A stretch of 64,000 nucleotides of DNA from the NCBI GenBank assembly GCA_019752015.1, contig JAIEMQ010000041.1:68469-132468 (forward strand), given 5' to 3'. This DNA comes from Cyanobacteriota bacterium. GTDB taxonomy: Bacteria > Acidobacteriota > Vicinamibacteria > Vicinamibacterales > UBA2999. Below are positions 1-64,000 of this stretch, one piece after another (the stretch's first letter is position 1; every line of letters begins with the position of its first letter). The notes under the pieces are model-generated. The model saw nothing but the letters and a program-made list of their open reading frames with translations, was not told where the DNA came from and searched no databases. The position numbers and the translations under genes were made by a program.

Positions 1-2413
1 GCGCCGCGATCGCGATCAGCACCAGCGGCACGCTGACGAACGTCATCGGATCGAACGACTGCACGCCATATAACTGGCTATCGAGCAGCGGTGCCAGCGG
101 CAGCGCGAGCGCGAGGCCGATCGCCACACCGATGCCGGCCAGCTTCGCGGCCTGGCCGACGATCATCGTCAACAGCTGCGACGGCTCGGCACCGAGCGCG
201 AGACGGACGCCGACTTCACGCGTGCGCTCGCTGACGATCAACGACATCACGCCGTAGACGCCGATGGCGGCGAGCCCAAGCGCGAGCGCGCCGAAGGCGC
301 CGACGATCAGCAGGATGAAGCGCCGCGTCGACACCGACTCGGATCGCAGCGTCGACATGGTGCGCATCTCGTAGATCGGCAGGTTCTTGTCGATCTGCCG
401 CGCCTCGGCACGAACCGTCTCGGCGAGCATCGCCGGGTCGCCGGTGGTCCGCAGCACGATGAAGGGTGATACCGGCGGGCCCTGCTGATAGGTGATGTAG
501 AGCTCGGGCTGCGGCACCTCTTCGAGGCCGCCATGACGAATGTCCCCAATCACGCCGATGATCGTCGTCCACGGCCCGCTCGGGTTCGGTCCCATGCGCA
601 CGTGCTGGCCGATCGGATCCTGGTTTGCCCACAGCTTGCGCGCCATGGCTTCGTTGATCACGGCGACCGGCGCCGCCGTCGGCGAGTCGTTCTGATCGAA
701 GAGGCGGCCGGCCTTCAGCGGAATCCCCATCGTTTCGAAGTAGTTGTGCATCGCGCGCCGGAACTGCACTTCCGGCTGTTCCGCGGCTGGCACCGGGCGT
801 CCTTCGATCTGAACCGACGTCGACACTGATGTGCTGCCGAGCGGCACACGGGTCGTACCGCCGACCGAGACGACACCGGGCAGCGCTTCCATTCGCTGGA
901 AAAAATCGCGGTAGAAGGCGAGCCGATCGTTGGTGCTCGTCAACCGCTGCGGGATGTTCATCTGCCACGTGAGCAGCTGCGAGGTTTCGAATCCCGGATT
1001 GACGTTCGTCACCGACACAAAGCTGCGCAGCAGCAAACCGGCGCCGGTGGTGATCGCCACCGCGAGCGCGACTTCGGCGACGACGAGCGAGGCGCGTGCG
1101 CGGCGACGGAGCGCACCCCCGACGGTCCCGCGGCTGGCATCCTGCAAGCTCGCCTGCGGATTCACGCTCGCCGAGCTCAATGCCGGCAGGATGCCGACGA
1201 GAATGCCCGTCGCCATCGTCGTCACACCGGCAGCCAGCAGCACGCGCCAGTCGATCGAGACTTCGTTGATCCGCGGAATATCCGACGGCGCGAGCGCGAC
1301 CAGGCCCTGCACCGTCCACCACATCACCGCCATGCCGACAATGCCGCCCGCCAAGGCAAAGAGGATGCTTTCAGTCAGCAGCTGCCGCACGATCCGGGAG
1401 CGGGCGGCACCCAGGGCGGCGCGCGTCGCGAGCTCCTTTTCGCGCGCGATGCTGCGCGCGAGCAGCAGGTTGGCGACGTTGACCGACGCCATCACCAGCA
1501 CGAAGCCGATGCCGGCCAGCAGGATCATCAGCGCCGGACGAATCGTGCCGACGGACTGATCGATCGACGGCACGACGGTCGCGCTCCATCCCTTGTTGGT
1601 GGTGGGATAGCTCTGTTCGAGCTGCGCGGCGATCGTCTTGATGTCCGCTTCGGCCTGTTGCGCCGACACGCCCTTCTTCAACCGCCCGACCGCGCCCCAC
1701 CAGTGCACGTTGCGGACGATCTGTCCTTGCGCGGTCAGCATGCGGTTCGCGGCCGCGCCGGGTCCGGAAAAGGTGATCGGCAGCCACAGGTCGATACCGG
1801 TGACGCGCGTGAACCCGCTCGGGCCGAGCATGCCGGGATACGGGAAGACGAAGTCGGGCGGCATCACGCCGATCACTTGAAACGGCGTGCCCTGCAGCGT
1901 GAGGGTCTTGCCGATGATGTTGGGATCCGCTCCCCATCGCCGCCTCCAGTAGCCGTCGCTCATGATCGCCACTGGTGCGTTCTCGTTGACGGTGAACGTA
2001 CGTCCGTATGCCGCCGGCCGGCCGAGCAGCTGGAACAGGTTGCTGGTGACGAAATTCGAATAGGCGATCTCGCTGCCGCTTTCGGTGGCGAGTTGCGTCG
2101 GCGTAACGAACGTGAAGTAGCCCTCGAGCCCGTCGAGGGTGGTGTTCATCTTCTGGAAGTCGAGGAAGTTTGCCGGCGATACCGGATTGCGCGGCAGGTT
2201 CTCCTTGGTGTTGAAGCTCCAGAGGTTCACCAGCTGCGCGTCGTCGCGATAGGGCAGCGATCGCACGAGCACGCCGTTGACGACGGCGAAGATGGCGGTG
2301 GTGGCGCCGATACCAAGCGCGAGCGCCAGCACGGTGAGCGTGCTGAAGACCGGCGTCTTGATCGCGAGCCGCAGCGTGTGCCGGATGTCGGCGCGCAACA
2401 TGTCGCAGAACAT
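1..2413 (-). CDS. MacB/FtsX-type ABC transporter permease, ADOP family (3' end off the window)
   Basis: Translating the minus strand from the ATG at 2413 gives an uninterrupted frame of about 804 residues to the edge. Residues 5-15 (MLRADIRHTLR) and the following hydrophobic helix match the opening of the acidobacterial duplicated orphan permeases. A MacB-type periplasmic core follows, then an FtsX domain with three membrane helices, a second periplasmic core and a second FtsX domain (motif SLIVSERTREVGVRLALGA). Only about 30 residues should be missing. The family has no ATPase of its own, and the substrate is unknown. A second ATG at 2401 is an alternative start. The PadR gene upstream on the same strand is the usual partner and probable regulator. 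Confidence 0.85.
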   Translation of the reverse strand, partial: MFCDMLRADIRHTLRLAIKTPVFSTLTVLALALGIGATTAIFAVVNGVLVRSLPYRDDAQLVNLWSFNTKENLPRNPVSPANFLDFQKMNTTLDGLEGYFTFVTPTQLATESGSEIAYSNFVTSNLFQLLGRPAAYGRTFTVNENAPVAIMSDGYWRRRWGADPNIIGKTLTLQGTPFQVIGVMPPDFVFPYPGMLGPSGFTRVTGIDLWLPITFSGPGAAANRMLTAQGQIVRNVHWWGAVGRLKKGVSAQQAEADIKTIAAQLEQSYPTTNKGWSATVVPSIDQSVGTIRPALMILLAGIGFVLVMASVNVANLLLARSIAREKELATRAALGAARSRIVRQLLTESILFALAGGIVGMAVMWWTVQGLVALAPSDIPRINEVSIDWRVLLAAGVTTMATGILVGILPALSSASVNPQASLQDASRGTVGGALRRRARASLVVAEVALAVAITTGAGLLLRSFVSVTNVNPGFETSQLLTWQMNIPQRLTSTNDRLAFYRDFFQRMEALPGVVSVGGTTRVPLGSTSVSTSVQIEGRPVPAAEQPEVQFRRAMHNYFETMGIPLKAGRLFDQNDSPTAAPVAVINEAMARKLWANQDPIGQHVRMGPNPSGPWTTIIGVIGDIRHGGLEEVPQPELYITYQQGPPVSPFIVLRTTGDPAMLAETVRAEARQIDKNLPIYEMRTMSTLRSESVSTRRFILLIVGAFGALALGLAAIGVYGVMSLIVSERTREVGVRLALGAEPSQLLTMIVGQAAKLAGIGVAIGLALALPLAPLLDSQLYGVQSFDPMTFVSVPLVLIAIAA

Positions 2414-2512
2414 AAAGTGCCTGCTTGTCGGTTCGTACAGATGTGGGGTTGAATTCGGATAGAACGACCAGCGCACAATCGCAGACCAGCGTTCCTTGAA
2501 GCCATTGATTAC

Positions 2513-2554
2513 GTGGGTGCCTAAAGTGCCTAAGGTGCCTGAGTGCCGAAGGTG
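2513..2554. repeat. Degenerate tandem repeat, unit about GGTGCCTAA
   Basis: Four to five copies of a GGTGCCT-like unit of 8-10 nt lie between the permease and the PadR gene. The same core recurs at 50984-51050, where it is translated. Nothing else is seen in the 224-nt gap. I class it with the other locus-specific short repeats in this window. Confidence 0.6.
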
Positions 2555-2637
2555 AAACGCATCGCGCATCTCGCCCCCGAAGCGGCGGCGGAACGCTCTC
2601 GGGTACGAGAGCAGCGCGAGAGAGAAGAGGAAATCCC

Positions 2638-2997
2638 TCACGCGCGGCTGCCTTTCAACAGGCGGCGGGTGCGGGCCGCCGCCAGTTGTCCCTCGAGCCG
2701 TCCCACCTCCGCGCGCGCGACGGCGACGCCGCGCGTAGTCAGCCGGTAATATCGCCGGCGCTCGTCGCCGCTGGACGGATCGGGCGACTCGCGCAGCTCG
2801 TCAATCAAATCGCTTTCGAGCAGCCGGGCCAGCGCGCGATACAACGTGCCCGCGTGCAGCGAGACCGCTCCACCGGAGCGGGTCTCGACTTCCTGGAGGA
2901 TCGAATAGCCGTGGCGCTCGCCGTCGGCCAGCGCCAGGAGGATCTCGAAGGCGACCGGCGTCAGCGGCAGGAAGGATTCAGGCCTGAACTTGTCCAT
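2638..2997 (-). CDS. PadR family transcriptional regulator
   Basis: About 119 residues from the ATG at 2997; a GTG at 3009 would add four. The winged-helix PadR pattern is clear: LTPVAFEILLALADGERHGY, then EVETRSGGAVSLHAGTLYRAL (the recognition region of PadR proteins), then a wing with DERRRYYRLTTRG and a short C-terminal helix. Members of this small subclass are regularly encoded beside ADOP permeases, as here (permease downstream on the same strand), so it probably controls that gene. A perfect palindrome TGCGTACGCA at 2999-3008, directly upstream of the start, is a possible autoregulatory site. Confidence 0.88.
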   Translation of the reverse strand: MDKFRPESFLPLTPVAFEILLALADGERHGYSILQEVETRSGGAVSLHAGTLYRALARLLESDLIDELRESPDPSSGDERRRYYRLTTRGVAVARAEVGRLEGQLAAARTRRLLKGSRA

Positions 2998-3097
2998 ATG
3001 CGTACGCACACCGTAGCGCGACAGCGCATAGGTGTGTGCCCAGCGACTATACGCTCAACGCACATAGACGCTCCAGCTCTAAAAAAGGTTGGCAGGG

Positions 3098-4057
3098 CTA
3101 TTCCTCGTCCGCGGGAGCGCCGCCGCCGCCGGCCTTGGCGACGTCTTCCTGTTTCACCTTTTCGGTGTTGAACTTCTTGGCCGACCCGGTCAGCTTGTCG
3201 ATCACCTCGTCGAAATCGAATTCGGTGGCCTTCGAGAACCGGATGTAGTTGATACGCGCGACGACGAACGCCTTGAGGTATGGACTCGTCAGGCCCTTGG
3301 CCTTCAGTGCGTCCACGACTTTGCCCACTGCCTCATCGAGCGCAAGCACCTTGTTGCCGCGCCGCTCGCGTTCCTTCAGCGCTTTGGCCATCGGCTCGTC
3401 GAGGAAATCGTCGATCCGCCGCAGCACCGAGGTATAGGCGCCTCCGCTCAGGCTCTTCTTCTGATCATACGCGGCGCCGAGTGTCAGGAACTGCGCCTGC
3501 TCGAACTCAAAGGCGTAATCAGTCTCCTGTCCCTGTTTACGCCCCGCCAGGGCCCGCGCCATGCGGATCGTCTCGAGCGATTTCTCTTTGACGTTGTGGG
3601 CTTTCTCGGTGTTGAGCGCGAGGATTTTGAACGCGACTTCAGGATCGGGCACGAGCAGCGCGATGATGCTCTTCGCGCCAAGCTTTTTCATCGCCTGCAG
3701 GCGATGGTTGCCGTTCGGCGTCCAATAGCCATTGTCCTGCCGAATCAGCACGAGCGGATCGAGAAAGCGGCCGACCTTCTCGATGACCGTCATCAGTTTC
3801 TTGATGTGCGTTTCGGAAGGATCGCGCTGGTACGGCGTCGGCTCGACCTTGTCGATCGGCAGAGAAACGACCAGCACCGGCGTACCGCCGAACGGGTCCC
3901 GGTAAGACCCCAGGACCGCCCCGCCGTCCTCTTCAACCGCGGCCGTTAATTCGCGGATCGAGCCGGCATCGACGTTCCGGGTTTCCGAAACTGAGAGGCC
4001 GATCGACCCTGCAGCCGCCTTTTTCCGCCGGGGAGCGCGCTTTTTCGCCTTAGCCAT
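3098..4057 (-). CDS. ParB/Srx-domain protein
   Basis: About 319 residues starting at the ATG at 4057 (MAKAKKRAPRRKKAA); a TTG at 4104-4108 would add 17 unlikely residues. The basic N-terminus precedes a ParB N-terminal-like domain at roughly residues 55-150: LPIDKVEPTPYQRDPSETHI, GRFLDPLVLIRQDNGYW and the GNHRLQAMKKLG motif that corresponds to the ParB nucleotide-binding G-x-x-R stretch. The C-terminal half is helical and I recognise no DNA-partition domain there, so a role in chromosome segregation is not implied. No ParA is nearby. A TATCCT box at 4064-4069 lies 6 nt before the ATG and there is no Shine-Dalgarno sequence, so the mRNA may be leaderless. The gene is head to head with the DUF4097 gene. 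Confidence 0.72.
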   Translation of the reverse strand: MAKAKKRAPRRKKAAAGSIGLSVSETRNVDAGSIRELTAAVEEDGGAVLGSYRDPFGGTPVLVVSLPIDKVEPTPYQRDPSETHIKKLMTVIEKVGRFLDPLVLIRQDNGYWTPNGNHRLQAMKKLGAKSIIALLVPDPEVAFKILALNTEKAHNVKEKSLETIRMARALAGRKQGQETDYAFEFEQAQFLTLGAAYDQKKSLSGGAYTSVLRRIDDFLDEPMAKALKERERRGNKVLALDEAVGKVVDALKAKGLTSPYLKAFVVARINYIRFSKATEFDFDEVIDKLTGSAKKFNTEKVKQEDVAKAGGGGAPADEE

Positions 4058-4113
4058 CCGAGAAGGATATCCCGGGTTCCAACCATGTCGGCGGGTGGCT
4101 ACATCCAAAGAGC

Positions 4114-4998
4114 ATGTCGAAACGAGCCTTGGCGACCATCGCCCTGAGCCTGGCGCTGCTCGGGCCCGCGGCGGCCCAGCGTCCGTCCCGCTACGAAGTG
4201 ATGGATGACACCACTGTGACCCGCACGCTGAACTTCGCCGCCGGTGGCGGCAGGTCCCTGGACGTGCGGAACATCAACGGTTTCATCCGCGCCGAGGCGA
4301 CCAACGACACCGGCGTGCAGATGAGCATCCACAAGGTCATTCGCGCCGAAACGCGCGATGACCTGGCGGAGGCGGAGCGCGACGTGCGGCTCGATTTCAA
4401 GGAAGGCGCGGCGCGCGTTGAAGCGGTGGTGACCGATCGCCGCGGACAGGTGTGCGGGGAGCCGTGGCGTAACGATGAGGAGCGGTGGGAGCACGTCCAT
4501 TACGACGTGAAGTACGACTTCACGATCCGCGTGCCGCGCACTGCGGCGATCCGGCTGTGCACGATCAACGGCGGCGACGTGATCGTCAACGGCACGCAGG
4601 GCGACTTCGACGTCACCAACGTCAACGGCCTGATCGAAATGAACAAGGTCGCCGGCTCCGGCCGCGCGCACACGGTCAACGGTCCTGTCACGGTGTCCTT
4701 CACCGCGAATCCGAAACAGCCCTCGTCCTTCAAGAGCGTCAACGGCAATGTCGAGGTGTCGTTCCTCGACGGCCTGGCCGCCGAATTTGCGATGAAGACG
4801 TTCAACGGCGGGCTGTTCACCGACTTCGACGTGCAGTCGCTTCCGGGCAAGGTGTCGGCCGCTGGTGAGCGACGCAACGGCAGGTTCGTGTATCGCGCCA
4901 ACGAGTTTACGCGCGTCCGCGTCGGCAGCGGCGGACCGGAGATTACTTTTGAAACGCTGAACGGCAATGTTCGCGCCCGTCGCGGCGCAGGGAGATAG
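4114..4998 (+). CDS. Secreted DUF4097-family beta-repeat protein
   Basis: 294 residues. A signal peptide (MSKRALATIALSLALLGPAAA) leads into a mature chain rich in short beta-strand repeats of the form VNGFIRAEA, INGGDVIVNG, VNGLIEMNK, VNGNVEVSF and LNGNVRARR. This is the DUF4097 (putative adhesin) pattern of stacked strands, predicted to be exported to the periplasm or surface. It ends 4 nt before the next gene, a paralogue, so the two form an operon. No enzymatic motif is seen. Confidence 0.82.
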   Translation: MSKRALATIALSLALLGPAAAQRPSRYEVMDDTTVTRTLNFAAGGGRSLDVRNINGFIRAEATNDTGVQMSIHKVIRAETRDDLAEAERDVRLDFKEGAARVEAVVTDRRGQVCGEPWRNDEERWEHVHYDVKYDFTIRVPRTAAIRLCTINGGDVIVNGTQGDFDVTNVNGLIEMNKVAGSGRAHTVNGPVTVSFTANPKQPSSFKSVNGNVEVSFLDGLAAEFAMKTFNGGLFTDFDVQSLPGKVSAAGERRNGRFVYRANEFTRVRVGSGGPEITFETLNGNVRARRGAGR

Positions 4999-5002
4999 GT
5001 CG

Positions 5003-5836
5003 ATGAAGCTTCGTCACATGATGTGGGTTACGGTGCTGGCCGCGGCCTTGATCGCCCCGGCCGCCGCGCAACAGCAGAACGCGGTGGATCAGGTCACGGT
5101 GCCGCTGACCGACGCATCGCGACCGGGCCTGGTCGACGTATCGCTCGTGCAGGGCAGCATCACCGTGCGCGGGACCAATCGCCGGGACGTGCTCGTGACG
5201 GCGCGGCCCGACACGGATGACGATCGGCCGCGTCGCCGGCGGTTTGATGCGGACACGGACGGCCTGCGCCGCATCCCGCAGACGGCGGGGTTCCGGATCA
5301 CCGAGGAAGCAAATCGCGTCAAGGTGTCGGCTGACAGTCCGAATCGCCGCGTGACGTTCGAGATCGAAGTGCCGTCGCGCACGAATCTCAAGCTGTCCAC
5401 GGTCAACGACGGCGAGATTCTCGTCGAGAACATCGAAGGCGAATTGACGATCAGCAACACCAACGGCGGCATCACGATGAACAACGTGTCGGGCTCGGTG
5501 ATGGCCGGCACCACCAACGGCAACGTGCGCGCGTCGATGGCGCGCGTCACCGCGCAGAAGGAGATGGCGTTCACGTCGTTGAACGGCACCGTCGATGTGA
5601 CGCTGCCGCCGACCACGAAGGCCAATCTGCGGCTGCGCAGCGACAATGGTGATGTCTATTCGGATTTCGACGTGCAGCTGCAGCCGGCGGCGGCCACGGT
5701 GACGGAGAACAGGACGACGAACGGGCGCTATCGCATCAGCCGTAACCGCGCGATCGTCGGCGCGATCAACGGCGGCGGCCCCGAGTTCGAGCTGCGGACC
5801 TTCAACAGCAACGTCTACGTGCGCAAAGGCCGGTAG
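5003..5836 (+). CDS. Secreted DUF4097-family beta-repeat protein (second copy)
   Basis: 277 residues. The start at 5003 is chosen because a GGAG sequence lies just upstream and the product opens with a signal peptide (MKLRHMMWVTVLAAALIAPA). The mature part repeats the same strand motif as its upstream neighbour (TVNDGEILVEN, NTNGGITMNN, TTNGNVRASM, SLNGTVDVTL, DNGDVYSDFDVQLQ). Both copies end in a similar N-x-x-VxVRKG or VRARRG tail. It probably arose by duplication of the adjacent gene and is translated together with it. Confidence 0.83.
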   Translation: MKLRHMMWVTVLAAALIAPAAAQQQNAVDQVTVPLTDASRPGLVDVSLVQGSITVRGTNRRDVLVTARPDTDDDRPRRRRFDADTDGLRRIPQTAGFRITEEANRVKVSADSPNRRVTFEIEVPSRTNLKLSTVNDGEILVENIEGELTISNTNGGITMNNVSGSVMAGTTNGNVRASMARVTAQKEMAFTSLNGTVDVTLPPTTKANLRLRSDNGDVYSDFDVQLQPAAATVTENRTTNGRYRISRNRAIVGAINGGGPEFELRTFNSNVYVRKGR

Positions 5837-5839
5837 CAG

Positions 5840-5861
5840 AGGCGGGTCGTTCGACCCGCCT
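5840..5861. terminator. Perfect hairpin between convergent genes
   Basis: AGGCGGGTCG (5840-5849) pairs perfectly with CGACCCGCCT (5852-5861) around TT. It fills the 29-nt gap between the DUF4097 gene and the convergent PQQ gene, so a two-way terminator is likely, although no T-run follows. Its core GGCGGGTC/GACCCGCC is shared with the hairpin at 47087-47113. Confidence 0.55.
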
Positions 5862-5865
5862 GCGC

Positions 5866-7173
5866 TTACTGTGCGATTGCGTAAAGGTGCTTGTAGCCGC
5901 GCAGGAAGATCTCGTTATCCACCAGCGCCATCGACGCATCGAAGCCATCGTCGAGCGTATTTTCCGCGAGCACCTTATACCTCGGGCCGTGCTCGATCAC
6001 CGTCGTCACGCCGTCGCGGCTCGTGATGTAAACGCGTCCGTCGGCGCCGACCGGTGAGCTGAATACTTCGCCGGGCGCCTTCGTGATGCGCTGCACCTGG
6101 TAGTGCGGCTTGCCGCTAGCCGCGTCGAACGCCGACAGCAGTCCGTTGTTGGTCTTCAGGAAATAGAGGATGTTGTCGTAGAGCAGCGGCGACGGCACGT
6201 ACGGCGTGTCGCGATCGAGCGACCAGGCGATCGCGCCGGTGCTGGCGATATCGCCCTTGGCCTCGGCCAGCTTGATCGCCTTCAGGTTGTTGCCGCGAAA
6301 GCCGCTCATGATGAACACCATGCCGTTGCCAGAGACCGGCGACGGGATCACGTTCATCGTCGTGCCCGGACCCTCCCAGATCACCTTGCCGGTGGCGAGA
6401 TCGTAGCTGCGCACGCGATCCATCGCGTTGACGATCACCTGCTGCCGCCCCTCGTGCGTCACGACCAGCGGCGTCGCCCACGTATCCATTTCGGGATGAT
6501 CGACGCGCCACAGCTCCTTGCCGGTGCGCTTGTCGAGCGCGATCACGTAGGAGGGCTGATTGAGATGGTCCCAGACGACGATCAGCGTGTTGCCGAACAA
6601 CACCGGCGTTGATCCTTCGCCGAACTGGTTGCGCATCTTCTTGTCGCCGAAGTCCGCCTGCCAGATCAGCTTGCCGTTCATGTCGTAGGTGTAGAGACCG
6701 CGCGACTCGAAGTACGCGATCACGTGCTCGCCGTCGGTGATCGCCGAGCTCGACGCCCACGTGCCGTTGTCGCCGTGCGCCGCTTCGTGCGGCTCCTCCT
6801 CGCGCGCGGTGTGCTCCCAGACGGTCTTGCCGGTCTTGCGATCGAGCGCGAGGACCTTGAACTGATGCAGGCCGCGCTTCGGCAGCGCGCCGCGCGGCGA
6901 ATGCTGCGCCGCGGCTTCGACGCCGACCGGGATCGCGGTAAGTAGGTAGACGCGGTCGCCGTAAACAATCGGCGACGACGACCCGCGGCCGGGAATCTCG
7001 ACCTTCCACTTGATGTTTTTCGTCTCGCTCCACTCGATCGGCGGCCTGGCGGTGCGCGACACTCCGGTCATATCCGGCCCGCGCCACTGCGCCCAGTTCT
7101 TCGGGTCGCTGACGGCGGCGTGCAGGGAAACGGTCCAAACGAGCAGGGCAGCGAGAGCGAGACGAATCCGCAT
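5866..7173 (-). CDS. Secreted PQQ-binding-like beta-propeller protein
   Basis: 435 residues from the ATG at 7173, the only start that gives a clean signal peptide (MRIRLALAALLVWTVSLHA). The mature protein shows repeated propeller blades of the PQQ/BamB type: NWAQWRGPDMTGVS, KVLALDRKTGKTVWEHTA, YVIALDKRTGKELWRVDH, RSYDLATGKVIWEG and GLLSAFDAASGKPHYQV. No PQQ-enzyme active site or heme motif is seen, so I call it a structural or sensory propeller, probably periplasmic. Longer upstream starts read through the hairpin region and are unlikely. Confidence 0.83.
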   Translation of the reverse strand: MRIRLALAALLVWTVSLHAAVSDPKNWAQWRGPDMTGVSRTARPPIEWSETKNIKWKVEIPGRGSSSPIVYGDRVYLLTAIPVGVEAAAQHSPRGALPKRGLHQFKVLALDRKTGKTVWEHTAREEEPHEAAHGDNGTWASSSAITDGEHVIAYFESRGLYTYDMNGKLIWQADFGDKKMRNQFGEGSTPVLFGNTLIVVWDHLNQPSYVIALDKRTGKELWRVDHPEMDTWATPLVVTHEGRQQVIVNAMDRVRSYDLATGKVIWEGPGTTMNVIPSPVSGNGMVFIMSGFRGNNLKAIKLAEAKGDIASTGAIAWSLDRDTPYVPSPLLYDNILYFLKTNNGLLSAFDAASGKPHYQVQRITKAPGEVFSSPVGADGRVYITSRDGVTTVIEHGPRYKVLAENTLDDGFDASMALVDNEIFLRGYKHLYAIAQ

Positions 7174-7213
7174 GCGGCAGATACTGCCACTTCCACGCAC
7201 TTGCTTACACTTC

Positions 7214-7272
7214 GGGGCGTCATGGGTGCTTTGCACCCATGACGCCCCGCCCGATTGGTGCAAAGCACCAAT
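7214..7272. repeat. Two adjacent perfect hairpins in a divergent intergenic region
   Basis: Hairpin 1 has a 16-nt arm at 7214-7229 (GGGGCGTCATGGGTGC), loop TTT, and its perfect complement at 7233-7248. Hairpin 2 has an 8-nt arm ATTGGTGC at 7254-7261, loop AAA, and GCACCAAT at 7265-7272. Both share the GGTGC/GCACC core in opposite orientation. They lie between the starts of the PQQ-propeller gene and the ArsR-type gene, so they are not terminators for either one. Confidence 0.8.
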
Positions 7273-7289
7273 GGTGACTAGTTGCATCA

Positions 7290-7310
7290 ATCCGGATAAA
7301 CGGATATAGT
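7290..7310 (+). promoter_or_regulatory. Candidate operator and -10 box of the SahR-like gene
   Basis: ATCCG (7290-7294) and CGGAT (7301-7305) form an inverted repeat with a 6-nt spacer. CGGATA also occurs twice as a direct repeat. TATAGT at 7305-7310 overlaps the right arm and lies 11 nt before the GTG start, a good -10 position. An ArsR-type repressor bound here would block its own promoter. The operator role is an inference. Confidence 0.45.
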
Positions 7311-7321
7311 CTCTGAGTCCC

Positions 7322-8266
7322 GTGACTGCCGCACCCATCCTCGACCACATGGCCGCGCTGGCCGATCCGACCCGTTGCCGGATGCTCCTGCCGCTCGAGC
7401 GGCATGAGCTGACCGTCAACGAGATCTGCTCGGTCCTGCAGCTGCCGCAGTCGACCGTCAGCCGCCACCTCAAGACCCTGGCGGACGACGGGTGGGTCTC
7501 GTCGCGGCGCGACGGCACCAGCCGCTTTTACGGCATGGTCATGTCGGATCTCGATCCGGGCGCGCAGCGGCTCTGGCCGCTGATCCGCGAGCAGATCGCC
7601 GGCACCAACGGGGCGGAACAGGACGAGCGCCGCCTCAAGAGCGTGCTCTCGAAGCGGCGATCGAAATCCGAAGAGTTTTTCGCGTCGGCGTCGGGCCAGT
7701 GGGATCACCTCCGCACCGAGCTCTTCGGCGATCGCTTTCATCTCCACGCGATGCTGTCGCTGATCGATCCGTCGCTGACCGTCGGCGACCTCGGCTGCGG
7801 CACCGGACAAGTCAGCGAACTGATCGCGCCGCACGTCGCGAAGGTGGTGGCGGTCGACGGATCGACCGACATGGTCCAGGCGGCGCGCAAGCGCCTGAAG
7901 GGTCTGCATCAGGTTGAAATCCGGCGCGGCGACATGGAAGGATTGCCGATCGACGACGGCACGCTCGACGTGGCGATCGTCGCGCTGGTCCTGCATCACG
8001 TGCCCGAGCCGGCGCGCGCGCTGGCGGAAGTCAATCGCGTCCTGAAGTGCGGCGGGCGCGCGTTGATCGTGGACATGCTGCCGCACGATCGCGTCGAGTA
8101 CCAGCAGCAGATGGGCCACGTATGGTTGGGTTTCTCCGAAAAGACCATCAAGAAGTATCTGGAGACGGCCGGCTTTGAAGGAACTTCGATCGCAGCTTTG
8201 CCGGCCGATGACAGTGCGAAAGGCCCAAGTCTTTTCGTCGCTACCGCTCGGAAGTTTAAAGTTTAA
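7322..8266 (+). CDS. ArsR-family regulator fused to SAM-methyltransferase domain (SahR-like)
   Basis: 314 residues from a GTG at 7322. Residues 1-75 are an ArsR winged helix: [19 protein letters not shown], then the recognition helix [20 protein letters not shown] and the wing [10 protein letters not shown]. From about residue 135 there is a class I methyltransferase fold: [17 protein letters not shown] (SAM-binding motif I), [11 protein letters not shown] and [20 protein letters not shown]. In Proteobacteria the SahR regulators have this architecture, sense S-adenosylhomocysteine and control ahcY. Here ahcY starts 26 nt downstream, so autoregulated co-expression with SAH hydrolase is the likely role. 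Whether the domain still methylates anything is unknown. Confidence 0.8.
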
Positions 8267-8280
8267 GGTTTCAAGTTTAC
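8252..8280. repeat. Degenerate tandem repeat, unit about AAGTTTA
   Basis: Four imperfect copies of AAGTTTA/AAGGTTT span the last codons and stop of the ArsR-methyltransferase gene and the gap before ahcY. The final residues (KFKV) are encoded by the repeat. The unit is near 7 nt and is found only here in the window. Confidence 0.55.
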
Positions 8281-8292
8281 AGGGAGAGAAGA

Positions 8293-9825
<1,533 letters not shown>

Positions 9826-9860
9826 CGCAGACGCGGCACGGAGAAGTACGGAGGCACGGA

Positions 9861-9897
9861 GGGGCGCAGAGAGCCAGCTGGCTTTGCGCCCCTTTTT
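9861..9897 (+). terminator. Intrinsic terminator of ahcY
   Basis: GGGGCGCA (9861-9868) pairs with TGCGCCCC (9885-9892). The interior holds a further palindrome AGCCAGCTGGCT, and TTTTT follows at 9893-9897. Just before it (9837-9862) lies a small degenerate repeat of CACGGAGG type, one of the short-repeat loci in this window. Confidence 0.8.
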
Positions 9898-9953
9898 GTT
9901 TGCCGTAAACTTTCCCGAGGTCGACGCGTGGTGACGGGTTGGAGGGCGGACGA

Positions 9954-10481
9954 ATGTCAATCCCGGAAGACGATCTCGATTGGCGACGAATCGACGTCAC
10001 AGCTTTGATCACGGACGCGGGTATTGCGACTGTCCGCCTGCAGGATCTTGACGCGTGCCGGGCATGGCTGGTTTCTGAATCGTACTCGGTCGACCGCCTT
10101 GACCTGGCCGTCGACAACGCCGGAATTCGACGACAGCTCGATGCGCTCTTTCGTTGGGAAGAGCAGTTCGGCTATCGATTGGTCGACCACGGTCCCGCTT
10201 TGCCGGCGCTCGATGCACTGCGCGATGGTTTCGATTTCGAAATAGCGCCAGGCGGCCGCCATGTTCTCGAACTTCACGGCGCCGATGCCTTTTGGCGCTC
10301 GCATCCTGAGTGGTTCGCGATCTTCATGTCGATTGTCTGCGAACATTCTCGACTGCACCTCTTCTTCGGCCGACGATTTTTCCCGCTACTGCCGTTGCGA
10401 GACGGGTCGAAACTAACCGGAGCCACACTAGGTGAGGATGGCATTCCGCACGTTGGATGGCAGCCGATTAAGGGCAGCTGA
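9954..10481 (+). CDS. Hypothetical protein, weakly barstar-like
   Basis: 175 residues, ATG at 9954 with GGAGGG about 8 nt upstream. No signal peptide or membrane segment, so probably cytosolic. The second half (ALDALRDGFDFEI, then GRHVLELHGADAFWRSHPEW) has the spacing of barnase-inhibitor-like proteins (LDAL...D followed by a hydrophobic strand), but the resemblance is faint and no ribonuclease gene is adjacent. I would treat it as unknown. Confidence 0.5.
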   Translation: MSIPEDDLDWRRIDVTALITDAGIATVRLQDLDACRAWLVSESYSVDRLDLAVDNAGIRRQLDALFRWEEQFGYRLVDHGPALPALDALRDGFDFEIAPGGRHVLELHGADAFWRSHPEWFAIFMSIVCEHSRLHLFFGRRFFPLLPLRDGSKLTGATLGEDGIPHVGWQPIKGS

Positions 10482-10528
10482 CGAGGAATCTGCAAACCGC
10501 GGTCGACTGGTTTAGACTCCTCGCAACG

Positions 10529-10806
10529 ATGGCCACCACCGACGCCACCAATCCCTACGCGCCGCCGAAGACGAGAGTCGTCGATCACGAGCCGAATGAG
10601 CATGGCCTGAAACACCGCGGCGTGGTCGTGATGATCATTTTCGCGATCATCTCCTTCGGCATCTATTACCTGGTGTGGTGGTTCCGGCGCCGGCCCGGAT
10701 TGAACCGCTTGAACTCTCCCCGCAAGCTGCCGTTGTGGCCGCTGCTGAGCCTGATCGCTCTATCCAGTGGGCGATCAACAAGTACGTCCTAGGGCCGAAG
10801 GCTTGA
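10529..10806 (+). pseudogene. DUF4234-like membrane protein with internal deletion
   Basis: The first 70 or so codons read as the start of a small membrane protein (NPYAPPKTRV, then HRGVVVMIIFAIISFGIYYL), typical of DUF4234-type proteins. The frame then changes. Codons of a plausible C-terminus (QWAINKYVLGPKA, stop at 10804-10806) lie in another frame, while the original frame ends at 10792. The body between them is missing, so I read this as a deletion plus frameshift. The terminal TGA overlaps the TTG start of the next gene (TTGA), a trace of former coupling. A TAGACT box at 10513-10518 precedes the start by 10 nt. Confidence 0.55.
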
Positions 10807-11360
10807 GCGCCCGCGTCACCATCCACATGGTCGCCAGTCTCGACGGCTTCATCGCCCGCCGCGACGGCAGCGTGGACTGGCTCGAGACCGCCGACAAGTT
10901 CGAAGGCGGCGAGACCATGACCGCCGAGTTCGTGCAGGAGTTCCTCAAGACGATCGACTGCTACGTGATGGGATCGCGGACCTACGAGACCGCGCTGGCC
11001 TTCGAAGCGAAGGGATTCGGCTGGTCGTACGGCGACAAGCCGACCTTTGTGCTCACCAGTCGGGCGTTGCCGAAGATCAGAGAGACCGTCGAGTTCTATT
11101 CGGGTGATCTGACGCGGCTGGTGAACGAACGATTGAAGCCGGTGTTCCGCAGTATCTGGTTCGTCGGCGGCGGCGCCGTCTCCGGCGAATGCCTGCGCCT
11201 CGGCCTCGCGGACGAAGTGCGCTATTCAATCATGCCCGTGCTCATCGGGGACGGCATCTCCTTCTTCAAAGGCCTGGACAAAGACATCACGCTGCGCCTG
11301 GTGGAGGCCAGGGCTTATGAGAGCGGCATGGTGGCGCTTCGTCACGAGGTGCGGAAATGA
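10803..11360 (+). CDS. Dihydrofolate reductase/RibD C-terminal family protein
   Basis: 185 residues from a TTG at 10803. The fold signature is clear: VTIHMVASLDGFIARRDGSVDWL at the N-terminus, YVMGSRTYETAL in the middle and IWFVGGGAVSGECL for the nucleotide-binding loop. This family covers RibD C-terminal and YwjB/YyaP-like reductases that bind NADPH, and the substrate is unknown. The gene overlaps the decayed membrane gene before it and the lipoprotein gene after it (ATGA), so the three were one transcript. A second, frameshifted member of the family lies at 14276. Confidence 0.8.
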   Translation: MSARVTIHMVASLDGFIARRDGSVDWLETADKFEGGETMTAEFVQEFLKTIDCYVMGSRTYETALAFEAKGFGWSYGDKPTFVLTSRALPKIRETVEFYSGDLTRLVNERLKPVFRSIWFVGGGAVSGECLRLGLADEVRYSIMPVLIGDGISFFKGLDKDITLRLVEARAYESGMVALRHEVRK

Positions 11361-11863
11361 TGCGGCGCGGGTTGGGCATCGCGGTGCTGGTGCTGGCGTC
11401 CGCCGGCTGCGCACACATCCGACCTGTGCACGAATCACGAGCTGAAGCGAGTGGCGGCGCCGGACAGCCAGTGGTTCCTGGTCACCTACCATCGCGAGTG
11501 CCGATCGGTGACGCTGACGACGGCACACGTCAAACGGCGGTGCGGCGAGGATGTCTGTTGATGTCATGGGGCGACAAGCTTCCCGTCGACGCGATCTGGA
11601 AGAGCAACAACGAAATTGCGATCAGCACGATCGATCGGGTCGAGAAGTTCGATGTGCAGGACTCGAAAGCGGCCTGCGGCAGTATCAAGGTCAATTACCA
11701 CTTCCAGTTTCGAAACGAACAGCAGCGAACGGAGGATGAAGCGGTGTTGACGAAGATGCATGCTGCACTCGCCGACGTTGCGCCGTGTCTTGATCAGCTT
11801 ACAAGAGCATCAGTCCCGGCGGCCGTCCGGTGGGTTACATCGACCGCGCGATCGAGAGGGTGA
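11357..11863 (+). CDS. Small putative lipoprotein with two apparent compensating frameshifts
   Basis: 168 residues as read from the ATG at 11357. A lipoprotein signal (MMRRGLGIAVLVLASAGC) is followed by about 44 codons that make little sense. In the +1 frame the same DNA (11427-11558) reads convincingly as CTNHELKRVAAPDSQW and onward to CGEDVC, a pattern common in small lipoproteins with a conserved pair of cysteines. From 11564 the original frame is sensible again (MSWGDKLPVDAIWKSNNE). Two opposite single-base shifts near 11415 and 11560 would explain this. They may be real or assembly errors. It overlaps the upstream reductase gene by 4 nt. Confidence 0.5.
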   Translation: MMRRGLGIAVLVLASAGCAHIRPVHESRAEASGGAGQPVVPGHLPSRVPIGDADDGTRQTAVRRGCLLMSWGDKLPVDAIWKSNNEIAISTIDRVEKFDVQDSKAACGSIKVNYHFQFRNEQQRTEDEAVLTKMHAALADVAPCLDQLTRASVPAAVRWVTSTARSRG

Positions 11864-12030
11864 GCATCGCCCGGCGGTTCAACTGATGCCCGCGTATTCC
11901 GGTGATGCCGGCTGCGCGTTCTCGGTGGAAACCTACGCGACGCAGCGATCTGTCATCCACCTTTGATTTGAAGCCGTCCTATCTCGCCCGCGTCCGCGCG
12001 ACGGTCAAGCAGTAGACCGTATGATGTCGC
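11864..12030 (+). other. Non-coding or degenerate spacer
   Basis: Short open stretches such as DLKPSYLARVRATVKQ (ending with the TAG near 12015) look like the tail of a lost gene, but no full frame exists. A TATGAT box at 12020-12025 serves the next gene. Confidence 0.35.
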
Positions 12031-12447
12031 ATGGCCAAGAGAGTAGAGACTTCGACGCCGGCGAATACACCGGCGCCGATCGGGCCTTACAGTCACATCG
12101 CGAAGGTCGGACAATTCATCACCATCGGCGGCACCGCCGGCTTCAATCCCGCAACCGGCCAGCTCGCCGGGCCTGACGTCGCCGCGCAGGCGAAGCAGAT
12201 CCTTGCGTCGTTTGACGTGATGTTGCGATCGGTGGGGTCTTCGCTCGATCACGTCATTCACGTGAACGTGTTTCTGAGAAACATGAAGGACTTCGAGGAG
12301 ATGAATCGCGCCTACGTGGACATGATGGGCGATCATCGTCCGGCGCGAACCGTGATCGGCGTCGCGGATCTGCCGAAGCCCGGCATCCTGCTGACGATGA
12401 ACCTGACCGCCGTCACAACAGAGCAGGATGCCGTCATCCCGCAATAG
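12031..12447 (+). CDS. ridA: RidA family reactive intermediate deaminase
   Basis: 138 residues, cytosolic. RidA/YjgF proteins hydrolyse reactive enamine/imine intermediates released by PLP enzymes. Signature stretches are APIGPYSHIAKVGQFITIGG, LRSVGSSLDHVIHVNVFLRNM and DHRPARTVIGVADLPKPGILL, where the arginine of PARTVIGV is the usual carboxylate-binding residue. The C-terminal TTEQDAVIPQ extension is a little longer than normal. TATGAT at 12020-12025 ends 5 nt before the ATG and no ribosome-binding site is seen, which fits a leaderless mRNA. Confidence 0.9.
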   Translation: MAKRVETSTPANTPAPIGPYSHIAKVGQFITIGGTAGFNPATGQLAGPDVAAQAKQILASFDVMLRSVGSSLDHVIHVNVFLRNMKDFEEMNRAYVDMMGDHRPARTVIGVADLPKPGILLTMNLTAVTTEQDAVIPQ

Positions 12448-12460
12448 AATTGCGGAGCCA

Positions 12461-13606
12461 ATGACCAATCCGATTCTGTTTCGCGGCCGGCTGGCGATCC
12501 TTGGGTGCGTGGTGGCCGGGGCGGCGGTGTTCGCTCAACGCCCGCCGGGGCCGGTTGAGATCGCGTTCGTCGCCAACGCTGAAGGGGCCGAAGTGGCCAT
12601 CGTGGACATCGCGGCGCGCGCCATCATCGGCAGCATTGCGGTGAACTTCGCGGAAGTCGAGAGCGAAGGACCGGGCGCGCCGAACTATGCGCAGGATACC
12701 GACGTCTCACCCGATGGCCGCACGCTCTACGTATCGCGCGGCTACCTCGGTGATGTTGCCGCCTTCGACATCCCCAGCGGCCGTCCGCTCTGGACGCGGC
12801 CGCTGAACACGATGCGCGCCGATCACATGACGCTGACGCGCGACGGCCGGCAGCTGTTCGTCTCGGCCTTCGTCGACAATCGCGTCTACAGGCTCGACAC
12901 CGCTACCGGCAACATCACCGGCCATTTCGTCAGCGGCATCTTCCCGCACGACATCAAGGTGTCGAAAGACGGCACGCGGTTGTTCAATAGCAGCCTCGGA
13001 CAAATGCCCTCTTTCCCCGTGCCGCCGAGCATGCGTCCACTCGAGAAGCCGGAAGTGCCGGTACAGCTCACGATCGCCGACGCCGCCACTCTCGCCATTC
13101 GCGATCGCATCCCGATGGGTATCGCAATGCGTCCCTGGCAGTTCAACGCCGATGAGACCGGCATCTACGCCTTGCTGTCGAATCAACACGCCGTTGTCTA
13201 CTACGATCTGGCCGCGAGGAAGGTGAGTCGTCGTCTCGATCTACCCGTCAAGCCGGGCGTCACCGTAAAGGATTGGGATTTCGAAGCGCCATTGCACGGA
13301 CTCGCGTTGACGGAGGATGGCTCGACGTTGTGTCTCGCCGGCCGCGGATCGGATTACGCCGCATTGGTCCGTGCGCCCGCGTTGACGCTGATCGCGACCG
13401 TTCCAGTTGGCGATGGCCCCGGCTGGGCCGAAACCGCGGAAGATGGACGCACGTGCCTGATCGCGAACACGCGCAGCGACGACCTGTCGTTCGTGTCGAT
13501 CGCCGATCGGAAGGAAGTGCGTCGCCTGCCGATCGGCAACGGGCCCAAGCACATCACCGTCGCCAAGATTCCTGCGGCGGTCGTTGCCGAAGTGAAAGCG
13601 CGATAA
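12461..13606 (+). CDS. Secreted YVTN/NHL-type beta-propeller protein
   Basis: 381 residues from the ATG at 12461, followed by a signal peptide (RGRLAILGCVVAGAAVFA). Repeated blades such as VAFVANAEGAEVAIVD, VSPDGRTLYVSRGYLGDV, LTRDGRQLFVSAFVDN, VSKDGTRLFNSS and CLIANTRSDDLSFVSI are the 40-residue YVTN pattern with SPDG/TRDG turns. Probably a periplasmic seven-bladed propeller of unknown ligand. TAGAAT at 12445-12450 lies 10 nt before the start. Confidence 0.8.
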   Translation: MTNPILFRGRLAILGCVVAGAAVFAQRPPGPVEIAFVANAEGAEVAIVDIAARAIIGSIAVNFAEVESEGPGAPNYAQDTDVSPDGRTLYVSRGYLGDVAAFDIPSGRPLWTRPLNTMRADHMTLTRDGRQLFVSAFVDNRVYRLDTATGNITGHFVSGIFPHDIKVSKDGTRLFNSSLGQMPSFPVPPSMRPLEKPEVPVQLTIADAATLAIRDRIPMGIAMRPWQFNADETGIYALLSNQHAVVYYDLAARKVSRRLDLPVKPGVTVKDWDFEAPLHGLALTEDGSTLCLAGRGSDYAALVRAPALTLIATVPVGDGPGWAETAEDGRTCLIANTRSDDLSFVSIADRKEVRRLPIGNGPKHITVAKIPAAVVAEVKAR

Positions 13607-13687
13607 GCGTAGGGAGCCGGGAACATCACGACATCACGCGTCACATCGTTCGCCCCGCAATTTATCGTCGACGACCTCGACCGATCG

Positions 13688-13996
13688 ATGGCGTATTACA
13701 CAAAGCTCGGCTTCACCTTCGATGAGCCGTGGGAAGGTTTCTACGCGATCGGGCGGATCGATGGATTGGAACTTCACCTGAAGGCGGCCGACAAGAATGA
13801 GGAGGACCGTCAGTGCCGCCGCGATCGGGAGCACCTGGACGCCGCCGCCGGTGTGGATGGCGTCGAGGCGTTTTACGATCGCTGCGTCGCCAACGGCGTG
13901 ACGATCGTCCGGGCGCTCGCAGCAACGGAGTGGGGGACCAAGGATTTCTATATTTCTGATCCCGACGGCTACATCATTTCTTTCGGCGGTCGATGA
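13688..13996 (+). CDS. VOC (glyoxalase/bleomycin-resistance) family protein, start uncertain
   Basis: 102 residues from the ATG at 13688: MAYYTKLGFTFDEPWEGFYAIGR..., EHLDAAAGVDGVEAFYDRC and KDFYISDPDGYIISFGG, a one-domain VOC protein. Coding similarity continues upstream in frame (TSFAPQFIVDDLDRS), so about 15-20 N-terminal residues, including the first beta strand, are encoded before 13688. Yet no ATG, GTG or TTG exists between the in-frame TAG near 13610 and 13688. An ATC at 13625 preceded by GGGAG is the only candidate. Either a rare start codon is used or the original start is mutated. Confidence 0.6.
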   Translation: MAYYTKLGFTFDEPWEGFYAIGRIDGLELHLKAADKNEEDRQCRRDREHLDAAAGVDGVEAFYDRCVANGVTIVRALAATEWGTKDFYISDPDGYIISFGGR

Positions 13997-14274
13997 TGAC
14001 GATGAATAAGACTGTGGATGTGAACGCGCTACGTCGGCCGTGAGGCGGTCCCGCCGGATTCGGCGACGTCCGGTCGACGTTTCCCGAGCCCACTGGGGGC
14101 AACGCGCGTCATTTTATTCAGGGCGATCGTGGCGTCTCCGAGTGGACCCTCACCGGGACGCGAGCGGATGGGGCGCGCGTCGAGGTCAACGGTTGCGACG
14201 TGTTCACGTTTCGCGACGGCAAGATTGCCGTGAAGAACTCCTATCGCAAGAACCGGCCCGTATCGATCCGCTAG
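13997..14274 (+). pseudogene. SnoaL/NTF2-like protein remnant
   Basis: Two conceptual pieces in different frames: YVGREAVPPDSAT (around 14029-14070) and, after a frame change near 14100, GNARHFIQGDRGVSEWTLTG followed by EVNGCDVFTFRDGKIAVKNS and the stop at 14272-14274. The second piece is the typical C-terminal half of a SnoaL-like ketosteroid-isomerase-fold protein. The N-terminal helix region is absent. The coding remnant runs directly into the next gene. Confidence 0.55.
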
Positions 14275-14275
14275 C

Positions 14276-14805
14276 ATGCGCAAGGTCATCGTCCACATCG
14301 GGACCAGCGCAGACGGCTACATCGCGCGGCCCGATGGCGATCTCGAGTGGCTGACGTCGCGTCCCGCCCCCAAGGGCTTCTACGGGATGAACGCCTTCAT
14401 GAAAACGATCGACCTGAAGGTGCTGGGCAGGAAGACATCGAGATCAGCCTGGAGCTTGGCGCGAAGTTCGGCGCGAAGGACCCCGCCATCGTGTTTTCGC
14501 GACAGCGGTCTCCGAACACGCTGCCGGCCGGTGTGGACTGGGTGAGCGAGGACATCGGGCCCTACATGCAACGTGTCTGCGCGAAGCCCGGCAAGGACAT
14601 CTGGCTGATGGGCGGCGGCGAAATCATTGCGTCGTTCCTCGACGCGAGGGCGATTGACGAATTCGTGGTCAGCGTCGCCCCGGTGTTCATTGGTGACGGC
14701 TTGCCGCTGATCGCGCGCCGGCACCGCCATACCCCGTTGGAGTTAATCGCCTCGCAACGCTTCGAAGACGGCCTCGTCCAGAATCACTATCGCGTCGGCC
14801 GCTAG
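14276..14805 (+). pseudogene. Dihydrofolate reductase/RibD-like protein with one frameshift
   Basis: Starts MRKVIVHIGTSADGYIARPD (ATG 14276). The frame is lost at about 14438, where TFEISLEL would be restored by adding one T. The rest (GAKFGAKDPAIVFSRQR, then DIWLMGGGEIIASFLD and VFIGDGLPLIARRH) runs in the other frame to the TAG at 14803-14805. With one base added it would be a normal protein of about 176 residues, so this is either a recent lesion or a base-call error. It overlaps the convergent J-domain gene by 4 nt. Confidence 0.65.
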
Positions 14806-15566
14806 CGGGGCGGACGAAGCGCATCGAGCCGGTTGGTCGCGACCAGGATGTCGCGGTTCAAGCGGCGCACCATGTCCTGGATCAAATCGTTGCCCTTCGC
14901 CGCTTCGTCGTCGACCATCGCCTTCAACTTCCAGAGCGACGTGTCTCTGAGCGCGGCGAGATCGCCGGACAGCGACAGCAATTGATCTTCGATCTGTTCG
15001 ATGCGGCGGCTCAATCGTGCCCGGAGCGCGTCTTGATCCGTGCCTGGAACGGCATCGGGGCTTCGTTCCCACGCTTGGAGGATCGCGCGCAGCTGTTCTT
15101 CGTCCCCTGACGCATAGGCGCGGTTCGCCTCGATCATCAGCGAGTGCCGCCGCTGACGAGCCTCGTCGTCTTCTGCGAGATCGGGGTGGATCGCTTTTGC
15201 CACATCGCGGAACAGCTTACGAACGGCGTCGGTGGTGAGCGAACGCATCGTCGACTCCGGCGCGATCCCAATCGGCGGCTCGTTCGTCGTCTCCGCGTTG
15301 GCGACGCGGTCGGACAGGATGCCGAGCTCCGCCTCCGCCAAAGCGAGCTCCAGCGCGTCGAGCTGCTCGTGAAGCCGGCCAACCTGTTGACGATAACGGA
15401 TTCGGAACGCGTCGAGCCCGGCGCGCACCCTGGTGTGCTCAGCATGCCGCGCCGCGAGCTCGGTTTCGAGCTCGGCGACGCGCGTGCGCAGGGTGTCGAG
15501 GTCGTTGCGGCGAGGCCGATCGCTCGGCACCAGCGTGGCCACTGTCTGATGATATCGTGGTCGCAT
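14802..15566 (-). CDS. Coiled-coil protein with J domain
   Basis: 254 residues. An N-terminal coiled coil (residues 20-85, rich in RVAELETELAAR-type heptads) leads to a J-domain-like segment at about 105-155: KLFRDVAKAIHPDLAEDDEARQ carries the HPD tripeptide required to stimulate Hsp70 ATPase. A second coiled coil (SRRIEQIEDQLLSLSGDLA) follows. No zinc-finger or client domain of classical DnaJ is present, so it is probably a specialised co-chaperone. It has no export signal. It is head to head with the DUF885 gene, with only 16 nt between starts. Confidence 0.75.
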   Translation of the reverse strand: MRPRYHQTVATLVPSDRPRRNDLDTLRTRVAELETELAARHAEHTRVRAGLDAFRIRYRQQVGRLHEQLDALELALAEAELGILSDRVANAETTNEPPIGIAPESTMRSLTTDAVRKLFRDVAKAIHPDLAEDDEARQRRHSLMIEANRAYASGDEEQLRAILQAWERSPDAVPGTDQDALRARLSRRIEQIEDQLLSLSGDLAALRDTSLWKLKAMVDDEAAKGNDLIQDMVRRLNRDILVATNRLDALRPPR

Positions 15567-15582
15567 TTTTCAGAGGTGACTC

Positions 15583-17436
15583 GTGCCGTATCCGATGATG
15601 AACCGCCGCGAAGCGCTCGCGGCCCTTACGTCCACCGCCGCATTACCCCTGATTCAGGCGTGCAGCTCTTCATCCACGCCGCCCGCTACCGCAAAGCCGG
15701 ACAACAGCGCTGCGGCGAAAGCGCTGCTCGACAAGATCGGCGAGAGCTATCTGCGCTTCGCGCCTGAAGGCGCGACGTCGCTCGGCATCGACACCGGCGC
15801 GCGCGCGGCGCTGCGCTCGCAGCTCGCCGATCGGTCCGCCGGGGGCCAGCAGAAGATCGCCGATCAGGTGCGGAAGGATCTGGAGCGGGCGAAGGCGTTT
15901 GATACCAACGGCCTCGATCACGCAACTCGCACGAGCGTCGAAGTCGTGCGCAGCGCGTATGCGATCGCGGCGGAAGGTTTCGCGCTGCCGTACGGCGACA
16001 TCACGGTCGGCAGCTGGCGCAACACTCCATACGTCGTCATCCAGAACGTCGGCGCGTATCTCGATACGCCGCGGTTTCTCGACAGCGATCATCCGATCGA
16101 GACCGCTGCCGACGCCGATGCGTATCTGTCGCGGCTGCAGTCCTACGCGAAGCAGCTCGATGGCGAGCTGGGCCGGATCCAGGCGGCGCGCGGCAAAGGC
16201 CTCGTCCCGCCAGCGTTTCTGATCGACAAGGCGTTGTCGCAGATTCGAGTGTCGGCGAAGAACGCCCGCGCCGGCGGGTCGGTCGTCGAATCGATCGAAC
16301 GCCGCACCAAGGCGAAGTCGATTCCCGGCGACTGGGCGGCGCGCGCCCGCGCGATCGCATCGAAAGAGATTGCGCCGGCGCTCGATCGCCAGATCGCCGA
16401 GCTCGAAGAGCAGCGGAGAGTTGCGAAGGACGACGCCGGCATGTGGGCGCGGCCGAACGGTGACGACTTCTATCGCTGGGCGCTCAAGGCGTCGACGACG
16501 ACGGCGATGACGCCGGATGAAGTGCACGAAATGGGGCAGCGCGAGCTGAAAGAGCTGCACGCGCAGATGGACGCCATCTTCAAGACGATCGGCTACACGC
16601 AAGGTACTGTCGGCGAGCGCATGACGGCGCTGGCCAAAGATCCGAAGTATCAATTCGCGGAGGGCGACAAGGGCAGAGCTGAAATTCTCGCCTTCATTCA
16701 GGAGCGGCTGATGTGGATCCGCTCGCAGCTGCCGCGCGCGTTCAACACGCTCGTCAATCCCAACATGGAAGTGAAGCGCCTGCCTCCGGAGGAAGAGCCG
16801 GGCGCGCCAACCGCGTACGGCGGCGCGGGATCGATCGATGGAAAGATCCCGGGGAAGTACTGGATCAATCTCCGAACGACGTCGCTGCACAGCAGGTTCA
16901 GCCTGGCCGATCTGACCTTCCACGAATCGATCCCCGGCCACATCTGGCAGGGCGAATACACGCACGAGATGCCGCTGATCCGCCAGCTGCTCGCGTTCAA
17001 CGCCTATTCAGAAGGCTGGGCGCTGTATGCGCAGCAGCTCGCCGATGAACTGGGCGCGTATGAAAAAGATCCGGTCGGCAAGCTTGGGTATCTGCAGGCG
17101 ATCTCGTTCCGCGCCTGCCGCCTCGTGGTCGACACCGGCATTCACGCGAAGAAGTGGACACGCGAACAGGGCGTGAAGTTCTTCGTCGAGGTCAACGGCT
17201 CGAACCCGATGGAAGTGGCGAGCGAAGTGGACCGCTACTGCTCGTGGCCGGGACAAGCGTGCGGATACAAGGTCGGCCACAGCGAGATCAATCGCCAGCG
17301 CGAGAGAGCGAAGACGGCGCTCGGAACGAAATACGATCTGAAGGCGTTCGACGACAGCATCGTGCGCGGCGGCAACGTGCCGCTCGACGTGCTGGCGAAG
17401 AACGTCGACGAATACATTCGCTCATCGAAAGCCTGA
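15583..17436 (+). CDS. DUF885 family secreted metallopeptidase-like protein
   Basis: 617 residues from the GTG at 15583 (AGGTG upstream). The N-terminus has a twin-arginine-like signal ending in a lipobox-like cysteine (MNRREALAALTSTAALPLIQAC), so it is probably exported. The DUF885 family is zincin-like: the motif HESIPGH at about residue 446 and the downstream EGWALYAQQL (residues near 475) supply the expected H-E-x-x-x-H and glutamate ligands. DRYCSWPGQACGYKVG near the C-terminus is also typical. It likely cleaves peptides in the periplasm. The beta-helix gene starts 2 nt downstream, so the two are co-transcribed. Confidence 0.83.
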   Translation: MPYPMMNRREALAALTSTAALPLIQACSSSSTPPATAKPDNSAAAKALLDKIGESYLRFAPEGATSLGIDTGARAALRSQLADRSAGGQQKIADQVRKDLERAKAFDTNGLDHATRTSVEVVRSAYAIAAEGFALPYGDITVGSWRNTPYVVIQNVGAYLDTPRFLDSDHPIETAADADAYLSRLQSYAKQLDGELGRIQAARGKGLVPPAFLIDKALSQIRVSAKNARAGGSVVESIERRTKAKSIPGDWAARARAIASKEIAPALDRQIAELEEQRRVAKDDAGMWARPNGDDFYRWALKASTTTAMTPDEVHEMGQRELKELHAQMDAIFKTIGYTQGTVGERMTALAKDPKYQFAEGDKGRAEILAFIQERLMWIRSQLPRAFNTLVNPNMEVKRLPPEEEPGAPTAYGGAGSIDGKIPGKYWINLRTTSLHSRFSLADLTFHESIPGHIWQGEYTHEMPLIRQLLAFNAYSEGWALYAQQLADELGAYEKDPVGKLGYLQAISFRACRLVVDTGIHAKKWTREQGVKFFVEVNGSNPMEVASEVDRYCSWPGQACGYKVGHSEINRQRERAKTALGTKYDLKAFDDSIVRGGNVPLDVLAKNVDEYIRSSKA

Positions 17437-17438
17437 CG

Positions 17439-19412
17439 ATGAGGGGCATCCTTCGGCTGTCCGTCGCGTGCCTCATGATTGGAGCCGGGCCGGCCGGTTC
17501 GGCGCAGCACACACCGAATACCGTCACTCCAGGCGAACTCTTCGTCGAGCCGCCGACGCTGATCAACCTCGGTTTCGAATGGCGGATCGACGGGGACGCC
17601 AATCGCAACGCGAAGGTGGAGGTGTCGTACCGCAAGGGAAGTGAAGGCAATTGGCGTGCGGGCATGCCGCTGCTGCGCCTGCAGGGGGAGAAGACGACGC
17701 AGCCTAATGTCTTCAGCCTGGTGTCGCCGAACATGTTCGCGGGCAGCATCCTCGATCTCGAACCCGACACCGCGTACGAAGCGCGTTTCGTGTTGAGCGA
17801 TCCCGATGGCGTCACCGGATCGGCCGCCGATCGATCGCGGACGGTGACTGTTCGGACTCGACCCGAGCCAAAGCCTGCTGACGGCGGCAAGGTGTATCAC
17901 GTCTATCCGGTCGGGCACACGGGAACGAAGATCGAGCCGGCCTTCACCGGCATCATGTGCGCCTACAACTACTACTGCGGCGCCGGCGACACCGCGCCCG
18001 GCGGCCGGCCGCGCGTGAAAGCCGGCGACGTGATCCTCGTTCACGCGGGCACATACGCGTATCGATACGATCTGTACGCGAATCAGACGACGATCAACGC
18101 GACGACGACGTTCGAAGGCACGTATTACCTGACGGCCGACGGCACTCCTGAAAAACCGATCGTGATCAAAGCCGCGGGCGATGGCGAGGTGATCATCGAC
18201 GGGCGTAACAATTTCAATCTCTTCAACGTCAAGGCCGCCGACTACAACTACTTCGAAGGCATCACGTTCAGGAACACGGCGATTGCGATCTGGGCCGGCA
18301 CGCAGTTCATTGCCGGATCGAAAGGCCTGACGGTCAAGCGCTGCCGCTTCGACCAGGTCGGCATCGGCGTGTTCACGAACTACTCGGGCTCGAGCAACTT
18401 CTACATTGCCGACAGCGTGTTTCTTGGCCGCAATGACTCGAAGCATTTGATCGGATGGAATGGCCAGTTCTGGGAACAGTTCAACGGCGTCGAGGGCCAG
18501 GAGTTTCCGCCGATCCTGAAGTCGTACACCGGCATTCGTCTCTACGGCGGCGGCCACGTCGTCGCCTTCAACTACGTCGCCGACTTTCACGACGGCATCG
18601 ACACCGAGATGTATGGCATGCCGGATGGCTCGCATCCGATCGACGGGCCGTCGTATCCACCGCGCGAGTTCTGGGATCGCCGGCCGGTGGCGATCGACAT
18701 CTACAACAACTACATCACCAACGCGCACGACAACTCGATCGAGATGGACGGCAGCATGCACAACATCCGCCTGATGCGGAACGTGCTGATCAACTCCGCG
18801 TCGCATCCGATGTCGACGCAGCCGTCGGTGGGCGGCCCGATCTACTGGATCCGGAACATCGTCTATCACGCGCCGGGCGGATCGACGCGCATGACCGCGG
18901 GCTCGCCGGGCGTGATGTTCTATCACAACACCGTTACCACGGAGACGAGCGCGGCGACGTCGGCGAATTCACATTGGCGCAACAACCTGATGCTCGGCCA
19001 GAACGACGCGGCGGCGATTTTCACCGTCAACACCAGCACGCCATACAGCTCGTCGGATTACAACGGCTTCCGCCCGAATACGGCCGCGAAGGTGGCGTTT
19101 CAGTGGAACACGACAGGATTCGCGTCGCTGGCCGAGTACTCGAAAGCGACCGGCCAAGATCAGCACAGCCTGACGCTCGACTACGACGTGTTCGTGAACG
19201 TGCCGAAGCTCGATCGCGATCCGAAGACGGTGCAGCGCCTCTACGATCTCAAGGATCGTGATTTCCGGTTGAAGGCGGGAGCGGTGGCGATCGATCGTGG
19301 CATTGCGATCCCGAATATCAATGACGGCTTCGCGGGCAAGGCGCCCGATCTCGGCGCGCTCGAAGCGGGCCAGCCGTTGCCGGTGTACGGCCCGCGACCA
19401 GACACGCGCTGA
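17439..19412 (+). CDS. Secreted right-handed beta-helix protein
   Basis: 657 residues from the ATG at 17439, 2 nt after the previous stop. Signal peptide MRGILRLSVACLMIGAGPAGSA. Residues 25-140 look like a fibronectin type III-type sandwich (FEWRIDGDANRNAKVEVSYR, LEPDTAYEARFVLSDPDG). The rest is a pectate-lyase-like parallel beta helix: GDVILVHAGTYAYRY, YNYFEGITFRNTAIAIW, VAFNYVADFHDGIDTE, DIYNNYITNAHDNSIEMDGS and YHNTVTTE. The end DRGIAIPNINDGFAGKAPDLGALEAG is common in this group. Many members bind or cleave polysaccharide, but no substrate can be named here. Confidence 0.82.
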   Translation: MRGILRLSVACLMIGAGPAGSAQHTPNTVTPGELFVEPPTLINLGFEWRIDGDANRNAKVEVSYRKGSEGNWRAGMPLLRLQGEKTTQPNVFSLVSPNMFAGSILDLEPDTAYEARFVLSDPDGVTGSAADRSRTVTVRTRPEPKPADGGKVYHVYPVGHTGTKIEPAFTGIMCAYNYYCGAGDTAPGGRPRVKAGDVILVHAGTYAYRYDLYANQTTINATTTFEGTYYLTADGTPEKPIVIKAAGDGEVIIDGRNNFNLFNVKAADYNYFEGITFRNTAIAIWAGTQFIAGSKGLTVKRCRFDQVGIGVFTNYSGSSNFYIADSVFLGRNDSKHLIGWNGQFWEQFNGVEGQEFPPILKSYTGIRLYGGGHVVAFNYVADFHDGIDTEMYGMPDGSHPIDGPSYPPREFWDRRPVAIDIYNNYITNAHDNSIEMDGSMHNIRLMRNVLINSASHPMSTQPSVGGPIYWIRNIVYHAPGGSTRMTAGSPGVMFYHNTVTTETSAATSANSHWRNNLMLGQNDAAAIFTVNTSTPYSSSDYNGFRPNTAAKVAFQWNTTGFASLAEYSKATGQDQHSLTLDYDVFVNVPKLDRDPKTVQRLYDLKDRDFRLKAGAVAIDRGIAIPNINDGFAGKAPDLGALEAGQPLPVYGPRPDTR

Positions 19413-19430
19413 TATGATCGTCTGTATTCG

Positions 19431-20156
19431 ATGCGTCGATCGCTAATTCTCCTGGCTCTTGCCTGCAGCGCCGTCGCGTGCGGCGGCAAAGGGCCGACCG
19501 ATCCGGATCCGCAGCCGCCACGTCTCTCCCGCACGAAGTTCCTCGCCTTCGGTGACAGCTTCACTGCCGGCGAAGTGACGAACCCGGTCGCGCTTGCGCC
19601 GTCCGGCATTCACAAGATGATCCTCGTGCCGACCGCATCGTATCCCGCGGTGCTGCAATCGCAACTGCGTTCGACCTACACGTTGCAGAGCTCTGCGATC
19701 ACCGTCCAGAACAGCGGCGAGCCGAGCGAGCGGATTCTCGACGGTAATCAACGATTCCCCGGTGTTTTCGATGCGGCGCGTCCGGAAGTCGTGTTGTTGA
19801 TGGAAGGCGCGAACGGGTTGCCGCAGGTCGGTCCCGACATTTCAACCGGCATCATGCGCATCATGGTGCAGTATGCGAAGACCGGCGGCGCGCGCGTCTT
19901 CGTCGGCTCGATGATCCCGCAGGTGTCGGGCCGGCCGCGCGCCACGACGCCGGCGAGCGAGCTGCTCGCGTTCAACAACACGCTGCAGATCATGTCGACG
20001 CAGGAAGGCATTACCTATGTCGACCTGTACAACCCAATGCTCCCCGAAGCGGCGACGTTAATCGGCAGCGACGGTTTGCATCCGACCGAGGCGGGCTATC
20101 GCCGCATCGCCGATCTGTTCTTCGCCGCGATTCGCTCTCAGCTGCAAGCTCCGTAG
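19431..20156 (+). CDS. SGNH/GDSL-type lipoprotein hydrolase (copy 1)
   Basis: 241 residues. Lipoprotein signal MRRSLILLALACSAVAC, then the SGNH blocks: FLAFGDSFTAGE (block I, nucleophilic serine), the GANG loop in VVLLMEGANGLPQ (block III) and DGLHPTEAGYRRIADLF (block V with the catalytic Asp-x-x-His). Probably an outer-membrane or periplasmic esterase on lipids or acetylated sugars. A near-identical layout in the next gene shows tandem duplication. TATGAT at 19413-19418 lies 12 nt before the ATG. Confidence 0.85.
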   Translation: MRRSLILLALACSAVACGGKGPTDPDPQPPRLSRTKFLAFGDSFTAGEVTNPVALAPSGIHKMILVPTASYPAVLQSQLRSTYTLQSSAITVQNSGEPSERILDGNQRFPGVFDAARPEVVLLMEGANGLPQVGPDISTGIMRIMVQYAKTGGARVFVGSMIPQVSGRPRATTPASELLAFNNTLQIMSTQEGITYVDLYNPMLPEAATLIGSDGLHPTEAGYRRIADLFFAAIRSQLQAP

Positions 20157-20193
20157 TAGAAGCCGCATTTGGCGCTATGATTTCGCCGCGTCG

Positions 20194-20922
20194 ATGTCGA
20201 AACGAGCCCTGTTGATCGTCGGCACGGCCCTGCTCGCCACGGCATGCGGATCGCCGACGCGTCCCACCGACGGCGGCCGCATCCCGCGCTTGTCGCGCAC
20301 GCGGTTTGTCGCCTTCGGCGACAGCCTCACGGCAGGAGAAGTCACCAATCCGGTCGCGCAGTCGGGAGTCAGTGGCGGAGTGCGGAAACTGGTCGTCGTT
20401 CCGAGTGCTTCCTATCCCACGCAACTGCAGTCCAGGCTTGCGGCTCGATACATCTCGCAGAGCGGCGCGATCACGGTGACCAATGCGGGTCTCGCCGGCG
20501 AGAACCTGTTCAGGGCGGTCGTGCGCTTCGATGAGGTCATCGGGTCGAGCCTGCCGGAGGTGGTGCTGATCATGCACGGCCTGAACAACCTTGGCGGCGA
20601 CGGCACCGACGTGCCGACCGTGCTGATCCGCGACATGGTCAGGACCGCGAAGGGCCGCGGCATTCGCGTGTTCGTCGGATCCATGCTGCCGACCATCGCG
20701 GGACGGCTGCGATCGCAGAACACGGTCTTGCTGGAAAGCTACAACGCCAAGCTGCGGCAGATGACAATCGAGGAGGGTGTGGTGTTCGTCGATCTCTACA
20801 CCACGTTGTTGCCCGAGGCGCTCACGGTGATCGGCGAGGATGGCCTGCATCCGACCGAAGCCGGATACAGGCGCATCGCCGATCAATACCTCGCTGCGAT
20901 CGCAGCGAACCTCGAAGAGTAG
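20194..20922 (+). CDS. SGNH/GDSL-type lipoprotein hydrolase (copy 2)
   Basis: 242 residues, paralogue of the preceding gene. Lipoprotein signal MSKRALLIVGTALLATAC, block I VAFGDSLTAGEVTNPVAQ, block III MHGLNNLGG and block V DGLHPTEAGYRRIADQY. The block III asparagine is present. It has its own TATGAT box (20176-20181), 12 nt before the start and placed as in copy 1, so promoter and gene were duplicated together. It converges on the NHL gene with no gap (stops at 20922 and 20923). Confidence 0.85.
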   Translation: MSKRALLIVGTALLATACGSPTRPTDGGRIPRLSRTRFVAFGDSLTAGEVTNPVAQSGVSGGVRKLVVVPSASYPTQLQSRLAARYISQSGAITVTNAGLAGENLFRAVVRFDEVIGSSLPEVVLIMHGLNNLGGDGTDVPTVLIRDMVRTAKGRGIRVFVGSMLPTIAGRLRSQNTVLLESYNAKLRQMTIEEGVVFVDLYTTLLPEALTVIGEDGLHPTEAGYRRIADQYLAAIAANLEE

Positions 20923-22050
20923 CTACTTCAGCGAGACGCGCTGGACGCGCCAGTTCGTCATTTCGCCGACCAGCAGCTCGTTCTCGTTGCGGCAGTCGAT
21001 CGAGTTCGCCAGGCCGAACTCCTTGATCTGCTTGCCGGCCGATCCGAACTTGCCGACCACCTTGCCGTCGAGCGTCGTCTTGTAGATGGCGGCGTCTTCC
21101 ATCCCGTCTTCGTCGCCCGCGTGCGAGATGTAGAGATACTGCGTCGCGCCCTTCGTCATGCACATCGTGAGCGGCGAGCCGATGTTGCCGAACTCCGACT
21201 TGAACTTGCCCTCGGCGTCGAACACCTGGATGCGCTTGTTGCCGGCGTCGGCCACGTAAACGTCGCCGGCGTTCGAGATGGCAATGGCCTTGACGCCGTC
21301 GAATTGTCCCGGGCCTTTGCCGGTCGAGCCCCAGTGCGAGATGAACTTGCCGTCCTTGTCGAACTTGGCGACGCGATCGTTCGTGCCGATGCCGTCGGCC
21401 ACGTAGATGTTGCCGGCCTTGTCCCACGCGACGTCGGTCGGACGGCTGAAGCCCGATCCGGGAATGCCTGATCCCGGCGCGCGTCCGCCGCCCTGTCCGC
21501 CTCCGCCGCCCGGTGCAGCACCAGCACCACCAGCGATAAACTGCCCGCCAGGGGCCGCGGTTACTACACCACCGCCACCACCACCAAGAGGAGCATTGGG
21601 CCGTACACCAATCGCTTCAGGCTTGCGCCCGAGCACGAGGCCGATGCTGCCGTCGGCGTTGAACTTCACGACCTGGTTGGCCGCGACGTCAATGGTCCAC
21701 ACGTTGTCCTGCGGATCCACGCGCAAACCGATCGCCGCGTTGAAGCCGTAGACATCCTGGCCCCACTCGCGCACGAAGTTGCCGCTGCGATCGAACACGA
21801 ACAGGCGCGAGCCGCCGTGCGAGAACGTGCGGTTGTCGCCGATGGTTGCGTACGGATGACCCGTGCGCGTGTAGACGAAAATCTGTCCCTTCGAATCCGC
21901 GCCGACGCCCGCGACTTCGCCGACGTAGACATCCTTCGGCGTCTTCAAGAGATCGACCGCCGAATAATTGAGTTCAGACTGTTGGGCGACCAGCGATCCA
22001 CCGAGTGCGAGGATGGCTGCCGCCGCACCGGCGATGAATGTGCGTGACAT
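20923..22050 (-). CDS. Secreted NHL-repeat beta-propeller protein with Gly-rich insert
   Basis: 375 residues; ATG at 22050 chosen for the GGAG 5-6 nt upstream and the signal peptide (MSRTFIAGAAAAILALGGS). NHL blades: VGADSKGQIFVYTRTG, LRVDPQDNVWTIDVAANQVVKF, DVAWDKAGNIYVADG, AIAISNAGDVYVADAGNKRIQVFD and LANSIDCRNENELLVGE. A glycine-rich linker of about 50 residues splits the propeller near residues 150-200. The paralogue upstream ends 32 nt before this start on the same strand, so both belong to one operon. It may be a sugar or peptide binding propeller; the ligand is unknown. Confidence 0.82.
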   Translation of the reverse strand: MSRTFIAGAAAAILALGGSLVAQQSELNYSAVDLLKTPKDVYVGEVAGVGADSKGQIFVYTRTGHPYATIGDNRTFSHGGSRLFVFDRSGNFVREWGQDVYGFNAAIGLRVDPQDNVWTIDVAANQVVKFNADGSIGLVLGRKPEAIGVRPNAPLGGGGGGVVTAAPGGQFIAGGAGAAPGGGGGQGGGRAPGSGIPGSGFSRPTDVAWDKAGNIYVADGIGTNDRVAKFDKDGKFISHWGSTGKGPGQFDGVKAIAISNAGDVYVADAGNKRIQVFDAEGKFKSEFGNIGSPLTMCMTKGATQYLYISHAGDEDGMEDAAIYKTTLDGKVVGKFGSAGKQIKEFGLANSIDCRNENELLVGEMTNWRVQRVSLK

Positions 22051-22082
22051 GATGTTCTCCGTGAATGTCTGTGCCATCTGCG

Positions 22083-23165
22083 CTATCTGTGGCCCTGGCT
22101 GTTGGTCTTCGTCGTCGCCGGCTTCAGCAGGATCTTCTGCGAGCGCCAGTCGTTGATTTCAGCGGTGAAGATCACATCGGGGTCGCGGCAATCCATCTGG
22201 TGAATGGTCGCGAACTCGCCGGCGGCCTTACCGGCGCGCCCGAACCTGCCGACGATCGCGCCGGAGTCGATATCGACCTTGTAGACCTCGCCGGTGATCT
22301 CGGCGCCGGCGGCCGGCGCGCTGTCCTGCCACGAGTTGGAGATATAGAGGTACTGCTTGCCGGGATTCTTCGGGCCGGGACCGCCGGACACACACACCGC
22401 CCACGGATTGCCCATGCCCTCGTAGTTCTTCTTCCAGTTGAGATCGTTGTCGAGCACCTGCACGCGCGCGTTGCCGCGATCGCCAACATAGACGTTGCCC
22501 TGGAAATCGGTGGCGATCGAATGCGGCGTGTTGAACTGCAGGTTCTGGTTGCCGCGGGTACCGACGGCCTTCACGAAGCGGCCGTTCTTGTCGTACTTCA
22601 CGACGCGGCCGTCGAAATAACCGTCGGAAACGAAGATGTTGCCCTGCTGATCCCACGCCACGTCGGTCTCGCGGCCGAAGCGGTACTTCGCATTGCGTCC
22701 GTGGAAGCGGCCCTGGCCGGGCATGTTGCCGAGCATCTCGACCGGATCTTCACGGCGGCCGATCGTCATCAGCACCTTGCCTTCGGGGCTGAACTTCGTG
22801 AGCATGTCGGTGCCTTCGTCGACGGTCCAGATGTTGTCCTGCGCGTCGACGCGGACGGAATGCGCGAAGGCGTGGCTGTAGACGCCGCGGCCGATCTCGC
22901 GAATGAACTGGCCCTGCGGGCTGTATTCGAAGAGCCGCGTCTCGTTGGCGCGATGGTAGATGTAGATGTTGCCCTTCGAGTTGGTGGAGATGCCCATGTT
23001 CTCGCCGGTGTAGATGCCCGGCGGGTTCTTGAAGAAGTTCGGCACGGCTTCGTGCCGAATCGTCGGTACGTTGGTGACCGTGGCCTTGGTCTGCGCCGGC
23101 AGCCGGGTCCCGGCGGCAATCAGGGCGGCGGCGACGATCAGACCGCCAGTAAACAGCTTTTTCAT
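22083..23165 (-). CDS. Secreted NHL-repeat beta-propeller protein
   Basis: 360 residues, ATG 23165 with AAGGAGG at good distance. Signal peptide MKKLFTGGLIVAAALIAAGT. Blades: ISTNSKGNIYIYHRANETRL, VRVDAQDNIWTVDEGTDMLTKF, DVAWDQQGNIFVSDGYFDGRVVKYDK, SIATDFQGNVYVGDRGNARVQVLD and MDCRDPDVIFTAEINDWRSQKI. The family resembles peptidylglycine lyase-like propellers, but no catalytic residues can be claimed. It is divergent from the TonB-receptor gene across a 139-nt region. Confidence 0.83.
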   Translation of the reverse strand: MKKLFTGGLIVAAALIAAGTRLPAQTKATVTNVPTIRHEAVPNFFKNPPGIYTGENMGISTNSKGNIYIYHRANETRLFEYSPQGQFIREIGRGVYSHAFAHSVRVDAQDNIWTVDEGTDMLTKFSPEGKVLMTIGRREDPVEMLGNMPGQGRFHGRNAKYRFGRETDVAWDQQGNIFVSDGYFDGRVVKYDKNGRFVKAVGTRGNQNLQFNTPHSIATDFQGNVYVGDRGNARVQVLDNDLNWKKNYEGMGNPWAVCVSGGPGPKNPGKQYLYISNSWQDSAPAAGAEITGEVYKVDIDSGAIVGRFGRAGKAAGEFATIHQMDCRDPDVIFTAEINDWRSQKILLKPATTKTNSQGHR

Positions 23166-23304
23166 TGCAGTCCTCCTTAGGACGCGCCGAGTTTAGCTGA
23201 TTTCGGCCTTGCGTGGCGGGCGTGTCGGGCGTAACGTCCGGGCCAGATTCCCTTAGTCCGTCGCGCAGTCGTTTCCCGTGTGTTTTGCCTTTAGGAGGGA
23301 TGGT

Positions 23305-26300
23305 ATGCGGAAGTTTCTCTTGCAAGCGATCGTCTGCACGCTCGCGCTCGGAATTACGGCCGGGGTGGTCTCGGCGCAGTCATTCCAGGGCGGCGTGCGC
23401 GGCGCCGTCAAGGACGCGCAGGGCGTGATTCCCGGCGTCACGGTGACGCTCACCAACGAGGCCAACGGCGTGAGCCGCGACACGATCTCGAACGCCTCGG
23501 GCGAATACTCCTTCCCGGCGGTCGATCCATCGAGCTACACCGTCAAGGCCGCCGTGCAGGGGTTCAAAACTTTCGAGCGGAAGGGCATCCGCATCGGCAC
23601 GCAGCAGTTCATCACGCTCGACATTCTGCTCGAGGACGGCCAGCTCGAAGAATCGATCACGGTGACGGCGGACGCGCCGCTGATCGAGACCTCGAATGCG
23701 TCGCACGCCGAAGTGCTCGACGCCAGGACGATCGAGACGTTGCCGTCGATCGGCCGCAACGTGTTCCTGATGGCGGTGACCGTGCCGACCGTGCAGAGCA
23801 GCGGCGACACGCACTGGAACCGCATGCAGGATCAGACCGGCGCCTCCGCCATTTCGCTTGGCGGCGGCGGCGTGCGTTCGAACAACTATCTGCTCGACGG
23901 CTTCCCGGTCACCGACCTGTAGAATCGTTCCGCAACGAATCCGAGCGGCGAGATGGTCGAGGACGTGCGCGTGCAGGTGCACACTTATGATGCGGAGATG
24001 GGCCGCACCGGCGGCGGCGTCCTCAACACGACCGCGAAATCGGGCGCGAACACGTTTCGTGGCTCCGCCTTCTTCCAGAACCGGCCGAACGCGCTGATCG
24101 GCCCGTTGTTCTTCAACCAGATCCGCAACATCGAGAACTCACCGCAGTTCTGGCGGTCCGCCGGTGGCGGCTTCGGCGGCCCGATCGCGCGCAACAAGAC
24201 GTTCTTCTGGGTGGCGGGCGAAGGCTATCGCGACGGGCTGTCGCAGAGCCTCGTGATGACGGTGCCGAGCGCGGCGTGGCGCAGCGGCGATTTCAGCGGT
24301 TACCGGACGGCCGCCGGCGCGCTGATTCCGATTTACGATCCGCTGACCACCGATGCCAACGGCAACCGCACCGCGTTTCCCGGGAACATCATCCCGGCCA
24401 ACCGCATCAGCCCGTTCGCGCGCGAATATCTGAAGGCGATTCCGCTGCCCGCGACGATTCTTCCCACCGGCAGCGGGAGTCTGCCGGCGCAGGATGTGAT
24501 CAGGGACGCGGCGCAGCAGGGCTCGCTCAAGCTCGATCATCACTTCACCGACAACGTCGGGTTGAGCGGGGTGTATCTCTACCAGAACTCGTCGGAACCC
24601 AACCGGAACTTCTTCCCGGACGCCAAGTATGCCTATCCGAGCTATCAGCTCGATCGCGCGATCAACGTGTTCGTGCTCAACAACACCTACATCATGAACT
24701 CGAGCACCGTGGCCACGCTGCGCTTCGGCATGAACACCTTCGCGGACAACAATAGTCTGCCGTTTCCATTCGATCCGGCAGCGCTGGGCTTCGCGCCGAG
24801 CTTCCTGAACGCGATGGAGGTGAAGAAGTTCCCGTCGGTGACGACGACCGGGTATCAGGGTACCGGTTTCACCGGCGTCAACAAGCGCGACTACTACACC
24901 TATGGCGGCAACGGCACGATCACCAAGTTGATCGGCGGCCACAGCTACAAGGTCGGCGCCGATTACCGCCTGCTCGGCGTCAAAGCCGAGAGCTTCGGCG
25001 CGTCATCGGGCTCGTTCACCTTCAACGGCCAGTTCACGGCCGCCAACCCGACGATTAACACGCGCAACGCGATTGCGGATCTGCTGCTCGGCTTTCCGTC
25101 GTCCGGTTCGTTCACGCGCAACTCGCGGGTCAACAACTCGGTGAGGTATGCCAGCGCCTACTTCCAGGACGACTGGCGCGTGACCAACAAGCTGACGGTG
25201 AACTACGGCATCCGCCTCGAAAAGGAAAGCGGTCTCCGCGAAGCGGAAACAAGCTGGTCGTCGGGTTCGACAAGGCCGCGGTCAGCCCGATCGGCGTGAC
25301 CATCCCCGCGGATCCGGTGGCGGGAACGCCGGCGCGTCAGGTCGTCGGCGGCCTGATCTACGCGGGACAGAACGGCGCCAAAACCAGCACCGGCAATCCG
25401 CCGGCGATCAAGATCTCGCCGCGCATCGGCGTCGCCTACAGCATGACCGACAAGACCGTCGTGCGCGGCGGCTATGGCATGTTCTGGGCGCCGTGGGCCT
25501 ACGGCGCGAACAACTCCGTCGGCTACTCGGCGACCACCAACATGGCGCAGCCGAACAACATCCCGGCGCTGACCGTCCAGGATCCGTTCCCGTCGGGCCT
25601 GATCGACATCACCGGCAACGCGCGCGGACTGTTGTCCGGCGTCAGCTCCGACATCAGTTTCGTTGATCCGAACAAGACCGCGCCGTACGTGCATCAGTAT
25701 TCAATCGACGTGCAGCGCGAGCTGATCGGCAATCTGAGCGGCAGCGTCGCCTATATCGGCTCGACGGGCCGCCGGCTGCCGCTCGGCGCCGCGCTGACGC
25801 AGACGGTCCCGAACCCGTTCTTCGGCAATCCGAACGCCGGGACGCTCGCGACGCGCGCGACGATCGAGCGCAACCAGCTGCTGCGCCCGTTCCCGCAGTT
25901 CCTCGACGTCACCCAGCAGGAAACGAATCTCGGCAAGTCGCAGTATCACGCCGGCGTGATCCAGATCCGCAAGCGCATGACGTGGTGGAGCGGCAGCTTC
26001 AGCTATACCTTCAGCCGGCTGTGGGACAACCAGTTCGGCCAGGGCAACTACTACACGTCGGCGCCCGGATTGCTGAACCACTACACGTTCATCGAGGGCT
26101 CGTCCTACTTCAACCCCAACGCGGAGTACGGCCGCAGCCTGATCGACTCGCCGCACAAGCTGTCGATGACGCCGAGCATCCAACTGCCGTTCGGCGAAGG
26201 CCGCCGCTTCCTGAACACCAGCCGCGTTGCCAACGCCATCCTCGGCAACTGGACGATCGCGGCGGTCATCCAGATGCAGAGCGGCTTCCCGATTGGCGTC

Positions 26301-26723
26301 AGCCAGAACACCAACAATACCAACCTGCTCGGCGCCGCGCAGCGGCCGAACCTCGTGCCGGGAGTGGACGTGCTGCTGCCCGGCAGCATGACGGATCGTC
26401 TGCGCGCGAATCCGGACGACGACCGCTACCTGAACGAGGCGGCATTCACTGCCGCGCCGGCCGGCACATTCGGCAACGCGCCGCGCATTCTTCCGGGCGC
26501 ATATTCGCCGTGGCGCAACTCCACCGATGTGGCGATCAACAAGGACTTCCGCCTCGGCGGCGGCAAGCGCGCGACCCTCCGGCTGGAAATCATCAACCTG
26601 TTCGACAACCCGTGGTATGCGGCAATGAGCAGCGCGGCGTTCGGCAACACCAACTTCGGCCGCGTCGTCACGCAGGGCAACTACTCGAGGACGATGCAGG
26701 TCACGGGGAGGTTTAGCTTCTAG
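23305..26723 (+). pseudogene. Oar-like TonB-dependent receptor broken by an amber codon and a frameshift
   Basis: A full-length receptor of about 1139 codons can be traced. ATG 23305 (AGGAGG upstream) and signal peptide MRKFLLQAIVCTLALGITAG lead to a carboxypeptidase-regulatory-like domain (GGVRGAVKDAQGVIPGVTV), a plug-like region (LLDGFPVTDL) and the outer-membrane barrel to the final aromatic RFSF at 26723. Lesion 1 is TAG at 23920-23922, where relatives have glutamine (DLQNRSATNPSG), a single C-to-T change. Lesion 2 is a one-base frame change near 25250-25260; beyond it NKLVVGFDKAAVSPIGV continues in the other frame. The three open pieces are 23305-23922, 23923-25299 and about 25260-26723. 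Intact, it would import large substrates with TonB. Confidence 0.85.
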
Positions 26724-26798
26724 AGTCTGCAGTCTAGAGTCGACCGTTAAGAGTGAAGTCGAGAGTCGCCAGTTGACAGTTCAATTGGCGACTCTTTT
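26719..26798. terminator. Degenerate AGAGTC repeat ending in a strong hairpin terminator
   Basis: 26719-26770 carries several TCTAGAGTC/AAGTCGAGAGTCG-like units. From 26763 the sequence forms a 14-nt stem (GAGTCGCCAGTTGA with TCAATTGGCGACTC, one G-T pair, loop CAGT) followed by TTTTCTTT. It separates the TonB-receptor gene from the convergent TPR gene and terminates the first. Confidence 0.78.
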
Positions 26799-26801
26799 CT
26801 T

Positions 26802-27863
26802 TCACTTTCTCCTCGATGCAAGCCTGGCGAGCTCCAACTGCGCGCTCTGTCGCACCCAGTCGATGGGGTTTTCCTTAAGGACGGCCGTGAACTGCTGTTT
26901 TGCCGCATCGGCCTGATCTAACTGGGCAAGCGCGACGCCGTAGTGGTAGTGCCAGCGCGCCAGCTCGCCGAGCGCGCGAGGCCGGGCATCGGCGTCGAGC
27001 ATCTGCAACCCCCGCTCGATCGAGACACGAGCGTCGGCGGCGCGCCCGGCGCGCAGTTGTGTACCGGCCGCTTCGAGCCATAACAGCCGATTGCGTGGAA
27101 AGCGCTGCTGCAGCCGCCGGATCATCGTCAGCGCATCTTCATAACGCTGTTGCCGGTTGTAGATGAGGACCAGCGAGAACATCGCGCTCGGCTGCATCAA
27201 TCCGTCCGTCGCGGCGGTCTGTTCGACGAGCCGGATGCCGCGCTCGCGATCGCCGTCGAGCCCCGCGACGTTCGCGACCAGCCGCGACCACGCCGGCATG
27301 GTGGAGACCACGTATCGAAACAGGCCGATGGTGAGGCCGGCATCGACGCGGCGAGGATCGATCGCGAGGACGCGTTGATGTTCGCGATAGGCGCGGCGGG
27401 CGGCCCCGAGACTGCGCCACTGGCCGCCGCCGATCGTGGCCTGCAGGGTCGTGAGAAAGCGGTACGCCGCGCCGACTTCGTACTGCGCCTCGATGTTCGC
27501 CCTCGATCGAGTGCGGATCGTCGCGGCGAGCGCCTCCGTCCGGCGCAGCAGCTCGTGCGCCGCGCGGTCGAGCTCCGCATTGCCGGTCTTGCCGCGATAG
27601 GCCGAGGCGTTGTCGCCGACGAAGTCGTCGGTAACCATCGCGCCCTGTTGAAACAACGCGTGGGACGACAGCACTGCGGCGAGCAACCGGTAGCCGGCGA
27701 GGTGTTCCGGGTCGGCGGCGATCGCGGCGCGCAGGGCCGCGATTGCTTCGGGGTAATCGAGATTGAAGCCGAGCTCGGCGCCGCGATCGCGCAGATCGGC
27801 GGCGGTTTGCGGGTCGGTGTCTGTCGCCGCGAGCAGCAGAAATGCTGCAAGGAACAGGGTCAT
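26802..27863 (-). CDS. Exported TPR-repeat protein
   Basis: 353 residues from the ATG at 27863; the product opens with a hydrophobic signal (MTLFLAAFLLLAATDT). Helical repeats follow with TPR spacing: LGFNLDYPEAIAALRAAIAADPEHLAGY, RRAYREHQRVLAIDPRRVDAGL, NRQQRYEDALTMIRRLQQRFPRNRLLWLE and GVALAQLDQADAAKQQFTAVLKENP. Such proteins act as protein-binding scaffolds; no catalytic domain is present. TATCCT at 27874-27879 lies 10 nt before the start, with no clear ribosome-binding site. Confidence 0.78.
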   Translation of the reverse strand: MTLFLAAFLLLAATDTDPQTAADLRDRGAELGFNLDYPEAIAALRAAIAADPEHLAGYRLLAAVLSSHALFQQGAMVTDDFVGDNASAYRGKTGNAELDRAAHELLRRTEALAATIRTRSRANIEAQYEVGAAYRFLTTLQATIGGGQWRSLGAARRAYREHQRVLAIDPRRVDAGLTIGLFRYVVSTMPAWSRLVANVAGLDGDRERGIRLVEQTAATDGLMQPSAMFSLVLIYNRQQRYEDALTMIRRLQQRFPRNRLLWLEAAGTQLRAGRAADARVSIERGLQMLDADARPRALGELARWHYHYGVALAQLDQADAAKQQFTAVLKENPIDWVRQSAQLELARLASRRK

Positions 27864-27927
27864 ACCTGTGCTCAGGATAAAGCTGTCGCGTCCGGCAGTC
27901 CTGAGTGACTGATGAGGAAACGGTGAG

Positions 27928-29166
27928 TTATCGCGGTTGCGGCCGCAGGGGTCTCGACAGGTGCCAGAAAGCGTCGATTCCGGCCGAAAAACGCACCAAT
28001 ATCGAGTCCAGCAGCGCATTGTCGGCGTGTGAAAGATCGGACGCTTCCATCAGGGCCTCGCTGAAGATTTCGCGATCGACGTCTTCGTCGTCGTCATCGG
28101 CATTCATCGCGGCGAGCCCGCAGGCGGCGTTCAAGAAGGACACCGCCATCGCGAGCTCGTCGACGATCGGACGGCCGCGCGCGCCGAGCGTTTCGAGCGT
28201 CGAGCGCAGGTAATGAAACACGATCGGACGAATCCCGGGGCTGTTGATGTCGACGGCGCGGCGCTTCAATGCCTTGACGTTGACCCGATCGACCGCCGGC
28301 GCGAGGCCATGAAAGTGCGCCAGCACCATCAGCCGCGCGATGCGCAATTGCATCCGGGATTCTCCGCGATGCTCCACGTCGGCGCGCGCGGCAGCGACCG
28401 CGTAGAGAAATCCATATTGCAGCGCGCGCGCAATGCGTCCGGGTTCGCGGCGGGCGACCGCATCCGGTTTGTTTGCCGCATGTGGAACCGTCAGCGACAC
28501 ATACTCCGCAAAGTCCTCGTCCGCGAGCGTCAGCACCTTGCTTCGCGTCAGATCGTCGAGCGTGGCAGCGATGCGGTTGATGTCGTCGCGAATGTCGCCG
28601 CTTTCCTGTTTCAACATTGCGAGCAGGTTTTCGCGCAGGACGCGGCTGGTTCGCGTATCGATAGCGCGGCCGTTGACGAGCTCTGCTGACCGCGCCTTGA
28701 TCTGCCGTCCGGCGAGCCATTCCTTGCGCAGCGATTCGATGGCGATCAGCGATTCGCCCGCGGCGATCGACGCTCCCTGGTTCGCGACGATGGTCGGGCA
28801 GCCGAAGCTCGCCGTCACGACAACGCCATCGGCCGCGGTGTGGAAGGCATACGGAAACAGCCGGCAGGTCAGCGGCTTCTTCGCGGCGCCGATCTCTTCA
28901 TGAATGCGGCAACGGTTGTCGGCCGACAGGAAACCGCAGGCGCCATCGTCGCGCTTGCGGATTCGCTGGAGTCCCGGCGCGCCGGGAATGGCTTCGAACG
29001 GGTCTCGTTCCGCGATCTCGCCGTCGCTCTCACGGAACCACGCGATCGCGTTGCGCTTGCGATACAGCTCGATCTCTGCCGCCGAGACCACGACATCCCA
29101 CCGATGGCAGCATCGCCCGCATTGCGAGCACGAGAAGCGTTGGTCAGGATTGAGGCGCAGTTGCAA
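27928..29166 (-). CDS. YkgJ-type cysteine-cluster protein
   Basis: 412 residues from a TTG at 29166. Residues 12-20 (CSQCGRCC) form the zinc/iron cysteine cluster, followed by DGACGFLSADNRCRIHEE and PLTCRLFPYAFH, so the spacing C-x2-C-x2-CC ... C ... C ... C matches the YkgJ/FliB-like family. Some relatives are N-methylases of flagellin lysines, but no flagellar gene is near. The C-terminal two thirds are helical and unassigned. It begins 10 nt after the stop of the truncated AMP-binding gene. Confidence 0.72.
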   Translation of the reverse strand: MQLRLNPDQRFSCSQCGRCCHRWDVVVSAAEIELYRKRNAIAWFRESDGEIAERDPFEAIPGAPGLQRIRKRDDGACGFLSADNRCRIHEEIGAAKKPLTCRLFPYAFHTAADGVVVTASFGCPTIVANQGASIAAGESLIAIESLRKEWLAGRQIKARSAELVNGRAIDTRTSRVLRENLLAMLKQESGDIRDDINRIAATLDDLTRSKVLTLADEDFAEYVSLTVPHAANKPDAVARREPGRIARALQYGFLYAVAAARADVEHRGESRMQLRIARLMVLAHFHGLAPAVDRVNVKALKRRAVDINSPGIRPIVFHYLRSTLETLGARGRPIVDELAMAVSFLNAACGLAAMNADDDDEDVDREIFSEALMEASDLSHADNALLDSILVRFSAGIDAFWHLSRPLRPQPR

Positions 29167-29175
29167 GACGTTCCG

Positions 29176-29766
29176 TTAACCCTCGAGCAATGGTACGCCG
29201 AACAGTTTCTGGCATTGCTCGGCCTGGAGAGATCCATGCGTGTGCGTGACGCCCTTGGGGCGCACCGTCATGTCTGACGGGTAGAGCAGTATCGCCGGCG
29301 CATCGATCGGCACGGCAGGCAGGAGCGCGTCATCGCCATGTGTCGCGACGAGCTCGCTGAACGACCGCTGCGGACGCGCGTTGTCGCCGATCAGATAGCG
29401 CAGCGCGATGTGCCGGGACGCGGCGTCGGCGTCGGCAAACACCTCGAGCTGGCCGATGTAGGCGCGCGCCGCGCTGTGGCGCAGGATGTAATCGATCTCC
29501 GGCGCCCGCAATCGCGTATCGATCGGGACGGCAATCAGCCCGGCTTTGAAGCAGGCGTAATAGGCCACCACGACATCGATGCCGTTGGTCAGATGAATGG
29601 CGACGCGGTCGCCGGGCGCAAGGCCGGCGGCCAGCAGACCGCACGCGGCGCTGGTCGAGCGATCGTCGACGACCGCGCGCGTCCACGGGCGATTGTGCGC
29701 GATCGTCAGGACGGCGTCCGCGTTCACGCGGCGCAGCTGCCGCAACGATTCGACGAGGCTGCTCAT
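29176..29766 (-). pseudogene. N-terminal fragment of an AMP-dependent (acyl-CoA) synthetase
   Basis: 196 residues against about 500 for the family. The N-terminal subdomain is recognisable (AAGLAPGDRVAIHLTNGIDVVVAYYACFKAGLIAVPIDTRL). The core ATP-binding loop, normally YTSGTTGRPKGV, reads YPSDMTVRPKGVTHTHGSL, with the serine/threonine/glycine residues changed. Reading stops 15 residues later, so the adenylate-forming centre and the C-terminal lid are absent. The degenerate P-loop and truncation both argue for a decayed gene. Confidence 0.72.
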
Positions 29767-29885
29767 AAGGTGTGGACGCGCATCCTACCATGAGCGTTAC
29801 TGCCGGCCGCAGCTTCGTCGATGCGGATTGCCTGCGACAAATGGCGGGATGGCGAGCGGACCGGTAGAACTAATCGGCGTCGTCT

Positions 29886-30023
29886 TCACCCCTCATATCC
29901 GAGAACATCCTCGAGCACTTTGATCAAGCGGACGACGATGTCGGCTTCATTCAGGTTTTGATCGCGCGCCGCGACAAGGTGCGGGATGAATTTCTTGAGA
30001 GGCTTACGGACATCGACAGCCAT
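29886..30023 (-). pseudogene. N-terminal fragment resembling type I restriction HsdR-type proteins
   Basis: 45 codons (MAVDVRKPLKKFIPHLVAAR, then DQNLNEADIVVRLIKVLEDVLGYEG) followed by TGA. The NEADxVxRLIKVLEDVLGY segment is typical of the start of HsdR N-terminal-domain proteins found alone or in type I restriction loci. The nuclease motifs that would follow are missing. No methylase or specificity gene is near. The family link is by eye only. Confidence 0.4.
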
Positions 30024-30070
30024 GTAAGTCGTCCCTTCGAGGAGTGACGCAAATTGCTGCAATGTGACGC

Positions 30071-31798
30071 GTGAACCGCGAGCTCTACAGCTCGTTCGAT
30101 ACCGTGAACGTGATCTCCGGCGCCGAGCTTGTGCAAGTGGACGATGACCCCCCGCATTACGAGCGCCGTCTGCGCGACGGCAGCGTCGAAGCGTTTATGT
30201 TGCCTGACCGCGCAGCGACGCTCGCGGCGCGCCGCATCTTCCTGACGGAAGCGACGGATCCGCAAGGCCATACCATCGACTACACCTACGACTCGAGCTT
30301 CCGCCTCGTCGCGGTGACGGATGCCTTGGGCCAAGTCACTGAGTTCGACTACGAGAACACCGCGGATGCGAACCTGCTGACGAAGGTCACCGATCCGTTT
30401 GGTCGCGTCGCGACGCTGGGTTATGACGCCCAAGGCCGATTGAACGGCATCACGGATGCCGCCGGCATGACGTCCACGTTTGCGTACGGTGCGAACGACT
30501 TCATCGTGGCGATGACGACGCCGTACGGCACGACGACGTTCCGGCAGGATAGCGATTCATTCACGCTGAACCGGATGATCGAGGCGACCGATCCGGTCGG
30601 CGGCCGCGAGCGCCTGGAGTTTCATTTCGAAGAGTCGTCGCTCTCAGCGACGGTGACGTCGACCGACGTGCCCACGGGGTTCAGCGCATCCAATGCCAAC
30701 CTGGACATGTGGAACACCTTTTATTGGGACAAGCTGGCGATGGCCCAGTACCCCGGTGACTTGACGAGAGCGGTGATAACCAACTGGATGCTCGCCGTCG
30801 ATTCGGCCTATGGCCACGGCATGGCGGTGCCCGTGCCGCACAGCATCAAGCAGCCGCTCGAAAACCGCGTGTGGTACCGCTACGCCGGGCAGGCCTCGAA
30901 CAACGATCACTCCCTCGGCAGCGTCAGCGCGATTCAACCGGCGACGATTGGCCGCATCCTGGACGACGGCAGCAGCCAGATTACGACCATGACCTACAAC
31001 GCAAAGCGCATGGTTACGTCGCGTATCGATCCGCTCGGTCGCCAGACGAACTACACCTACGCGACGAATGGCATCGATCTGCTGACGGTCGAGCAAGTGC
31101 GCAGCGGCGGCACAGATGTTGTTCAGGCGTACGCCAACTACAACTCACAACACTTGCCCGGCACCATTACGGATGCGGCCGGCCAGGATACCGACGTCAC
31201 ATACAACAGCGCCGGCCAGCCGCTGACCGTGACAAACGCGAAGAACGAGACGACGACGTACACCTATGAAATCGGCACGAACAACCCGCTGACGGTGACG
31301 GGACCGGTGACCGGCGCGACGACGACCTATACCTACGATGCCTATGGCCGCGTCGACAGCGTTGAAGATGCGGACGGCTATATCGTCGTCACTGATTACG
31401 ATAACCTGAATCGCATCTCTCAGCGCACCTACCCGGACGAAACGACGGAGACCTTCACGTTCAGCCGCCTCGATCTGACGGAACAGAAGGATCGCTTGGG
31501 TCGGATCACGCGCCACTTCTATGACGGCTTCGGCCGTCGCATTGCGACGCGTGATCCTGCCGGCCGCACGATCGCGCAGGTCTGGTGCGACTGCGGGGCG
31601 ATGGACGCGCTGGTCGACGCCAACGGCAGCCGCACGCGCTGGGAGCGCGACGTCCAGGGTCGCGTGACGCGGGAGATCCGTGCGGACAATACCACCGACA
31701 CGCTCTACACCTACGATCTCGCGGGCCGCTTGAAAACGATCACCGATCCGAAGGATCAGGTGACGACGCACAGCTACAATCTGGACGACTGGCATTGA
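30071..31798 (+). pseudogene. RHS/YD-repeat protein fragment cut at both ends
   Basis: 575 codons of YD repeats: DPQGHTIDYTYDSSFRLVAVTDALGQVTEFDYE, DPFGRVATLGYDAQGRLNGITDAAGMTSTF, ATTTYTYDAYGRVDSVEDADGYIV and YDGFGRRIATRDPAGRT. Intact RHS proteins are long shells around a C-terminal toxin. Here the signal, N-terminal domains, core-closing region and toxin are all absent. The reading frame is preceded by a stop at 30065-30067. It ends at TGA 31796-31798, which belongs to the left end of an IS-like element, so the gene was interrupted by insertion. Confidence 0.75.
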
Positions 31799-31990
31799 TC
31801 CGTTTCCGTGGACACCTTTTGAAAGGCTGTCCAAATGGCAGAAACGAGAAGCCGGCGGCCTCGCCGGCGCCTTGACGACGAAATCAAAGCCAGTGCGGTT
31901 CGGCTGGTCCTCGACGAAGAGAATCGGTCACCGCGGTGGCCCGGGATCTCGGGCGACCCACGTTGCATAACTGGGTCGAGCAGTCGCTGA
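31796..31990 (+). mobile_element. IS3-type insertion sequence remnant (left end and orfA start)
   Basis: The segment starts TGATCCGTTTCCGTGGACAC, similar in layout to IS3-family left ends, and contains an inverted repeat GGACACCTTT/AAAGGCTGTCC. An ATG at 31835 opens an OrfA-like protein (MAETRSRRPRRRLDDEIKAS, AVRLVLDEE). One base change later the HTH continues in another frame (SVTAVARDLGRPTLHNWVEQ). OrfB and the right end are missing. It is a dead, truncated element. Confidence 0.6.
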
Positions 31991-32017
31991 TCGTGTCACG
32001 GCTGAGGCAGACGCGCC

Positions 32018-32070
32018 GATCCGGTCTGGCGCCAGACGAATTACACCACGACGAATGGCATCGATCTGCC
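32018..32070 (+). pseudogene. Second RHS gene fragment, homologous to 31029-31086
   Basis: GCCAGACGAATTACACC and GACGAATGGCATCGATCTGC repeat almost exactly the stretch at about 31040-31083 of the RHS gene (GCCAGACGAACTACACC..., GACGAATGGCATCGATCTGC), with a 3-nt gap. So RHS sequence resumes on the far side of the IS remnant. The remaining 30 nt to 32102 show nothing further. Confidence 0.6.
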
Positions 32071-32102
32071 GTCAACTGTGAACTCTAGCTATCACTTACA
32101 GG

Positions 32103-35100
32103 CTACTGGCCAGGCCACCGGCCGGGTGTGTAAGGTACGCCCGCCGCTTCCAGTTGCTGCTCAAACTTCTTCAAGTCCGCTTCGAGCGTCCTCAACAGCG
32201 CGACCTGCGCGTTGAGATCGTCGTTCGCAATCGTGTAGTTCATCTGCTGCGTGCCGGTCGGTGCTCCCGCCAGTCCGCGCGAGCCCGCCACTGCGGAATT
32301 CACCCGCGACTGCACCGTCGAGGGCGCGCCTGATTCCGTTCCGCGCAGCGTTTCATCGCCGCGCAGCACGCGCAGAATCGCGAGCACACGCCGATCGAAC
32401 TGCACCGCCTGATCCATCAGCTTGGTGTCAGCGGGTGAATCGACGAGCGCGCGGCGAATCGCCTGTGTCCTCGTGCGCATGTTGTTCGCCTGTTCGAGTG
32501 CGCCGGTCAGCGTGCGCTGCAGCCTCGCGACGTTCTCTTGATACGTCGTTGCCGCGGTGCGTTGCGCGGGCGTCAGTTGCGGCGCCGCCGGATCCGCGGT
32601 CACCGTGATCGTCTGCGCCTCTCCGAGATTCGTGGACACGCCATTCACACGCCGCGACAACGCCACGCGATACGTGCCCGCTGCAACGTATGGACCACCT
32701 CCGGTACCGCCCTGGATCGCCGGCCCATCGTCGTCATCATCGGTGGCTCCACCGCCGCCGCCGCCACCACCGCCGCCTCCACCAAATCCGCCGCCGCCCG
32801 TGGTCGGCGCGATGCCGCGCAGATTCCAGACGTAGCGATGAATGCCGCGGCCGCCTGGGACCGTGAGACGACGGACGACTCGATTCGTGGAGTCAGTAAT
32901 GGTCAGGAAGGTTTGCGGCGCTTCTTCATCCGCTTCGGCGGTGAGCTGCGCCTGCGTCGGATACTGCGTGCCTTCCTTGATTTCGCCGCGCGATGCGAGC
33001 GTGCGCCGCTGGCGCGCCGACTGCGCCGTGTCCTTGATCCAATACGTGAAGATCGCGCCGAGCGGGCGATTGTCCGCCATCCACAGCGACTCGCCCTGCG
33101 AGCCGCGATTTCGCCCGGTCTCCTGCGTTTCGATCACCGCCGCCTTGACCGGGAAAATCAGGCCGTCGCGATCGAACGTCGCCTGCGACAACGTCCGCAG
33201 CGGCGTGTAATCGTCGAGGACGTAGAAGCCGCGTCCGAAGGTCGCGAGCACCAGATCGTTCTCGCGCTCCTGGATCACCATGTCGCGCACGGCGATGGTC
33301 GGCATGTTGCCGCGCATGCGGACCCACTTCTTGCCGCCGTCAACGGTGAAGAACAATCCGAATTCAGTGCCCGCGAACAACACGTTCGGATTGACGTGAT
33401 CTTCCGCGAATGACAACACCGGACCATTCGCCGGCAGGTCGCCGGCAATCGATTCCCACGATCCGCCGCGGTTATTGCTGCGATAGAGATACGGCTTGAA
33501 GTCGCCGTTCTTGGTGTTCTCCCACACGCCGTAGACGACGTTCTCGTCGCTCTTGCCGGCGTAGACGCGATTCACATACACACCGTAGCTGCCGTAATCG
33601 GGCAGCCCGGGCACCTTCTCGCTCCTGCGCCAGTTCGCGCCGGCATCGAGCGAAATCTGCACCAGCCCGTCATCGGTGCCGACGTAGAGCAGGCCTTCGC
33701 GCTTGCGCGACTCGCTGATCGCGGAGATGTTGCCCCACGTCGCCGTCGACTGATGCTGGGCGACCGCTTCCGGCGACCAGATGCGGCCCATCACCGGCAG
33801 CGTGTTGCGATTGGTCTGCCTGGTGAGATCGGGACTGATCGGCTTCCACGTGTTGCCGCGATCGTCGCTGCGGAACAACCGGCTGGCGCCGAAGTAGAGG
33901 CGCGACGGACTGTGCGGGCTGATGATGAACGGCGATTCCCAGTTGAAGCGCAGCGCGTTTTCCCCGCGATCTTCGACCGGCCTGATCTGCACGCGCTCGC
34001 TGGTGCGGCGATCGAGGCGGACCACGCCGCCGTACTGAGATTCGCCGTAGACGATGTTCGGATCGGACGGATCGATGCGCGACACGAAGCCGTCGCCGCC
34101 GGTGACGATGAACCAGTCGTTGTTGGTGTTGGCCTGGCCCTTGGCGCGCGACGGGCCGCCGAGCGTGCTGTTGTCCTGCGTGCCGCCGTAGATGTTGTAG
34201 ATCGGCGACGCGTTGTCGACGTCGACGTTGTAGAACTGCGTCACCGACAGGTTGGCGAAGTGGCGCCACAGGCGTCCGCCGTCCCACGTTTCATACAAGC
34301 CGCCGTCGCAACCCTCGAGCAGGTGATCGGTGTTGTCGGGATCGATCCACACGACGTGATTGTCGACGTGCTTGTTGCGCTCGCCGACGCCGCGGAACGT
34401 GCGGCCGCCGTCGTTCGAGACCTGTGTCTGCACCGACGGCACGTAGAGTTTTTCGGCGACCTTCGGATCGGGATGGATGTTCTCGTAATACATCGGCTGC
34501 GCCTGCACGTTGCCACGGCGCTCCCAGCTGTCGCCGGAATCGTTCGACGCGTAGATCGCGGTGTTCTCCGCGGTCTCGACTTTGGCGTAGATCAATCCCT
34601 TCTGCACCGGCGAAAAGGCGGGCACGATGCGCCCGAGATCGCCGCCCGGCAATCCCGTGCGAATGCGACGCCACGTCGCGCCGCCGTCCGTAGATTTGTG
34701 AATGCCGCTTTCGGGACCGCCGTGAATCAACGTCCACGTGTGACGCCGACGCTGATGCGCCGTCGCGACCAGCACGTCGGGATTGTTCGGATCCATCGCG
34801 ACGTCGCTGATGCCGGTGTTCTCGCTGATGTTGAGAATCTTCGTCCAGTTCGCGCCGCCATCGGTCGTCTTGTAAAGACCGCGATCGCCGCCCGCCGACC
34901 ACAGCGGACCGTAGGCCGCGACGAACACCACTTTCGAATCGCGCGGATCGATCACAATGCGGCCGATGTGCTGCGAGTCCTTCAATCCGAGATTGCGCCA
35001 CGAACGCCCGCCGTCGTCGCTGCGATAGATGCCGTCGCCCCAGCCAACGCTGCGCTGGTTGTTGGCTTCACCGGTGCCGACCCAAATCGTGTTCGGATTG

Positions 35101-35453
35101 TTCTTGTCGATCGTCACCGTGCCGATCGAATACGAGCCCTCGTTCTGGAAGACCGGCGTGAACGTGGTGCCGGCATTCGTCGTCTTCCACACGCCGCCCG
35201 ACGCCACGCCGATGTACCAGGTCTGCTTGTCCTCGGGATGCACCGCGACGACGTTGACGCGGCCGGACATCAGCGCCGGGCCGATGGCGCGCAGGCGCAG
35301 GTCGTTGAAGGTGGCTGAGGCCCAGGGATCCCGGGCAGCGGGGTTGTCGGGCTGCCCGCCCTGAGCGAGAAGCACGCCACTTGTGGCGTGCTTCGAGTCG
35401 AAGGGTGCGGTCAGCGCCGCGGCAATGCCGAGTGCAAAGATGAGTTTCTTCAT
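32103..35453 (-). CDS. Secreted sortilin/VPS10-type beta-propeller protein
   Basis: 1116 residues, ATG 35453. Signal peptide MKKLIFALGIAAALTAP, then an in-frame repeat insertion (residues 18-33). The main part is a ten-bladed VPS10/BNR-type propeller with many Asp-box turns: GGVWKTTNAGTTFTPV, GIYRSDDGGRSWRNLG, GLYKTTDGGANWTKI, GIHKSTDGGATWRRI, ASNDSGDSWERRG, LFRSDDRGNTWKPI and YRSNNRGGSWESI. A glycine run near residues 888-905 links to a C-terminal domain with a helical bundle (residues 985-1110). The family is annotated glycosyl hydrolase or sortilin-like; catalysis is unproven. A TATAAT box at 35464-35469 lies 10 nt before the ATG. Confidence 0.83.
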   Translation of the reverse strand: MKKLIFALGIAAALTAPFDSKHATSGVLLAQGGQPDNPAARDPWASATFNDLRLRAIGPALMSGRVNVVAVHPEDKQTWYIGVASGGVWKTTNAGTTFTPVFQNEGSYSIGTVTIDKNNPNTIWVGTGEANNQRSVGWGDGIYRSDDGGRSWRNLGLKDSQHIGRIVIDPRDSKVVFVAAYGPLWSAGGDRGLYKTTDGGANWTKILNISENTGISDVAMDPNNPDVLVATAHQRRRHTWTLIHGGPESGIHKSTDGGATWRRIRTGLPGGDLGRIVPAFSPVQKGLIYAKVETAENTAIYASNDSGDSWERRGNVQAQPMYYENIHPDPKVAEKLYVPSVQTQVSNDGGRTFRGVGERNKHVDNHVVWIDPDNTDHLLEGCDGGLYETWDGGRLWRHFANLSVTQFYNVDVDNASPIYNIYGGTQDNSTLGGPSRAKGQANTNNDWFIVTGGDGFVSRIDPSDPNIVYGESQYGGVVRLDRRTSERVQIRPVEDRGENALRFNWESPFIISPHSPSRLYFGASRLFRSDDRGNTWKPISPDLTRQTNRNTLPVMGRIWSPEAVAQHQSTATWGNISAISESRKREGLLYVGTDDGLVQISLDAGANWRRSEKVPGLPDYGSYGVYVNRVYAGKSDENVVYGVWENTKNGDFKPYLYRSNNRGGSWESIAGDLPANGPVLSFAEDHVNPNVLFAGTEFGLFFTVDGGKKWVRMRGNMPTIAVRDMVIQERENDLVLATFGRGFYVLDDYTPLRTLSQATFDRDGLIFPVKAAVIETQETGRNRGSQGESLWMADNRPLGAIFTYWIKDTAQSARQRRTLASRGEIKEGTQYPTQAQLTAEADEEAPQTFLTITDSTNRVVRRLTVPGGRGIHRYVWNLRGIAPTTGGGGFGGGGGGGGGGGGATDDDDDGPAIQGGTGGGPYVAAGTYRVALSRRVNGVSTNLGEAQTITVTADPAAPQLTPAQRTAATTYQENVARLQRTLTGALEQANNMRTRTQAIRRALVDSPADTKLMDQAVQFDRRVLAILRVLRGDETLRGTESGAPSTVQSRVNSAVAGSRGLAGAPTGTQQMNYTIANDDLNAQVALLRTLEADLKKFEQQLEAAGVPYTPGRWPGQ
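35359..35404 (-). repeat. Modular palindromic element, copy A (inside the VPS10 gene)
   Basis: Read on the minus strand: CCTTCGACTC (35404-35395), then a 26-nt palindrome GAAGCACGCCAC-AA-GTGGCGTGCTTC (35394-35369, perfect 12-nt arms), then TCGCTCAGGG (35368-35359). It encodes FDSKHATSGVLLAQG in frame, right after the signal peptide. Copies B (35540) and C (49191) share both flanks. Confidence 0.85.
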
Positions 35454-35484
35454 GCGGGCTCAGATTATATTGGGCCTGACCAAC
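35454..35484. promoter_or_regulatory. 31-nt divergent promoter region
   Basis: Only 31 nt separate the start codons of the VPS10 gene (minus) and the NHL gene (plus). The shared AT-rich core GATTATATT gives TATAAT on the minus strand (35464-35469, 10 nt before its ATG) and TATATT on the plus strand (35466-35471, 13 nt before its ATG). No ribosome-binding site fits in either direction, so very short or no leaders are expected. Confidence 0.6.
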
Positions 35485-36300
35485 ATGGGACGAACGCTGT
35501 TACTGATAGCCGTTTTGTTTGCCTCACCGTTATTCGCCTCCTTCGACTCGCCGGTCGCCGTAAGCGGCGACCAGCTCGCTCAGGACAAGCAGGACAAGGG
35601 CGGTGAAGACGAGACCGGCGCGTATGAGGTCGTGCCCAACTGGCCGCAGCCGTGGTCGCCGGCCGGCTACATCTGGGGCTCGCAGCCGGCGGTGTTTGCG
35701 CAATCGCCCGATCGGATTTTCATCGGCGTTCGCGGCGAGATCAAGGCGCCCAATCCGGCGCCGCGCGGCTTCAACGGCTCGTGGGGATCGACCGGGCAGC
35801 GCGCCACAGAGCCGGCGGCCGAGACGCGCAACTGCCTGATCGTCGTCAATCGCGATGGGCACGTGATCGAGTCGTGGACGCAGTGGGACAAGCTGTTCGA
35901 AGGCGGCGGCGCGCCGCACAAGATCCGGATCGATCCCAGCGATCCCGCGAAGCACGTGTGGGTCGTCAACGACGGCAGGCACGCGATTCACAAGTTCACC
36001 AACGACGGCAAGCAGCTGGTGATGACGATCGGGGAGCCCGGTGTGCCGGGCGATGATGCGACGCACTTCGGCACGCCGCAGGATCTCGCGTTTCTTCCGG
36101 ACGGATCGATTCTCGTTGCCGATGGGCTTCGCAACGCGCGGATCGCGAAGTTCGACAAGACCGGCAAGTTCGTGTCGTCGTTCGGGACGCGCGGCAATGC
36201 GCCCGGGCAACTGAGCGGCGTGCACGGCATTGCCGTCAGCAAGGATGGCCTCGTCTCGTGGAAAGCGGCAAGGAAGTCGACCGGTGGAATACCGGCGTGA
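35485..36300 (+). pseudogene. Secreted NHL-repeat protein lacking its 3' part
   Basis: ATG 35485, signal peptide MGRTLLLIAVLFASPLFA, then the modular repeat (copy B) and normal NHL sequence: PAGYIWGSQPAVFAQSPDRIF, DPSDPAKHVWVVNDGRHAIHKF, TPQDLAFLPDGSILVADGLRNARIAKFD and LSGVHGIAVSKDG. At about 36250 the propeller breaks off after four blades and the frame ends in unrelated residues (WKAARKSTGGIPA). About 100-150 residues are missing. DNA just beyond reads as the C-terminus of a different protein, so a deletion fused two genes. Confidence 0.68.
35540..35584 (+). repeat. Modular palindromic element, copy B (inside the NHL gene)
   Basis: CCTTCGACTC (35540-35549), then a 26-nt palindrome GCCGGTCGCCG-TAAG-CGGCGACCAGC (35550-35575, 11-nt arms with one mismatch), then TCGCTCAGG (35576-35584). 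It encodes FDSPVAVSGDQLAQD in frame, directly after the signal peptide. Flanks match copy A while the palindrome sequence is different, though of equal length. Confidence 0.85.
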
Positions 36301-36404
36301 TGACCCGGATCACGCAGCAGATGTATGCGATCGCGCGGCCTGACGCGAAGTGGCAGCCGAAAGTTGCGCCGCCCGCAGCATCCTTACTCACGGAGCCACG
36401 CTGA
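36254..36404 (+). pseudogene. C-terminal fragment of an unidentified protein
   Basis: In the frame ending at TGA 36402-36404 the DNA reads VESGKEVDRWNTGVMTR followed by ITQQMYAIARPDAKWQPKV and a proline-rich tail. Codon use looks genuine, and the stop overlaps the next gene's ATG (TGATG), the sign of an old operon mate of the aldolase-like gene. I do not recognise the family. Confidence 0.45.
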
Positions 36405-37555
36405 TGCATGCTCAGTCCCGTCGTGGATTCGTCCGCTCGCTTGGCGCAGCTGCCGGCATCGGCTGTCTGCCGTATGTTCCCGCAGTCGCCGCCACCGTTG
36501 TCGAACCCGATCGCGTCGTTCACACGTCAGGCGACGGCATCGGCATCACGCCGCGCGCGTACGCGTCGCTGCTGAATCGCCTCTGCGAGAGCAAGCACGT
36601 CGAGGACGACAACTACCTGCTCGGCGGCGAGGTCGAAGCCTTCGAGAAGCACTGGGCGACGCTGCTCGGCAAGGAGACGGCGGTGTTCATGCCGTCGGGC
36701 ACCCTCGCAAATCAGCTCGCGTTGCGCGCGCTGGCAGGCAACAAGCGGCGCGTGATCGTGCCGGAGATGAGTCACGTCTATAACGACACCGGCGATGCGT
36801 GCCAGACGTTATCCGGACTGACCTTGATGCCGCTGGCGCCGGGCCGCGCGACATTCACGGTTGCCGGCATTGAGGCCGTCCTCGCGCGTACCGCGGGCGG
36901 ACGGGTCGCGACCGACGTCGGCGCGATTCTGATCGAGAGTCCGATGCGCCGCTTGTCCGGGGCGATGTTCGACTGGGACGAAGCGAAGCGCATTTCGGCG
37001 TTCGCTCGAAACAAAGGGATCGGCACGCACCTCGACGGCGCGCGCCTGTTCATCGCGTCGGCGTACACCGGTATCACGCCCGCTGAATACGCGGCGCAGT
37101 TCGACACCGTCTACGTCTCGCTCTGGAAGTACTTCAATTGCGGCATCGGCGCGATTCTCGCCGGACCGAAGCGCGTGCTCGACGGCATGTTCCATGTCCG
37201 CCGGATGTTTGGCGGCAACCTCGCAGTGGGATGGAATGCTGCACTCGTCGCGCGCCATTACATGGATGGCTTCGAGTCGAGGCTGAAGAGCGCCGTGCAG
37301 ATCTCGGAAACGTTCTACGCCGCGATCGCAACGCATCCGCGCATCGGCATCGAGCGCATTCCGAACGGCACGAACCTGACGCGCGTGACGTTCAAGAGTG
37401 GCAGCGTTGCCGATGTGGCGAAGAAGCTTGGCGAGCGCGGCATCGCGATGTCGGGGCCGACTGGGCCGGCCACCCTCACTTTCGGTGTCAACGAGACGTG
37501 GAATCGGATGAGTGCCGCGGATCTGATTCGATCCTTCGAATACGCGCTCGCCTGA
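36404..37555 (+). CDS. Tat-exported threonine-aldolase-like PLP enzyme
   Basis: 383 residues from the ATG at 36404. The N-terminus has a twin-arginine signal (SRRGFVRSLGAAAGIGCLPY), unusual for this family, so the folded enzyme is probably exported. Aldolase/beta-eliminating lyase fold type I features: FMPSGTLANQLALRAL, MSHVYNDTGDACQTLSG, HLDGARLFIASAYTG and the Schiff-base region VYVSLWKYFNCGIGAIL, where the lysine is the PLP candidate. The cytosolic enzyme cleaves threonine to glycine and acetaldehyde; the periplasmic substrate here is unknown. Confidence 0.78.
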   Translation: MHAQSRRGFVRSLGAAAGIGCLPYVPAVAATVVEPDRVVHTSGDGIGITPRAYASLLNRLCESKHVEDDNYLLGGEVEAFEKHWATLLGKETAVFMPSGTLANQLALRALAGNKRRVIVPEMSHVYNDTGDACQTLSGLTLMPLAPGRATFTVAGIEAVLARTAGGRVATDVGAILIESPMRRLSGAMFDWDEAKRISAFARNKGIGTHLDGARLFIASAYTGITPAEYAAQFDTVYVSLWKYFNCGIGAILAGPKRVLDGMFHVRRMFGGNLAVGWNAALVARHYMDGFESRLKSAVQISETFYAAIATHPRIGIERIPNGTNLTRVTFKSGSVADVAKKLGERGIAMSGPTGPATLTFGVNETWNRMSAADLIRSFEYALA

Positions 37556-37558
37556 TCG

Positions 37559-37774
37559 CTAGTCCCTGTTCACGGCGCCATCGAGGAGCCGATGGTAGCG
37601 CGCGTCGGTTCGTAGCGCCGTCAGCTCGGGCTCGTTCGCCAGGTCCTTCACGGCATAGCCCGCCTTCAAGGCGCGCTGCAGCGCATCCAGTGCGCGAGCG
37701 CGATCTCCCGACAACTCCGCCACCACCGTCACTCGGTAGTACACTAGGCAGCGTCTTCCAGGAGCAGGTGCCAA
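37559..37774 (-). pseudogene. C-terminal fragment of a TPR/serine-threonine kinase-like protein
   Basis: The tail YRVTVVAELSGDRARALDAL, QRALKAGYAVKDLANEPELT, ALRTDARYHRLL is the standard ending of acidobacterial TPR-containing kinases and sensors (GY...I..EPEL..LR.DPRF..L). Nothing upstream on the minus strand continues it beyond about 37745. Only the 3' end remains. Confidence 0.6.
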
Positions 37775-38008
37775 TGGCGAATGTCATGTGCGCGTTCACC
37801 ATTCCGTCAAGCCAGGCGAGCGGCAAGCTGAGCGGCGGCTTCAGTCGTCCCGCGCTGCCGCCCCGGTAGGTGAACGGCGCGAATGTGTAGATTCTACGAG
37901 CTGACCTTCGTGGCCGAAAACAGTTCGGTGACGCCGGCCATCCAGTGGGCGGAAGATCCGGAGTTCGACACCGGCAACTGATCCGGTTCGGTGCTAGGAT
38001 TCGCCCTC
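37775..38008. other. Spacer with short unresolved open stretches
   Basis: 37883-37981 encodes a 32-residue open frame (MCRFYELTFVAENSSVTPAI and onward to EFDTGN) that looks like the end of a lost gene. 37790-37869 is open on both strands without recognisable product. TAGGAT at 37995-38000 is the likely -10 box of the next gene. No complete gene is seen. Confidence 0.35.
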
Positions 38009-41000
38009 ATGAAGCGAGTCTCCAGCATCGGATGCCTGATTCTTCTCACCTTGATCGGCCGCGTCGAGATTTCGGCAAGCGGTGTCCCGACACGGCTGCT
38101 GCGCACGCCGTCGATCAGCGCGACCCATGTCGCATTCGCGTACGGCAACAACATCTGGGTGGTCGATCGCAAAGGCGGCGATGCGCGGCGGCTCTCGAGC
38201 TTCCAGGGGCAGTCGTCGAATCCGAAGATCTCGCCGGACGGGACGATGGTCGCGTTCAGCGCCGATTATTCCGGCAACACCGACGTGTATGTGGTACCGG
38301 TGAGCGGCGGCGAACCCGTTCGCCTGACGTGGCATCCGGGCGCCGACACCGTTCAGGGCTGGACGCCCGACGGCACGAAGATCATGTTTGCGTCCGCGAG
38401 GCAGACCTCGGCGCCGAATGCGACGCCGAGATTCTGGACGGTGCCGGCGAAGGGCGGCATTGCCGAACCGTTGCCGCTGCCGCGCGGCTACCAGGGAAAG
38501 ATCTCTCCCGATGGAAGGCGCATCGCCTATCGCATGAATACGTCGTGGGATGAGGAGCGCCGCAATTATCGCGGCGGCCAGAATCGCCCGGTGTGGATCG
38601 TTGATTTGAAATCGTTCGATCTCGTCTCGCCGCCGTGGACCGATTCGAAGGATGTCGATCCGGCCTGGCTCGGCGACACCGTGTATTTCGTTTCCGATCG
38701 CGACGGCATCGCCAACGTGTGGTCGTACGACACCGCGACCAAAGCGTTGACGCAGCGAACGAAGTTCATCGACTACGACGTCAAGTCGCTGGACGCCGGC
38801 GGCGGCGCGGTCGTCTTTGAGCAGGCCGGCTATCTGCACGTGTTCGATCCGAAGGCCAACAGGACCGAGCAGCTGACCATCAACGCGGCCGGCGACTTCC
38901 CGTGGCTGATGGCGCGGTTCGAGGATGTGACGACGAGGATGTCGAACATCAGCCTGTCGCCGACCGGGAAGCGCGTGCTGGCCGAAGCGCGCGGCGAGAT
39001 CTTCACGATCCCTGTAGAGAAAGGCGACGTCCGCAACATCACGAATTCCAGCGGGTCCGCGGAGCGCCAGCCGGCGTGGTCGCCCGACGGCAAATGGATC
39101 TCGTACTTCAGCGACAAGTCTGGCGAGTACAAGCTGGTGATCGAGTCGCAGGACGGCGTCGGTACGCCGCGTGAGGTCGCGTTCCAGAAGCCGGCCTTCT
39201 ATTACACGCCGGTGTGGTCGCCGGACTCGAAGAAGCTGCTCTACACCGACACCAATCTCAACGTCTGGGTGATGGATATCGCGTCTGGACAATCGAAGAT
39301 CATCGGCAGCGATCCGTGGATGGTGCCGCAGCGCACGCTGGCGCCGTCGTGGGGTCCCGACTCGAAGTGGGTGGCGTTTGCATCGCGGCTGAACACGCTC
39401 TACCGCGCGATCGTCGTCGCCAACGTGGACACCGGAGAGAAGCGCCAGGTCACGGACGGGCTGGCCGACGCGATGTATCCGGTGTGGGACGCGAGCGGCA
39501 AGTACCTGTGGTTCCTCGCCTCGACCGACTTCGGCCTCGCCTCGCAGTGGCTCGACATGACGTCGTACGGGCGCGAAGAAACCTTCTCGCTCTATCTCGC
39601 CATCCTCAACAAGTCGGACGCTAGTCCGCTCCTGCCGGAGAGCGATGAGGATCCCGGGATCGGCACACGGGCCAGCACAGAGAAGCCGGCCGCGGGGACG
39701 CCGGTCGTCACGATCGACTTCGATCGCTTGCAGCAGCGGATTCTGGCGGTCGACGGCGTGCCGGCGCGGCAGTATCACCAGCTCAAGGCGGGACTACCGG
39801 GCACCGTGTTTTTCCTGGAGACACCCGGCGCGGCCGGGGCGCGCGGCAACGTGCTGCATCGTTTCCAGTTGAGCGATCGGAAGTCCCAGGAATTCCAGTC
39901 GACGGTGGCCGAGTACGCGATCAGCGCCGACGGCAAGAAGCTGGTGTATCGCACCGCGCCGCCGCAGGGCAATCCCAACGCGCCTCCAGCGCGTCCGCAG
40001 CTGTTCCTCGTGGACGCCGACAAGAAGGATCCGCCGAAGGCCGGCGACGGGCGGCTCGATGTCTCGTTGCGGATGCATCTCGATCCGAAAGCGGAGTTCA
40101 CGCAGATCTTCAACGAGGGCTGGCGCCTGCAGCGTGACTATTTATACGTGCCCAACATGCACGGCGCGAACTGGCCACGCATGAAGGAAATGTATGGCGC
40201 CATGCTGCCGCACGTCGCCCATCGTGCCGATCTCAACTATCTGCTCGATAACATGGGCGCCGAGATCGCGATCGGCCACTCGTATGTGCGCGGCGGCGCC
40301 ATGCCGGAAGTGCCGGCGAATCCCGGCGGGCTGCTGGGCGCCGACTTCGCGATCGAGAACGGCCGCTACAAGATCGTGAGGATCTACGACGGCGAGAGCT
40401 GGAATCCCGATTTGCGCGCGCCGCTCGCGGGACCCGGCATCACCATCAACACCGGCGACTTCATTCTCGCGATCGACGGCGTCAACCTCGCCGCGCCCGA
40501 CAGCATCTATCGATTGCTCGATGGCACCGCGAATCGCCAGATCACGCTGACGGTGAATTCGCGTCCCGACACGCAGGGTGCGCGACAAGTGACCGTGCGG
40601 CCGGTCGCCAACGATCAGACGCTGCGCACGCGCGCGTGGGTCGAGGAAAACCGCCGCTACGTCGACAAGCGATCGAACGGCCAGCTCGCCTACGTCTACG
40701 TGCCGAACACCGGACAGGGCGGCTTCGAGAGCTTCAATCGCTACTACTTCGCGCAGCAGGACAAGCAGGGCGCGGTGATCGACGAGCGCTACAACGGCGG
40801 CGGCTCCGCGGCCGACTACATCATCGACGTGTTGCAGCGCGACTTCGACGGCTACTTCAACAACGTCGCCGGCGATCGTCGTCCCTTCACCAGTCCATCG
40901 GCGGGTATCTGGGGACCGAAGGTGATGATCGTCAACGAGATGGCCGGGTCAGGCGGCGACCTGATGCCGTGGATGTTCCGCTATCGCAAGATCGGTCCGC

Positions 41001-41308
41001 TGGTCGGCAAGCGCACCTGGGGCGGACTCGTGCACACCGCCGATACGCCGCAGTTCATCGACGGCGGCTCGATGATCGCGCCTCGCGGCGGCTTCTTCAC
41101 CAAGGAAGGGAAGTGGGCGGTCGAGAACGAAGGCACCGCGCCGGACATCGACGTGGAGAACTGGCCGAAGGACGTGATCGCCGGCCGCGACCCGCAGCTC
41201 GAGCGCGCGGTGGATGAAGCGCTAAGGCTCCTGAAGGAGAAGCCGGTGCAGCGGATGACGACGGAGCCAGCGCCGCCGGCGTGGGGCAAGCGGCCCGGAG
41301 GTCACTAA
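38009..41308 (+). CDS. Tricorn-like S41 family protease
   Basis: 1099 residues from the ATG at 38009. Signal peptide MKRVSSIGCLILLTLIGRVEISA. Two WD40/TolB-like propellers fill residues 25-650 (HVAFAYGNNIWVVDRKGGDARRL, KISPDGTMVAFSADYSGNTDVYVV, PAWSPDGKWISYFSDKSG). A C1 region follows, then a PDZ domain (PGITINTGDFILAIDGVNL, residues 805-840) and the S41 catalytic core: VIDERYNGGGSAADYIID and the nucleophile in VNEMAGSGGDLMPWMF near residue 979. This is tricorn protease order, but exported. TAGGAT lies 8 nt before the ATG and no ribosome-binding site is seen. Confidence 0.88.
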   Translation: MKRVSSIGCLILLTLIGRVEISASGVPTRLLRTPSISATHVAFAYGNNIWVVDRKGGDARRLSSFQGQSSNPKISPDGTMVAFSADYSGNTDVYVVPVSGGEPVRLTWHPGADTVQGWTPDGTKIMFASARQTSAPNATPRFWTVPAKGGIAEPLPLPRGYQGKISPDGRRIAYRMNTSWDEERRNYRGGQNRPVWIVDLKSFDLVSPPWTDSKDVDPAWLGDTVYFVSDRDGIANVWSYDTATKALTQRTKFIDYDVKSLDAGGGAVVFEQAGYLHVFDPKANRTEQLTINAAGDFPWLMARFEDVTTRMSNISLSPTGKRVLAEARGEIFTIPVEKGDVRNITNSSGSAERQPAWSPDGKWISYFSDKSGEYKLVIESQDGVGTPREVAFQKPAFYYTPVWSPDSKKLLYTDTNLNVWVMDIASGQSKIIGSDPWMVPQRTLAPSWGPDSKWVAFASRLNTLYRAIVVANVDTGEKRQVTDGLADAMYPVWDASGKYLWFLASTDFGLASQWLDMTSYGREETFSLYLAILNKSDASPLLPESDEDPGIGTRASTEKPAAGTPVVTIDFDRLQQRILAVDGVPARQYHQLKAGLPGTVFFLETPGAAGARGNVLHRFQLSDRKSQEFQSTVAEYAISADGKKLVYRTAPPQGNPNAPPARPQLFLVDADKKDPPKAGDGRLDVSLRMHLDPKAEFTQIFNEGWRLQRDYLYVPNMHGANWPRMKEMYGAMLPHVAHRADLNYLLDNMGAEIAIGHSYVRGGAMPEVPANPGGLLGADFAIENGRYKIVRIYDGESWNPDLRAPLAGPGITINTGDFILAIDGVNLAAPDSIYRLLDGTANRQITLTVNSRPDTQGARQVTVRPVANDQTLRTRAWVEENRRYVDKRSNGQLAYVYVPNTGQGGFESFNRYYFAQQDKQGAVIDERYNGGGSAADYIIDVLQRDFDGYFNNVAGDRRPFTSPSAGIWGPKVMIVNEMAGSGGDLMPWMFRYRKIGPLVGKRTWGGLVHTADTPQFIDGGSMIAPRGGFFTKEGKWAVENEGTAPDIDVENWPKDVIAGRDPQLERAVDEALRLLKEKPVQRMTTEPAPPAWGKRPGGH

Positions 41309-41330
41309 AACGCGCAGTGTCGTATCTGCT

Positions 41331-41448
41331 GAACGGTGATCGGTGATCGGTGATCTGTTGATCTGTTGAACGGATGAATTCTTGAACTTGCGTTTTTAGA
41401 TCACCAGATCACCAGATCACTAGATCACCAGATCAACAGTTCAGGATC
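41331..41448. repeat. Degenerate GGTGATC/AGATCACC repeat forming a large inverted pair
   Basis: 41331-41380 holds GGTGATCGGTGATC-type units. 41398-41448 holds AGATCACCAGATCACC-type units of 9 nt, complementary to the first block. The two arms could fold into a stem of more than 40 nt around CTTGAACTTGCGTTTTT. It lies between convergent genes, so two-way termination is the simplest role. Confidence 0.75.
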
Positions 41449-43442
41449 TACCGCACCGCCCACTCATAGTGGGCCCTGGCGCGTTCGATCACCGCGGGGA
41501 CATCCTCTGGCAGCAGGAAGCCGTCCTTCACCAGCGCAAGCGACGCCAGCGAGATCTTTCCGATGTAGTCGTCGAGACTCGCATATCGCTCGGCGATCGA
41601 CTTGCGGCTGTCGCCCGTCTTCTCGCGGTCTGCGCGCGTCCGTGGCAGCGGCAAGTACGATCCGATCTCACTGGCCAGCCGATCGGCGGCGCCGATGTTC
41701 GCGCGCCGGTAATTCCAGCCGGTGTGTGTCGCCAACGGCACCGCGATCTCAGGCAGCCTGATGCCGGCGCGATCGTTGCCGGCTTCATCGACGGCGGGAA
41801 CGCGTCCGACGAACGCCTTGCCGATGCCCGGCGGCTCCTTCGTCACGATGCCTTTCGGCCACTCCGGTCCGAAATCCAATCGATAGGTGGTCATCGGATT
41901 CTGCGGCCGCGAGTACCCCGGTATCGCCGGCCAGCCTGACTTGTCGATCGCGGTGAGCGTTCCCTCGACCAGCAGCGGGTAGCGGCTCGCCGGCGGTTCA
42001 ATGCCGTCGGCAATCCAGCGGTCGAGCGATCGAAACAGCGCGCGGATGACCGGCGTGTAGACGAGCGTATTCATGTCGGCGCGGCCGGCAAAATCAGGAT
42101 CCGCGAACGGCGCGGGCGGAAAGGCGCCGACGATGTGCGGCGCCGAGGCGATGAAATAGATCCGGCTCGTCGCCGGCGGCGGCACGTCGCGCATGCCGTT
42201 GACGTCGGTATGAATCAGCGATCCGGCGCGATTGAAATACTCGGAGTCGGTCAAGACGTGAAAGAACTTCGGCACCGTGTTCGACTTCGCCGCGCGCGCG
42301 AGCAGGCCGTCGGTGACGCCGGTCTCCGGATCGAGCTGGTCGGCATCGGTGAACGGAAACATGTCGACGGGGTAGAGGATGTTGAAATGCTGCAGTTGAT
42401 CGCGTGACTGCTGCCCGAAGCGGTGATTGAACGAGCCTCGGCCCGCGCCTCCCACTTGATCGATCACGCCATCGAACACCCGCCGGCCCCGCTCGTCTTC
42501 ATTGAAGCCTTCGTAAACGAAGTGCCGCAGGAAACGGCCGGTCTGCGACACGCCCCAGCCAATCGCCGTAGTGATGCCGGGCATGGGATTGCCCTGGGCG
42601 GCGGTCGCGTGCTTGAAGAAGCTGACCAGGTCGCGCGTCCCGGAAAGGCCGGCGCCGATGACGCGCGGATCGCGGGCGCGATACACGACGTCGTAGATCA
42701 AGCCGGGCTCGAATCCACGATCGAGAGTGATCGAACCGGGCCCGCTGAAGCGCCAGGTCTCGCGTGCGATCTCGCGCGGCGCATCGGTCGGCAGCGTGCG
42801 CACCAGCAGGCGGTGTTCGGCGCTCGCCGGATCGACGACCGGATACGGCTGGTGCCCGCGATCGGCGATCAGCGCGCTCGTCGCATTCGCGCCCGGAATG
42901 AAGTTGCCGCGCACCCAGCCGGTGATCGGCGCGCCGTTGTTGGTGGCGATGGGGATCTCCATCCGCATCCGGCCTTCGGGAACATCCCACTGCCATCCCA
43001 TCCAGAGCAGCGTAAATCCCTGCTGCATCAACGCGCCGTTGCCGAACTCCTGCGCCGTGGCCGGATCGGCGGCATTCGCCGCGTCCTGGAACACCGGCAG
43101 AATTCGCTTGGTGCCGCGATTGCCGGCTTCGTAGAACAGCCGGCCGTTGCCTTTCGATGCATCGACGGGCTTCAGCAGATAGAAGTCCGCCGTGAACTCC
43201 ACGAGGCCCCTGGCATTCTTCGGCGCGAGGTTGAGATCGACGATGCCGCGGTTCTGCGGCAATGCCGGATCGAGCGCGAAATGGACTTTGCCGGAGAGCT
43301 TCTCGTATGGACCCGCGGCGCCAAACGGCTTGCCGTTCAAGATCACCTCGCGGCGATCGATCTGCAGGCGCGTCACGCCGGCTTCCGCGGCCGTCGAACA
43401 AATCGCGCCGATGATGAGGAGGGCGGCCAGCCGTCGAATCAT
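41448..43442 (-). CDS. Secreted alpha/beta hydrolase-domain protein (Abhydrolase_10 type)
   Basis: 664 residues, ATG 43442. Signal peptide MIRRLAALLIIGAICSTAAEA. The mature part matches the large secreted hydrolases of this type: PAVPYEKL-like opening (GAAGPYEKLSGKVHFALDP), the nucleophile elbow GWGVSQTGRFLRHFVYEGFN near residue 294, and the late segment SRIYFIASAPHIVG. Likely an esterase acting in the periplasm, substrate unknown. A perfect TATAAT box (43450-43455) lies 7 nt before the ATG and overlaps the stop of the GNAT gene, so it has its own promoter and probably a leaderless mRNA. Confidence 0.8.
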   Translation of the reverse strand: MIRRLAALLIIGAICSTAAEAGVTRLQIDRREVILNGKPFGAAGPYEKLSGKVHFALDPALPQNRGIVDLNLAPKNARGLVEFTADFYLLKPVDASKGNGRLFYEAGNRGTKRILPVFQDAANAADPATAQEFGNGALMQQGFTLLWMGWQWDVPEGRMRMEIPIATNNGAPITGWVRGNFIPGANATSALIADRGHQPYPVVDPASAEHRLLVRTLPTDAPREIARETWRFSGPGSITLDRGFEPGLIYDVVYRARDPRVIGAGLSGTRDLVSFFKHATAAQGNPMPGITTAIGWGVSQTGRFLRHFVYEGFNEDERGRRVFDGVIDQVGGAGRGSFNHRFGQQSRDQLQHFNILYPVDMFPFTDADQLDPETGVTDGLLARAAKSNTVPKFFHVLTDSEYFNRAGSLIHTDVNGMRDVPPPATSRIYFIASAPHIVGAFPPAPFADPDFAGRADMNTLVYTPVIRALFRSLDRWIADGIEPPASRYPLLVEGTLTAIDKSGWPAIPGYSRPQNPMTTYRLDFGPEWPKGIVTKEPPGIGKAFVGRVPAVDEAGNDRAGIRLPEIAVPLATHTGWNYRRANIGAADRLASEIGSYLPLPRTRADREKTGDSRKSIAERYASLDDYIGKISLASLALVKDGFLLPEDVPAVIERARAHYEWAVR

Positions 43443-43450
43443 GCGCGCGA

Positions 43451-44209
43451 TTATATGCGCGCGACCGCTTCTCTGAATTCGCAGTACTTCTCGAATCCGA
43501 GCGACTGATAGACGCGAATCGCCGGCGCGTTGTCTTCGCGCACGTTCAAGCCGACCGTCTTGAGATGACGCAGCCGATGCAGCACGGCGGACGTGACCGC
43601 GCGGCTGAGGCCGCGGCCGCGCCGATCCCGGCGAGTGTAGACGTTGCCGATCGCCGCGGCATGTTCGTCAGGGGCGAATAGATGCGTGCCGGCGGCCGCA
43701 ACCAGATCGGGCCCTTCATAGATGCCGAAGAACACCCCGTCCTTCACCATCGAGTCGTAGAAGAAGTCCGGCGATTCACCGGTGGCGGCGCCGTCGTCAT
43801 ACAACCGCTTCAACGCGCCGAGATCCGGCAGGCCGAGCCGCTTGACGCCATCGGCAATTTCCGTGGAGCGTCTGGCATCTGCGCTGTCTGTGCCTTCTGT
43901 AGCCCATGCCATGCGCCACATGCGCTTGACGTCGGTGACGTCAGCATGACGCGCGACTTCATCGAGCCCTTCCGGCCGCACCTGCAGATGCACCGGCCAC
44001 CTGACGTGCTCGAGCGCCTCGCGAATGCTGCCGGTGCCGTGCGCGAACAGAATGCACGTGCCGTAGTCGTGCAGGACCAGCGTCATGTCTGGCGTGAACC
44101 ACGAACACTTCAGGAACATCGTGGGCGTCAGATCGCCGAGGGCGTATACGCACCAGCGCGGATCGGTTTGCAGGAGGGATCGAATTTCGTTCTTGTCGGT
44201 CAGCCGCAT
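43451..44209 (-). CDS. GNAT family N-acetyltransferase
   Basis: 252 residues from the ATG at 44209. The C-terminal half is a GNAT domain: ADGVKRLGLPDLGALKRLY, the acetyl-CoA-binding loop YTRRDRRGRGLSRAVTSAVL (R-x-x-G-x-G type), and VREDNAPAIRVYQSLGFEKY. The N-terminal 120 residues form an additional GNAT-like half without the acetyl-CoA loop. The ATG overlaps the TGA of the PIN-toxin gene (TGATG), so translation is coupled to the toxin-antitoxin pair. The substrate is unknown, and it does not resemble TacT-type toxins by length. Confidence 0.82.
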   Translation of the reverse strand: MRLTDKNEIRSLLQTDPRWCVYALGDLTPTMFLKCSWFTPDMTLVLHDYGTCILFAHGTGSIREALEHVRWPVHLQVRPEGLDEVARHADVTDVKRMWRMAWATEGTDSADARRSTEIADGVKRLGLPDLGALKRLYDDGAATGESPDFFYDSMVKDGVFFGIYEGPDLVAAAGTHLFAPDEHAAAIGNVYTRRDRRGRGLSRAVTSAVLHRLRHLKTVGLNVREDNAPAIRVYQSLGFEKYCEFREAVARI

Positions 44210-44631
44210 CAACGAGACGTTTCGATCCAGGCCAGGGCTTCAGCGGGTGTCAGCACTGTGACCGGGGTGCGCTTGAAATCGCGCGGATTGCGCGTGACGA
44301 CGGCGTCGCATTTTGCCCGCCGCGCCGCGGCGGCGGTGACGGCGTCTTCAAAATCCTTCCAGCCGAGAGCCACCGCGGATCGGAGAACCGCATCGTCAAT
44401 CGCAGCGACCTGGAAGACCGACAGCAAGGCGTCGGTGGTTTGCATCGCCTGTCGAGGTCCGACCGCTTTGGCATTCAAGTAATGCAGCGTCGTGATCGCG
44501 TGTGCGGACAGCAGTCCTTCTGCATCGGCGTTTTCGACGGCGGCCCATGCCGCTGACGAGTCGTCGGCGAACGGCTGGCGATCGAGCAGGACGTCGAAGA
44601 CCACGTTGACGTCGAACAGCAAGCGCTTCAT
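44209..44631 (-). CDS. PIN-domain toxin (VapC-like)
   Basis: 140 residues. PIN nucleases cut RNA with a cluster of acidic residues. Here FDVNVVFDVLLDRQPF (Asp7 and Asp13), SAHAITTLHYLNAKAVG, WKDFEDAVTAAAARR and CDAVVTRNPRDFKR supply them. The start codon overlaps the antitoxin's stop (ATGA), the usual layout of type II modules, with the antitoxin first. The GNAT gene is coupled downstream. Confidence 0.85.
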   Translation of the reverse strand: MKRLLFDVNVVFDVLLDRQPFADDSSAAWAAVENADAEGLLSAHAITTLHYLNAKAVGPRQAMQTTDALLSVFQVAAIDDAVLRSAVALGWKDFEDAVTAAAARRAKCDAVVTRNPRDFKRTPVTVLTPAEALAWIETSR

Positions 44632-44858
44632 CGGTACTTGCGTTCGAGGTAGCGGTGATAGTCGCGAACATCGACGCCCTTGATTGAGCCGCGCAACCGG
44701 CTCAACACCGGCGGAGTGATGTCGCGATCGTCGCTGCCAGACGCGGCGAGGTCGAGCAGCTGCTCGACGAGCCCCGAGACGGACGTCCCGCGCTTGCTGG
44801 CGTAACGCTTGGCGCGCTCGATGACGGTCGCGTCGACGCTCAACGTCAATTTCGCCAT
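44628..44858 (-). CDS. Ribbon-helix-helix type antitoxin (DUF6364-like)
   Basis: 76 residues. MAKLTLSVDATVIERAKRYASKRGTSVSGL reads as a ribbon-helix-helix DNA-binding domain, and the acidic and aromatic tail (GVDVRDYHRYLERKYR) should wrap the PIN toxin. It lies upstream of and overlaps the toxin gene. Two ATACGTAT palindromes at the start codon and 23 nt upstream are the likely operators. TATATT at 44866-44871 is 7 nt before the ATG, so the mRNA is probably leaderless. Confidence 0.82.
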   Translation of the reverse strand: MAKLTLSVDATVIERAKRYASKRGTSVSGLVEQLLDLAASGSDDRDITPPVLSRLRGSIKGVDVRDYHRYLERKYR

Positions 44859-44888
44859 ACGTATGAATATATCACAATCATACGTATC
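44856..44888 (-). promoter_or_regulatory. Operator pair and -10 box of the toxin-antitoxin operon
   Basis: ATACGTAT occurs at 44857-44864 and again at 44880-44887, 23 nt apart, each a perfect palindrome. The first includes the ATG start codon of the antitoxin. Between them lies TATATT (minus strand, 44866-44871). Two sites about two helical turns apart bracketing the -10 box fit autorepression by an RHH dimer pair. Confidence 0.7.
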
Positions 44889-44894
44889 GAAGGG

Positions 44895-45971
44895 CTATTT
44901 GACTTTCCCGTCGAGAATCTCGTAAGCGCGGCGCATCGCGTGATTCGGTGTAATGCCCGGTGCGCGGATGGCAGGGTAGTTCGCCGCCTGTCCGCGCAGG
45001 TCCACCAGCTTCGCGGCTTCTTCCCACGGCGTGCCCGCCTTGTGGAACTTCTGTGCCTGCTCCCAGAAATCGCGCATGTATGCCTGCCAGTGATCGAGCT
45101 TCGCTTTACCGGTGAACGCGGCGCCGTGGCCGGGCAGCACCGTGTCGAAGTCGAGTCCCTTCAGCACTTCGATCGTCTGGATCCATTCCGTGAAGAACGC
45201 ATCGCCCATGTATGACGTGCCGTTGACGAGCAGATCGCCGGTGGCAACGACGCGCTCCTTCGGCAGGAAGACGACCACGTCACCGGCGGTGTGGCCGCGG
45301 CCGAGGAACAACAGCTGAATCTCGCGGCCGCCGCGGAACAGCGTCATCTTCCGCGTCAGCGTCATCGTTGGCGGCGTCGGTTTCACGGCGTTGGTGCCTT
45401 CGAGGTGATTGCGCTGAATGGCGAGCTGCTCTTCGATCTGCGCCCTGGTCTTCTCGTCGGTGGCCGCGGCGAGCCGGCCTTCGAGCGTCTTGATCGTGGC
45501 GGGGACGCCGCCGACGAAGAACTCGCGCGCCGGCGAGTCCTGCGACTTGCCCGCGAGGATCTGCGCGCGCGCGAACTCGTGGCCGATGATCTCAACCTCG
45601 GGGCCGTAGATCTGATTGCCGTGCGAATGATCGAAGTGATAGTGCGAGTTGACGACCCAGCGAATCGGCTTGGGCGTGATCGCCTTGAGCTCCTCGCGCA
45701 GCGCCCACGCGCCGCCCGGACTGACGTGCGAGTCCACGACCAGGACGTCGCGATCCCCTTCGACGATGGTGGCGTTCGACATCACCACCAGGCTGCCGGT
45801 GCCGACCGCGTGATAGACGCCGTCCGTGATCTTGTTGAAGGTGAATGCCGGCGCCTTGTAACTGGTGCCTGGAGGCCTCGCCGACGGTGTCTGTCCAGTC
45901 CGGTTCGCGGCAATCGCCATTGTGCCGAGCGTGGCGATCAACAGGAAGGCGATCAGGCGGATGCGCATCAT
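44895..45971 (-). CDS. Secreted metallo-beta-lactamase-fold hydrolase
   Basis: 358 residues. Signal peptide MMRIRLIAFLLIATLGTMAIA. Zinc-ligand motifs of the fold: VNSHYHFDHSHGN (H-x-H-x-D-H near residue 110), LFLGRGHTAGDVVVFLP, VVATGDLLVNG (Asp) and VLPGHGAAF (His). The long helical insert between residues 140 and 200 is seen in subclass B3-like and glyoxalase II-like members. No basis for an antibiotic-hydrolysing claim. TATAAT (45980-45985, minus strand) lies 8 nt before the ATG, suggesting a leaderless mRNA. Confidence 0.83.
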   Translation of the reverse strand: MMRIRLIAFLLIATLGTMAIAANRTGQTPSARPPGTSYKAPAFTFNKITDGVYHAVGTGSLVVMSNATIVEGDRDVLVVDSHVSPGGAWALREELKAITPKPIRWVVNSHYHFDHSHGNQIYGPEVEIIGHEFARAQILAGKSQDSPAREFFVGGVPATIKTLEGRLAAATDEKTRAQIEEQLAIQRNHLEGTNAVKPTPPTMTLTRKMTLFRGGREIQLLFLGRGHTAGDVVVFLPKERVVATGDLLVNGTSYMGDAFFTEWIQTIEVLKGLDFDTVLPGHGAAFTGKAKLDHWQAYMRDFWEQAQKFHKAGTPWEEAAKLVDLRGQAANYPAIRAPGITPNHAMRRAYEILDGKVK

Positions 45972-46026
45972 GGCCCGCGATTATAGCCGGGCCGAGCGGG
46001 CAGGACGGCGGGCGCGTGACAATGAA

Positions 46027-46060
46027 ACGGGCGGCGCGGAGTTGAGCTCCGGCCGCCCGT
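46027..46060 (-). terminator. Hairpin terminator downstream of the collagen-like gene
   Basis: ACGGGCGGC (46027-46035) and CGGAG (46037-46041) pair with CTCCG and GCCGCCCGT (46047-46060) around TTGAG. On the minus strand GTTTCATT follows. It lies 25 nt past the stop of the collagen-like gene. Confidence 0.6.
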
Positions 46061-46085
46061 GTAGTGTTGCCGCGCGGTCGCGCGC

Positions 46086-47030
46086 TTACTTTTTCCTGTA
46101 GACGTCGAGGCGAAGCGTGCGCCTCGGCGAGTTCGAATGCTCGACGTCAACGTGCTGCACGAACGTGAAGCCGCTCGGCGCCGGCGATCCCGCCGGCATG
46201 AACACCAGCGCGCCGGCCGGCAGGCCATCCCCCTTCGGACCCTGCGGCCCGGTCTCACCCCTTGGACCCGCCGGACCCATCGGTCCCTGCGGTCCCGCCG
46301 CGCCCTGCGCGCCCGCCGGACCCGCAGGACCCGCCGGACCCGCGGCGCCCGCAGGACCCGTTGCGCCGGTCGCACCGGTCGCACCGGTCGCACCCGTCGC
46401 GCCGGTGGCGCCCGTCGCTCCCTGCGTTCCGTTTGATTCCGCAGCCGGCTCGCACGAATCGTCCGCGTCGCGAACGACGTTGGTGACGACGCCGCGCACC
46501 AGCCAGAAGCCGCCGGCGCCTTCGATCGTCAACGCGTTTCCGGCCTGCCATGACGACAGCACCGGCGCGCCGGTGAACAGCGCGTCGTTGTTGAGCGCGT
46601 TCGCAGTGGTGTCGTCAAGCTGCCACGTCATGTTGCCGACGAGGGTGCCCCTGGTCATCAGGTTCAACTGGCTGTGAACGAGGTAATCGTCCATCGCCGG
46701 TTCACCGATGTTGTTGACGGTGACAATGCGGAAGCCGCCGAGCAGGCGGTTGGTCTGGAAGGCGTTCGCGCCGATGCGCACCACCATGCCGAACGGGCCG
46801 GCGTCGTGGATGTACTCACCAACTTCCGGCGCGCCGTTGAAATCCTGCGTCCCGGCGTTGAAGGTGTAGCAGCCCTGAATGTCGGCGCCAGGCGCAATGT
46901 CGGGGAACGGCGACGCAAACAGCTCCGTCACCTGTCCGCTGAAGCGGAACGTGACGTTCTGTGCACTTGCCGATCCCCCGAACAGAAGTGCAAGCGCGGC
47001 CACCAGGATTGCAACATGTCGGCGATCCAT
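46086..47030 (-). CDS. Secreted collagen-like triple-helix-repeat protein
   Basis: 314 residues. Signal peptide [23 protein letters not shown]. Residues 25-195 form a globular domain with a hydrophobic beta pattern ([39 protein letters not shown]). Residues 202-273 are about 24 uninterrupted G-X-Y triplets, first GAT repeated, then GPA, GPQ and GPKGD. A C-terminal cap of about 40 residues ends RLDVYRKK. The run of GAT triplets is encoded by near-identical 9-nt units and is likely to vary in length. A surface or stalk role is inferred. Confidence 0.85.
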
Positions 47031-47086
47031 AAGAACTCCTTGGATCTCGACAAGGGCAACTGCCGTGCCGGATATGTTGCACGCAA

Positions 47087-47113
47087 ACAGGGCGGGTCAA
47101 AGACCCGCCCTGT
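47087..47113. terminator. Perfect 12-bp hairpin
   Basis: ACAGGGCGGGTC (47087-47098), loop AAA, and GACCCGCCCTGT (47102-47113). It lies between the creatininase-like gene (ends 47149) and the collagen-like gene (starts 47030), both on the minus strand. On that strand TTTGCG follows, so it may end the upstream transcript. Its core equals that of the 5840 hairpin. Confidence 0.6.
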
Positions 47114-47148
47114 CTCAAAACCGAAAACAGTATTTCGAAAGCGTCAGC

Positions 47149-48099
47149 TTACTGCGGCGAGGATGTTGCACTCTTTTTCGCGGCGATCGCCTTGTTGATC
47201 GCGTCGACGGTCTGCGAGGCGCGGAACTCGACGATCTGTTTCGCCAGCGCGGTGTTCTTCGCCTTGTCGGCCACGTTGACGCCGTTGATCGTCGCCTTGC
47301 CCGCCTTGACGCGCTCGTTGAAGCGCACCGAGTTCGGATCGTCGATGAACATGTTGAGCGTGATGATCGGATCGTCGTGCATGTTGTCGGACTTGCCGTC
47401 GACAATGCCGCGCGTCTTCATGTATTCGGCGACCTTGTTGTACTCGTAGTACTCCGGGATGTGGAGCGCCAGCGCCTTGCCGGCCCACTTCGCCGTCAGC
47501 TCCTCGGCGATCGCCTTCTGGCCGGCCTGGTTGCCGCCCGAGTCGCCGATGAAGATGATGTTCTTGAAGCCGTGCGCCTGCAGGCTTTCAGCGGTGTCGC
47601 GCAACACGGCGCGGAACGTATCCTCACGCATCGAGATGGTGCCGGGTGACGCCATGTGGCTGGTCTTCTTCTCGATGTCGCCCTCGGGCACGTACTTCAC
47701 GATCGGCGCGCACAGCGCGTTCCCCATCTTGCGGGCGATCGCTTCGCAGTTCGCATGCAGCACGTAATTGTGCTTGCCGGTGACGAGCCACGGACCGTTC
47801 GGCTCGATGCCTCCGGTCGAGATGATGATGCTGGTCTTGCCGGCCTTGAGGGCGTCGCGCACGTCCATCCACGTCATCTCTTCGAGCCACACGCTGTGGG
47901 TGGCGGGAAGCGGGTTCGGCGCATCGACGCAGTTGTACGGGTTCTGCGCGCACTGGCCGCCGCCCATGTCGCGCGGATCGGGCTCGCGGCGCTGACGCGG
48001 CTGCTGTCCGGCGGCCGCCGGTGCACCCGGCTGCTGCGCGACGGCGAACGTGCCTGTCAGGAGAACGAAGCTGGCGGCGATCAGAACGGTCTTCTTCAT
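47149..48099 (-). CDS. Secreted creatininase-family protein (copy 1)
   Basis: 316 residues. Signal peptide MKKTVLIAASFVLLTGTFAVA, then a proline/arginine-rich linker with two cysteines (GGGQCAQNPYNCVDAPNP). The creatininase fold is visible: SVWLEEMTWMDVRDALKAGK, STGGIEPNGPWLVTGKHNYV and FIGDSGGNQAGQ. In the classical enzyme the corresponding stretches are E-Q-H-G-P-H-L-P with T-D, and N-G-H-G-G-N. Here the second ligand histidine is Asn, the aspartate position is His, and the later histidine is Ser. So the metal site differs and the activity is unknown. A paralogue lies at 49112. Confidence 0.8.
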   Translation of the reverse strand: MKKTVLIAASFVLLTGTFAVAQQPGAPAAAGQQPRQRREPDPRDMGGGQCAQNPYNCVDAPNPLPATHSVWLEEMTWMDVRDALKAGKTSIIISTGGIEPNGPWLVTGKHNYVLHANCEAIARKMGNALCAPIVKYVPEGDIEKKTSHMASPGTISMREDTFRAVLRDTAESLQAHGFKNIIFIGDSGGNQAGQKAIAEELTAKWAGKALALHIPEYYEYNKVAEYMKTRGIVDGKSDNMHDDPIITLNMFIDDPNSVRFNERVKAGKATINGVNVADKAKNTALAKQIVEFRASQTVDAINKAIAAKKSATSSPQ

Positions 48100-48108
48100 A
48101 CGCTCCTC

Positions 48109-48162
48109 AAATCAGAAATCCGAAATCTAAATCTGAAATCTGCAATCCGAAATCTGCAATCG
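48109..48162. repeat. Degenerate heptamer repeat, unit AAATCTG
   Basis: Eight imperfect units (AAATCAG, AAATCCG, AAATCTA, AATCTG, AAATCTG, CAATCCG, AAATCTG, CAATCG) fill nearly the whole gap between the CxxCH protein gene and the creatininase-like gene. This is the clearest 7-nt example of the short-repeat class in the window. Confidence 0.8.
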
Positions 48163-49032
48163 TTACCCGGCGGTCTTCAGCCGGAACGTCCCGTCTTCCA
48201 TGCGCTCACGATACTTGCCGTGGCAGGACGCGCAGGTCCCGCCGAGCGGAGTGATTGACGTCTTCGCCGCCTCGATGTTGTTGAGACCGAGGTTGACGAG
48301 AATCGCGTCGGCGTGGCTCTTGCCTTCACCGGCCCACTTCATCGCTTCGGCGTTGTTCTTGGCCTTGAAGAACGCTTCGATCTGCGTGAAGGACTCCTTC
48401 AGCAGCGTCGCCTGTTCCCTGGCGCCGGCGGCGTCCTTGCTGTCGAGCGTCTTGCGCACGGCGCCCTGGGCGGCCGGCAGCTTCGTCATGATCTTCTGCA
48501 GCGCCAGATCGTCCGCGGTCATCGGCGGAATCGGCTTCTTCGCGATGTCGATGCCGGCGGTGTTGATCACCGCGGTCGCGAGCACCACCGGCTTGCCCTT
48601 GAACTTCGCGATGTCGGCGGCCGACAGATCGATCTGGTAGTCCTTCAACTTCGCCGCGACTTCCTTTTCGTCGAACTTGATCAACTGGCCGATCACCGTG
48701 ACGTAGCCGTTCTGATCGGTCGGCTTCTGCAGCGACGGCGCGAGCACGAGCACTTCCTTGCCGGTGGCCTTGGTCTTGTCCTGATCGATCGAGAACGCCG
48801 TCTTCGACAAGTTGGCTTCAACCGCGCCGGTCATCGTCACGTACTCGCCGACGTAGGTGTCGGGATTGTTGGCAACCGAGCTGGCGGCGACGGGCACGAG
48901 CGGCTTCGGCGGCGTGCCGGCGGCCGGCGGGGCCTGGCCGCCACCTTGCGCAAAGGTGGTGGTGAATGAGGTCACAAACGCGGCCAGCGCAGTCGCGGCC
49001 ACGATAGCGGTGGACGTGGTCGAACGCTTCAT
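48163..49032 (-). CDS. Secreted CxxCH (c-type cytochrome-like) protein
   Basis: 289 residues from the ATG at 49032. Signal peptide MKRSTTSTAIVAATALAAFV and onward to FAQ. Residues 45-175 look like two OB-like beta domains (YVGEYVTMTGAVEANLSKTA, KEVLVLAPSLQKPTDQNGYVTVIG). The C-terminal 110 residues are helical and end with CASCHGKYRERM near residue 266, a single heme c attachment motif in the place expected for a cytochrome c'-like four-helix bundle. Axial methionine is not obvious. It sits between two creatininase-like genes. Confidence 0.75.
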   Translation of the reverse strand: MKRSTTSTAIVAATALAAFVTSFTTTFAQGGGQAPPAAGTPPKPLVPVAASSVANNPDTYVGEYVTMTGAVEANLSKTAFSIDQDKTKATGKEVLVLAPSLQKPTDQNGYVTVIGQLIKFDEKEVAAKLKDYQIDLSAADIAKFKGKPVVLATAVINTAGIDIAKKPIPPMTADDLALQKIMTKLPAAQGAVRKTLDSKDAAGAREQATLLKESFTQIEAFFKAKNNAEAMKWAGEGKSHADAILVNLGLNNIEAAKTSITPLGGTCASCHGKYRERMEDGTFRLKTAG

Positions 49033-49111
49033 AAGAGCACTCCTGAACCGGGACATTGTATATGGATACCGCTAAGATAGGGCACCCGTTACGCCGCACT
49101 TCGGAGGATCC

Positions 49112-50020
49112 ATGCGCATCAGGACGTATTTGTTTGTAACGCTGCTCTCGGCCACCACGGCCTTTGCTCAAACTCCAGCCGCGGGAGGCCCCTTCGACTT
49201 CGCTCAGGGCGAGCAGCAGCCCGAACGGAGGCCCGGCGTTGCGTCCGTAAACACCGCGCCGCGTGTGGATGTGACGACCATGCCGCGCCCGATCGACATG
49301 CACGACAGCGTGTGGATCGAAGACCTCATCATGCTCGAGGTGCGCGACCTAATCAAGTCGGGCAAGACCACGGCGTTGATCCTGACCGGCGGCATCGAAG
49401 AGAACGGTCCGTACTTGACCACCGGCAAGCACAACAACGTGTTGAAGGCGACCGGTGAGTCAATCGCACGCTCGCTTGGGAACACGCTGGTCGCGCCGAT
49501 CGTGACGCTCGAGCCCGGCAACCCGCTGCGGCCCAACCTCCCGCCCGGCACGATCGTGCTGTCGCAGGCAACCTTTCACGCCGTGCTCACCGACATGGCC
49601 AACAGCCTGCGCTCGCAGGGCTTCAAGGACGTCGTGATGATCGGCGACAGCGGCGGCAACGCCAAGGGGATGCAGGCCGCGGCCACCGCGCTCAATGCGG
49701 AATGGCAGGGCCAGGGTTACGTCCACTTTATCCCCGAGTACTACAACTACGCCGACGTCGAGAAGTTCGAGGAAGAAAAGCTCGGCATCCACGAAAAGCT
49801 CGAGGGCTATCACGACGACTACTACATCACCGCGATCATCTCGACGGTGAGCACCGACGCGATTCGCATGCCCGAGCGCCGCAAGGCGGGGAAGTTCGTG
49901 ATCAACGGCGTGCCGCTCGATCCGATTGCGACGACGATCGAGAACGGCAGGAAGATGGTGGCGTTCCGGACAGAGGTAACGGTTGCTGCGATCAAAAAAT
50001 CGATGGCATCGAAGCAGTAG
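49112..50020 (+). CDS. Secreted creatininase-family protein (copy 2)
   Basis: 302 residues, ATG 49112 with GGAGG upstream. Signal peptide MRIRTYLFVTLLSATTAFA, then an in-frame modular repeat (copy C, encoding FDFAQGE). The fold matches copy 1: SVWIEDLIMLEVRDLIKSGK, LTGGIEENGPYLTTGKHNNVL and MIGDSGGNAKGMQ, with the same substitutions at the classical metal ligands. Both copies share IPEYYEYN/YNYADVEK and HDDPIIT/HDDYYIT, so they are true paralogues. Divergent from the CxxCH gene. Its stop is followed at once by a repeat-based hairpin. Confidence 0.8.
   Translation: MRIRTYLFVTLLSATTAFAQTPAAGGPFDFAQGEQQPERRPGVASVNTAPRVDVTTMPRPIDMHDSVWIEDLIMLEVRDLIKSGKTTALILTGGIEENGPYLTTGKHNNVLKATGESIARSLGNTLVAPIVTLEPGNPLRPNLPPGTIVLSQATFHAVLTDMANSLRSQGFKDVVMIGDSGGNAKGMQAAATALNAEWQGQGYVHFIPEYYNYADVEKFEEEKLGIHEKLEGYHDDYYITAIISTVSTDAIRMPERRKAGKFVINGVPLDPIATTIENGRKMVAFRTEVTVAAIKKSMASKQ
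49191..49210 (+). repeat. Modular element, copy C (no palindrome)
   Basis: CCTTCGACTTCGCTCAGGGC is exactly the two flanks of copies A and B joined without the 27-nt insert. It encodes FDFAQG just after the signal peptide of creatininase copy 2. The length difference from A and B is 27 nt, nine codons, so the frame is kept. Confidence 0.8.
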
Positions 50021-50981
50021 TCAAGGCACAAGGCAGAAGGCAGAAGGCAAAATCGTTTTTCTGCCTTTTGCCTTATGCCTTTTGACTTGCGCGGCACTCG
50101 CCTTTGCCCAGGCTTTTCCTCAGCCCTCCGGGCGAGTGAATGATTTTGCGAATGTGATCGATCCGGCCACCGAGGCCGCGATCGATGGCCGGCTCGATCA
50201 GCTCGAACAACTGAATTCCGCTGAAATCGCCGTCGTGACCGTGCAGTCGCTCAACGGCATGACGGCGACCGATTACGCCAACCGCCTGTTCAAGGAATGG
50301 GGCGTCGGCCAGGCCAGGGTCGATAACGGCCTGCTGGTCCTCGTCGGCATCGACGATCGCGAGATGGCGATCGAAGTCGGATACGGGCTCGAAGGTGTGT
50401 TGCCCGACGGTCTTGCCGGGCAGGTCATCCGCGAAAATTTCACACCGAAATTCAAGGCAGGCGATTACTCGGGCGGCATCCAGGACGGCGTGCAGCGCCT
50501 GATCGGCATTGTCCAGGCCAATCACATCCTCACGCCCGAGGAGCGTCAGGCGATCAACGAAGCGGAAGGCGTCACGCTGCCGTACTGGATCGGCATTCCG
50601 TTCTTCGGGATCTTCGTGACGATCGGCTTCGGGATGATGGGCATTGGCGTGCGCACGAAGACCGGGTTCCCGCTTCTCTTCGGCAGCTTGTTCGGCGGCA
50701 TGCCGTTGCTCATGAGCCTCGGGTTCATGTTCACGATCGCGCTCTTCACGCTGTTGCCGTGGGCGATCTTCATGTTCGTGACCGGCTATCGCCTCGGCGG
50801 CCGCGAGCGCTGGCGCGATGCGTTCCGCGACACCGGCCGCGGCGGCAGCAGTGGATCCTCGGGCGGTTGGACAATGGGAACTTCGAGTTCCAGCGGTTCC
50901 AGTGGTTCCAGTGGTTCCAGCAGTTCGTCGAGTTTTGGTGGCGGATCGTCCGGCGGCGGAGGCGCGTCCGGCCGTTGGTAG
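49983..50981 (+). CDS. TPM-domain membrane protein with repeat-encoded signal peptide
   Basis: Up to 332 residues. No ATG or GTG is available before the signal peptide. The only ordinary start is a TTG at 49983 inside the creatininase gene; another possibility is a non-standard codon near 50053. The TPM (TLP18.3/Psb32/MOLO-1) domain runs FPQPSGRVNDFANVIDPA to GVQRLIGIV (residues about 45-175). Two or three membrane helices follow (YWIGIPFFGIFVTIGFGMMG, MFTIALFTLLPWAIFMFV), then a serine/glycine tail ending SGGGGASGRW. The hydrophobic core of the signal (FLPFALCLLT) is encoded by the short repeat at 50056-50089. Confidence 0.75.
   Translation: MLRSKNRWHRSSSQGTRQKAEGKIVFLPFALCLLTCAALAFAQAFPQPSGRVNDFANVIDPATEAAIDGRLDQLEQLNSAEIAVVTVQSLNGMTATDYANRLFKEWGVGQARVDNGLLVLVGIDDREMAIEVGYGLEGVLPDGLAGQVIRENFTPKFKAGDYSGGIQDGVQRLIGIVQANHILTPEERQAINEAEGVTLPYWIGIPFFGIFVTIGFGMMGIGVRTKTGFPLLFGSLFGGMPLLMSLGFMFTIALFTLLPWAIFMFVTGYRLGGRERWRDAFRDTGRGGSSGSSGGWTMGTSSSSGSSGSSGSSSSSSFGGGSSGGGGASGRW
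50023..50089. repeat. Heptamer repeat AAGGCAG and its inverted copy
   Basis: 50023-50052 has four AAGGCAC/AAGGCAG units. 50056-50089 has the complement (CTGCCTT, TTGCCTT, ATGCCTT). Together they can fold into a stem of about 28 nt just after the creatininase stop. The right arm is translated as the signal-peptide core of the TPM protein. Confidence 0.8.
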
Positions 50982-50983
50982 CA

Positions 50984-51050
50984 AGGGTGCTAGGGTTTCT
51001 AAGGTGCCTGGGGTGCCTGGCGTGCCTGGGGTGCCTGGGTGCAGGGTGCA
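50984..51050. repeat. Tandem repeat GGTGCCTGG encoding a signal peptide
   Basis: Five GGTGCCTGG-like units of 9-10 nt, the same core as at 2513-2554. In the frame of the downstream gene it reads LGFLRCLGCLACLGCLGAGC, a hydrophobic stretch ending in a lipobox. Confidence 0.8.
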
Positions 51051-51538
51051 GTTATCTCCCCGCGATTCGTGAGTGCGAGTTCGTCAATCAGCAGCTGACC
51101 AGCCTCGAGAATGTGCAGGGCGCGTGGATCGAGTGTGAGACCGCTGTATTCGCCGGCGACGGCATTCGAGCGTCGGTGAAAATGACCGACGGCGCCGAGC
51201 TGAAGCTCGAGCGGCTGGGTTTCAACTCGTTCAAGTCGACGGCCGTGAATATCGTGCTCACCGAAGCGTCAGGGCTGACGCCGCGAGTCGCGTCATGCGC
51301 CGGCATCGCGGCGCCCAACTTTCATCGCGAAGCGCCGCTCGGACATCACTTTCATCCGACGCTGATCGATACGAAGGAGGCGCTCTCACGCTATCGAGAG
51401 TTACTGGAAGAAGTCGAGTTCTGGCCGCAGTGTCCGCAGTACTGGGAAGTGCAGGATCGCAAAGGCGAGCGATTCCGCTACTGCTCGCGGAACAAGAACG
51501 CGACGGACGAACCGCCGCGTCCCGCCAACTGCGATTAA
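50987..51538 (+). CDS. Small putative lipoprotein with repeat-encoded signal
   Basis: 183 residues from the GTG at 50987; a TTG at 50975 overlapping the TPM stop is the alternative. The signal region LGFLRCLGCLACLGCLGAGC is entirely tandem repeat and ends in a plausible lipobox (GAGC). The mature part (CEFVNQQLTSLENVQGAWIE, VKMTDGAELKLERLGFNSFK, SCAGIAAPNFHREAPLGHHF, EEVEFWPQCPQYWEVQDRKG) has four cysteines and no known domain. No methionine occurs upstream of residue 60 outside the repeat, so the repeat must supply the start. It converges on the anti-sigma gene, with stops overlapping at TTAA. Confidence 0.65.
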   Translation: MLGFLRCLGCLACLGCLGAGCSYLPAIRECEFVNQQLTSLENVQGAWIECETAVFAGDGIRASVKMTDGAELKLERLGFNSFKSTAVNIVLTEASGLTPRVASCAGIAAPNFHREAPLGHHFHPTLIDTKEALSRYRELLEEVEFWPQCPQYWEVQDRKGERFRYCSRNKNATDEPPRPANCD

Positions 51539-52071
51539 TCGTCCGAGAGGACGAAGTACAACGCGAGCGGCGCCACGATCAACAGCGTCGCGGCGACCCC
51601 GGCAATCAACAGGCTCTGCTTCAGCAGGCTCGTCAGCGCCGACGCCGCTTCGGCGCTCGGCAGGAACTGCATGGCCGTCGTCCGCGCTGAATCGATCGCA
51701 TCGGGCAGCACGGCCCATGCCGCCGTGATCACCGCCATCAGCACACCCACCGCGACCGCGCCGGTGATGCCGTGCATCCACGTGATCGGCCGCACCGCGG
51801 CAGTGGTCCCTTCAAGACGCGCACGCACCGCGGCGCGCCACCAGATCTGACCGGCGGCGGGCACGTGCATCTCGAATCGAGAGTCTTCGCTGTCTTCGCG
51901 CAACAGCAGCGAGACGTCGGCGACCTCGCGGCACGTCATGCATTCCTTCGCGTGCGAGACGAGCGAGTCATCGCAGCCCTGCGGCCAGCGACCCGACAGC
52001 ACGGCGTTGACGACCAGTTGTTCTTTGGCGCAGTCGGCTTGCGCGCCGTGGCCTTGGCGAACGTGGGTCAT
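51535..52071 (-). CDS. Anti-sigma factor-like membrane protein with zinc-finger motif
   Basis: 178 residues. Residues 40-48 (HAKECMTCR, H-x3-C-x2-C) are the zf-HC2/ZAS motif of anti-sigma factors. Two hydrophobic segments follow (ITGAVAVGVLMAVITAAWAV and LLIAGVAATLLIVAPLALYF). Its ATG overlaps the stop of the ECF sigma gene (ATGA), the usual order sigma then anti-sigma. It should hold the sigma factor at the membrane until a signal releases it. Confidence 0.8.
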   Translation of the reverse strand: MTHVRQGHGAQADCAKEQLVVNAVLSGRWPQGCDDSLVSHAKECMTCREVADVSLLLREDSEDSRFEMHVPAAGQIWWRAAVRARLEGTTAAVRPITWMHGITGAVAVGVLMAVITAAWAVLPDAIDSARTTAMQFLPSAEAASALTSLLKQSLLIAGVAATLLIVAPLALYFVLSDD

Positions 52072-52634
52072 GAGCGTGCTCCCGTCGTCAATGCCTTCAT
52101 CAATCGCTGTCGAGCGCGATGCAGCATCGCCTTGAGACTGCCGGTCTTGACGCCAATGGCCGACGCAATTTCTTCATGCGACCAGCCCTGTGCGTAGGCG
52201 AGCCACAGCATGCTGCGCTCGCGCGGCTTCAGGTGCTTCATGGCGCGATGCAGATCGAGCCGCCGGGCGGCGCGGTCCGCCGCCTGCGCGGCGGCGATCG
52301 TGTCCGGCACCTCGGCGATCGCCGTCGCCGGCACTTCCATGAACGGCCTGCGGCGATGGTCGTTGACCAGGTTGGTCGCGATGCGGAACAGATAGTTGCG
52401 CCGGTGATCGTCGTTCTCGAAGCTGACCCGCGCGCGCAGGAAGCGGTAATAGGTTTCCTGCAGCAGATCGTCGGCGAGCCGATCGTCGCCGGTCATCCGC
52501 GCGAGATAGACCCGGACCGGCCTGGCCGTCAGCTCGTAAAACGATCTGAAGGCCTCCTCGGTCATCTGGAACGTCCGTTCGGCTTCGTCGAAGGCGCCGA
52601 GGCGTTCCATGTCAGTCAGCGTGATTTCACGCAT
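52068..52634 (-). CDS. ECF-type RNA polymerase sigma factor
   Basis: 188 residues. Region 2: FYELTARPVRVYLARMTGDD, RLADDLLQETYYRFLRAR. Region 4: LKPRERSMLWLAYAQGWSHE, EIASAIGVKTGSLKAMLHRA. The start at 52634 overlaps the stop of the upstream membrane protein gene by 8 nt; internal ATGs at residues 9 and 24 are alternatives. It is the middle gene of a three-gene operon. The stimulus is unknown. Confidence 0.88.
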   Translation of the reverse strand: MREITLTDMERLGAFDEAERTFQMTEEAFRSFYELTARPVRVYLARMTGDDRLADDLLQETYYRFLRARVSFENDDHRRNYLFRIATNLVNDHRRRPFMEVPATAIAEVPDTIAAAQAADRAARRLDLHRAMKHLKPRERSMLWLAYAQGWSHEEIASAIGVKTGSLKAMLHRARQRLMKALTTGARS

Positions 52635-53481
52635 TGGACTCTGACTCCGGGACCGGCTTCGGCGGGATGAGGCCGAGTCGCGACGACAGCACGTAGGCCA
52701 TGCCGGAGGCGAGGACGAAACCGGCCCCGAGCGACATGACGATGATGCCGACGACCATCAGCGCTTTCTGCGCCTCGTTGTCGCCGATGTAGATGCCGGC
52801 AAAACGGAACCCGAGGCCGAGCGTCGCGAGCACGATGCCGGCCATCATCGCCCACACAATCGATCCGACCGGTGCATTGGTCGTGACCTCGGCTTCCGGC
52901 CTGATCGGCGCGGCCTCGAGGAAGCGGCGGCCCGCGGAGCTCTGCACGTAAGCGAGCAGCTCCTCGTTGGTCGTCATGCGTTCCATCAGCTTGGTGTGAA
53001 TCTGCAGCTGCACTGCCGACGCCTTGAGCCAGCGGCGATGCTGGATGATGGCGCGCACCAGCCACGTGATGACGCCGAGGAAACCGCCGAGGCCGAGAAA
53101 CACGGCGAACGCGCCAAGCATGGCGCCCAGCGCTTCGAATTCAGGATCGAACTGCCGGCCCCAGTTGCCATAACCCTCGAAGTAAAACTCGACGTTGCGT
53201 GGCACCTCGGGATGCTGCGTCAGGAACGCGGCCAGCTGCGGGTACGACGCCATGTAATCGGCGCGGCTCATCAGGGTCGGATCGCGCCGCAACACTTCGC
53301 CCACGCTTCGGGGGTAACCGCGCAGGATGTCCTGCAGCCGGTCGCGCACGAGTTCGGCATCCTGGACCAGCGCCGGCTCAACGACCTGCGCCGCGGTGGA
53401 TGCGGGCGGCTGCTGCGCCTCGGCGGGGGAGCAATAGCCAAGGACCGCGAGCAGGAGGGGGAAGAGGATCCGTTGTTTCAT
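52627..53481 (-). CDS. Membrane protein of unknown function, first gene of a sigma-factor operon
   Basis: 284 residues. Signal peptide MKQRILFPLLLAVLGYCSPAEA. A periplasmic helical part follows (VEPALVQDAELVRDRLQDIL, RADYMASYPQLAAFLTQHPE), then three or four membrane helices (GAFAVFLGLGGFLGVITWLV, VWAMMAGIVLATLGLGFRFA, LMVVGIIVMSLGAGFVLASG). I know no named domain. It overlaps the ECF sigma gene, so it could belong to the signal path of that sigma factor, or be its constant neighbour. Confidence 0.7.
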   Translation of the reverse strand: MKQRILFPLLLAVLGYCSPAEAQQPPASTAAQVVEPALVQDAELVRDRLQDILRGYPRSVGEVLRRDPTLMSRADYMASYPQLAAFLTQHPEVPRNVEFYFEGYGNWGRQFDPEFEALGAMLGAFAVFLGLGGFLGVITWLVRAIIQHRRWLKASAVQLQIHTKLMERMTTNEELLAYVQSSAGRRFLEAAPIRPEAEVTTNAPVGSIVWAMMAGIVLATLGLGFRFAGIYIGDNEAQKALMVVGIIVMSLGAGFVLASGMAYVLSSRLGLIPPKPVPESESNA

Positions 53482-53537
53482 GACCAGTAATACGCAGGCG
53501 GGGGCGAAAGGTTATCAGCGAGTGTTACCCTTCAAGG

Positions 53538-54167
53538 GTGACCGAGCGAAAACGCCATGTGTCGATGATCCGGTCCTACACCTGGGCCGATTTCCTCACG
53601 ATCGGCAATGCCTCGTGCGGGACCGTCTCTATATTTCTCTGCCTCGATTACCTGGCGACCGGGCGGCCGCGCTTCCTGTGGGCGGCCTTCATTCTGCTGC
53701 CGGCCGCGCTCGTCCTCGACGTCCTCGACGGCTACGTCGCTCGGCTGGATAAGAAGCGTCAATCGGTGCTCGGCGCCGATCTCGATTCGCTCGCCGATGT
53801 GATCTCGTTCGGCGTCGCGCCGGCGGTGCTCGGCTTCACGCTCGGCATGCGCGGCGGATGGGACATGCTGATCCTCACCTACTTCGTCGTGTGCGGCGTC
53901 AGCCGCCTCGCGCGCTTCAACGTGACCGCATCCGCGCTCGCCGATGAGACGACGGGGAAGGTGAAGTATTTCGAAGGGACGCCGATCCCGACCAGCGTCG
54001 TCATCGTCATCATGCTGGGCTTCGCGCAATACTTCGGAGGCGTGGATGACAATCTCTGGCTCGGCGTCACGCGCGTCGGATTCGCCGAGCTGCATCCGTT
54101 GGCGTTGATCTACGCGCTGAGCGGCAGCGCGATGATCAGCGCGACGTTACGCATTCCGAAACCATAA
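53538..54167 (+). CDS. pssA: CDP-diacylglycerol-serine O-phosphatidyltransferase
   Basis: 209 residues from a GTG at 53538. The CDP-alcohol phosphotransferase motif D-G-x2-A-R-x8-G-x3-D-x3-D is complete at about residues 64-87 (DGYVARLDKKRQSVLGADLD followed by SLAD). Several membrane helices surround it. The enzyme makes phosphatidylserine, the precursor of phosphatidylethanolamine, in the inner membrane; KVKYFEGTPIP is typical of this subfamily. No Psd gene is adjacent. TACCCT (53526-53531) ends 6 nt before the GTG, suggesting a leaderless start. Confidence 0.9.
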   Translation: MTERKRHVSMIRSYTWADFLTIGNASCGTVSIFLCLDYLATGRPRFLWAAFILLPAALVLDVLDGYVARLDKKRQSVLGADLDSLADVISFGVAPAVLGFTLGMRGGWDMLILTYFVVCGVSRLARFNVTASALADETTGKVKYFEGTPIPTSVVIVIMLGFAQYFGGVDDNLWLGVTRVGFAELHPLALIYALSGSAMISATLRIPKP

Positions 54168-54277
54168 ACACGAAGGACACGAAGGTCACGAAGACAAATG
54201 TTCAAAACGCCAGGGCTGCCAAGCGGCATTTGTATTTGGAAAAAGTTGCCTCCGTGTTCTTCGTGTCATTCGTGTTT
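54166..54277. repeat. Inverted pair of degenerate CACGAAG repeats
   Basis: 54166-54195 has AAACACGAAG, GACACGAAG and GTCACGAAG units. 54252-54277 is the reverse complement type (GTGTTCTTCGTGTCATTC, GTGTTT). Inside, CAAATG (54195-54200) and CATTTG also pair. The arms could form a stem about 26 nt long around a 55-nt middle. The right arm is translated as the signal-peptide core of the amidohydrolase fragment. Confidence 0.72.
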
Positions 54278-54514
54278 GCAATTCGTTGTTCGCAAGCGCC
54301 GGCGGCGCCAACGCCGCCGCCATCCGCCGGTCCGGTGACTGGCGTGTTGAAACGGTTGAAGAACAAAGGCACGCTTCGCGCCGGCGCCGATGCCGACTTC
54401 GTCGTGCTCGATGCGAATCCAGCCGATGCGATCGTGAACACGCGACGGATCGCGCGCGTCGTTGTAGCCGGGCGCGACAGCGATCGCGCCGCGCTGCGAA
54501 CAGGGATCCAATAG
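54254..54514 (+). pseudogene. Amidohydrolase reduced to signal peptide plus C-terminus
   Basis: From a GTG at 54254 the frame reads a signal-like segment (FFVSFVFAIRCSQAPAAP) joined directly to the C-terminal end of an imidazolonepropionase/dihydroorotase-type amidohydrolase (KGTLRAGADADFVVLDANPA, DAIVNTRRIARVVVAGRD). The 300-400 residues with the metal ligands are gone. The deletion left a clean open frame. The signal-like core is made of the short repeat at 54252-54277. Confidence 0.65.
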
Positions 54515-54832
54515 ATCAACGCGCGCGGCTGAATCTGAATCGCGCAAGCCTTTTCCAACAAGCACCGTGCTCGAGCCGGCCCGGCGCCAAGGCCGCACCA
54601 TTGCAGGGTCGCGCAACTCAGCCACACGCTCTGCGGATTGCGCCTCCATTCGCAGAAATTAAATTCATCGCTGCGTCGGCTGGCATCGCGTCTGCAAAGC
54701 CTACCGGCGTATGGGCAGCACGCCATCCGTTCGTGTGGTGACGTTACCGAGTATTCCCCGCCAATTACCCATAAGGCGTCACAGACCGGTTCGCGGTTTC
54801 CCTGAGAGAACGCGGTGCGGAGTCGGGCGACG
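54515..54832. other. Spacer without recognisable gene
   Basis: About 318 nt between the amidohydrolase remnant and copA. No coding frame, repeat or hairpin of note. It probably contains the promoter of the copper operon. No copper-regulator (CueR, CopR) site could be recognised. Confidence 0.5.
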
Positions 54833-56809
54833 ATGACCCGGTCCCTGTCGAGGCGGCAGATGTTGCAGCACGGCGGCTTCGCCGGACTCGCCGCCGCGCT
54901 GCAGAAGTTGCTGCCCGACTATGTCCTGCACGCCGGAGTCCTGCCCGCCATACAAACGTCTCCGCCGGCGCTGAGCGGTGAGGTCATCAACCTGACGATT
55001 GGCGAAACGCCGATCCGTATCGGCTCGCGTCAGGTGATGGCGACGACGCTCAACGGCACGGTGCCGGGTCCGTTGATTCGATTGCGCGAAGGGCAGCAGG
55101 TCACGCTCAACGTCACAAATCGATTGAGCGACATGACGTCGATTCACTGGCACGGCGTGCTGGTCCCCCACGACATGGACGGCGTGCCCGGCGTCAGCTT
55201 CAAAGGGATTGAGCCGGGTGAAACCTTTTCGTACAAGTTCAAGGTCCGCCAGTACGGCACCTACTGGTATCACAGTCACTCACCTGGCCAGTTACAGCTC
55301 GGCACGTATGCGCCCCTCATCATCGACCATGCCAAACGCGATCCCGTTGAGTATGACCGCGAGTACACGATCCTGCTCTCCGACTGGAGCTTCCAATCGG
55401 AAGGCGCGATGCTCGCGCGCCTGAAGAAGCAGGCCGGCTACTTCAATTTTCAGCAACGCACCATGGGTGAGTTCTTCCGCGACTTGCGCGAATACGGCTG
55501 GGCGCCGACCATGGACCACTACCTGATGTGGTCGCGCATGCGCATGGACCCGAGCGACTTTGCCGACGTCACAGGCTTCGCCTACGTCTACTTGATGAAC
55601 GGCCTCACCCCGGAGGCGAACTGGACAGCGCTGTTCACGCCGAAGGAACGCGTGCGTCTGCGGTTCATCAACGCCGGCGCGATGACGTTCCACGACGTGC
55701 GGATTCCCGACCTGCAGATGTCGGTGGTGCAGGCGGACGGTCAGGACGTCGAGCCCGTGGCGGTCGACGAGTTCCGCATCGGCCCCGGCGAGACCTACGA
55801 CGTCGTCGTGGTTCCGCCCGACGATCGCGCCTACACGATCTTCTCCGAAGTGCTCGATCGATCCGGTTATGCCCGCGGCACGCTGGCGCCACGTCCCGGC
55901 ATGATGGCTGAAGTCCCTCCGCGTCGCCGTCGCCCCCTCCGCACCATGGAGGAGATGGGCATGAGGATGGGAGACGAGATGCCGGGCATGGCGCTGGAGA
56001 TGGACAAGAACGCCAAGGCCGGCGGCAAGCCGATGATGGGGAGGGACATGATGATGCCCGGCATGACGATGCCGGAACACGACATGAAGCCGGGCATGAA
56101 GATGCCTCCGGCCAAGCCGGACGCGATGCCGGACATGAACATGCCCAGGCACGAGATGAAGCCGAAGCCCGCAATGCCGGGCCAGGACATGAAGCAACCG
56201 GGCATGACGGACATGAAGATGGGCGGCCTGCAGCAGGAGGGCATGAAGATGGAACGACCCAGGCCCGTCTCGCATGGACCCGACAGCCACGGCACCGGCA
56301 ACCAGATGGCCCCCGAAGAGACGACGAGCCGCTTCGACGACCCCGGCGCCGGACTGGGCGGAGACGGCCGTCGCGTCCTGACCTATGCGGATCTCATGGC
56401 GCTCGAGCCCGGCGCGGATCATCGCGAGCCCGGACGCGCGCTCGAGATTCACCTGACCGGGCACATGGAGCGCTTCATGTGGTCCCTGGACGGCAGGAAG
56501 TTCTCCGACGCACGGCAGCCGATCCATTTCCAGCTGGGTGAGCGGCTGCGATGGACGTTCGTGAACGACACCATGATGGAGCACACCATGCACCTGCACG
56601 GGATGTTCATGGAGCTCGAAAACGGCGCCGAACCGCGGCTGCCTCGCAAGCACACCGTGCTCGTCAAACCCGCCGAGCGCATCTCGGTCGCGATCACGCC
56701 CGACGAGCGCGGTCCGTTCGCCTTCCACTGCCATCTGTCGCTGCACATGGAGGCCGGCATGTTCCGCGTCGTGCTCGTGTCAGACCGGCTGCCGGAGACG
56801 ACGCGATGA
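54833..56809 (+). CDS. copA: CopA-type multicopper oxidase with Met-rich region
   Basis: 658 residues from the ATG at 54833 (GTG at 54815 would add six). Tat signal MTRSLSRRQMLQHGGFAG. Three cupredoxin domains: copper ligands SIHWHGVLVPHD near residue 104, GTYWYHSHSPGQ near 143, HTMHLHGMFME near 583 and HCHLSLHMEAGMF near 635 (type 1 Cys-His-Met). Between residues 360 and 475 lies a methionine-rich stretch (MGMRMGDEMPGMALEMDKNA, PGMTMPEHDMKPGMKMPP) that should bind Cu(I). It oxidises Cu(I) in the periplasm and protects against copper. The stop overlaps copB (ATGA). Confidence 0.92.
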   Translation: MTRSLSRRQMLQHGGFAGLAAALQKLLPDYVLHAGVLPAIQTSPPALSGEVINLTIGETPIRIGSRQVMATTLNGTVPGPLIRLREGQQVTLNVTNRLSDMTSIHWHGVLVPHDMDGVPGVSFKGIEPGETFSYKFKVRQYGTYWYHSHSPGQLQLGTYAPLIIDHAKRDPVEYDREYTILLSDWSFQSEGAMLARLKKQAGYFNFQQRTMGEFFRDLREYGWAPTMDHYLMWSRMRMDPSDFADVTGFAYVYLMNGLTPEANWTALFTPKERVRLRFINAGAMTFHDVRIPDLQMSVVQADGQDVEPVAVDEFRIGPGETYDVVVVPPDDRAYTIFSEVLDRSGYARGTLAPRPGMMAEVPPRRRRPLRTMEEMGMRMGDEMPGMALEMDKNAKAGGKPMMGRDMMMPGMTMPEHDMKPGMKMPPAKPDAMPDMNMPRHEMKPKPAMPGQDMKQPGMTDMKMGGLQQEGMKMERPRPVSHGPDSHGTGNQMAPEETTSRFDDPGAGLGGDGRRVLTYADLMALEPGADHREPGRALEIHLTGHMERFMWSLDGRKFSDARQPIHFQLGERLRWTFVNDTMMEHTMHLHGMFMELENGAEPRLPRKHTVLVKPAERISVAITPDERGPFAFHCHLSLHMEAGMFRVVLVSDRLPETTR

Positions 56810-57579
56810 CGCTGCGATCGATCCGCTCCGCGATCGCGGTCCTGGGTCTCGTGGCCGCTGCGGCGCCCGCACTGGCGCAGACGCAAACGCCGGCTAGCTT
56901 CCCTCCGCCGGGATGGCCGGAGCCCGTCGACGATCGCATGCGACAGACGTTCGCGCTGGTCAACGTCCTTGACGTTATTCCGCGCGGCGACGCCAGCGAT
57001 CTCAGCTGGGACATGGAGGGATGGCACGGCGGCGACTTCAACCGGCTCTGGTTCAAGAGCGAAGGCGAACAGAGCTTCACGAAAGCGGAACGGAACATCG
57101 ATGTGCAGGTGTTGTACGGCCGCTTCGTCAAGAAGTTCTACGACGCGCAATTCGGCGCTGGCGTGCAGACGGCCACGTTCGAGGGCCGCAACGTGACGCG
57201 GGCGCAAGCCGTGGTCGGGCTGGAAGGCTTCGTGCCGTACAAGTACGACCTCGAATCGCTGCTGTTCATCAGCCATCAAGGCGACGTCGCCGGGCGAATC
57301 ACGTTCACGCGCGAGTACCTGATGACGCAACGCCTGATCCTGCAGCCGCGTTTCGAGACCAATGTCGCGGCGCAGCGTGTCGAGGCGTTCGGCGTCGGCA
57401 CGGGCCTCAACAACATCGAGCTCGGTCTGCGGTTCCGCTATGAATTTCGCCGCGAGCTCGCGCCTTACCTCGGTGTGTCGTTCGATCGGCAGTTTTTCGG
57501 CACGGCCGATCTATCGCGCGCCGCTCGCCGCGATCCCAGTCAGGTCCGATTCGTGTTTGGGTTACGCGCGTGGCGATAG
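56806..57579 (+). CDS. copB: Copper resistance protein B
   Basis: 257 residues. The start overlaps the copA stop by 4 nt. Signal peptide MTLRSIRSAIAVLGLVAAAAPALA. CopB is an outer-membrane beta-barrel: alternating strands YDAQFGAGVQTATFEGRNVT, YDLESLLFISHQGDVAGRIT, NIELGLRFRYEFRRELAPYL and the final aromatic strand VRFVFGLRAWR. It lacks the long Met-rich N-terminus of some CopB proteins. It works with CopA in copper sequestration or export. Confidence 0.9.
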   Translation: MTLRSIRSAIAVLGLVAAAAPALAQTQTPASFPPPGWPEPVDDRMRQTFALVNVLDVIPRGDASDLSWDMEGWHGGDFNRLWFKSEGEQSFTKAERNIDVQVLYGRFVKKFYDAQFGAGVQTATFEGRNVTRAQAVVGLEGFVPYKYDLESLLFISHQGDVAGRITFTREYLMTQRLILQPRFETNVAAQRVEAFGVGTGLNNIELGLRFRYEFRRELAPYLGVSFDRQFFGTADLSRAARRDPSQVRFVFGLRAWR

Positions 57580-57651
57580 GCCGCGCGGCCGGATGCGCTA
57601 CATCGGCGCGGAAACCGCTATTCGAAGATCCCGTCTATCGAGGAGGCAGTC

Positions 57652-57864
57652 ATGGATCCGCGCACCGCACGTCCGGCAGTGTACATCGCCCGTGTATTCG
57701 TCGCCCTGGCCTGTCTGGCGCTGCTCGGCGCGTGGGTCACGCAACTGACCGGCGCGCCGCTGTTCGGGATGACGCAACAGCACTTTTTCAGTGAGAGCAC
57801 CGTATTCGCCCTGCTCGGCATCGCGTTGTTCGCCGATGCCTTCTGGCATGGCCGCGCACTGTGA
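57652..57864 (+). CDS. Small two-helix membrane protein in the copper operon
   Basis: 70 residues, ATG 57652 with GAGGAGG upstream. Two hydrophobic segments (YIARVFVALACLALLGAWVT and ESTVFALLGIALFADAFWHG) suggest a hairpin in the inner membrane. No metal-binding motif. It follows copB by 72 nt on the same strand and may be co-transcribed. Confidence 0.65.
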   Translation: MDPRTARPAVYIARVFVALACLALLGAWVTQLTGAPLFGMTQQHFFSESTVFALLGIALFADAFWHGRAL

Positions 57865-57920
57865 GCCACACCATCAATCGTTGAAGAGGGAACGTTATGC
57901 CTCGTCTTCCGCACCTAGAC

Positions 57921-59420
57921 CTAGACGACCCACGCATCCCACGCGCCATACCGCTCACGCACGATCCCGCGTGGCACAGACAGGGCGATGACGGCCGCAC
58001 CCGCGGCCATGTCACTCCAGCGGGCCGGCGCTGACGCGCCCGTCAGCACCCACGGTGCGAGCAAGAGCCAGAGGCCGAACAGCAGATTGAGCCATCTCAA
58101 CGCGCGCACCACGTCCGCGGCACTGATCACGGCGACCGTGAGGATGAGCGCGCCGACCAGATTGTCGCTGTCGGCGGCACGTCCGTCACTGCCCAGCGCC
58201 CATGGTGCGAACATCAGCCACAACCCGACGGCCGTTGAGGCGACCAGCGACCACGGCACGCTGACGCCCCAGCTTGCAGCGGGCAGCAATGCCGGCAGCT
58301 GCGCTCCATACCGCGGCGTCCGCTCATCCGCGCTGCCGCCCTCCATGGTGTCGCCGGCCCAGAACGTCCACCAGAACGGTTTGCCCGCGCGGACCCGCTC
58401 GCGCATGAACTGGCCCATCGCAATCACTTCGTCGACGGTGAACGGAATCATGATCATCATGAGGGCGGCGGCGGCGAGACACAAGGTGCACCACTCGCCG
58501 ACCACCACCGGCTGCAGGATCACCAGGACGATGTGCGTCAGCCCGAGCGGGACGACCAGGATGAAGAAGAACGTCACCATCCACGGCATCGTTCGCCAGC
58601 GGGTGCGCCCACCCATCCATGCCATCAGCACCTCGAGGGTGTACGCGGTCGCGCCGAGGCCCGCATCGGAAATCGGCCACATCTGCGACACCTCGGATGT
58701 CAGGACCCGATGGGTCCCGGCGCCGAAGAATGGCTCCCAGATGGTACCGATGTATCCGAGCTGATACGCGGCAAGGTAACGGGAGATCAACCATCCGATC
58801 AGCCCGAGACCGACCATCGGCATGCGCTGATGCCAGGACGACGGGTTGTAGGACCAGCCGGGCGGAATCTCAGGCCCCGGCTTCATCATCGCCATGTGGT
58901 GCGCCATGCCCGGCATCATCGGCACGAGAATCGAGAGCGTGATCGCGAGCGCGCCGACCAGCGTGTCATTGAGGTACGCGGCAGCCGTTGGCGCCCAGAA
59001 GATTAATGGAGCGAACTGGAGCCAGACGCCGACGAGGGACACCGACCAACGGCCGACGAAGTCGAATCTCGGCGCCAGCGCCATGCCGGCGAACGCGACG
59101 AGCAACACACCGCTCGCGATGTCACTCCACATCATGGCGGCGCTGCGGTACCCGAACGTGAATGGGCTGCTGACCAGCCACAGGCCGAGCATCATCACGG
59201 CCGCATTTGTCCACAGCCACGGCGCCCGCATCTCGCGGAGCATCGTCATGTGATCGGGGGCGTGATCCTCCGCGGGTGATTCACCACCACGTTGTGGTAC
59301 CAATGCCATCCCGCACTTCGGACAGGTGCCGGGCCGATCCTGACGCACCTCAGGGTGCATGGGACAGGTGTAGACGCCGGCAGCCCTCACTTCTTCGAGA
59401 CGGCGCTCTGCTCGAGCCAT
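57921..59420 (-). CDS. Heavy-metal-binding domain / SPW / VKOR fusion membrane protein
   Basis: 499 residues. Residues 16-42 (YTCPMHPEVRQDRPGTCPKC, then GMALVP) are the heavy-metal-binding domain found on CopA and CzcB proteins. SPW-type helices follow (NAAVMMLGLWLVSSPFTFGY, VWLQFAPLIFWAPTAAAYLN). A vitamin K epoxide reductase-like four-helix part (residues 270-350) contains WCTLCLAAAA, the CxxC active site. A second SPW block closes (GLWLMFAPWALGSDG, GLWLLLAPWVLTGA). A membrane thiol-redox protein tied to metal stress is inferred. Its ATG lies inside the end of the epimerase gene (34-nt overlap). Confidence 0.78.
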   Translation of the reverse strand: MARAERRLEEVRAAGVYTCPMHPEVRQDRPGTCPKCGMALVPQRGGESPAEDHAPDHMTMLREMRAPWLWTNAAVMMLGLWLVSSPFTFGYRSAAMMWSDIASGVLLVAFAGMALAPRFDFVGRWSVSLVGVWLQFAPLIFWAPTAAAYLNDTLVGALAITLSILVPMMPGMAHHMAMMKPGPEIPPGWSYNPSSWHQRMPMVGLGLIGWLISRYLAAYQLGYIGTIWEPFFGAGTHRVLTSEVSQMWPISDAGLGATAYTLEVLMAWMGGRTRWRTMPWMVTFFFILVVPLGLTHIVLVILQPVVVGEWCTLCLAAAALMMIMIPFTVDEVIAMGQFMRERVRAGKPFWWTFWAGDTMEGGSADERTPRYGAQLPALLPAASWGVSVPWSLVASTAVGLWLMFAPWALGSDGRAADSDNLVGALILTVAVISAADVVRALRWLNLLFGLWLLLAPWVLTGASAPARWSDMAAGAAVIALSVPRGIVRERYGAWDAWVV

Positions 59421-60490
59421 GACGGTGCCTCCAGCGTGTTCGTCTTGTAGAAACGCAACGGATCGGACTTGAGGTTTTTTACCATCCGCGGCAACGTCTC
59501 GCGCAGTGACCGCTGCGGTGTCCAGCCCAAGATCGTGTGAGCCCGGCCGATATCGAGTGCGTAGTGGTCATCCGCGAGATCGATCATCCAGGGTTTGATG
59601 AACGGTTCCTCACCTGGTACCTGGTCCTCCAGCCAGGCGCCCGTCTTCGCAAGCGCCTTCGGAATGACCCGCGTCTCCCACTCTTCGTCGTGAATGAGCC
59701 GGCCGAAGGATCGCTGCAACTCGTCATAGCTCAACGTCTCAGGCTCGCCAATCAGAAACGTTTCATCGGGACCAAGCTGCTGACGATGTTCGATCGTCCT
59801 GGCGATGGCCTCGACGACATCGTCCAGGTGCACGAAGGCCTGCCCGCGCGAGATGTCGCCGGGAAACAGCTTGCTCGTCAGCTTGCGTTCATAGATGCGC
59901 TGCATTTGATTGGCGAGTGGAATCGAGTGGCAGTCGTCGCCGTACACCCCGGCGATGCGCAGGCTGACGGAGCGGATCCTTCCGCGCTCACGCCGGATCA
60001 GTTCCTCGGTCGCCACCTTGGAGCGTGGGTAATCCCACTTGGGATCGAGGGGCCACTCTTCGTTGATACGCTCGCCCGGCTGGCAGGGCGCGTGCACGAG
60101 CATCGTGCTGGAGAAGACGAACTGGTCAACGTCGAAGGCTTGTAACGCCCCGAGCAACCGGCCGGTCCCGCGAACCGTGATCTCGTCGTAGAGCGGGCTT
60201 GCCTCGCCCGAGAAGTCATAGTACGCGGCCAGGTGGATCACCGAGGCGATCTGGCCTCCGTACGCGTAGCGGACCCGTTCGAAGGCCGCCCTCACACTCT
60301 CGTCCGAGGTGAGGTCCACGCCGATGCATTCGGCCTCGGGCGGCGGGTGCGGCCCACCGTCCCGATCGAAGCCGATGATACGGGAGCCGCGCGCCAGACG
60401 ACGGATCACGGCGCGGCCGATGAAACCGCTGCTGCCGGTAACGAGAACAACCTCGGCCGAGTTGCGATCGGTGCCTGCCATTGCGCTCAC
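59387..60490 (-). CDS. NAD-dependent epimerase/dehydratase (extended SDR)
   Basis: 367 residues; an ATG at 60481 is an alternative start. The N-terminal Rossmann motif VLVTGSSGFIGRAVIRRLAR, FSSTMLVHAP and the catalytic YPRSKVATEELIRR (Y-x3-K near residue 153) define an extended SDR. The C-terminal substrate domain is normal. Such enzymes act on nucleotide sugars or related alcohols. The gene overlaps transketolase upstream by 4 nt and the VKOR fusion downstream by 34 nt, a tight three-gene operon. Confidence 0.85.
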   Translation of the reverse strand: MSAMAGTDRNSAEVVLVTGSSGFIGRAVIRRLARGSRIIGFDRDGGPHPPPEAECIGVDLTSDESVRAAFERVRYAYGGQIASVIHLAAYYDFSGEASPLYDEITVRGTGRLLGALQAFDVDQFVFSSTMLVHAPCQPGERINEEWPLDPKWDYPRSKVATEELIRRERGRIRSVSLRIAGVYGDDCHSIPLANQMQRIYERKLTSKLFPGDISRGQAFVHLDDVVEAIARTIEHRQQLGPDETFLIGEPETLSYDELQRSFGRLIHDEEWETRVIPKALAKTGAWLEDQVPGEEPFIKPWMIDLADDHYALDIGRAHTILGWTPQRSLRETLPRMVKNLKSDPLRFYKTNTLEAPSWLEQSAVSKK

Positions 60491-62376
60491 TCCTTTTCCC
60501 TGCCCGCGACCGGGCCGGCATGTTCTGCCATTACCAGCCTTCCGACGGTCTTGACGAGGGCGGCAGCCGAAATGCCCATGAAGTCACGCAGTTCGTCACC
60601 GGCGCCACTCATGGGTGTCTTGTCTACGGCCAACATCGTCACGGGCACCGGCCGTTCGGCGAGCGCCTCGAGCACCGCGGCGCCAAGCCCTCCCGCCGGA
60701 TAGTGGTCCTCGATCGTCACGATCGCTCTGGTGGCATCGGCCGCCTCACGCAGCATGGCGGCGTCGATCGGTTTGATGCTGTAGGCATCGATGATGCGCA
60801 CCGGAATGCCGTCACGCCGCAAGTGATCGAACGCCGCCAGTGCCTCATGCACCGTGGCGCCGGCGGCGACGATGGTGAGCCGGTCGCTGTTGCTCTGCCG
60901 CAGCACCTTGCTGCCGCCAATGTGAAAGGTCTCCTCGTTCGCATAGATCACCGGCGTGTCCTGCCGCATGGTTCGCAGATACACCATCCCGTCGTGAGCT
61001 GCCGCGGCCTCGACCAGCGCCTCGGTTGAGACCGCATCGCACGGATGCAGCACAGTTGACGTGAGAATCGACCGGAACATGGCGATGTCTTCCAGGCCCA
61101 TTTGCGAGGGGCCGTCTTCGCCGATGGAGACGCCGGCATGAGACCCGACGAACTTGACGTTCGCCTGCGAGTACTGACTCATGCGGATCTGATCGAAGGC
61201 GCGCGTCAGGAACGCGGCGAACGTGGACACGAAGGGAATCTTTCCGCGCAGCGACAGCCCCAGCGCCACTTCGACCATGTTCTGCTCGGCAATGAACATC
61301 TCGAAGAAACGTCCAGGCACCGTGGCCGCAAACATCTCGGCCATCGTCGAGTTGCTGACTTCGCCGTCAAGACTCACGAGCTGCGGGAATTTCGGCGCGA
61401 TGCGAGTCAACGCCGCTCCATAGGCCTTGCGCGTCGCGACCGATTTGCCAAGCTCATAACGGGGAGCGCCGGCCGGCTGCGGAGCGGCGCGTTCCGGACG
61501 ACGGTCCTCGGGCGCGGCAATCGTGCCGCGCACCGTACGATCGACATCGGCCAGTTCGCCGAGCGCGTGCTTCTGTTGGTCTCGGTCGAGCGCCTTGCCG
61601 TGCCAGCCGCTGGCATCCTCGAGAAAGGAGACGCCCTTGCCCTTGAGCGTGCGCGCGATGATCATCACGGGCTGCGACTGCTCCGACCCCGCGGCGCGAC
61701 AGGCATCGAGGATCTGCGGCATGTCGTGTCCGTCGATCGTCAGGGTCTTCCAGCCGAACGCCGCGACGCGCCGGGCGTAGGCGTCGATATCGTGTCCAAG
61801 CATCGTGGCGCCGCGCTGGCCGAGGCGGTTGACGTCGATGATTCCAACCAGGTTCGTGAGGTGGTAATGCGCCGCGAGCTGAATGGCCTCCCACTGCGAG
61901 CCTTCCGCCATCTCGCTGTCGCCAAGCAGGACGTAGGTCCGATAGGGCAGGCGGTCGAGGCGACTGGCGTTCAGGGCCATGCCGACACCGATACCCAGAC
62001 CCTGGCCCAGCGAGCCGGTGGCCGCCTCCGCATACGGGAAGCGCCGCGTGGGATGGCCTTCCAGCCGGCTCCCGAACTGCCGGTACGTGAGCAGCTCCTG
62101 CTCGTCAATGGCGCCGGCGACCGCCCACAACGCGTACAACAGCGGCGAGGCATGTCCCTTCGAAAAGATCAGCCGGTCATTGTTGGGGTGGCCGGGATCA
62201 TCGACCTTTGAGCGAAACGTGCCACCAAACACCAGACCGGTCATTAAATCCGCGGCCGAGAGCGCCGATGTTAAGTGTCCGGACTCTGCCTGGGTCGTCG
62301 CGTTGACGCTGTGGTACCGAATCAGTCGGGCTGCGGCCTGGAGATGCGCCACCTGAGCTGGCGTACCGCGTTGCAT
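60487..62376 (-). CDS. tkt: Transketolase
   Basis: 629 residues. Thiamine-diphosphate enzyme: the ThDP-binding motif is GDSEMAEGSQWEAIQLAAHY followed by IIDVNRLGQ (residues about 155-195). SKGHASPLLYALWAVAG, TGSLGQGLGIGVGMALN, GEVSNSTMAEMFA, EQNMVEVALGLSLRGKIPFV and SHAGVSIGEDGPSQMGLEDI are family blocks. Length and motifs fit the animal-type class rather than the 660-residue E. coli type. It transfers C2 units in the pentose phosphate pathway. The first gene of a tkt-epimerase-VKOR operon, in a copper-linked block, suggests an accessory copy. Confidence 0.9.
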   Translation of the reverse strand: MQRGTPAQVAHLQAAARLIRYHSVNATTQAESGHLTSALSAADLMTGLVFGGTFRSKVDDPGHPNNDRLIFSKGHASPLLYALWAVAGAIDEQELLTYRQFGSRLEGHPTRRFPYAEAATGSLGQGLGIGVGMALNASRLDRLPYRTYVLLGDSEMAEGSQWEAIQLAAHYHLTNLVGIIDVNRLGQRGATMLGHDIDAYARRVAAFGWKTLTIDGHDMPQILDACRAAGSEQSQPVMIIARTLKGKGVSFLEDASGWHGKALDRDQQKHALGELADVDRTVRGTIAAPEDRRPERAAPQPAGAPRYELGKSVATRKAYGAALTRIAPKFPQLVSLDGEVSNSTMAEMFAATVPGRFFEMFIAEQNMVEVALGLSLRGKIPFVSTFAAFLTRAFDQIRMSQYSQANVKFVGSHAGVSIGEDGPSQMGLEDIAMFRSILTSTVLHPCDAVSTEALVEAAAAHDGMVYLRTMRQDTPVIYANEETFHIGGSKVLRQSNSDRLTIVAAGATVHEALAAFDHLRRDGIPVRIIDAYSIKPIDAAMLREAADATRAIVTIEDHYPAGGLGAAVLEALAERPVPVTMLAVDKTPMSGAGDELRDFMGISAAALVKTVGRLVMAEHAGPVAGREKE

Positions 62377-62403
62377 GATGGCTTCGGTGCAAGCGACGCG
62401 CCA

Positions 62404-62643
62404 TCAGCCGCTTGTGACGACAACCGCAGTCTGGATTGCATACTGCTGCTGCACGTAGGTGGCGCGCCGGCTGTTCTCGAAGTAATCAATGCCGCGGTCC
62501 CTCATGAACGCGTCCTGAATTCCGCGCAGATCAATCCACGCGTGAGAGAACTGGTGCATGAAGAGCGGGGCGCCCACCTCGCGCCCCGATTGCATCAGGA
62601 AAGTGCTCACTGCGGGCAGCCGCGGCCAGCGACTGGAACGCAC
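62404..62643 (-). pseudogene. C-terminal fragment of a glucoamylase-family protein
   Basis: The stretch GAPLFMHQFSHAWIDLRGIQ, DAFMRDRGIDYFENSRRATY and VQQQYAIQ is characteristic of the glucoamylase-like (GH15-related, IPR019282-type) proteins, which run about 450 residues. Only the last 60 or so remain, ending at TGA 62404-62406. The remaining 115 nt to the VWA gene hold no gene. Confidence 0.65.
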
Positions 62644-62758
62644 GCAATACGGATGCCACAGCGCACCAGAGTTCGATTAATTTCTCGCGAATGTTTCTCG
62701 CGAGCCGAGCAGCGCGAGTCGAACATCACCACACGCGTCCCGTGCGACAATCTGAGGT

Positions 62759-63748
62759 ATGCGCGCGCGAACCCAGGTTGCACTCGCGGCAGCCCTGTTG
62801 GCGGCGGCGTTATCGCCGCGCCCTCAGGCCGCCCAGGTCTTCCGTTCCACGACCGATCTCGTGAACGTGTGGGCGACGGTCACCGACCGGAGCGGCCGCG
62901 TAGTTCCGGCGCTGACAGCCAGTGCATTCACGGTGAAGGACGAAGGCGTGCCCCAGGAGGTCACGTTCTTCCGTTCCGAGGACGACACGCCAATCAGCGT
63001 CGCGATCGTCGTCGATACCAGCGGCAGCATGGTGGATAAACTCGCCGACGTGCAGGATGCGCTCAGACATTTCATCCGCCTGTTGCGTCCCGAGGATGAA
63101 GTCTTTCTGCTGCGGTTCAGCGACGACGTGGAGCAGATCGCCGCGCCGGCCGATCGTGACCGGTTGGAGCAGCGCATCGGGTGGCTGCGCGCCGCTGGCG
63201 GCACGGCGTTGTTCGATGCCACGCGCGCAGGCGCGGACGCCGTCGCGGCTGGTCAACATGCCAAGCGCGTCGTGCTGCTGATCACGGACGGCAACGATAC
63301 CAGCAGCCGATCCAGCCGCCGCAACGCCGTCGATGCCGTTACCCGTTCGGAGGCCCTGCTGTACGCCGTCGGTATTGGACACGGCGAGCGCGCCTCATTC
63401 GGGCACGACGTCTTCGATCGTGGCGGGCACGGCGGCGCGACTGGCGGCTTTGCCGCCGGCGACCGCGTCGACGGGGGGACGCTCCGGAATCTGGCCGAAC
63501 CGACGGGAGGCCGGCATTACGTGCTGGAACAGGCACACCGCGACGGACGCGATCTCGTCGATGAGGCGATCCAGGAGATTGCGCAGGAATTGCGGCAGCA
63601 GTATTCGCTCGGCTATTACACCTCCTCGGCGGTGACGGACGCCAAGTTCCGTCGCATCACGGTGGAGATGTCGGATCGATCGTTGAAGGTCCGCGCCCGG
63701 CGCGGCTATATCCCGCGCGCGCCTTCGGGCAGGGCGCGATACGAATGA
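62759..63748 (+). CDS. Secreted VWA-domain protein
   Basis: 329 residues. Signal peptide MRARTQVALAAALLAAALSP. A short beta domain (TDLVNVWATVTDRSGRVVPA) precedes a von Willebrand A domain with the MIDAS motif VVDTSGSMVDKL (residues 86-92), GGTALFDATRAGADAV and VVLLITDGNDTSS. The C-terminus (LRQQYSLGYYTSSAVTDAKF, RARRGYIPRAP) is the usual end of acidobacterial VWFA-related proteins. Likely a periplasmic metal-ion-dependent binding protein; its partner is unknown. Confidence 0.85.
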   Translation: MRARTQVALAAALLAAALSPRPQAAQVFRSTTDLVNVWATVTDRSGRVVPALTASAFTVKDEGVPQEVTFFRSEDDTPISVAIVVDTSGSMVDKLADVQDALRHFIRLLRPEDEVFLLRFSDDVEQIAAPADRDRLEQRIGWLRAAGGTALFDATRAGADAVAAGQHAKRVVLLITDGNDTSSRSSRRNAVDAVTRSEALLYAVGIGHGERASFGHDVFDRGGHGGATGGFAAGDRVDGGTLRNLAEPTGGRHYVLEQAHRDGRDLVDEAIQEIAQELRQQYSLGYYTSSAVTDAKFRRITVEMSDRSLKVRARRGYIPRAPSGRARYE

Positions 63749-63779
63749 CGTCGTTGATACTTTCGATAGGGAACGCGAC

Positions 63780-64000
63780 ATGGAAAAACCGGCCACACCT
63801 CCTCACATGAACCAGCAGATGACCAGCCGCCATTACGTGATGCTCGGCCTCAACCTCGTGATCAGCCTGAGCATCATGTACTTCGTGATGTTCACGATGA
63901 TCTGGAACGTTGGTGACTTCTTCAATAACCTCAACATGGTCTACATGGCGCTGACGATGGCCACGCCCATGGGCATTCTCATGCTGTTGATGATGAGGAT
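63780..64000 (+). CDS. Membrane protein, DUF305-like N-terminus (3' end off the window)
   Basis: 73 residues visible from the ATG at 63780 (AGGGA upstream). Two membrane helices, HYVMLGLNLVISLSIMYFVM and VYMALTMATPMGILMLLMMR, joined by NVGDFFNNLNM, match the membrane-anchored type of DUF305 proteins often found with copper-resistance genes. The conserved DUF305 helical domain would lie beyond the edge. The gene follows the VWA gene by 31 nt. Confidence 0.6.
   Translation, partial: MEKPATPPHMNQQMTSRHYVMLGLNLVISLSIMYFVMFTMIWNVGDFFNNLNMVYMALTMATPMGILMLLMMR

What the first reader, a model, noticed from the sequence alone, without database searches (positions are those of the whole stretch)
35359..35584. 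Modular in-frame element: two constant flanks around a swappable 26-nt palindrome, always just after a signal peptide
Seen directly: copies A (35359-35404, minus) and B (35540-35584, plus) both read CCTTCGACTC, a 26-nt palindrome, then TCGCTCAGG. The palindromes have equal length but unrelated sequence. Copy C (49191-49210) has the flanks joined with no palindrome. The insert is 27 nt in both A and B, so reading frame is kept, giving FDS-KHATSGVL-LAQ, FDS-PVAVSGDQ-LAQ and FD-FAQ. All three lie immediately behind a signal peptide. Established knowledge: Rickettsia palindromic elements are the known precedent for palindromes inserted in frame into coding genes. Inference: a mobile or recombinogenic element with exchangeable hairpin cargo, tolerated where protein sequence is unconstrained.
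Basis: partly seen in the sequence, partly recalled or inferred. Interest (0 to 1): 0.88.

Follow-up and report, generated by a model that had tools for sequence, protein, structure and literature searches.

The report
REP-like hairpin elements inside genes
Short DNA elements with a fixed foot and a hairpin whose sequence differs in nearly every copy are scattered, mostly in reading frame, through the genes of these bacteria, and evolution keeps the hairpin paired rather than keeping its letters.

Summary
The window's three copies belong to about 80 in the genome (reversed-pattern controls 1 to 6). Nearly every long copy has its own hairpin (42 copies, 41 hairpin families). The unit occurs across the genus (108 copies in one relative) and in another family of the phylum.

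It is best described as a REP-like element: a constant foot (one strand: 5'-GCYTGYCCTGAGCGA...GAGTCGAAGGG-3') topped by a hairpin under pairing constraint only. In the E2 acyltransferase linker six of nine genus genomes hold it at one site, with feet identical in five of the six. Seven of 12 stem pairs changed on both sides there (0 of 500 shuffles). Stem mismatches are of the tolerable kind (G.T, G.G, G.A) on one fixed strand, whichever way the gene runs. This points to a folded single DNA strand rather than mRNA. Identical hairpins at different sites show dispersal.

A signal-peptide-like segment precedes 30 of 107 coding copies. Hairpin differences mostly look like paired substitution, with a few signs of replacement. 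No RAYT gene is linked. Enzyme and function remain unknown.

The parts
35360..35404 (-). Copy A, long form (44-nt core plus one C): foot CCTTCGACTC / TCGCTCAGG around a 26-nt palindrome (GAAGCACGCCAC AA GTGGCGTGCTTC); in frame as PFDSKHATSGVLLAQG after the signal peptide of a 1116-aa exported protein (sortilin/VPS10-like by recall, not searched)
   Evidence: the G004 orthologue has a covarying palindrome at the same site, seven others read are element-free
35540..35584 (+). Copy B, long form (44-nt core plus one C): palindrome GCCGGTCGCCG TAAG CGGCGACCAGC; in frame as SFDSPVAVSGDQLAQD after a signal peptide
   Evidence: orthologues of this gene were not examined
49191..49208 (+). Copy C, short form: CCTTCGACTTCGCTCAGG, foot without apical hairpin; in frame as PFDFAQG shortly after a signal peptide
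   Evidence: one of the short-loop copies; orthologues not examined
32103..35453 (-). Host gene of copy A (1116 aa, exported)
35485..36300 (+). Host gene of copy B, from the ATG at 35485 (MGRTLLLIAV...) by inspection; the listed ORF with an upstream GTG is 35383-36300

Best explanation
It is a REP-like miniature element of two modules. Module one is a constant foot, which on the working strand reads 5'-GCYTGYCCTGAGCGA ... GAGTCGAAGGG-3' (a short CCT/AGG stem and an asymmetric internal loop that could form tandem G.A pairs). Module two is an apical hairpin of roughly 8-15 bp that must pair but whose letters are free; short-loop copies lack it. Shown: the unit is dispersed with its hairpin; it sits mostly inside genes and mostly in frame; at fixed sites the foot stays nearly constant over genus-level divergence while the hairpin changes by paired substitutions; mismatches are of the tolerated kind on one fixed strand irrespective of gene direction. 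Inferred: the recognised form is a folded single DNA strand (the one reading CCTGAG...TCGAAGG). A protein of the ssDNA-hairpin-processing kind (HuH/Y1 nuclease or similar, not identified) reads the foot letters plus the fact of a hairpin, and so spreads copies and lets the hairpin drift. Copies that land in flexible linkers, signal-peptide junctions or termini survive; frame-breaking ones are lost.
For: Copy number. Palindromy: fold z of inserts median -3.9, 86% below -2, against -0.2 and 6% for control windows (140 each). Foot constancy: for 47-mers in G000, G002 and G005, 44 have perfect 18-nt flanks; palindromic copies with 1, 2 and 3 flank changes are 17 of 18, 3 of 8 and 2 of 49 listed; all three palindromic two-change copies exchange the outer foot pair C-G for A-T (twice) or T-A (reversed control 18 matches in all at up to 3 changes). 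Same-site covariation: E2 linker in 6 of 9 genus genomes, feet identical in 5, 97.2% of 72 cells paired, 7 of 12 pairs changed on both sides, 0 of 500 shuffles. 35 double changes in 17 same-length orthologous pairs. Dispersal with the hairpin: families of 9, 3, 3, 3, 2 and 2 members in G002, flanks mostly unlike beyond about CC...RCARG. Strand: share of G.T among G.T plus A.C 0.27 against 0.44 shuffled (lowest 0.39 of 500) in 153 of 165 genus sequences; 0.04 against 0.37 (lowest 0.23) in 32 of all 45 listed rows of another family; with no pairing cut 0.31 and 0.25, still under every shuffle. Same direction in + genes (16:42), - genes (8:16), non-coding (9:26). That strand folds more stably in 106 of 138, the other in 29. 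Frame.
Against: No enzyme is linked: 0 of 13 Y1_Tnp loci in G000, 1 of 39 examined in the genus. G002, with the most copies (108), has a single Y1_Tnp hit. Why a foot at a fixed site inside a gene should stay constant is not explained by selfish spread alone. The - gene class alone is small (8:16). Coding assignment rests on an ad hoc codon score. Most copies were found by exact foot letters, so foot constancy is tested only. The E2 locus was chosen because three genomes were already known to carry a copy there. Related copies are not independent in any of the counts. Some orthologous sites differ in length or hairpin.
Confidence: 0.6

Rival explanations
1. Exchangeable cassette: the constant flanks are recombination or target sites and whole palindromes are swapped in and out between copies.
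For: L133 (G002) has a hairpin 0.90 identical to another G002 site but 0.58 to its G000 orthologue; L159 (G001) 0.84 against 0.55; 4 of 27 in all. At the L080 locus the two G002 sites share a hairpin that the G000 and G001 orthologous sites lack. Lengths differ at some orthologous sites (25 against 48 nt, L047/L135).
Against: Many orthologous pairs have equal length and graded, paired differences (insert identity 74% against 81% for flanking DNA, 17 pairs), as drift would give. 23 of 27 do not have a clearly closer paralogue.
Confidence: 0.15
2. mRNA element: the hairpin works in the transcript (stability, translation or targeting of secreted proteins).
For: Coding copies favour the + orientation beyond the 3:2 set by a stop codon in one minus frame (79 of 107, p 0.004). 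Many lie near gene starts. For GTAG REPs G.T pairing was read as a hint of RNA function (PMC3733652, passage).
Against: 28 of 107 coding copies run against the gene and 29 of 136 are non-coding. The mismatch bias stays on the same element strand in all three classes, so in + genes the transcript carries the poorly tolerated mismatches.
Confidence: 0.1
3. No structural selection: quasi-palindromes repair themselves by template switching in replication, which copies each change into the other arm; the foot looks constant only because of recent spread.
For: Template switching is proposed to create and maintain hairpins (PMC8794818, title and start of abstract seen in the listing). Very perfect stems such as copy A exist.
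Against: Feet are identical in 5 of 6 at the E2 site across the genus, synonymous third positions included. The outer foot pair also covaries. Mismatches are strand-asymmetric, and a weak pair at position 5 recurs in 40-, 47- and 49-mers, which self-copying should erase.
Confidence: 0.15

Closest known systems
REP / REPtron elements with TnpA_REP (RAYT), GTAG and CGTC families (PMC3733652: abstract, sections 6, 8, 15 and passages read)
   Same: Short, dispersed, high-copy hairpins with a conserved foot on one strand; some lie inside genes; loops of Bradyrhizobium GTAG-14 repeats have a self-complementary inner part of up to 27 bp.
   Different: No GTAG or CGTC foot, no linked TnpA_REP gene found, mostly inside genes, and the hairpin sequence is private to nearly every copy.
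Class 3 TnpA_Y1 structures (PMC6006769: sections 13 and 27 and passages read)
   Same: Found in Acidobacteria among others, high copy (about 600 in Solibacter usitatus by that paper), atypical hairpins with a 5' foot CnGA; the foot here reads CTGA in CCTGAG.
   Different: The class 3 Y motif (YV[VI][AENY]EQ) was not seen in the 26 of 39 Y1_Tnp loci that the script resolved. The Solibacter sequences were not compared, and the passages read say nothing of private, covarying hairpins.
Rickettsia palindromic elements (RPE)
   Same: Palindromes inside many unrelated genes (PMC3733652 section 15); in-frame insertion is recalled.
   Different: RPE families share a recognisable sequence (recalled); here only the foot is common.
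Integron attC sites (recalled)
   Same: Works-like resemblance: conserved ends around a hairpin that varies in length and letters, used as one folded DNA strand.
   Different: Foot consensus lacks the attC core letters as recalled; copies lie singly inside genes.

Membership tests
REP/RAYT (TnpA_REP) elements | Dispersed high-copy short hairpin with conserved foot | tested here: met
REP/RAYT (TnpA_REP) elements | 5' GTAG/GTGG (or CGTC) tetranucleotide | tested here: not met
   consensus of 138 copies is GCYTGYCCTGAGCGA / GAGTCGAAGGG
REP/RAYT (TnpA_REP) elements | Cognate transposase gene flanked by the element | tested here: not met
   0 of 13 Y1_Tnp loci in G000; 1 of 39 examined of 44 hits in the genus, explained by its place inside a neighbouring gene
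REP/RAYT (TnpA_REP) elements | Mainly extragenic | tested here: not met
   107 of 136 long copies score as inside coding frames (ad hoc codon score)
REP/RAYT (TnpA_REP) elements | Processed as single-stranded DNA of one strand | not testable with these tools
   only indirect: mismatch asymmetry and strand stability
Class 3 TnpA_Y1 structures | 5' foot CnGA | tested here: met
   CTGA in CCTGAG on the working strand; these letters were part of the search pattern, so weak evidence
Class 3 TnpA_Y1 structures | Class 3 gene (Y motif YV[VI][AENY]EQ) flanked by the structures | tested here: inconclusive
   not seen; motifs resolved in 26 of 39 loci
Rickettsia palindromic elements | In-frame insertion into many unrelated genes | tested here: met
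Rickettsia palindromic elements | Sequence homology to RPE | not tested
   no RPE sequence was fetched
Integron attC | attC core site letters at the ends | tested here: not met
   foot consensus against the core recalled from memory

The most novel reading that the evidence does not exclude
A host-maintained set of single-strand DNA hairpin sites, largely inside genes, whose foot is read by an undescribed protein while each site keeps its own private hairpin; the sites are retained at orthologous positions by selection at the DNA level (overriding codon choice), not only by spread.
Probability: 0.22. Interest if true: 0.85.

Novelty: new variant of a known kind. Interest (0 to 1): 0.62.

Why it matters
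It separates what is fixed (foot letters, pairing, one strand) from what is free (hairpin letters) in a REP-like element, inside coding DNA where a change is also a protein change. That is a natural experiment on how a hairpin-binding protein may read shape, and a clean case of DNA structure kept through genes over species divergence. It also explains runs of odd residues (FDS..LAQ, PST..SLR, LSE..RVEG) in proteins of these bacteria.

Tried and rejected
Tried without result: RAYT linkage in own genome and genus; correlation of copy number with Y1_Tnp number (rho 0.09; copy number follows genome size, rho 0.83, n 9); orientation polarity along contigs (22 same, 12 opposite neighbours, p 0.12, so a weak polarity is not excluded); literature for the foot letters (none) and for such an element (no description seen in the listings; subscription journals mostly not held). 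The search for related loci with protein A gave 3 loci. A viral-contig scan gave 9 contigs, not followed.

Rejected: protein-level motif, because the same DNA is used in three frames and on both strands with different peptides. Chance, because of the controls. General signal-peptide element, because 30 of 107 (by a looser form of the same rule 20 of 32 window genes have such an N-terminus, so even enrichment is unproven).

Caveats on counts: 'long' means 36 nt or more from CTTCGACT to CGCTCAGG unless said otherwise. One search, a first mismatch count, used 32 second-family rows that I had picked by eye out of 45 listed, and is replaced, which uses all 45; one search drops 12 of 165 and 13 of 45 for pairing under 60% and repeats the count with no cut. 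In one search pairs of unequal length, under 36 nt, within one genome or with offsets over 25 nt were dropped (17 of 28 kept); the L077/L141/L192 trio gives three of the 17. In one search only stretches fetched around copies could be compared. One of the two palindromic three-change rows (8 of 13 pairs) is probably chance. In one search five of the 44 Y1_Tnp hits had no locus and were not looked at; L031 and L043 overlap. The A orthologue of G041 was not read by the script.

Full report
What was checked. The window holds exactly three matches of CCTTCGACT-N0-30-CGCTCAGG, at 35360-35404 (minus), 35540-35584 (plus) and 49191-49208 (plus), with none in 100 shuffles. The whole genome (G000, 5.92 Mb; Acidobacteriota by two of the three record titles, the third being titled Acidimicrobiia) holds 59 copies of CTTCGACT-N0-30-CGCTCAGG against 1 for the reversed control, and 31 matches of a looser, longer-gap pattern against 4, six of them already. 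With the AAG/AGG loop forms CTTCGAC-N0-30-GCTCAGG has 87 against 6. Of 40 genomes searched as relatives, own included, 27 have the N9-38 form; G002 has 108 copies, G001 30 and G005 25. Of 297 genomes of the phylum, own included, 19 match CTTCGACTC-N20-40-TCGCTCAGG, among them several of another family, with 35 and 18 copies in two genomes.

Anatomy. Across 158 copies of 25 nt or more from six genomes, pairing per stem position in the well-populated length classes is mostly 0.7-0.97, against mostly 0.3-0.6 expected from column composition. The first inner position hardly ever pairs, and position 5 is weak in 40-, 47- and 49-mers. Fold z-scores of the inserts have median -3.9 (86% under -2), against -0.2 (6%) in control windows from the same loci (140 each). 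On the strand reading CCTGAG, 138 copies share 5'-GCYTGYCCTGAGCGA and GAGTCGAAGGG-3'; the central letters were part of the search, the outer GCYTGY and the last GG were not. The foot can pair as CCT/AGG followed by two G.A juxtapositions; that these form sheared pairs is an inference from recalled DNA rules. In five hairpin families of G002 the flanks mostly agree only from about CC to about RCARG; some members of the nine-copy family share a little more, of a CAAGCCC-like repeat.

Every copy its own hairpin. By single linkage at 75% identity among equal lengths, 42 long copies of G000 form 41 families. The 58 fetched long copies of G002 form 42, with families of 9, 3, 3, 3, 2 and 2. So the unit does spread with its hairpin, but most copies are altered beyond recognition in the hairpin while their feet agree.

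Same-site evolution. For the A gene, G004 has the element at the same place and length with another, covarying palindrome. The orthologues of G001, G002, G006, G040, G042, G043 and G044 lack it and end their signal peptide in their own way. For the E2 acyltransferase linker, chosen because three genomes were known to carry a copy there, a DNA search that did not ask for the pattern found the gene in all nine genus genomes. Six have the element (G000, G002, G003, G005, G006, G008); G001 and G004 lack it, and G007 has none or an eroded one. All six are 47 nt; the feet are identical in five, and G008 differs by one base. On that alignment 97.2% of 72 cells pair and 7 of 12 pairs changed on both sides; none of 500 shuffles reaches either value, whereas the number of further pair types is reached by 52 of 500. 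Third codon positions inside the feet (GCT, CTC, TCG) are identical too, which points to the DNA rather than the protein. At a two-copy locus (L080), whose gene cluster was found only in G001 and G002 besides own, both have the element at both sites, two of these four with one foot change. Over 17 same-length orthologous pairs with 217 stem positions, 35 are Watson-Crick in both with both bases changed, 131 unchanged and 36 paired in one only; mean identity is 74% in the inserts and 81% in the flanking DNA. Against a purely gradual picture, 4 of 27 orthologous copies have a clearly closer relative elsewhere in the same genome and some sites differ in length.

Foot constancy. Allowing up to three foot changes in 47-mers of G000, G002 and G005 (reversed control 3, 6 and 9), 44 have none. 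Of those with 1, 2 and 3 changes, 17 of 18, 3 of 8 and 2 of 49 are palindromic. All three palindromic two-change copies exchange the outer C-G for A-T or T-A, and one three-change copy has G-C there; eight palindromic one-change copies alter one base of that pair alone. This supports the outer stem, since neither the hairpin nor covariation is part of that pattern, though the single changes show that the pair is not essential in every copy.

Which strand. In the CTTCGAC orientation the stem mismatches of 153 genus sequences are A.C 103, G.T 39, C.C 42, G.G 11, C.T 65, A.G 23; the G.T share of G.T plus A.C is 0.27 against 0.44 in partner shuffles (lowest 0.39 of 500). In 32 of the 45 listed rows of the second family it is 1 to 25 (0.04 against 0.37, lowest 0.23). 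With no cut for pairing the shares are 0.31 and 0.25, again under every shuffle. On the opposite strand these become G.T, G.G and G.A, the better tolerated kinds (recalled). The bias has the same direction in + genes (G.T 16: A.C 42), - genes (8:16) and non-coding copies (9:26). That strand folds more stably in 106 of 138, the other in 29. A transcript would flip with the gene; a folded DNA strand would not.

Genes and frame. By a codon score trained on 20 long window ORFs (ad hoc thresholds), 107 of 136 long copies are inside coding frames: 53 near the N-terminal end, 41 internal, 13 near the C-terminal end. Total length is 17+3k in 83 of 107 coding and 14 of 29 non-coding copies (Fisher p 0.005). 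A signal-peptide- or membrane-like segment ends within 20 residues upstream in 30 of 107. Host genes named from their sequence by recall include MurG, E2 acyltransferase, FabZ and threonine synthase.

Trans-acting factor. Y1_Tnp (PF01797) hits number 13, 5, 1, 1, 5, 6, 3, 5 and 5 in G000 to G008 in order and do not follow copy number. One of 39 loci examined has the element within 1.5 kb. The closest description in print that I found is class 3 of PMC6006769 (section 27 read): Planctomycetes, Acidobacteria and Proteobacteria, CnGA foot, about 600 copies in Solibacter usitatus, atypical structures flanking the gene. The class 3 Y motif was not seen in the 26 loci resolved, so membership is open. 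PMC8266576 (passages read) reports that E. coli TnpA_REP depends on the GTAG motif and an unpaired bulge and shows no preference for loop letters, which is the kind of reading by shape proposed here.

Verdict. Structure, dispersal, frame bias and same-site covariation are shown; the DNA-strand reading is well supported but indirect; the enzyme, the reason for foot constancy and any benefit to the cell are inferred or unknown.

Noticed in passing
L053, L091-L106 (G000, e.g. C1:263793): Eighteen CTTCGAC-AA/AG-GCTCAGG copies share a downstream GTCGCCCCGAGC-like stretch at a fixed short distance, that is, they look like halves of inverted REP doublets, unlike the long form.
   Followed up: no
L080 3280-3324 (G000:C11): A separate repeat of about 45 nt with more than twenty further places in G000 appeared in the DNA search.
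   Followed up: no
L078 600-2700, query 1307-1379 (G000:C9): Another dispersed repeat of roughly 30-75 nt, mostly ending near one query position (1379), in many places of several genus genomes.
   Followed up: no
L036 1311-1368 and 1958-2017: A Y1_Tnp locus has palindromes AGGCGGGACTTTAGTCCCGCCT-like and AGGCGCAACTAAAGTTGCGCCT on either side of the matched domain; AGGCGGGTCTTTAGACCCGCCT copies sit upstream of the A orthologues in G001 and G002. This looks like a proper RAYT-REP pair of the genus.
   Followed up: no
G027:C45:161953-162180; G034:C78:6778-6880; G035:C405:34557-34645: Short tandem arrays of the element in relatives of the same order.
   Followed up: no
L003, L022, L053 (G000): Three related PQQ-dehydrogenase-like genes (name recalled) carry the short form at apparently the same protein position (YWSD or AFWG followed by PSTSLR).
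   Followed up: no
L304-L312: Nine viral contigs carry the long pattern.
   Followed up: no
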